Shown here in pieces: positions 1-23,105 of a stretch of DNA of 23,105 bases. Under the pieces are notes generated by a model. That model saw only the letters and a list, made by a program, of their open reading frames with translations. It did not search any database and was not told where the DNA came from. The position numbers were made by a program, and so were the translations under genes. The number at the start of each line of letters is the position of its first letter. Within the stretch, counting starts at the first letter, position 1. The stretch is from a virus, in IMG/VR virus record IMGVR_UViG_3300030333_001915, positions 1,972 to 25,076 of that record; one strand, given 5' to 3'.

Positions 1-56
1 TAAGTAGTGGAAATGATATGAGCCTATTGCCCGCAGGATGGGGTGACGGACAATGA
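1..56 (+). CDS. C-terminal end of an upstream gene (partial)
   Basis: The reading frame entered at base 3 is open from the left edge to a TGA at 54-56 and reads SSGNDMSLLPAGWGDGQ. That stop overlaps the ATG of the next gene as ATGA, the same junction used by several real gene pairs in this window, so this is probably the end of a coding gene whose body lies to the left. An alternative is a 12-residue leader peptide starting at the ATG at 18, but no good ribosome site precedes it. Too little is present to name a product. Confidence 0.4.
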   Translation, partial: SSGNDMSLLPAGWGDGQ

Positions 57-325
57 GTAAAGCGTTCTCTATTGGTTGGTCATTATCCAAGAATGAAAAA
101 CCCTGCAAAGATTGTGGCGAACCGGCAATGACTAATTTTCGATTCCCAATATGGGAGTTTAATGGACTGTGCGCCAAATGCTTCGTGCGAAGATTACGAG
201 AAGCGGGTGTAGTAGAAGGAGATGAGGAAACAGGCAGGCCCGGAACAACACCACTTGATATGATCAATGCAAAAATGACTCAAGACGGGCAGGCTGGCGA
301 ACAGCAAAGGAGGGATTTAGCATGA
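53..325 (+). CDS. Small zinc-ribbon protein upstream of the terminase
   Basis: This 90-residue protein has two CxxC knuckles, C18/C21 (CKDCGE) and C40/C43 (CAKC), separated by 18 residues with aromatic and basic content. That is the layout of a treble-clef or zinc-ribbon fold. The C-terminal third is polar and probably disordered. GGATGGGGTGACGG lies just upstream of the ATG, and the stop overlaps the terminase ATG (ATGA at 322-325), so the two are translationally coupled. The position directly before the large terminase is where many tailed viruses place the small terminase subunit. This protein could recognise DNA or help packaging, but it has no visible helix-turn-helix, so that role is only a contextual guess. 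The family is not recognised. Confidence 0.8.
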   Translation: MSKAFSIGWSLSKNEKPCKDCGEPAMTNFRFPIWEFNGLCAKCFVRRLREAGVVEGDEETGRPGTTPLDMINAKMTQDGQAGEQQRRDLA

Positions 326-1737
326 GCAACCCCCTTCTTGACCTTACAGGCAAAGTCGATTTTGAAATGGGTCGCCGTGATTTCAAATACTTCTTTGAAG
401 ATATTTGTGGATTTCAATTAGCGCATTTCCATAATGAATGGTATGAAATGTCTGAAAAGAACAACAAGACCTGTGTTATTGCGTCTCGTGATCATGGAAA
501 ATCTGTATTCTATCGTTGCTATCTTCTATGGAAAATGGCATACAACCCCGGAACCGAGGTTCTATTCTTCTCCCACAGTCAGCATCAGTCCATTGACCAT
601 ATGGCAAAAATGGATGAAATGATAATGACTGTCCCAGCATTGCAGCACCTAAAGCCAAAGCGAGGATGGGCAAAGCAGTTATTCAAGTTCACAAACAAAT
701 CATCAATTCGTGCTATGTCTGTCGGCAAAGCGGTTCGTGGGGCGCACCCCGATATTGTAGTTCTTGACGACATATTGTCGAGCGAAGCGGCGACTCAATT
801 GAAATCAGTAGCCCAATGGTTCTACACGGCTCTATTGCCGGTTCTTCACCACACAGCACAATTGTGTATTGTTGGCACACCGTTCTCATTTACAGACCTG
901 TATTCAGAATTGAAGGGCCTAAGTGGATATGAAGTTAGAGAATACCCCGCAATCAATGAGAAAACAGGAGACCCGCTTTGGCCTGAACGATGGTCATTAG
1001 ACGCATTAAACTCAAGACGTAATGAAATGACTTCCATTGCATTTACTCGTGAGTATCTGTGCCAACCGCTATCCAGCGAGGAGAGTTTATTCCCTGAAGA
1101 AATGATTTCAAATGCCAAAGATGACTCACTATCACTATCCTATTACCCCGACCCTGATGAAAATCTGAATTATTACATTGGCTGGGACCCTGCTATCAGT
1201 CCTGATCGAAAAGCCGACTATACCTGTATGATGGTTATCGCAATGAACGAGAACCGACACAAGAGAATTATCCACGTTCATCACGAAAAAGGAATGGACT
1301 TCAGCAGTCAAATCGACAAAATCATCGAATTGAATGCACGGTTCAACCCCGTAATCATTGAGTTAGAAACAAACAATTTCGCTCTCGCATTCAATCAAGT
1401 CCTGAAGGAAATCAGTGATTTGCCAATTAAACCATTCAATATGAGCCGAATGAAGAAGGAGGCATTGATTCATACATTACAACTACACTTTGAACAGGGA
1501 CACCTCGTTATTCCTTACAATGATTCAGGCTCTACATTGAGACACATGAACACCCTCATTACCGAACTATCTACATTCACTATGCTTGAAAATGGGCGAA
1601 TGGAAAGCCTTGGCGCACATGACGATATGGTTATTGCACTTGCTCTATCCGTGCAGGCAACAAAGGAGTATCGGGACAACATCGTGATTCTTGATGCAGA
1701 AACATGGAGTAAACGATTGGGGTGGGCTGATGCGTGA
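322..1737 (+). CDS. terL: Terminase large subunit (packaging ATPase and nuclease)
   Basis: This is the motor that cuts concatemeric viral DNA and pumps it into the prohead through the portal. The 471-residue protein shows the usual two-domain order. The N-terminal ATPase has a Walker A-type loop ASRDHGKS (54-61), a Walker B strand IVVLDD (145-150) and a coupling motif IVGTPFS (183-189). The C-terminal RNase H-like nuclease has acidic residues at D289 in IGWDP, E347/E349 in IIELE, and D434/D435 in GAHDD. Length and motif order are normal for TerL and no catalytic residue appears lost. It overlaps its upstream neighbour by 4 nt and the next gene by 8 nt. The assignment rests on motifs and on the portal, protease and capsid genes downstream. 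Confidence 0.96.
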   Translation: MSNPLLDLTGKVDFEMGRRDFKYFFEDICGFQLAHFHNEWYEMSEKNNKTCVIASRDHGKSVFYRCYLLWKMAYNPGTEVLFFSHSQHQSIDHMAKMDEMIMTVPALQHLKPKRGWAKQLFKFTNKSSIRAMSVGKAVRGAHPDIVVLDDILSSEAATQLKSVAQWFYTALLPVLHHTAQLCIVGTPFSFTDLYSELKGLSGYEVREYPAINEKTGDPLWPERWSLDALNSRRNEMTSIAFTREYLCQPLSSEESLFPEEMISNAKDDSLSLSYYPDPDENLNYYIGWDPAISPDRKADYTCMMVIAMNENRHKRIIHVHHEKGMDFSSQIDKIIELNARFNPVIIELETNNFALAFNQVLKEISDLPIKPFNMSRMKKEALIHTLQLHFEQGHLVIPYNDSGSTLRHMNTLITELSTFTMLENGRMESLGAHDDMVIALALSVQATKEYRDNIVILDAETWSKRLGWADA

Positions 1738-3145
1738 TCGAATAGAAGCAATTGTAGGTGTTGAATGCCTTGTTGATGCAATACACAAAGCAGCACCATT
1801 AGCGGCAATGGCTGCACGTCAAGTCGCAGCAGGTGCGGTAGCAGATTCAGGTTCAGCACTTTTGGAAGAGGCAAAAAAGAAAGTCAAAGACGCTGAAAAG
1901 GAAACACGGAATGCCGAAGAAAACTTAGCATCTGTTGAGGAACAATCCGCACCGGAGGCTACTGTTGATGATGCGCCTCCTAAGCCCGAACAACCTGCCG
2001 AAGCATTATCGGGTTCACAGGATTCGCCTGAAGTATCTGAAGGCCAAGGAAGTCCAAGAGATAACGCAGGTGTAAGAGGAATGAAGAACGAAAACAGTAG
2101 TGCTTCGCCTGCTGAAACAGATGGTTCTGAAGCATCTGCGCCCGCAGCCGCAGAAGTGCCATTGACTCGTTCTTGGTTTGTAGACAATTTTGGCATGAGT
2201 AGTGCCGCTGTTAGTGAAATGCTAATCAAAGCAGGAAGACATGATGCTCTTGAAATTATTCAGCCTTTGATCATAGAAGAACGTAAAGCGATAGTCAAGT
2301 ATTTTGAAGGCGTATCGTTTGAGGTTGTAGAAGAAATCCCATTAGGGGATAGTGATTATGAGTATTTGAGTAAGAATAGTGAGCGATTGAGAATACCATT
2401 TCTTCAATTGGTCAAAGGTTGGTCTGATGCTGAAGATGATGAGCAACGTGAAAAGGCACTGTCCCTTTGGACAAGTCGAATCGACAAATCGACACGGCTC
2501 TCAATTCGTGAGGATGATATTCTCAAAAGGTGTGCTGAAGTAATGTGGGAACGTGGACCGATGAATGCACAGACCTTGAAGTCCTATGGTGTAGCCGCAC
2601 CATCGAAGGAAATTGCCAAATTGATTCGTTCCCATGGATTCCTATACGACATTATCAAAGCAGGTCAAGGAACCAAGTCAGATGAAAGAAGCCTATTTTA
2701 CGACATTGACCGCCCCGATGTAGTCATCAAAAACGTGGGTCGTTTGATTGGTTCATTATTAGACACAGGTGGAGAATTGGGAATCGGTCCTCGTGGCGAA
2801 CCACGTTTGTCCCTGCCGTTTTCAAGTTTGAATGCACCTGCTTATGCCAACGCTGTTAAGAGTGAGATGGGTGTGAGGAATGTTAGGGCGGAGGGGCCGT
2901 GGTTGATCGTGGAAGGTGAAGCAGCAGTCGGTAAAGCCCTTGAGTGGTCTATTCCTTCAATGAATGAGAAGCGTGATGATGCAATCATTATGAAAAGCGC
3001 AATCAGTGGGGATGAAAAGGCACAAAAAATCTTAGCATTCAATCTTGCTACTCCATATCGTCAATTAGAATTGATGAAGACATGGAATTGGTCTATTGAA
3101 ACATTTGATACTATTCTAAAGGAGGTTGTTGCTAATGGCGAGTGA
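1730..3145 (+). CDS. DNA-binding-type protein: winged helix plus LAGLIDADG-like domain
   Basis: The 471-residue protein sits between terminase and portal. The ATG at 1730 is preferred because GGGGTGGG precedes it and it overlaps the terminase stop by only 8 nt; an in-frame ATG at 1691 would add 13 residues. Residues 1-140 are an Ala/Glu/Pro-rich coiled-coil and linker region. Residues about 261-326 read like a winged helix (ILKRCAEVMWERGPM, then a recognition-helix-like SKEIAKLIRSHGF). Residues 339-415 resemble one LAGLIDADG unit: LIGSLLDTGGEL (339-350) aligns with the signature helix, followed by strand PRLSLPFSS, a helix, strand PWLIVEG and a helix. The catalytic Asp position of the signature appears to be Gly347, so nuclease activity is doubtful. 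Together these suggest DNA recognition, perhaps standing in for a small terminase. The fold call is from pattern, not search. Confidence 0.75.
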   Translation: MRDRIEAIVGVECLVDAIHKAAPLAAMAARQVAAGAVADSGSALLEEAKKKVKDAEKETRNAEENLASVEEQSAPEATVDDAPPKPEQPAEALSGSQDSPEVSEGQGSPRDNAGVRGMKNENSSASPAETDGSEASAPAAAEVPLTRSWFVDNFGMSSAAVSEMLIKAGRHDALEIIQPLIIEERKAIVKYFEGVSFEVVEEIPLGDSDYEYLSKNSERLRIPFLQLVKGWSDAEDDEQREKALSLWTSRIDKSTRLSIREDDILKRCAEVMWERGPMNAQTLKSYGVAAPSKEIAKLIRSHGFLYDIIKAGQGTKSDERSLFYDIDRPDVVIKNVGRLIGSLLDTGGELGIGPRGEPRLSLPFSSLNAPAYANAVKSEMGVRNVRAEGPWLIVEGEAAVGKALEWSIPSMNEKRDDAIIMKSAISGDEKAQKILAFNLATPYRQLELMKTWNWSIETFDTILKEVVANGE

Positions 3146-4955
3146 CGAATCAAAAAGAATGGAACGATTATTTTCGGCTATTGGCGTTGATATGGAACGC
3201 CATACCACCCCCGTTCCTGCAATGCCGTTGTTTACCAGCGGTGTTCAGGAACCCCCCCTTCTTCAGGGAATTACCATCCCTGCATTATATGCGGCTGCGT
3301 ATGAGTGTGTAGTATTGCGTTCTATATTGAATCACTTGAATGTTGAGACATTCAGAAAAGGGTGGGCTTGGAAACCTAAGTTTGTGGTCAAATGTCGTGA
3401 CTGTAATGACGAGTTCCAACAACAATTAGAGGTATGTGAGACCTGTGGCGGCGAAGTCAGAAAGCCCGACAAAGAGCAATTAGAATATGCCGACTTAATT
3501 CTCAATGATCAGAACCGAATGAAACAATCATTCATTGAGGTTCTTCGTGAAATTGAAATGGATTTGAATATCGTGGATGATGCGTATATTGTATTGACCA
3601 AAGAATACTTCATTGACCCAGCAACAAAGCAACCACAGTTTTACCGCATCAAGGAAATTACTCGTGCAGACCCAATCTTCATGCGTATTGTAGCGGATAA
3701 GCGTGGTGTCCGTGGTGGCCGTCAATACACAAGCCTTGTTGACCGTTCGTTTAGAACCAGCGACAAAGATGCAAAATGCCCTAAGACAGGAATGGCTGTC
3801 GTTCCTATTCATTACATGAACCTTGCAGGTGTAGGTGCGGGTCAGGTCTATACTGACGATGAAATTGTCCACATAAGCAAATGGTCCCCGTCAAAATTGT
3901 ATGGTCGCAGTCCCATTGCTACAATGTGGCGTCAAGTCAATACTCTCATCGCAATGGACAATTACGTTTACTCCGCATATCAGAAGCGTAGAATGCCTCG
4001 TGGAGTAATGGTCATCAAATCTTCCAATCTTGAAACGGTCGAAAGAACCGCACGCAATATACAGGAACATCTTGAGAGAGACCCGAATTACATCCCAACA
4101 GTCGGTGTTGAAACCGAATCAGGTAGAGGCGGCCTTGAGTATGTTCGTATGATGGACACCCTTGAAGAATTACAGTATATCCCAATCAAGGACGACATTC
4201 GTCAACGTATTGCAGCATTCTTTGGAGTATCAAACGTATTCATGAATGACGTATCAGGCGGTGGTTTGAATAACGAAGGTATGCAAATTGTGGTTAGCAA
4301 TAGGTCAGTGGCTTATGCACAATCCATTTACAACACAGTATTATTCCCTGCATTGATGGAGGCGTTTTCGATCACAGAATGGACATTGACTTTGAGTCCA
4401 CATGAAGAAGAAGATGAAATTATGACCCTGCGCCGAGACGAAATGGCAATCCGCAATATGATGCAAATGAAGCAGGCTGGCTTTGATGCCACGTTGAGAG
4501 ACACTACCGACAATGAAATGTTGGAGTTTGATTACAGCCAACCCGACCCACAAGAGGTAGCGGCGGCACAGGAAGCAGCAGCGGCAGAACAGCAGCAACA
4601 GGGCGGTGGTGAACAAGGGGGGGCCGTTCAGACAAGTATGGATGAATTGGAAATGACTCCTGAAATGCTATTCAAACGAACCGAGTTTACACCTAATAGG
4701 GGTGGTTCAAAAGTAATCCCTGAATCGGTAGTCACTTCAGGTGATTTACCTGCATTAAGAACAATCGGGGATAGTCAAATGGGTGAGAGAAATAGTGGTG
4801 GAGAATCGCCTCAACGCATTAAGCGAGTAGACGGCGCACCATCCATGGCTACTACGAGAGGGGACAAACGGGATGATAGGACTGCGGCGGAACGTGCTGT
4901 GGACCACAGATTAAAAGAAATGGAACGCAGGGGCGGTTCAAAGGGGCAACGATAA
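3135..4955 (+). CDS. Portal protein with an inserted zinc ribbon
   Basis: The portal is the twelve-subunit ring at one capsid vertex through which DNA enters and leaves. The ATG at 3135 is chosen because AAAGGAGG ends 9 nt before it; a TTG at 3126 lies in frame. The 606-residue protein has portal-type landmarks: YGRSPIATMW (from residue 256), a long helical region with IPIKDDIRQRIAAFFGVSNV, and a GGGLNNEGM segment (about 375-383) followed by the C-terminal wing and crown helices. Residues 87-104 hold two CxxC pairs (C87/C90, C101/C104), a zinc ribbon not usual in portals, in the N-terminal wing. The tail after about residue 470 is low-complexity (Ala/Gln/Glu runs, then Arg/Gly-rich) and probably disordered. 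It overlaps the previous gene by 11 nt. Confidence 0.88.
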   Translation: MASDESKRMERLFSAIGVDMERHTTPVPAMPLFTSGVQEPPLLQGITIPALYAAAYECVVLRSILNHLNVETFRKGWAWKPKFVVKCRDCNDEFQQQLEVCETCGGEVRKPDKEQLEYADLILNDQNRMKQSFIEVLREIEMDLNIVDDAYIVLTKEYFIDPATKQPQFYRIKEITRADPIFMRIVADKRGVRGGRQYTSLVDRSFRTSDKDAKCPKTGMAVVPIHYMNLAGVGAGQVYTDDEIVHISKWSPSKLYGRSPIATMWRQVNTLIAMDNYVYSAYQKRRMPRGVMVIKSSNLETVERTARNIQEHLERDPNYIPTVGVETESGRGGLEYVRMMDTLEELQYIPIKDDIRQRIAAFFGVSNVFMNDVSGGGLNNEGMQIVVSNRSVAYAQSIYNTVLFPALMEAFSITEWTLTLSPHEEEDEIMTLRRDEMAIRNMMQMKQAGFDATLRDTTDNEMLEFDYSQPDPQEVAAAQEAAAAEQQQQGGGEQGGAVQTSMDELEMTPEMLFKRTEFTPNRGGSKVIPESVVTSGDLPALRTIGDSQMGERNSGGESPQRIKRVDGAPSMATTRGDKRDDRTAAERAVDHRLKEMERRGGSKGQR

Positions 4956-4988
4956 AGAGGGTCCTATGCATCGGATGGAGTGGTTGAG

Positions 4989-5357
4989 ATGAGCGAAGCA
5001 GTAGGAGATTTCGGAATAATCAGCAAAATGGAACCCATGGCTCGCCGTGCATTGGCACAAATGGAAGCAATGGAAAAGGCGATTCAGCATAACAATAGAG
5101 ACGATATTGAGAAGCATCTAATGGAGGCTCAAAACGCTCTATCCAAACTCAAAGAAGATTTGGATTTGCATGACCGATTGAACAAAATGTTCACGTCTGC
5201 AACTGATTCCAGCGAATTGCAGAAATCCGTTGGAAATCTACACACATTCAAACATACAGATTCGGACTACGATGGAACCGAGGGTGACGTTGTAGTAATG
5301 GGAGTGTCCCGTAAAGGTCGTTCTTCAACCGTTATGCGCCCTCACCGTGTATTTTGA
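4989..5357 (+). CDS. Small helical protein, unknown function
   Basis: This 122-residue protein starts at the ATG at 4989, which has GGAG at 4977-4980 with 8 nt spacing; an in-frame GTG at 4980 would swallow that site. Residues 1-75 are strongly helical with heptad-like spacing (for example NALSKLKEDLDLHDRLNKMF), suggesting a coiled coil. The C-terminal 40 residues are basic and beta-like (DVVVMGVSRKGRSS). It is the first of four small genes between the portal and a giant open frame, a region where viruses encode portal-associated or internal virion proteins. No family is recognised and no catalytic motif is seen. Confidence 0.75.
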   Translation: MSEAVGDFGIISKMEPMARRALAQMEAMEKAIQHNNRDDIEKHLMEAQNALSKLKEDLDLHDRLNKMFTSATDSSELQKSVGNLHTFKHTDSDYDGTEGDVVVMGVSRKGRSSTVMRPHRVF

Positions 5358-5366
5358 GGGAATAGA

Positions 5367-5882
5367 ATGTATTGGGATGAGGGCAATTCTAAAGCGGTGT
5401 CTCACCGTTTTCGTCACGAAGGCGAACAACAGAATGGTCTGATCATCAAACAAATGCCAATGGCAGGACCACCTCAAGCAGCCCCAGCAGGAATGGAGGC
5501 CCCAGCAGACCCAATGATGGGTGGAATGCCTGCACCTCCAAAATCAGCGGTTGGCATGGCATTCGATGCCATAGATTCAGGCATTCAAGCATTGGCGGGC
5601 GAAATGGCAGCAATCAATGATTTGCTCGCTCAAGTCCGTGCAACTAACATTGACCCACAAATGACTATGGCATTACAGGGCGATATGGAAAAGATGCGAC
5701 AAAAGCAATTGAGCCTCACAGCAGACCTTTCAATGATTCGTGAAATGCACGCTTCATTAGGACAACATGGTCAACCAGCAGCAGACCCAATGACTGCTGC
5801 AATGGGTCAACAAGCACCAATGAATATGCCTCAAGAAATGCCACCAATGGATGCGGCTACTATGCCACAACAAGCGATGTGA
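5367..5882 (+). CDS. Met/Pro/Ala-rich helical protein, unknown function
   Basis: The 171-residue product begins 9 nt after the previous stop, with GAGGG upstream of the ATG. It has Met- and Pro-rich ends (PMAGPPQAAPAG near the N-terminus, MPQEMPPMD near the C-terminus) around a predicted long helix at about residues 60-130 (IDSGIQALAGEMAAINDL and following). Such flexible-helix-flexible composition is seen in scaffold-like or internal virion proteins, but nothing specific identifies it. It belongs to the same four-gene run as its neighbours. Function is unknown. Confidence 0.75.
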   Translation: MYWDEGNSKAVSHRFRHEGEQQNGLIIKQMPMAGPPQAAPAGMEAPADPMMGGMPAPPKSAVGMAFDAIDSGIQALAGEMAAINDLLAQVRATNIDPQMTMALQGDMEKMRQKQLSLTADLSMIREMHASLGQHGQPAADPMTAAMGQQAPMNMPQEMPPMDAATMPQQAM

Positions 5883-5888
5883 TCAAGA

Positions 5889-6227
5889 ATGACTGACGAA
5901 ATGAAGCAGGCTGAAATCGACCTCATGAAAGAGATGGTCGATGAAATTAGAGAATTGCGAGAACGTGTTGTCTCACTTGAAGCACAAAACTCAATCCTAT
6001 CAAAATCTATTGACGACCCCGAAACCATGATGAAAAAGGCAGGGTGGTTGAAAGTAGTCACTCCAATGGCCGATGAAACATATGACCCGCTAAACCGTGA
6101 ATTGGGAGACGGAAGTCAATCATTCGCTGGTCCTTTCCAAGGTAGCGGAGACACATTCCAAAAACAAGACCGATACACCGAGTTAGAGGCATGGAAAGAA
6201 GCAGAAAGGGTGGTGAGTGGACAATGA
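5889..6227 (+). CDS. Short coiled-coil protein, unknown function
   Basis: The 112-residue protein is preceded by GTGATC, a good match to the part of the ribosome site that pairs with the GGATCAC segment of the 16S tail, 5 nt before the ATG. Residues 1-45 form an amphipathic helix (MKEMVDEIRELRERVVSLE) typical of a dimeric or trimeric coiled coil. The remainder is polar, with Gly/Phe-rich stretches (SQSFAGPFQGSGDTF). The stop overlaps the next ATG as ATGA. It may be a small virion or assembly protein; no family is recognised. Confidence 0.75.
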   Translation: MTDEMKQAEIDLMKEMVDEIRELRERVVSLEAQNSILSKSIDDPETMMKKAGWLKVVTPMADETYDPLNRELGDGSQSFAGPFQGSGDTFQKQDRYTELEAWKEAERVVSGQ

Positions 6228-6679
6228 TTGAATGGCACGACCCAGCAGCAACCCCTGAAGGTGAAATCCTAAAGGACATTTTGAAAATGGAATTGGACCT
6301 CTTGAAGTATCAACAAGAACCGACAGGAGACAATGCAGTTCCGACATTCATGGATTACGCTGGTGGTCAGCCTGTTCAGGCTGCGGGTGGATACACAACA
6401 AATCAAGTTCTACCCTCCTATGAGGATACAGCACCTAAATCTGCACCTATTAGTGAAGTTTATTCAATGCCTGCATCGTATCAAACAGGATATGATAGCA
6501 AAGGCTCATCCCTTCATATGCACATGACTGACGGCGGAACCACCAAAGGACAATACCGTGATTCAGTAGAAGATGCTATGACCAAATTGACGATGATCAA
6601 GAAGAATGCTGACCAAGGCGATATGGGCTTGATTGATGAAATCGAGGCGTTGCTCAAACAAATTGGGACCCGCCTATGA
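6224..6679 (+). CDS. Small virion-region protein, unknown function
   Basis: The ATG at 6224 overlaps the upstream stop (ATGA) and follows GGTGGTGAGTGG, so it is preferred to the in-frame ATG at 6191. The 151-residue product has a short N-terminal helix (EGEILKDILKMELDLLKYQ), a central Gly/Tyr/Pro-rich segment (YAGGQPVQAAGGYTTNQ) and a C-terminal helix (DSVEDAMTKLTMIKKNADQ). It precedes the giant gene by only 10 nt and the two are probably co-translated. Function is unknown; position suggests an internal or portal-associated protein. Confidence 0.72.
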   Translation: MIEWHDPAATPEGEILKDILKMELDLLKYQQEPTGDNAVPTFMDYAGGQPVQAAGGYTTNQVLPSYEDTAPKSAPISEVYSMPASYQTGYDSKGSSLHMHMTDGGTTKGQYRDSVEDAMTKLTMIKKNADQGDMGLIDEIEALLKQIGTRL

Positions 6680-6689
6680 GGTGGGGACA

Positions 6690-9600
6690 ATGGTAGACGC
6701 ATCAGACGATTTAATTCTCAAAAGAACAGATACTATTCTTTCAATGCTTCTTTTGAAGGAAGTAGACATACCTGCTTATTCTCAAGCAATTCAGGACAGC
6801 CCTGAAATTGCGGGTAGTGATATGGCAATAGCATCTGCATTAGGTGCTGCTGATTCCCCACCTCCTTATTCAATGAGGGATTTGAATAGTCCAATGACTG
6901 CCACCAGCATGGTAATCCCTGAAAGCATGAATGATTTTCTTTCAGGTCATTCCAAAGTGACTACCGATTATATTCAAGATTGGCCCCAAGCAAATCAAGA
7001 CAATGCATTCGGTGAACACCATCCATTTGGATTCAAATCATCTTGTTGCCCATTACTACACGGGGCTGCACACGGAGACCCCGAATATGTCCACCATATT
7101 ATGAGGGGCGTTGAGAATGATTCCGAGCATTTGAAGAATATAGCGTTGCAGGAGAAAGACAAGTCAATTGTTCCAACCACAGAAATGAATGTAGTAGATT
7201 TCCTTGGATTGCCAATAGAGAGTCAACACGACCTATATGTTCGTGATCGAAACCGCAATTCATTCCTAAATGACGAAGAATACCATGCAAATAAGCGAAC
7301 AGAATTATCTTCATCGTTTGGGATGTTGCCTATGCTATTTGGATTAGAATGGAATACTGAAGGACAGCGTAGTAATTTCATGGACCTTATTGCTCAAATG
7401 GCAGCAACTGAAGACCCAAAGTCATCGGATGCAAAACGCATCGCAAATCAATTTCAGGAAAAAGCAGGTATTTCATGGGGGCGTGCATTGAGAAATTGGC
7501 GTGAAAGATTCACCCCTATGGCATCTTGGTGGCAGCGACCACCTGACCGCCATGGCCCTACTGAACCGCACCCCGGTGGGGATTTGCAGCATTTTATGTC
7601 TCCATGGGTAATGTCTGAAGAAGGCATTTCACCTTCAATGACGTATAGTCATTGGGAACCATATCAGGCATGGGGGGGCGTTGGTCGTTCCATGAGTTCA
7701 TTGGACAGCGTAATGAGTCAGTCCTATCCTGATATTTTCAATGGCGGTTGGATGAATGAAATCCTGATCAGCATGGGTGAGGAAGAAGCAGGGACACACA
7801 ACATAGGTGGTTCACATTTCCCAAGCGCAGTAAATCAGATGGAACCTGATAATCCAATGCGGGCGGCTCTTTCAACAGGTTATGATTCTGATAATGAGTT
7901 TGAACGTAGAAGGGCTATGTGGTCTCATACTTCAAATCAACATCACCTTCACCCAAGCGAAATCTTTGGCATGGGTGGCCGTATTGATGTTCCTAATGAC
8001 GCTTTGATGATGTCGGGTTTAGGTCGTGCTTTGGCGGCTCAAACAGATATGGGTGGACCGAGAGTCGGATTTGGTAGAGAGGAACATCCGTCTTCTACCG
8101 ATGATTATTGGAATGCACATAATGAACACTTCAGGTCAGCGGATAGCCACATTTCTCGTGTTATGCAGCAAATGGCTCAAAAGGTAATTCAGCAATTTGG
8201 TCCTGAAGTTATCAACCCCATGGGTTCTGATGACCCAATGCAACACGCTATTTGTAGGGGCAATCTTCAACAAATTGCTGCTGCTGCCAATCACGCTTTG
8301 CTAAGAATGAATATGGGTGAATCTTACAGGAGTATGGCCCCCGACCAATCTATGAAGAATGTAATGGGTCCTGTTGGTCCGGTATCGCCTGATTCACACG
8401 CAATTGTTCCACCTGTATATGTGAGTGGGGACACTGATGCATGGGGGCATGAAATGCCAGCCAATTTGACTTGGAGGTTTGACCCTGCTCAAGGAGGAAT
8501 ATCCTTCAACATTACAGATTCACCATTTACACTATTGCAGCGAACAGCACATGAAAACCATGTGAAAGCAATATCCCCTTCATTGGTTGGGCCAAATATG
8601 TCTAATCTACCACCAAAGGAAAAGGATGTGAATGCCATATCAGCAGCGGATTCATTTGGATACGCCCCTATACAATCGGGTTCATTGCAGAAGGCAGATG
8701 ATTACGAGCCAACAGGTATTTTTGAAACCATGATTAAACCAGCACATACTGTATATGACCTTGATGACCTATCTACGATCAAAGGATTTAGTGGGGATTG
8801 GGTTGTTCAGAAGATGCCTGAAGGTAAACGAATGCTCATCAAGAAAGAAAACAAGAGAGTAGACCCACATGATTTGCCGCCTAAAATCAAGAAAGCGTTG
8901 AAAGAACGAGAAGGCGATTTTACCATTGATGCATACGTCAAAGGTGATATGCTCAATGTAGTAGATTTGTTAGTTCACAAAGGCACTGATTTGCACATGG
9001 AACCATTAGAGGATAGGTTGAATGCATTACGCACACTATACCATTCAGATGAACATATCCATTTCCCTATGCCTAATTCATGTATTACAACGGATGATAT
9101 TGGACTGAAAAAGGCCGTTGAAGAATTGGGTGGGGCAGGGTTATTGATTCGTGATGCTACATCTACTTTCATCAAAGGTAAGGAGATGCATCCAAAATGG
9201 GTTCATTTCGCTGACGAGGAAATTGCCAAGCATACACCATATGGGCCATTGCCTGAAGTGATGGTAAAAGGAAAGGACATTGTATTGGAATACCCCGGAT
9301 TGTTGAAGCCTGTAATCGTCAAAGGAGAGTTTGATGGTAGATACTCAATGTCCATTGATGAATACGAAGGAACAACGACCCTTATTAAACACGCACGAAC
9401 TCAACTCAAACTTTGGGGACCTGTTGCTATTGAATTATTGAAAGAGGGCGCAGCCGCAGGTGGGGGAACAGTATCATCAACAACAGCAGGAACTTCAAGC
9501 CCAATGCATTCAGCACCTGCGAAAAAGAAGCGACCCCGTAAGCGTGTGAAGATGGAAGAAGACCTTATCCTCCGTGCGCCTGAATTATTGGATGATAGTG

Positions 9601-10181
9601 GTGATCGAGAAGATACTGCTGAAATGATGGTCCACGCACGAAAAGTTCTGACTACTCGTGAAGAGGCAATGTCGTCTGATGAGTTATGCACTGAAGTAAA
9701 GGGATTAACGCCAAAGATGATCGAGGTGTATGGTCCTGAATATGGCATTGAAAGGACTGAAGAAGGAGACAAATGGACAGTCAATGAAGCAATAGATGAC
9801 GACATCATTGAAAACTTCGCATTCCCACGAATGAACCGTGCATCGCCTGACGGTGGTGCTTGGTCAGGTATGCAGGCAGACATTACAGCACCAAGGGGAC
9901 CTACTGAATTAACCAACGATGAAGCAACCACATTCGGTGCTGAAACTGATGATGACGATATGGAAGAGGCTGAAAGGCCCCCACAACCGTATCATTTGCA
10001 GATTAGGGTTGACCCTGAATTGGATGGGGATGCAACACTTGATGTAGAAATGGGTCGTGCTAAACTGAATTACCCATTGAGAAGTCCTCAAGAACAGATG
10101 GTTGAGGAAGAAATTGAAACCAAGGTAAATGCTACCGATGACGTTGTTGATGACGAAATCGAAGAGGATTTATTGGCTTGA
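6690..10181 (+). CDS. Giant protein with divergent DNA-ligase-type nucleotidyltransferase domain
   Basis: The start at 6690 follows GAGGTGGGG; an upstream in-frame start at 6633 lies inside the previous gene and has no such site. The protein is 1163 residues. Residues 1-670 are unlike any family I recognise and are rich in Met, His, Trp and Pro. Residues about 672-900 resemble the adenylation domain of ATP-dependent DNA ligases: WVVQKMPEGKR (K708; motif I KxDGxR with one extra residue and Asp to Glu), IDAYV (about 746-750; motif III), then VVDLLVHKGTDLHMEPLEDR (757-776), very like the ligase FDLLY..G.DL...PL..R segment, and GAGLLIRD (815-822; motif IV with its Glu replaced by Ala816). Motif V lysines appear lost after W837. 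A Lys/Arg patch (KKKRPRKRVK) and an acidic tail follow. It sits where MuF-like or ejected proteins often lie, between portal and protease. Ligase activity is doubtful; DNA or nucleotide binding is the safer inference. Confidence 0.72.
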   Translation: MVDASDDLILKRTDTILSMLLLKEVDIPAYSQAIQDSPEIAGSDMAIASALGAADSPPPYSMRDLNSPMTATSMVIPESMNDFLSGHSKVTTDYIQDWPQANQDNAFGEHHPFGFKSSCCPLLHGAAHGDPEYVHHIMRGVENDSEHLKNIALQEKDKSIVPTTEMNVVDFLGLPIESQHDLYVRDRNRNSFLNDEEYHANKRTELSSSFGMLPMLFGLEWNTEGQRSNFMDLIAQMAATEDPKSSDAKRIANQFQEKAGISWGRALRNWRERFTPMASWWQRPPDRHGPTEPHPGGDLQHFMSPWVMSEEGISPSMTYSHWEPYQAWGGVGRSMSSLDSVMSQSYPDIFNGGWMNEILISMGEEEAGTHNIGGSHFPSAVNQMEPDNPMRAALSTGYDSDNEFERRRAMWSHTSNQHHLHPSEIFGMGGRIDVPNDALMMSGLGRALAAQTDMGGPRVGFGREEHPSSTDDYWNAHNEHFRSADSHISRVMQQMAQKVIQQFGPEVINPMGSDDPMQHAICRGNLQQIAAAANHALLRMNMGESYRSMAPDQSMKNVMGPVGPVSPDSHAIVPPVYVSGDTDAWGHEMPANLTWRFDPAQGGISFNITDSPFTLLQRTAHENHVKAISPSLVGPNMSNLPPKEKDVNAISAADSFGYAPIQSGSLQKADDYEPTGIFETMIKPAHTVYDLDDLSTIKGFSGDWVVQKMPEGKRMLIKKENKRVDPHDLPPKIKKALKEREGDFTIDAYVKGDMLNVVDLLVHKGTDLHMEPLEDRLNALRTLYHSDEHIHFPMPNSCITTDDIGLKKAVEELGGAGLLIRDATSTFIKGKEMHPKWVHFADEEIAKHTPYGPLPEVMVKGKDIVLEYPGLLKPVIVKGEFDGRYSMSIDEYEGTTTLIKHARTQLKLWGPVAIELLKEGAAAGGGTVSSTTAGTSSPMHSAPAKKKRPRKRVKMEEDLILRAPELLDDSGDREDTAEMMVHARKVLTTREEAMSSDELCTEVKGLTPKMIEVYGPEYGIERTEEGDKWTVNEAIDDDIIENFAFPRMNRASPDGGAWSGMQADITAPRGPTELTNDEATTFGAETDDDDMEEAERPPQPYHLQIRVDPELDGDATLDVEMGRAKLNYPLRSPQEQMVEEEIETKVNATDDVVDDEIEEDLLA

Positions 10182-10352
10182 TTTCTGTTCTTCAAGATAT
10201 TCTGCAATAATTTCTTCCCTGAACATATCTTGTAATGGTGCAATGCACCATGGGCATATCGCAATGAATATCCCTCCAATGTGTGCTAAACGCCCATTTG
10301 ATTCTCTAAACTCTCCACCACATACCGAGCAGTCATGCTCTTTTTCGTCCAT
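10170..10352 (-). CDS. Minus-strand small zinc-ribbon protein
   Basis: This is the only convincing gene on the minus strand. It encodes 60 residues with two CxxC pairs, C8/C11 (CSVCGG) and C33/C36 (CPWC), 21 residues apart, then a C-terminal acidic helix (FREEIIAEYLEEQ). Reading upstream on the minus strand, GGAGGG lies directly before the ATG, a strong ribosome site. It fills the otherwise empty gap between 10181 and 10435, and its 3' end overlaps the end of the giant gene by 12 nt, tail to tail. A TATA-like box about 50 nt upstream could drive it. It may be a small DNA- or protein-binding regulator; that role is inferred from size and fold only. A + strand frame over the same bases (10129-10365) has no such signals. 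Confidence 0.72.
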   Translation of the reverse strand: MDEKEHDCSVCGGEFRESNGRLAHIGGIFIAICPWCIAPLQDMFREEIIAEYLEEQKSSQ

Positions 10353-10399
10353 AGCCCTCCGATAGACATACAGTTCTTAAGATCAACTGACTTTCCTAT

Positions 10400-10411
10400 C
10401 CATTTATATGG
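10400..10411. promoter_or_regulatory. Candidate bidirectional TATA element
   Basis: CCATTTATATGG is A/T-rich and nearly palindromic. Read on the minus strand it gives ATATAAAT and on the plus strand TTTATATG, both close to the archaeal TATA consensus. A start about 25 nt away would give a leader of about 28 nt with a ribosome site for the minus-strand zinc-ribbon gene, and a nearly leaderless message for the protease and capsid genes starting at 10435. No clear purine-rich BRE flanks it, so the call is tentative. Confidence 0.4.
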
Positions 10412-10434
10412 AAAGACATTATTCTCGGTGGTCA

Positions 10435-11778
10435 ATGGCGAACCAAATCATGGCTACACCTGCTATCAGAACCACAGGGTTCTCGGCGGTTGGTAGTGAT
10501 TTTATTCTAAAGGCGTCAGAAGGTAATGACCTATTCATTGCAGGATACGCAAGTGTGGATATGGTAGACAAGCAGGGAGACCGAATCCCAGCATCTGCAC
10601 TATCAAAGGCATTTAGCAAGTTCATGGGCAACAAGGCATTCCGAAATGTCCAATTGGCACACAGCGGCATTCAAGTCGGTGAAGTCGTGGACAACTACAC
10701 AGATTCTGAAGGACGAGTGTGGAAATCAGAAGTGGATGAGCATGGACTCTTTGTCGTATGCAGAATCCGTGACGACATCCAAAAGGCTCGTGAAGTTCAG
10801 AAGCAGGTTCGCAATGGCGACCTGAAAGCATTCTCAATCGGTGGTCAAGCACTCTTTAGAGTGACTAAGACAACCCCTGAACATGGGACACACAGGGAAA
10901 TCACCGATTTAGAACTGCACGAGATTACCTTGTGCAAAAAGGGCATCAACCCGGAGGCCCGATATACAATCCTTAAGATGGACCAAGGAGATGAAGAAAT
11001 GAGCGCAAATAGTGAGACATTGACCGAAATAAGAGACAGCCTAAGCCGTGTGCTAAAGCATATCGAGACCGAAGAACCTGCACCTGTGGAAGAAGCAGTA
11101 GTTAAAACTGATCAGCCACAAGTAGATGAAAGAGGTGCGATTGCATATATCGACACGCTTGAGAAGTTTGCACATGAGCAGGGAATTAACCTCGATGCTC
11201 TCCGTGGACACTTCGGTCTTGAGAAAGCATACCTACAAGAAGGAAGCGGCGGATACAGCCACCGTGGACAGGGCGACATGGAAGGAAGCGGAGAATCTGC
11301 ATCTGAACCATCCTACCCTGCATTGCCTTCTGCAAGCGGCAATCAGAACGTGATCAAGCAGACAGGTAGCCGAATGAACATGAATGCACCTTCAGGAAAC
11401 AAGAACGTCATCAAGTCAGGACTCAACCTTACCCCTGAATCCCTTGAGCGAGGATACCGTGCTTACGCATCCATTCGTGATGAAGAAGCAGTCAAGTCCC
11501 TCGTTGAAAAGGAATGGAAGGAACGCTATGATGTTGAGACCCAGCAGGCATTGGAAGTTCAGAAAGCCAATGACTTCGGTGGTCAAATCCAAGCACTACG
11601 CCAAGAGATTTCATCATTGAAGGCAGAAAATACAGATTTACAGAAGTCCGTAGTCGCTGAACCAGCAACTACCAGCGTTCGTGTTCCTACACATGAGGAA
11701 TACCAAGCAATGGGCAATGGCCTTGACGGATGGATTGCGGCAGAAGATTTGGCACGGAGGGCCTTGAGAGGCGAGTAA
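10435..11778 (+). CDS. Prohead maturation protease fused to a scaffold-like domain
   Basis: The ATG at 10435 follows CGGTGGTC; an upstream in-frame ATG at 10408 lies within the TATA-like box. The 447-residue protein opens with an HK97-type (peptidase S78 family) prohead protease. FIAGYASVDMVDKQGDRI (34-51) is the typical first strand, H76 in QLAHSG and S134 in KAFSIGG are the likely catalytic pair, and E163 in LELHEITLC is the likely third residue. These proteases digest the scaffold and capsid N-arms from inside the prohead. Residues from about 185 onward are long, polar and helical, ending in a coiled coil (IQALRQEISSLKAENTDLQ), as in scaffold domains. Such protease-scaffold fusions are known in HK97-like viruses. 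It directly precedes the capsid gene. Confidence 0.9.
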   Translation: MANQIMATPAIRTTGFSAVGSDFILKASEGNDLFIAGYASVDMVDKQGDRIPASALSKAFSKFMGNKAFRNVQLAHSGIQVGEVVDNYTDSEGRVWKSEVDEHGLFVVCRIRDDIQKAREVQKQVRNGDLKAFSIGGQALFRVTKTTPEHGTHREITDLELHEITLCKKGINPEARYTILKMDQGDEEMSANSETLTEIRDSLSRVLKHIETEEPAPVEEAVVKTDQPQVDERGAIAYIDTLEKFAHEQGINLDALRGHFGLEKAYLQEGSGGYSHRGQGDMEGSGESASEPSYPALPSASGNQNVIKQTGSRMNMNAPSGNKNVIKSGLNLTPESLERGYRAYASIRDEEAVKSLVEKEWKERYDVETQQALEVQKANDFGGQIQALRQEISSLKAENTDLQKSVVAEPATTSVRVPTHEEYQAMGNGLDGWIAAEDLARRALRGE

Positions 11779-11799
11779 TCGCATCCTAAACCTGATGAA

Positions 11800-11812
11800 A
11801 AAAGGAGATGAA
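11800..11812 (+). promoter_or_regulatory. Strong ribosome binding site of the capsid gene
   Basis: AAAAGGAGATGAA precedes the capsid gene. GGAG ends 9 nt before the ATG at 11817. The ATG inside this element (11808) is in frame but abuts the GGAG, so 11817 is the better start. The same 13-base string occurs before the next gene. Confidence 0.7.
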
Positions 11813-11816
11813 AAAT

Positions 11817-12986
11817 ATGAGTGGATCAAGAGGATACCTACGAACAATTGAGGATATGGAACGCCTATACTACGGTGCAGGCGCAGGACAGAACGCTTGG
11901 GCATACAGCGGAACAGACCTATTGAAGGCTGATTCCCCATTGATGTCCACCACAAGTGGAACATATCAAGCAATCTTTGGCCGAAAAGTATGGTCGCAAC
12001 TGAATCAAGAGTTTAACGCATTCAGTATCATGCCTAAGAAGCCATGGGAGAAGAGTGGTTGGAGAGTCGTGACTGCAAAGCCTGATGCAACAAAAGGCGG
12101 CGGAGTCCCTGAAAATGCAACTCTACCGGACACAACCAAGCCAACTTTCCTACACGTCAACGACAAACCACGCACAGTGGCACACACGTTTGACCTAACA
12201 GAAACAGCAATGTTCCTTGCAGACAAGGATGATGGTCTTGGCGATGCTCGTGCAGTCATGAAGATGGAAATGGCAAAGCACCACGCTGAAACAATCAACA
12301 AGATGCTTCTGAAGGATATTCAGTATCGCAGCACCACTTTGAATGATTTCGATTCTATTGATCGTATCACTTCTTCACCTAAGATTGAGAAGGCTTCAAC
12401 ATTCGGTGATGTAGCAGCAGGAGACCACGACCTATACAACGTCAGTCGCCCTGAAGGTGCAACACAGCAATGGTATGATGCAAATGTCGATGCAGGTGCA
12501 GCAGGCGCAGAACGCCCACTCACTTTGAACATCCTTGACGGAATGTTCCGAAGCGTATGGGAACGTGGTGGTCAGCCTAAAGTCATCCTAACAGGATATG
12601 ATACTCTTGAGAAGATTCAGCAATTGCTACAACCACAGCAAAGATTCACAGAAATGAAGAAGGTAGTTCCCGGCGTCAATGGCGTAAAGGGTGTTCCCGG
12701 TATGGAAGCAGGATTCATCGTGGCAACCTACAATGGTGTCCCGATCATCCCATCCAAGGACGTTTACAGTGAAGGTGGGTCCGGCATCAGCCGTCTATAC
12801 TACCTCGACACTGACTACACTTACTTCTGCACAGCAAAGCCAACTCTCTACCACGAGTCAGGAATTGAAACAGGAGACCCGTTCGGTATCAACCGTCTTG
12901 GTCAGATGGGAATGTTCCACACAATGGGCAACCTATGGCAACTGTTCTTCGGCGCACACGGGAAGGTGAGAGACCTAAGTGCTTGA
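11817..12986 (+). CDS. Major capsid protein, HK97 fold
   Basis: This 389-residue protein follows the protease, as expected for the shell subunit. An N-terminal arm (residues 1-60) precedes an E-loop-like segment (about 77-112, WRVVTAKPDATKGGG and onward). A strongly helical stretch at about 143-166 (ARAVMKMEMAKHHAETINKM) fits the long spine helix of the P-domain. A later segment, GMFRSVWERGGQPKVILTG, matches the A-domain style seen in capsid proteins of archaeal head-tail viruses, and the C-terminus has IVATYNGVPIIPS followed by strands. There is no long scaffold domain in the protein itself, consistent with scaffold being supplied by the gene upstream. The strong ribosome site fits high expression. 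Assignment is by fold pattern plus position. Confidence 0.88.
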   Translation: MSGSRGYLRTIEDMERLYYGAGAGQNAWAYSGTDLLKADSPLMSTTSGTYQAIFGRKVWSQLNQEFNAFSIMPKKPWEKSGWRVVTAKPDATKGGGVPENATLPDTTKPTFLHVNDKPRTVAHTFDLTETAMFLADKDDGLGDARAVMKMEMAKHHAETINKMLLKDIQYRSTTLNDFDSIDRITSSPKIEKASTFGDVAAGDHDLYNVSRPEGATQQWYDANVDAGAAGAERPLTLNILDGMFRSVWERGGQPKVILTGYDTLEKIQQLLQPQQRFTEMKKVVPGVNGVKGVPGMEAGFIVATYNGVPIIPSKDVYSEGGSGISRLYYLDTDYTYFCTAKPTLYHESGIETGDPFGINRLGQMGMFHTMGNLWQLFFGAHGKVRDLSA

Positions 12987-13007
12987 TTGCATTCTATGGA
13001 GAATAAC

Positions 13008-13020
13008 AAAAGGAGATGAA
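13008..13020 (+). promoter_or_regulatory. Strong ribosome binding site shared with the capsid gene
   Basis: AAAAGGAGATGAA is identical to the 13 bases before the capsid gene. GGAG ends 10 nt before the ATG at 13026. The repeated leader suggests matched high expression of capsid and the small protein that follows. Confidence 0.65.
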
Positions 13021-13025
13021 GAAAA

Positions 13026-13409
13026 ATGGCAGTAGTGAATAATATCGAAGAAACAACCGCAACTATCGTATTGGATGAAAATATGTGGATGGGAACCCGT
13101 GACGGTTCCACCGCATGGCTCAATGGCATTGCAGGCACAAGTGCAGGTCAGGCAGAAGGTGGCGTCAAGATGTGCGTCATTGAAGTCGATTGTGCTGCAC
13201 AGGATACCGACACAAGCATTGATTTGGGAACCACAGCAATCGCTGGTCTTTCAGGAACCGTAGTCCTTGCACTTCTAAGTGTGATCAACACCGAGACAGT
13301 AGCAAAGCCACCCCTGAACTTGGGACACACAGGAGACACATTGTCTTTCAAGACCCATGCAACCGCAGGTGCTAACCAACTACACAGAATTGTATTCTTG
13401 TATGCTTGA
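13026..13409 (+). CDS. Small beta-rich protein, candidate capsid decoration protein
   Basis: The 127-residue product sits directly after the capsid gene and shares its ribosome-site sequence, suggesting it is made in similar amounts. It looks beta-rich, with alternating hydrophobic strands such as VKMCVIEVDCAAQDTD, GTVVLALLSVINTET and LHRIVFLYA, and small Gly/Thr/Ala turns. No membrane segment or signal peptide is seen. Genes in this position often encode decoration (cement) proteins or small head proteins; here that is inferred from place and composition. The exact family is not recognised. Confidence 0.75.
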   Translation: MAVVNNIEETTATIVLDENMWMGTRDGSTAWLNGIAGTSAGQAEGGVKMCVIEVDCAAQDTDTSIDLGTTAIAGLSGTVVLALLSVINTETVAKPPLNLGHTGDTLSFKTHATAGANQLHRIVFLYA

Positions 13410-13419
13410 GGTGAGCCAA

Positions 13420-13902
13420 GTGGCTCTAAGGCTCATCTATACAGGTGCAAGACCATATGCGGAATTGACCCACAACAAATTACCCCATCCTATTGGGTTT
13501 TCTCGTGGGGAAGAACGTGATGACGTTCCTGACGAGTTCATCAAGGAAATTATCATTCCATTGATAGACAATGGCGGAACGGCATGGAAGGTTGTAGATA
13601 CACCAACTGATACTGAAGGCCAAGCAAAGGCAATGTTAGATGTTGTTCAAGAAACCCCTGTTGTTGAAGAAACCCCTGTTGAAGAACCAGCAGTCGAGGA
13701 AGAACCAGCAGCACCCGTTGATGATCAAACCGAGGCAATGCAGAATGCTCTTGAAGAACAATTCAGTGAAAGGATGACGAGGGCGCAAATGATGTCGTGG
13801 TGTAGAAGCAATGGCATTGCTACTGCTACAACAGATACCAAGGCATCTTTGACTGCTAAGGCCCAAGCATTCCTAAATGGTGATGCTGGGGTTGATGCCT
13901 AA
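13420..13902 (+). CDS. Small head-region protein with Glu/Pro linker and SAP-like tail
   Basis: The GTG at 13420 is preferred because GAGGTGA lies just upstream. An ATG at 13402 is also possible but lacks a ribosome site, and a start at 13357 would overlap the previous gene by 53 nt. The 160-residue product has three parts. Residues 1-60 begin LRLIYTGARPYAEL and continue with a charged VPDEF-type segment, like small domains found in phage head-region proteins. A Glu/Pro/Val-rich linker follows (repeats of EETPVEEPAVEEE). The C-terminal 45 residues, with MTRAQMMSWCRSNGI and KASLTAKAQAFL, look like a SAP-type helix-extended-helix DNA-binding motif. It could be a head fibre or a DNA-binding virion protein; function is unproven. 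Confidence 0.7.
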   Translation: MALRLIYTGARPYAELTHNKLPHPIGFSRGEERDDVPDEFIKEIIIPLIDNGGTAWKVVDTPTDTEGQAKAMLDVVQETPVVEETPVEEPAVEEEPAAPVDDQTEAMQNALEEQFSERMTRAQMMSWCRSNGIATATTDTKASLTAKAQAFLNGDAGVDA

Positions 13903-14486
13903 TGGGAATCACAAAGAACAGCATTGATGACGGAGAAGGACGCTATGCGTCAAGAACCCGTGTTAATCGCATCGTCTATGAATGGTCTCAAGATGACCTC
14001 GCAGGCTCGGATATGGTAATGGCACAATTGCCCGGAATGAATGGTGAAATCCACACTATTTATCTTGATGTTAGTGCAAGCAAACTCGATAGTAATGCTG
14101 ATGCTGATACAATAAAGGGCAGTTTATCAATCCAAGCCCCCCTTATAACCGTTGGAGGATTGCCAATGGACCTATGCAACCCGATCACAAACCTTGATTT
14201 TACCAACAAGGTCGCTGGTCGATACTATACGTTCCAAACAACAGAAGGTTCGCAACAAGGAACAATGGACCACGCTCTATCTGTATCGCCCGGATTGTCG
14301 GGACATTCAACAACCCCTGCCGCCCCTAAAGTGGCTAATGCAGCAGGGGCTGCGACTGCAATCGGTGCAAATCAGGCATGGACCGGCAGGGTTGCAGGTG
14401 GAATGATAGTCATGCTCTCTATATCGGGTGGCACGGTTTGGGCGGCAGACACGGGTGCAATAAGGCTCATCATTCACTATTCTTGA
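13902..14486 (+). CDS. Beta-rich virion protein, unknown function
   Basis: The ATG shares its A with the upstream stop (TAATG). The 194-residue product is rich in Gly, Ala, Thr and beta-type strands (EIHTIYLDVSAS, AGRYYTFQTTEGS, GMIVMLSISGGTV) and ends in a strand, IRLIIHYS. There are no Cys pairs or catalytic motifs. Position after the capsid gene and composition fit a minor capsid, decoration or head-fibre protein, but no family is recognised. Confidence 0.72.
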   Translation: MGITKNSIDDGEGRYASRTRVNRIVYEWSQDDLAGSDMVMAQLPGMNGEIHTIYLDVSASKLDSNADADTIKGSLSIQAPLITVGGLPMDLCNPITNLDFTNKVAGRYYTFQTTEGSQQGTMDHALSVSPGLSGHSTTPAAPKVANAAGAATAIGANQAWTGRVAGGMIVMLSISGGTVWAADTGAIRLIIHYS

Positions 14487-14531
14487 GTAAATACACTTAA
14501 ATGAAAAAACACATACAAAGGTTTGATTCAC

Positions 14532-14879
14532 ATGGCATTGACGGTAGTGCAAAACGGAAGAACGAACGTATCAGGGAACAGATTGACTGTATCTTTGAGC
14601 GCAGCAACAGATGACGCAACTTGGAACGCAGGTGGAGAAGCATTCGATGCAACATCATATGTTGCTAACCCCGAAATGGTTCACATCGAAAACAATTCAG
14701 GATACGTCTTTGAATATGATGCAACAAACAAGAAAATCAAGGCATATATCCAAAGCCATGTTCGTGATGATGGAGGTGGGGCATCAGCAGCAGCCGTGAC
14801 CCTCGCTATGGTAGAAGCAACAGGAAAAGACCTACGGGCAGTTCCTATCAAAATCATGATCACAGGCGGGCGAGCCTGA
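14532..14879 (+). CDS. Small beta-rich virion protein, candidate head decoration
   Basis: The start at 14532 has AAAGGT at 14517-14522 with 9 nt spacing; an in-frame TTG at 14523 is less likely. The 115-residue product contains MVHIENNSGYVFEYDATNKK followed by a short strand and ends in VPIKIMITGGRA. Short beta proteins of this style occur in many marine phages close to the capsid gene as suspected capsid-associated proteins. That resemblance is from general pattern, so the role is tentative. It closes the head block. Confidence 0.72.
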   Translation: MALTVVQNGRTNVSGNRLTVSLSAATDDATWNAGGEAFDATSYVANPEMVHIENNSGYVFEYDATNKKIKAYIQSHVRDDGGGASAAAVTLAMVEATGKDLRAVPIKIMITGGRA

Positions 14880-14893
14880 AGGGGCTGGCCTAA

Positions 14894-15256
14894 ATGGGAC
14901 GGCTTTCTGTTGATTCAGTCAATCTTGATGAAGCATACGAGATTGAGAAAAGGCGCAATAGCCGTATGCATGAAATTGCTAATGCACACAATGCATCGGT
15001 TCACGAATCTGCTGCGCCATTCAGTAAAGAATGGTTGGCACGCAATTCCACAGACATCCGTATGAAAATCAAGGGCAATCAACGAATGGACATTCAGGAT
15101 ATTGGTTCAGGCACAAGATGCTTAGAATGCGGTATGCTACATTTCTGTTGGACCCCAGCCTGTGCGGTATGCGGTGGACCAATGGATTACAACCTCGGTA
15201 GCCACCACAACCAAGAACGGCATCATCATCCAAACAAGATTAGGCAGGTGGCATAA
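14894..15256 (+). CDS. Zinc-ribbon protein with His-rich tail
   Basis: The 120-residue protein starts 14 nt after the previous stop, with AAGGGG 9 nt before the ATG. The N-terminal 70 residues are polar and helical. A zinc-ribbon core follows with C76/C79 (CLEC) and C90/C93 (CAVC), plus an extra C85. The C-terminus is His-rich (H104, H105, H110-H112) and could also bind metal. Its stop shares a base with the next ATG (TAATG), so it is coupled to another Cys-rich gene. Placement between head and neck genes suggests a head-completion or assembly role, but this is inference only. Confidence 0.75.
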   Translation: MGRLSVDSVNLDEAYEIEKRRNSRMHEIANAHNASVHESAAPFSKEWLARNSTDIRMKIKGNQRMDIQDIGSGTRCLECGMLHFCWTPACAVCGGPMDYNLGSHHNQERHHHPNKIRQVA

Positions 15257-15558
15257 TGTCGGACGAGAAAAACACATACTGCAATATGACTTGTGAAGAA
15301 CAAGGTGGGTGTTCTATATGCTGTCCACCGGAAGACAAGGTAAAGAAAGCATTTGACTTTGCATGGGAAATATGCAAAGAACAACCATGTGGATTTAGAG
15401 GATGTGGTGCTTCAAGTGCAGATGGACCCGAAATGTGCGTTGCAGGAGAGAATCCCTCCCAATGCCAACGAAGGAGAGCAACTGCAAAACACAGTGGTAA
15501 GGCTCAAAGAAGAAGAGGCGGTAAAGTCAAGCACTTAGAAATCGGAGACGATTATTGA
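15256..15558 (+). CDS. Cysteine-rich small protein, unknown function
   Basis: This 100-residue protein has ten cysteines (9, 13, 19, 22, 23, 40, 45, 50, 61, 70) in its first 70 residues, including CSICC at 19-23, followed by a strongly basic segment (QRRRATAKHSGKAQRRRGGK). The Cys spacing suggests metal-binding knuckles, possibly an iron-sulfur or multi-zinc site, and the basic tail suggests nucleic acid contact. It overlaps the preceding zinc-ribbon gene by one base. No family is recognised, and the spacing does not match a standard ferredoxin. Confidence 0.7.
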   Translation: MSDEKNTYCNMTCEEQGGCSICCPPEDKVKKAFDFAWEICKEQPCGFRGCGASSADGPEMCVAGENPSQCQRRRATAKHSGKAQRRRGGKVKHLEIGDDY

Positions 15559-15574
15559 GGAGGGGGGTTGATGT

Positions 15575-17464
15575 ATGCCACGAGTTTTTCATCCGGGTCA
15601 TCGGCCTAATCAGCCACTATATCCTGATGAATTGGTTTACGCAACCGTTCAGAAAGTATCCGAGTTCTTACAATTACCATTGCCCGACCCCGTGACGCTG
15701 GCAGACAACACTTCTACTGCTCTTGGTTCTGCTATTGACGCATCATTGGTTGCGGGAACCACTTACATCAAAATCCCTATTGGCGGTGCTGATTATCGCC
15801 GTTGGGGTTTTTCAGCAGGAGACAGCGTGACTGTTTACGACAATGTAGAATCAATGGGGTCTGAACTGACTCTTGTTTTGGTTAAATCAGCGGGGGCAGG
15901 GGGCAAAGTGAATCTGATCGGCGTAGACCCCGGAACTGCATACACCACCGCAGAAAGTGCGGTAGTCCAAGCAAACTCATCCATTAGCAATAGCAAAGAG
16001 CGTGGATTGAGTAAGGCACTTGTTGAGGATTTGATTCGCCAAAGGCAGGACTACATCGACAGAACCACCCGTATGGCATGGCGACCTCAATTGGTTTGTG
16101 ACGAATACAAAAACTTCACCACATTCAAACCATACCGAAGGAGATACTACACTGACTATGTTGGTGCGGTTTACTTGAACAATAGGGCAATTCAACGAGT
16201 TCTACGCCTTTCTGTATGGCAGGGCGATTACTACCGTGAATTGGGTTCATCCCGCATTAAAATGGCCGTGACGAATCCAACACAGATACAGGCATCGGAC
16301 AAGATATTCCTATGCCCCGGAGGAGTCAATGCAACGGCCACTTTAGAACAAGGGGCAACTTCAACACAATGGAAAAAGGACTTTGGGGTAAAGACCATTG
16401 CACAAGATATTGCGAATCTGATCAACCAAGACCACGCTTCGGAGAAGACCGCTATTCAGGTCGGTTCTTTGACCGAAGGAACCGATTCAAGTGGGATAGC
16501 AAGGCCATTGAATGTGAACCATGAGTTCCTTGCGACTGCAAATAGTGATGACGGAGACGGTAATGTAATGATTAGCAGTATGCGTTCTACCGATGAAGGA
16601 GATATGACCACCATTGCTACTACAAACACAAACTCATTTGCATTTACATTGGGTCGTTCAGCAAACAGTGATTTGATTTCAACTTCAGGTGGGCCACCAC
16701 CTACATCATTTACCTTGGCCGATGGTGGGTCTTTTGTTGAAGGTAATTCCATTGTGTATATTGAGGGAACAAATGGGGCTGTTCATGTCGGGCATTGCAG
16801 TAAATCAAATAACGTATTCACCATATTGAACGACCTGACTTCATCATTTGCGGCTAATCTTGGTTCAATCGGTTCTATTACAGTCGTGAGTAATGGGGCG
16901 GGATACACTTCTGCCCCTACTGTATCCATTACAACAGACGGTGCGGGGGCTGGGGCCACGGCTACGGCTACGATTGATGCTGTTGCAGGTATTGTGACCG
17001 GCATCACCATTACTGACGGTGGTTCAGGATACTTGAATAGTGACGTGATAACAGTATCAATTTCAGGTGGGGGCGGTGCAGGGGCAGCAGGAAAAGCCGT
17101 TGTCTCAAAAATCAAGCAACACCGCTTTGATACCGACACCACATCTGAAGAACGCCAAAAGGATTGGTGGTCAATGGAGGATAACGGCGCATTGATGTTT
17201 AACAACCAATATCCATTCTTTGAAAACCACAGCCTAAAGGTATCATATGTCTACGGTGAAAGGTATGTGGATAAGATGATCGAGGATGCTTGTATCAAAT
17301 TAGTGGCAATGGACATTATGATGAGCGATGACTATTCAGTGATGTTCCCTGAAGGAACACAGAACATAGATTTGAATGCAAAGGTTCAGCGATTGGATGA
17401 AGAGGCAAAACGCCTGCTTGTTCCATTCCAAGAATCAATCATAGTAGCGGGGATGGGTGGTTAG
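15575..17464 (+). CDS. Head-tail adaptor (connector) with large inserted domains
   Basis: The ATG at 15575 follows GAGGAGGGGGG. The 629-residue protein has the outer parts of a helical adaptor of the HK97 gp6 type. An N-terminal helix (VYATVQKVSEFLQLP) leads into helices and strands at 137-235 (LVEDLIRQRQDYIDRTTRMA, YVGAVYLNNRAIQRVLRL), and the last 80 residues return to helices (VDKMIEDACIKLVAMDIMM). The core is interrupted by a beta insertion at about 40-135 and a larger one at about 240-540. The second ends in two Gly-rich repeats with GAGYTSAPTVSI and GGSGYLNSDVITVSI (tyrosines at 444 and 486, 42 residues apart), a repeat style seen in phage surface and tail proteins. Adaptors this long are unusual; the insertions may form surface decoration around the neck. 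It bridges portal and tail. Confidence 0.72.
   Translation: MPRVFHPGHRPNQPLYPDELVYATVQKVSEFLQLPLPDPVTLADNTSTALGSAIDASLVAGTTYIKIPIGGADYRRWGFSAGDSVTVYDNVESMGSELTLVLVKSAGAGGKVNLIGVDPGTAYTTAESAVVQANSSISNSKERGLSKALVEDLIRQRQDYIDRTTRMAWRPQLVCDEYKNFTTFKPYRRRYYTDYVGAVYLNNRAIQRVLRLSVWQGDYYRELGSSRIKMAVTNPTQIQASDKIFLCPGGVNATATLEQGATSTQWKKDFGVKTIAQDIANLINQDHASEKTAIQVGSLTEGTDSSGIARPLNVNHEFLATANSDDGDGNVMISSMRSTDEGDMTTIATTNTNSFAFTLGRSANSDLISTSGGPPPTSFTLADGGSFVEGNSIVYIEGTNGAVHVGHCSKSNNVFTILNDLTSSFAANLGSIGSITVVSNGAGYTSAPTVSITTDGAGAGATATATIDAVAGIVTGITITDGGSGYLNSDVITVSISGGGGAGAAGKAVVSKIKQHRFDTDTTSEERQKDWWSMEDNGALMFNNQYPFFENHSLKVSYVYGERYVDKMIEDACIKLVAMDIMMSDDYSVMFPEGTQNIDLNAKVQRLDEEAKRLLVPFQESIIVAGMGG
16865..17104 (+). 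repeat. Two Gly-rich beta repeats inside the adaptor gene
   Basis: At protein level, two units of about 42 residues are aligned by a GxGY motif (residues 443-444 and 485-486). Each is followed by a hydrophobic strand and a Gly/Ala run (GAGAGATATATID, GGGGAGAAGKAVV). The DNA copies are diverged, so this is an old domain duplication rather than a recent tandem repeat. Confidence 0.5.
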
Positions 17465-17734
17465 ATGGGTGAACCTGCTTTTCCTAAACTTGAGGCGTTC
17501 ATTAAACGACTGAAAGAGGTCAGTGAGGAATGGAGTAAGAGTGCAAAAGAATTGCCAAATGCCGAAAAAGAGTGGCGTGAGGCTCAAATTAAGCGTGAAA
17601 CTCTTATGGCAGAATTGGATGGGGTAAGCATGAGCGAAGAGGATATAGAACGGGTTGTTGATATACAACAAGACACAAATCCTCATCGTATGAAGTATAA
17701 TTCCTTATCAGATAAGGTGTGGGAGGTGGTATAA
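17465..17734 (+). CDS. Small helical neck-region protein
   Basis: The 89-residue product starts immediately after the adaptor stop, with GGTGG upstream, and its stop shares a base with the next ATG. It is almost wholly helical and charged (LEAFIKRLKEVSEEWSKSAK, EKEWREAQIKRETLMAELDG), suggesting a coiled coil. Genes here commonly encode stopper or tail-completion proteins, but its length and lack of beta strands do not fit those folds clearly. Function is unknown. Confidence 0.72.
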   Translation: MGEPAFPKLEAFIKRLKEVSEEWSKSAKELPNAEKEWREAQIKRETLMAELDGVSMSEEDIERVVDIQQDTNPHRMKYNSLSDKVWEVV

Positions 17735-18165
17735 TGGTAGATGCAATCACAGCAATCGTCAACCTTCTCAATTCAAATTGGAATGTCTCACCCAAACCAA
17801 GTATTGAGGACATTACTGTTCTTGATCATGGAGAGGGCAAAAGAGTCCGTATGCAGGACAAAGATGTTATTCGTGTTTTTGAGACGGCTCACAATGAAGC
17901 ACAGCCTGAATTACTATTCGATTTCGTTAATGAACACGTCAATTTGACGATTGACGTGCGAACGGTAAAGAGCCGAGCGAGGTTGAGTAGTATCCGTGAT
18001 GAGGTCCGGCGCATACTACATTTGCACCGAAAGGGCGATGGAGTCAACTTTGATAGGGTTATATTCAAGACCCGAACTGACCTCTCCGACCGCAGTAAGA
18101 GGATGTTCAGATACACAATGCAGGCCGAGGTCATTACATTCAGCAAACCGTTAGTGGCAGTATGA
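17734..18165 (+). CDS. Probable tail terminator (tail completion) protein
   Basis: The ATG at 17734 follows GGGAGGTGG and overlaps the previous stop by one base; the in-frame GTG at 17719 is less likely. The 143-residue product has the alternating strands and helix expected of gpU-type tail terminators: an N-terminal helix (DAITAIVNLLNSNW), strand NLTIDVRT, a helix (LSSIRDEVRRILHLHRKG), then strands FDRVIFKTRTDL and YTMQAEVITF. Its length and its place between the adaptor and the tail tube gene match that role, which is to cap the tail tube and join it to the head. The assignment rests on fold pattern and order. Confidence 0.68.
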   Translation: MVDAITAIVNLLNSNWNVSPKPSIEDITVLDHGEGKRVRMQDKDVIRVFETAHNEAQPELLFDFVNEHVNLTIDVRTVKSRARLSSIRDEVRRILHLHRKGDGVNFDRVIFKTRTDLSDRSKRMFRYTMQAEVITFSKPLVAV

Positions 18166-18176
18166 GGTGAAAAAAA

Positions 18177-20390
18177 ATGGTAAATACAGTATTCAAGGGA
18201 GACCTCGCAGAAGTATCATGGGGCAAAGAAACAGGACTAAGATTGGAAGGCGATAATACCGCAAATGGATGGGTAGTAGCAGCACACGCTACACTACCCA
18301 ATACATCTGTTATTACATTCGGTAGCACAGCATATTTCCATACTCAAAAGATACCCGACAACGCTCTTGTTGGGTGTTTACTTCGCATAACAGGTGGTGC
18401 TAATTTCACCAGCGATGATTATGCATCCACTCGCCGTGTTTACTACATTACAGCAAACGATTGCACGAACAATACAATCAACGTGCAACCTGCAATGGCT
18501 ACTACTGCAACAGCAGATACCGGCGACATTTTCACCATTGATAGCGTTGGATGCCCAACCTTTGACCCGGACAGCACAGATGCAGCACAGAAAGTAAAGA
18601 GCGACCAATTCCTTGGTCTATTGAACACGTTCTCATTGCCTGAACCTGAAATTGATGTGCGAAAGCAACACGTTGTCGGAATGGGCCGTGATGTAAACGT
18701 CCTTACAAGTGGGCGTGAGACATTGGCAGGCGGCAGCATGGAATTGAATGCTCACACGATCAAGTGGATGAAATATGCACTTGGAGGTTGGACCTCAAAG
18801 AGCGAAGGTGAGTTTAGCACGGTAGATGACCTATCAGCAAGCACATTACTGACTGAATTGCCATTGAATGCAAAATATGGGACTCCGATAGCGGCCTCAT
18901 TTGCAGTCAAAAAATACCGCACAAATGACCTTCCTCAAGCAATACCTTCTCTTAATTCAACGTCCTTGACTCTTGGTAGTTTACCAAGTTTGCCGGGGGG
19001 TGCTGATGGCGTGACTGTTCTTCTTGGAGGTGCATCAGCAGGCGCAGTCCACGCAACGACAATCACACTTTCATCGGCTTACACTTCATGCAATGAAGAA
19101 GCAGGTTCAGATGGAGGTATTTTCAAGACAATGGATGCAAATGGTGTGCCTTTAATCGGACATTACGGCGCAGCAGGAGGAACGGCATTGACGGGATGTT
19201 CGGATATTGATGCAGGGGCAGTAGCGGCGGCTTCAGGTATAGCAGGGAATCCTGTGTATCTATGTGGTGCGGTCACGGCAGACGTTGCCGCAGGCGATTT
19301 CCATATCGCCATTGGGACAGGACTCGGCACACGATTTTCTGTTGGCGACTATGTGCAAATCTTCGACAAGGATACACATTCAATCCCCGGTGCAGATGCT
19401 ACATTGCCAACAGTCAATAAGCACGAAATTAGAAGGGTCCTCGCAATTGATACCGACACTCTATATGTCGAGGAACCATTCTTGTTTGACCACACACATG
19501 AGTCGTGTGGGGTTGAAAGGCTACAATACCAATACTCTGCAACCACTGTTGATACAACAAAGGATGGGCGTAGAGGAACACCAATGATTGGTGCAGATGG
19601 TGCATTACACCATGGCGTGGAACACACTCTATTCGGGCATACAAATGTCCCCACTTTCATGATCGAACAATCATTCCGACAAACAGATGCATCACCGGGC
19701 CGTGAACAGATGCTACGCCTATTCAATGGATGTAAGGTTCAGTCGGCTAAACTCGCCGCAGATAGCGAGGGTGAATGCAAATTGACGGTAGAATATGAAG
19801 CCACACGACATTACACTGATACAGCAGATGTATTTACTCCACATCGTATGTTTGAGAACACAGCCAATTCCTTTGTGAACAGGCTTGTATCAGGGATTGC
19901 TGTTGACGGTGAAAAACCATACCTATTCCAAAACCTAAGCGTTGAAGCATTTGGTAAGCCTGTTCTGCGTGGAACACAATTTGAGTTTGGCATTGCCAAT
20001 CAAAACACCACACGATGGTATGTTCGTGGGTTTGAGGGACAAACCGCTGATACTGATCAGGTTCAACATGGTGGAACCCACCAACCATTGGATATTACTG
20101 AAGCAGCGAGAGAATACACATTCACATTCTCGGCAATCATTGAAGATGACCGCTATTGGAATGAAATGAGAACACGAAAGCACCATCAAAACTCAAACGA
20201 TATTGTATTCCGATTGAATAAATCGGGTGCAGCAGCAACACGACAAAGCACAGTAATCACCCTTGAAGATTACACTATTATGAAGGCTAATCACCCAATG
20301 CCTGACGACAAGGGGCCAATTACTGCTGAAATCGAATGTGCTGTCCGTCATCTGAAAGTAGTAGAAACAAATCCGTATTTCACCCTATGA
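18177..20390 (+). CDS. Major tail tube protein, enlarged
   Basis: The start is preceded by GAGGTGA. At 737 residues this is much longer than a typical tube subunit (about 150-350). The tube-type sequence is visible around residues 160-205 (DVRKQHVVGMGRDVNVLTSG, then GGSMELNAHTIKWMKYALGG). It resumes in the last 250 residues with strands such as CKLTVEYEATRHY and REYTFTFSAIIEDDRYW. Between them, and at the N-terminus, are Gly/Ala/Thr-rich beta stretches that look like inserted domains, probably exposed on the tail surface. No sheath gene is next to it, so a non-contractile (siphovirus-like) tail is inferred. It lies directly after the terminator gene and before the chaperones, as expected. Confidence 0.75.
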   Translation: MVNTVFKGDLAEVSWGKETGLRLEGDNTANGWVVAAHATLPNTSVITFGSTAYFHTQKIPDNALVGCLLRITGGANFTSDDYASTRRVYYITANDCTNNTINVQPAMATTATADTGDIFTIDSVGCPTFDPDSTDAAQKVKSDQFLGLLNTFSLPEPEIDVRKQHVVGMGRDVNVLTSGRETLAGGSMELNAHTIKWMKYALGGWTSKSEGEFSTVDDLSASTLLTELPLNAKYGTPIAASFAVKKYRTNDLPQAIPSLNSTSLTLGSLPSLPGGADGVTVLLGGASAGAVHATTITLSSAYTSCNEEAGSDGGIFKTMDANGVPLIGHYGAAGGTALTGCSDIDAGAVAAASGIAGNPVYLCGAVTADVAAGDFHIAIGTGLGTRFSVGDYVQIFDKDTHSIPGADATLPTVNKHEIRRVLAIDTDTLYVEEPFLFDHTHESCGVERLQYQYSATTVDTTKDGRRGTPMIGADGALHHGVEHTLFGHTNVPTFMIEQSFRQTDASPGREQMLRLFNGCKVQSAKLAADSEGECKLTVEYEATRHYTDTADVFTPHRMFENTANSFVNRLVSGIAVDGEKPYLFQNLSVEAFGKPVLRGTQFEFGIANQNTTRWYVRGFEGQTADTDQVQHGGTHQPLDITEAAREYTFTFSAIIEDDRYWNEMRTRKHHQNSNDIVFRLNKSGAAATRQSTVITLEDYTIMKANHPMPDDKGPITAEIECAVRHLKVVETNPYFTL

Positions 20391-20432
20391 TATAACGGAA
20401 TGATTAAGCGTTATACGGTGGTGGGTCTTATC

Positions 20433-20843
20433 ATGCGACTAACAGGCCACGTCACATTGAATGGAGTCAGAATTGGCTTAGATTGGACTATTACAGGAAC
20501 GACAGTGAATGCAGGACCCGGTTTACCAGCCGATGATGTAAAGGTTCACGTCTCATTGCCCGACTACACAAACTCATCAGGAGACATCCTACTCGCAGAA
20601 GCGAACCTCTCTGAAACAGAAACAGGAGGACTATGGGACCTGACTGTGACCGACTTGCGTTTGAAATTGAAGGAAGCGGGCCTCCCCATCTATGGGAACA
20701 AGGGAGACCTGATTGAACGTCTTGAAGGAAGTATGACTGAAGAACCAGCCGCTGAAGAACCAGCCGCTGATCAAACCACTGAAGAACCCGTGGTTGAAGA
20801 AGTCGTAAGTGAGGTGAGCGAGGATGCTGAAGGACAGCAATAG
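20433..20843 (+). CDS. SAP-domain protein in the tail module
   Basis: The ATG at 20433 follows GGTGGTGGG with 8 nt spacing; an ATG at 20400 is in frame and would add 11 residues. The 136-residue product has a small beta domain (residues 1-60, MRLTGHVTLNGVRIGLDWTI). A SAP motif follows at about 69-98 (DLTVTDLRLKLKEAGLPIYG, then NKGDLIERL), the helix-extended-helix fold that commonly binds DNA. An acidic Glu/Pro/Ala tail closes it. A DNA-binding motif in a gene between tail tube and chaperone is unexpected; it may act in tail assembly or bind DNA on ejection. It overlaps the next gene by 20 nt. Confidence 0.75.
   Translation: MRLTGHVTLNGVRIGLDWTITGTTVNAGPGLPADDVKVHVSLPDYTNSSGDILLAEANLSETETGGLWDLTVTDLRLKLKEAGLPIYGNKGDLIERLEGSMTEEPAAEEPAADQTTEEPVVEEVVSEVSEDAEGQQ
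20739..20768 (+). repeat. 15-bp tandem duplication in the SAP gene tail
   Basis: GAAGAACCAGCCGCT occurs twice in tandem (20739-20753 and 20754-20768), encoding EEPAA repeats. It is exact and in frame, so it is a recent slippage-type expansion of the acidic linker. Confidence 0.8.
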
Positions 20844-21186
20844 ATTCGTTTTGAGCAAACAAGCCTCACGCCACGAGGTCAATACTCCTGAAGGCACATT
20901 GGTAATCTACGTCAACCCCCTATCGTGGATTGAACAACAAGAAGCAATGTCTCAATTCGTTGAGTTCAAAGTAGTGGATGGTGAAGCCGCACCATCCATT
21001 GACCTTGGGGGTTATTGGAGATACGTCATTACTCGTTGTATTGACCGAACAGAACCATCATTGACCAAAGAGGACTTATTGAACCTCAAACCCGAAGTAG
21101 GGGCGGAGATTCAGAAGTATTTGCCATCACTCACCGACATCATGCAGCAATTTGCAGCAGGTGGTGAGGCAGACCCTTTGGGATAA
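20824..21186 (+). CDS. Tail assembly chaperone, short form (gpG-like)
   Basis: This 120-residue protein starts inside the end of the SAP gene, with GAGGTGAGC upstream. It is a small helical and acidic protein (YVNPLSWIEQQEAMSQFVEF, RCIDRTEPSLTKEDLLNLKP). Its place just before the tape measure gene, and its link by a -1 frameshift to the next frame, match the gpG/gpGT chaperones that guide tape measure folding and tube assembly in lambda-like tails. It ends at TAA (21184-21186), 3 nt after a CCCTTTG heptamer. Confidence 0.78.
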   Translation: MLKDSNRFVLSKQASRHEVNTPEGTLVIYVNPLSWIEQQEAMSQFVEFKVVDGEAAPSIDLGGYWRYVITRCIDRTEPSLTKEDLLNLKPEVGAEIQKYLPSLTDIMQQFAAGGEADPLG

Positions 21187-21237
21187 CCTTCTCCGATTTG
21201 ATGGATTTCATTAAGTCAGACGGAGAGGAAAATCCAT
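21174..21237 (+). promoter_or_regulatory. Probable programmed -1 frameshift signal
   Basis: CCCTTTG (21174-21180) is a slippery heptamer in the right phase: the 0-frame codons are CCT TTG, and slipping back one base gives CCC TTT. The -1 frame is then open through to the stop at 21525-21527. After a 7-nt spacer, 21188-21195 can pair with 21221-21228 (eight pairs including one G-U). A second perfect eight-pair match, 21201-21208 with 21230-21237, crosses the first; it could be a pseudoknot or, given the short connectors, an alternative hairpin. The predicted fusion is 234 residues. Confidence 0.75.
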
Positions 21238-21527
21238 TTGACCCAAAACAACAGATGGTGTTGGCTCATCAAACGATTTCTTTTGCTCTTGGTCATTACT
21301 TCAAATGCCCACCTCATATGTGGGACGGCCAAACACATGAACGTGTGATGCTGGACTTCTTGTTTATGCGTGCAACACAGGAAATGACCAAGGAGGAAAT
21401 GGACAAAATGCAGAAGAATATATCCCGTTATAACGTAAATGGGGGACATCATAAAGGAGGGCGTCCTCTACGCACTACCAGCGATGAGGACTACTTTGAC
21501 CGTGTAAACCAACAAATGAGGGACTGA
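21201..21527 (+). CDS. Tail assembly chaperone, frameshift extension (T-like)
   Basis: This frame has an ATG at 21201 (and a TTG at 21198) but no ribosome site before either, and in the -1 frame it is open back to the slippery site at 21174-21180. It is therefore best read as the C-terminal extension (115 residues counted from 21180) of a frameshifted chaperone, like lambda gpGT. The sequence is mixed helical (PKQQMVLAHQTISFALGHYF, MRATQEMTKEEMDKMQKNIS) with a basic, polar C-terminus (HHKGGRPLRTTSDED). The tape measure gene begins 6 nt after its stop. Independent translation from 21201 is possible but unsupported. Confidence 0.7.
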   Translation: MDFIKSDGEENPFDPKQQMVLAHQTISFALGHYFKCPPHMWDGQTHERVMLDFLFMRATQEMTKEEMDKMQKNISRYNVNGGHHKGGRPLRTTSDEDYFDRVNQQMRD

Positions 21528-21532
21528 TAACG

Positions 21533-23017
21533 ATGGCAGATGGCGCAGCAGCAGCAACAAGTGAAATTGCCAAAGCAAGCATGGCAATTGATGGATTCAC
21601 AAAAAACGTGCAATCTGCTGCTCTTTACACCAAATTATACAACAAGGCATTTGGTCCATTTTATGACCTTTGGATTAAGACAAAACAGACCATGGCTACT
21701 GCTGTTGAAGTAATGGATGATGTAAGCGGTGCATTCCAAACAATGGATGAGGCTGCTCAACCGATCACAGGAACGGTCGGATTGCTGAACAAAGGAATGG
21801 GTAAAATCGTGATGCTATTTACTGTTGCCATTGGAATCGGTCTTGCACTGATGATGGCAATGACGATGTTAGGAGGTGGTATGGGTTCCTTTGGGGACCT
21901 TCTACCGGGCATAGGCGACTCGTTGGGCCGGATTGTTGACGGGTTCATGGGTATAGGCGAACACATTATGTCGTTAGTCGGGATAATCATGAGCCTTGAC
22001 TTTATGCCAATCATTGAACCACTCATGGCCTTTGCGGGCATGGCAATAATGTTCATAATCAATTTTGCTGCAATGTGGGTTGAAGTCGCTGGGGCAATCA
22101 TAGGCTCAATTGTAATGATATATCAACACCTTGCCGATACAGGCGCATTGCAGGCTCTAATTGATGGAATAGGTGGCTTGATGTCTTCTATTATGTGGGC
22201 CTTCGGACTCATTATTGGCGCACTTGATTTGGTTGGCGTCAATTTCGGGAGTGTGACGGGTTTTATCACAGGGGCGATTCAAGGCTTTGTCTCATTCTTG
22301 ATCGCAAGTGGAATCATTGATTTTATTGTAGAAGTGGGCTTGATGTTGTTTGAAGTAGCATCAATCGTCATTAAAGTAGTGGCAATCATCATGGGTATTG
22401 TAATAGTGCTAATTGGCTGGCTTCTTCCATTCTTGAGACCTGTTTGGTATGCTTTCAAATTGGTAATGAGTGTTCTCATCACAATCGTCATGGGAATTAT
22501 GAGGGTAGTCGTGTCGATTATACGAATTATTGTGGCCGTGTTCACAGGCGATTTCGGCAAGGTATGGGACCTGATTGTAGGCATCGGGGACATTTTCATG
22601 GATACCTTTTCTGCACTTGGCGGCTTCTTTATGGATTGGGTAGACAGTATCTTGGATTTCTTCTCGCCTGTTATTGATGCCATTGATTATGTGGTGGATG
22701 GCATTGGTGGTGTAGTAGGTAGTATAGGAGGCTTCCTTGGTTTTTCACAGGGAGGTGTAGCCCGTGGCCCTGAATCAGGATACCCCGTCACATTACACGG
22801 AACGGAGGCAGTAGTCCCTCTACCTGACGGCCAAACAATCCCCGTCACAATCAAGGGGATGGGGGCTGGCGGAGGCTCAACCACCTACAATGCAAACATC
22901 ACAGTCAATGGTGGCGGAGGCAATGCCCGTGAAATCGCCCAACAAGTAAGTCAAGAGGTTCAAAGAGCGTTTAGAACACGTTCACGCTCAAGTGGATTCG
23001 GAAGAGGTGTTATCTGA
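21533..23017 (+). CDS. Tape measure protein
   Basis: The tape measure sets tail length and is threaded through the tube. At 494 residues it is short for the family; by the usual rule of about 0.15 nm per residue the tail would be near 70-75 nm. Residues 84-360 contain many strongly hydrophobic helices (for example IVMLFTVAIGIGLALMMAMT and VAIIMGIVIVLIGWLLPFL), as in tape measures that enter the cell membrane. The C-terminal part has the characteristic tail SQGGVARGPESGYPVTLHGT followed by EAVVPL (425-430), then a Gly-rich stretch and a basic end. GAGGGA ends 9-10 nt before the ATG. Its place after the chaperone pair is canonical. Confidence 0.92.
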   Translation: MADGAAAATSEIAKASMAIDGFTKNVQSAALYTKLYNKAFGPFYDLWIKTKQTMATAVEVMDDVSGAFQTMDEAAQPITGTVGLLNKGMGKIVMLFTVAIGIGLALMMAMTMLGGGMGSFGDLLPGIGDSLGRIVDGFMGIGEHIMSLVGIIMSLDFMPIIEPLMAFAGMAIMFIINFAAMWVEVAGAIIGSIVMIYQHLADTGALQALIDGIGGLMSSIMWAFGLIIGALDLVGVNFGSVTGFITGAIQGFVSFLIASGIIDFIVEVGLMLFEVASIVIKVVAIIMGIVIVLIGWLLPFLRPVWYAFKLVMSVLITIVMGIMRVVVSIIRIIVAVFTGDFGKVWDLIVGIGDIFMDTFSALGGFFMDWVDSILDFFSPVIDAIDYVVDGIGGVVGSIGGFLGFSQGGVARGPESGYPVTLHGTEAVVPLPDGQTIPVTIKGMGAGGGSTTYNANITVNGGGGNAREIAQQVSQEVQRAFRTRSRSSGFGRGVI

Positions 23018-23105
23018 TGCCAAAGATACAATTGATCAGAAGAGACAGCAGCGTTATTGAGTTAGACGCCGAGGACATATCTTTCAGTATTCAAAGGATG
23101 GTTGC
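23017..23105 (+). CDS. Start of a distal tail or baseplate gene (partial)
   Basis: The ATG at 23017 overlaps the tape measure stop (TGATG). The 29 residues present begin MPKIQLIRRDSSVIELDAED and continue with a strand-like ISFSIQRMV. The frame runs off the right edge. The gene after the tape measure usually encodes the distal tail (Dit) protein or a hub component, and the beta-strand start is compatible with that, but there is too little to confirm it. Confidence 0.65.
   Translation, partial: MPKIQLIRRDSSVIELDAEDISFSIQRMV

Follow-up and report, generated by a model that had tools for sequence, protein, structure and literature searches.

The window, by which we mean the whole 23,105-nucleotide stretch analysed here (positions 1,972 to 25,076 of IMG/VR record IMGVR_UViG_3300030333_001915), carries terminase, portal, prohead protease and major capsid protein genes of a tailed virus and, between portal and protease, a gene for a 1163-amino-acid protein in which a domain of DNA ligase type is embedded:

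322 to 1737, plus strand: terminase large subunit (phrog_38, E 1.1e-73)
3126 to 4955, plus strand: portal protein (PF04860, E 7.9e-14; phrog_18178, E 1.7e-55)
6690 to 10181, plus strand: 1163-amino-acid head-module protein with the pseudo-ligase domain (ATG start at 6690)
6867 to 8609, plus strand: N-terminal region of that protein, mostly helical, residues about 60–640 (predicted structure, most blocks at pLDDT 80–95)
8703 to 9239, plus strand: predicted nucleotidyltransferase (pseudo-ligase) domain, residues 672–850 (AF2, Foldseek, VIA, PF01068, hhalign)
9252 to 9452, plus strand: beta-sheet and helix element, residues 855–921 (hhalign, predicted structure)
9606 to 9800, plus strand: predicted winged-helix domain, residues 973–1037 (three helices and two strands, pLDDT about 80)
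10408 to 11778, plus strand: prohead maturation protease, S78 (PF04586, E 1.2e-10; phrog_23555)
11808 to 12986, plus strand: major capsid protein (SU10_MCP, E 3.8e-9; phrog_24667)

A longer TTG-initiated frame of the 1163-residue protein begins at 6633; its relatives match the ATG start at 6690, and the whole protein is conserved across all full-length loci, at about 1100–1200 residues each. Residues about 60–640 yielded no homologue, a PHROG search of positions 6690–8660 returned no match, and comparison of the whole protein with Pfam and PHROG gave nothing meaningful beyond PF01068. Neither resource matched a MuF domain in the protein, an absence that is weak evidence and leaves room for one. 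When the full-length model was used for a fold search, the match list was filled by the ligase domain and residues 1–670 were barely covered; that part has no known relative and may hence be where the protein exerts its main function. Towards the C terminus, residues 973–1037 probably form a winged helix, as judged from the predicted structure, and a BFVD fold search gave weak winged-helix or DNA-binding matches at ranks 23 and 26, not assigned to a location in the model. The best BFVD structural match of the whole protein is A0A516LT18, an unnamed viral protein of 827 residues (E 4.4e-10).

Our sample of relatives, the window family, comprises at least 80 homologues of about 1150 residues from marine virus contigs, and one scan of viral contigs returned 500 matching stretches for the protein. 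Gene order is the same in all 18 family loci tested: portal, small genes, pseudo-ligase gene, protease and major capsid protein. One homologue, with its surrounding head module, sits in a Poseidoniales single-cell genome, and the lineage is therefore tied to Marine Group II hosts. A tblastn search of 50,697 phage records with either the domain or the whole protein gave no match.

The original prediction, read from the letters of the window, was that a repurposed and possibly inactive ligase domain lies at 8703–9390, which corresponds to residues 672–900. The strings on which it was based occur in the order given within the frame 6690–10181 (WVVQKMPEGKR, residues 704–714; IDAYV, 746–750; VVDLLVHKGTDL...PLEDR, 757–776; GAGLLIRD, 815–822), and their agreement with ligase motifs exceeds chance, as PF01068, the structural comparisons and a profile alignment to intact ligases (hhalign, E 6.5e-23) all indicate. 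Taken alone, the PF01068 (DNA_ligase_A_M) match is weak: on a 270-residue excerpt it falls short of the cut-off (18.8 bits, with 26.2 required; E 0.0014), and the same profile also matches 7 of 11 relatives. An AF2 model of the domain built from 63 relatives (pLDDT 85.7, pTM 0.81) takes the nucleotidyltransferase fold that had been anticipated. In Foldseek its top PDB structures are DNA ligases only (best E 4.8e-9), and VIA places PDB DNA ligases at Z 15–17, the best at Z 17.4 with an rmsd of 2.8 over 166 residues; the full-length model gives the same ligase matches for the domain, at Z up to 15.7. Because AF2, Foldseek, VIA and the full-length model agree, a DNA-ligase nucleotidyltransferase fold for residues 672–855 is well supported, and we consider it very probable that these residues are a degenerate DNA ligase core. 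Searches of the PDB by sequence, with the domain or its profile, gave only a sub-threshold Sulfolobus ligase (E 0.63) and an ankyrin match that was discarded as an artefact.

A search from a divergent member of the family (L078) reached two 828-residue proteins (L171 and L172) at 31% identity, in which the motifs KYDGMR, DGEL, HVFDIM, EGVVIK and WIKWK are all present and PF01068 matches at E 1.1e-29. More than 300 relatives of these proteins were found. They are ligases of 820–870 residues (L172:5311-7791 and relatives L175–L254). In 24 of 24 loci tested, their gene falls between those for portal and protease, which, like the major capsid protein, are homologous to those of the window, and we refer to them by this portal slot. 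In 33 of 33 sequences motif I keeps its Lys, Asp, Gly and Arg, motif III its Glu, motif IIIa its Phe, motif IV its Glu and motif V both of its Lys. Among contigs of 68–97 kb, 11 of 12 encode two PF01068 ligases, the portal-slot enzyme and one of about 510 residues elsewhere in the genome, and a family B polymerase, often split, was likewise found in 11 of 12. Two ligases and a family B polymerase agree with magroviruses as described in the literature (PMC10768690, PMC12999244, PMC10160649). For a group A magrovirus, mention is made of an ATP-dependent ligase gene adjoining the prohead protease gene (PMC7318539), and the portal-slot ligase gene as such was thus already annotated.

Alignment of the window family to the motif-intact portal-slot ligases places the motifs of the window as follows:

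8808 to 8831, plus strand: degenerate motif I, QKMPEGKR, residues 707–714, with Met709 (8814–8816) at the nucleophile position
8928 to 8939, plus strand: degenerate motif III, DAYV (canonical DGE or DAE followed by L)
8958 to 9017, plus strand: motif IIIa segment, VVDLLVHKGTDLHMEPLEDR, in which the Asp and the D..R pair are kept
9135 to 9155, plus strand: degenerate motif IV, AGLLIRD (canonical EGxxxKD)
9198 to 9212, plus strand: degenerate motif V, WVHFA (canonical WxKxK)

The string WVVQEKYDGMR of the related ligases aligns its catalytic Lys with Met709 and its invariant preceding Glu with Lys708, which rules out the extra residue that had been proposed for motif I. Since position 709, a Met, and not Lys708 is the nucleophile position, the residual chance of activity is smaller than the original prediction had allowed. 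In the family, position 709 is Lys, Met (as in the window) or Arg. The motif I Asp of KxDG is kept in no row. The motif III Glu is replaced by Tyr, Val or Phe in 63 of 63 aligned rows (Tyr in the window), and the adenine-stacking Phe of motif IIIa by Val, Ile, Met or Leu in the same number. At motif IV the Glu is lost in the window, where Ala816-Gly817 stands and Ala816 had correctly been named; other family members often carry an acid at 817 and Glu is not fixed, with a register uncertain by one, while Arg821 and Asp822 are invariant. The absence of the motif V lysines is likewise borne out: Trp837 is invariant, the first Lys survives in 1 of 59 distinct rows and the second in none. The hhalign alignment passes over about 100 residues that belong to the OB-like region in the portal-slot ligases, and the OB domain has apparently gone from the window family.

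From established ligase chemistry we conclude that such a domain should be incapable of the ligase reaction. ATP binding, which had been offered as one possible role, appears unlikely because motif III lacks its Glu, motif IIIa its Phe and motif V its two Lys. It is improbable, in our estimate, that the domain still binds nucleotide or carries out another nucleotidyl or phosphoryl transfer, with Lys708, or Lys709 in relatives, as an unorthodox nucleophile. A motif I Lys was indeed met in relatives, Lys709 occurring in a KPxGxR context, with the canonical KxxGxR spacing, in 41 of 59 distinct rows and Lys708 in most others, and Gly712 is invariant and Arg714 frequent, as such a reaction might lead one to expect; but the window itself has Met709, neither Lys is invariant (708 is Lys in 72 of 81 rows), the catalytic residues of motifs III (Glu), IIIa (Phe) and V (the Lys pair) are lost throughout the family save for the single first Lys of motif V, and at motif IV the window has no Glu and its relatives do not have it consistently. 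Compared with archaeal and eukaryotic ATP-dependent ligases (Pfu Lig, Thermococcus Lig and human Lig1, Lig3 and Lig4), the degenerate core shares the adenylation-domain fold at Z 15–17 but has no nucleophile, motif III or IV Glu, motif V Lys or recognisable OB domain, and is fused into a 130-kDa head-module protein.

The presence of a motif-intact ligase in the same slot of related viruses, which the original prediction had missed, bears on where the degenerate core came from. Profile comparison of the window family with the portal-slot ligases gave a probability of 99.5 and E 6.5e-23, with 29% identity over 242 columns, and tblastn between the two groups reached E 3e-18. The family profile scores the portal-slot ligases at 67–94 bits and the ligases of about 510 residues at 6.4 bits or less. 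In a tree, unrooted and with long branches meeting, the window family and the portal-slot ligases stand apart from the latter. The two groups share the gene slot and its neighbours, the nucleotidyltransferase core and the beta-sheet and helix element (855–921), whose homologous counterpart in the intact enzymes follows the OB-like region; they differ in that the portal-slot ligases retain catalytic motifs and OB-like region and have a shorter N-terminal part. We therefore read the two as sharing descent, on the strength of these sequence comparisons. That the domain was captured independently, from a replicative ligase or a host, is very improbable: it would accord with the N-terminal 670 residues, for which no resemblance to the motif-intact ligases could be detected (hhalign aligns from residue 676 on), but not with a common slot flanked by homologous portal, protease and capsid genes, with scores far above those to the ligases of about 510 residues, with homology that continues beyond the OB-like region and takes in the element that follows, or with a host order in which no PF01068 protein was found. 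An origin from the ligase of about 510 residues or from the host is accordingly not favoured. The length of A0A516LT18 fits that of the portal-slot ligases.

Omega within the domain is 0.015–0.035 (six pairs estimable), below that of the rest of the protein in 4 of 4 pairs with both values estimable; for pN, the domain has the lower value in 8 of 8 pairs. Such strong purifying selection points to a repurposed pseudo-ligase and not to a decaying gene, and structure prediction, profile homology, motif loss and gene order together uphold the earlier idea that a marine archaeal virus has a repurposed, inactive ligase domain within a protein of its head region. A set of polar surface residues (Q707, P710, G712, D759, D775/R776, R821/D822, S825–F827, K829, H834 and W837) has stayed under strong selection, and within it the charged and aromatic residues R821, D822, K829, H834 and W837 follow the old active-site face.

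Because related viruses keep a motif-intact ligase in the same slot, these data suggest that an enzyme which joined DNA and was associated with the virion has become a part without enzymatic activity that probably binds DNA. We infer this direction from how widely ligases conserve the motifs, the tree being unrooted. The window lineage would have lost its nucleophile, the residues that handle metal and phosphate, the Phe for adenine stacking and, apparently, an OB domain, while keeping the fold and a polar surface. Gene position, size and conservation suggest that the protein is built into the head or portal region, possibly as a component of the portal vertex. Retention of the fold, conservation of former active-site residues and the predicted winged helix suggest in turn that the ligase fold and the C-terminal winged helix act as a non-covalent module that holds viral DNA, either packaged or newly ejected. 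That part of a ligase which recognises a nick or end may survive in the dead core, and sealing would be handed over to the NAD-dependent ligase of the host. A virion location and ejection would follow from gene position, fold and the predicted winged helix; no cultured virus is known to us. Points against DNA holding are that the window family apparently has no OB domain, which helps ligases to grip DNA, that many invariant residues serve the structure, and that the protein may have its main function in residues 1–670.

The same observations might be accounted for by a pure structural scaffold, the ligase fold serving as a protein–protein interaction module in the head or portal vertex that touches neither DNA nor nucleotide. 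Loss of all ligand-contacting motif residues together with the OB domain, a location among head genes and strong constraint without catalysis agree with a scaffold, but it sits poorly with the conserved residues on the old active-site face and with a predicted winged helix downstream in the same protein, and we regard it as unlikely. For the DNA-holding head module with sealing left to the host, taken as a mechanism by itself, the chances seem to us roughly even; the reading that we favour overall, a dead ligase core in a head-module protein of Poseidoniales tailed viruses that acts by holding DNA, we consider fairly probable. Within it, the computation shows the fold, the homology, the loss of catalytic residues, the selection, the synteny and the ligase type of the host, and from these we infer presence in the virion, DNA binding and the hand-over to the host enzyme.

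A candidate host partner for sealing is present in the order. Among 30 Poseidoniales genomes (G018 and 29 others), 29 encode an NAD-dependent ligase and none has a PF01068 ATP-dependent ligase. Ten window-family contigs of 25–108 kb gave no PF01653 match and no PF01068 match besides the pseudo-ligase domain, with the limit that PF01068 barely detects the pseudo-ligase and very divergent ligases could escape it, intact ones scoring above 98 bits. In most of these large contigs a family B polymerase is not detectable. The Satyavativiridae, described as viruses without a replisome of their own and with a Poseidoniales host (PMC13108676), are a candidate assignment that fits the window family. A wider scheme would have Poseidoniales tailed viruses share a virion-packaged portal ligase system, in which magrovirus-type members introduce an active ATP-dependent ligase into a host equipped with an NAD-dependent one alone, so that the genome, once ejected, is sealed or closed into a circle, while in the window lineage the pseudo-ligase clamps DNA ends or nicks and the host ligase seals them; this we consider speculative and rather doubtful.

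A parallel is found in ANMV-1, a tailed virus of methane-oxidising archaea that encodes an 866-residue PF01068 ligase directly after its portal gene. By profile comparison this ligase is similar to the portal-slot ligases over the core and OB-like region (E 8e-11); it differs from the degenerate core in its intact motif I (KKFDG) and motif IV Glu, and scores 11.4 bits against the pseudo-ligase profile. Since ANMV-1 parallels the portal-slot ligases in this way, portal-adjacent ligases may be a recurring arrangement in archaeal tailed viruses. A search of viral_contigs found no ANMV-1 relatives, and Pfam searches of the C-terminal pieces of an intact ligase, the ANMV-1 ligase and the window protein gave nothing above chance. 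In ANMV-1 (KP703175, L280:1913-5800), the gene annotated as a ‘MutT-like phage hydrolase’ encodes a portal protein (PF06381, E 3.2e-22), with the ligase directly after it.

To our knowledge, catalytically dead ligase cores under strong selection have not been known from tailed viruses, and our literature searches found no such case. The pseudo-ligase is common in surface-ocean archaeal viruses and is placed where proteins that accompany the genome are expected. Now that one slot is seen to hold an intact enzyme in some viruses and its dead counterpart in others, what a head-module ligase does becomes testable, and the pair poses the question of what a viral genome needs at packaging or entry, and who provides it. 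Hundreds of marine viral genes listed so far as uncharacterised are also given a corrected annotation.

Several further features were seen in the window and its relatives. The window portal (3126–4955) has an inserted, zinc-ribbon-like CxxC...CxxC motif at residues about 80–110, and the same insert is present in a magrovirus-type portal (L172:60-1622). A chaperonin (Cpn60/TCP-1) and two nucleases (ERCC4 and PD-(D/E)XK) are encoded by a related virus of 97 kb, together with a putative HMG-CoA lyase, so read from its N terminus (loci L090:2156-3799, L091:260-1000, L090:16884-17978 and L094:13103-13996). In L094:5715-15162 (G002), about ten adjoining genes of varied length share a near-identical N-terminal tag, M-T-A-F-D-x-A-W-x-L-[LVI]-K, which could be a targeting or cleavage signal, and the window gene at 53 (53–325) begins with MSKAFSIGWSLSK, possibly the same tag.
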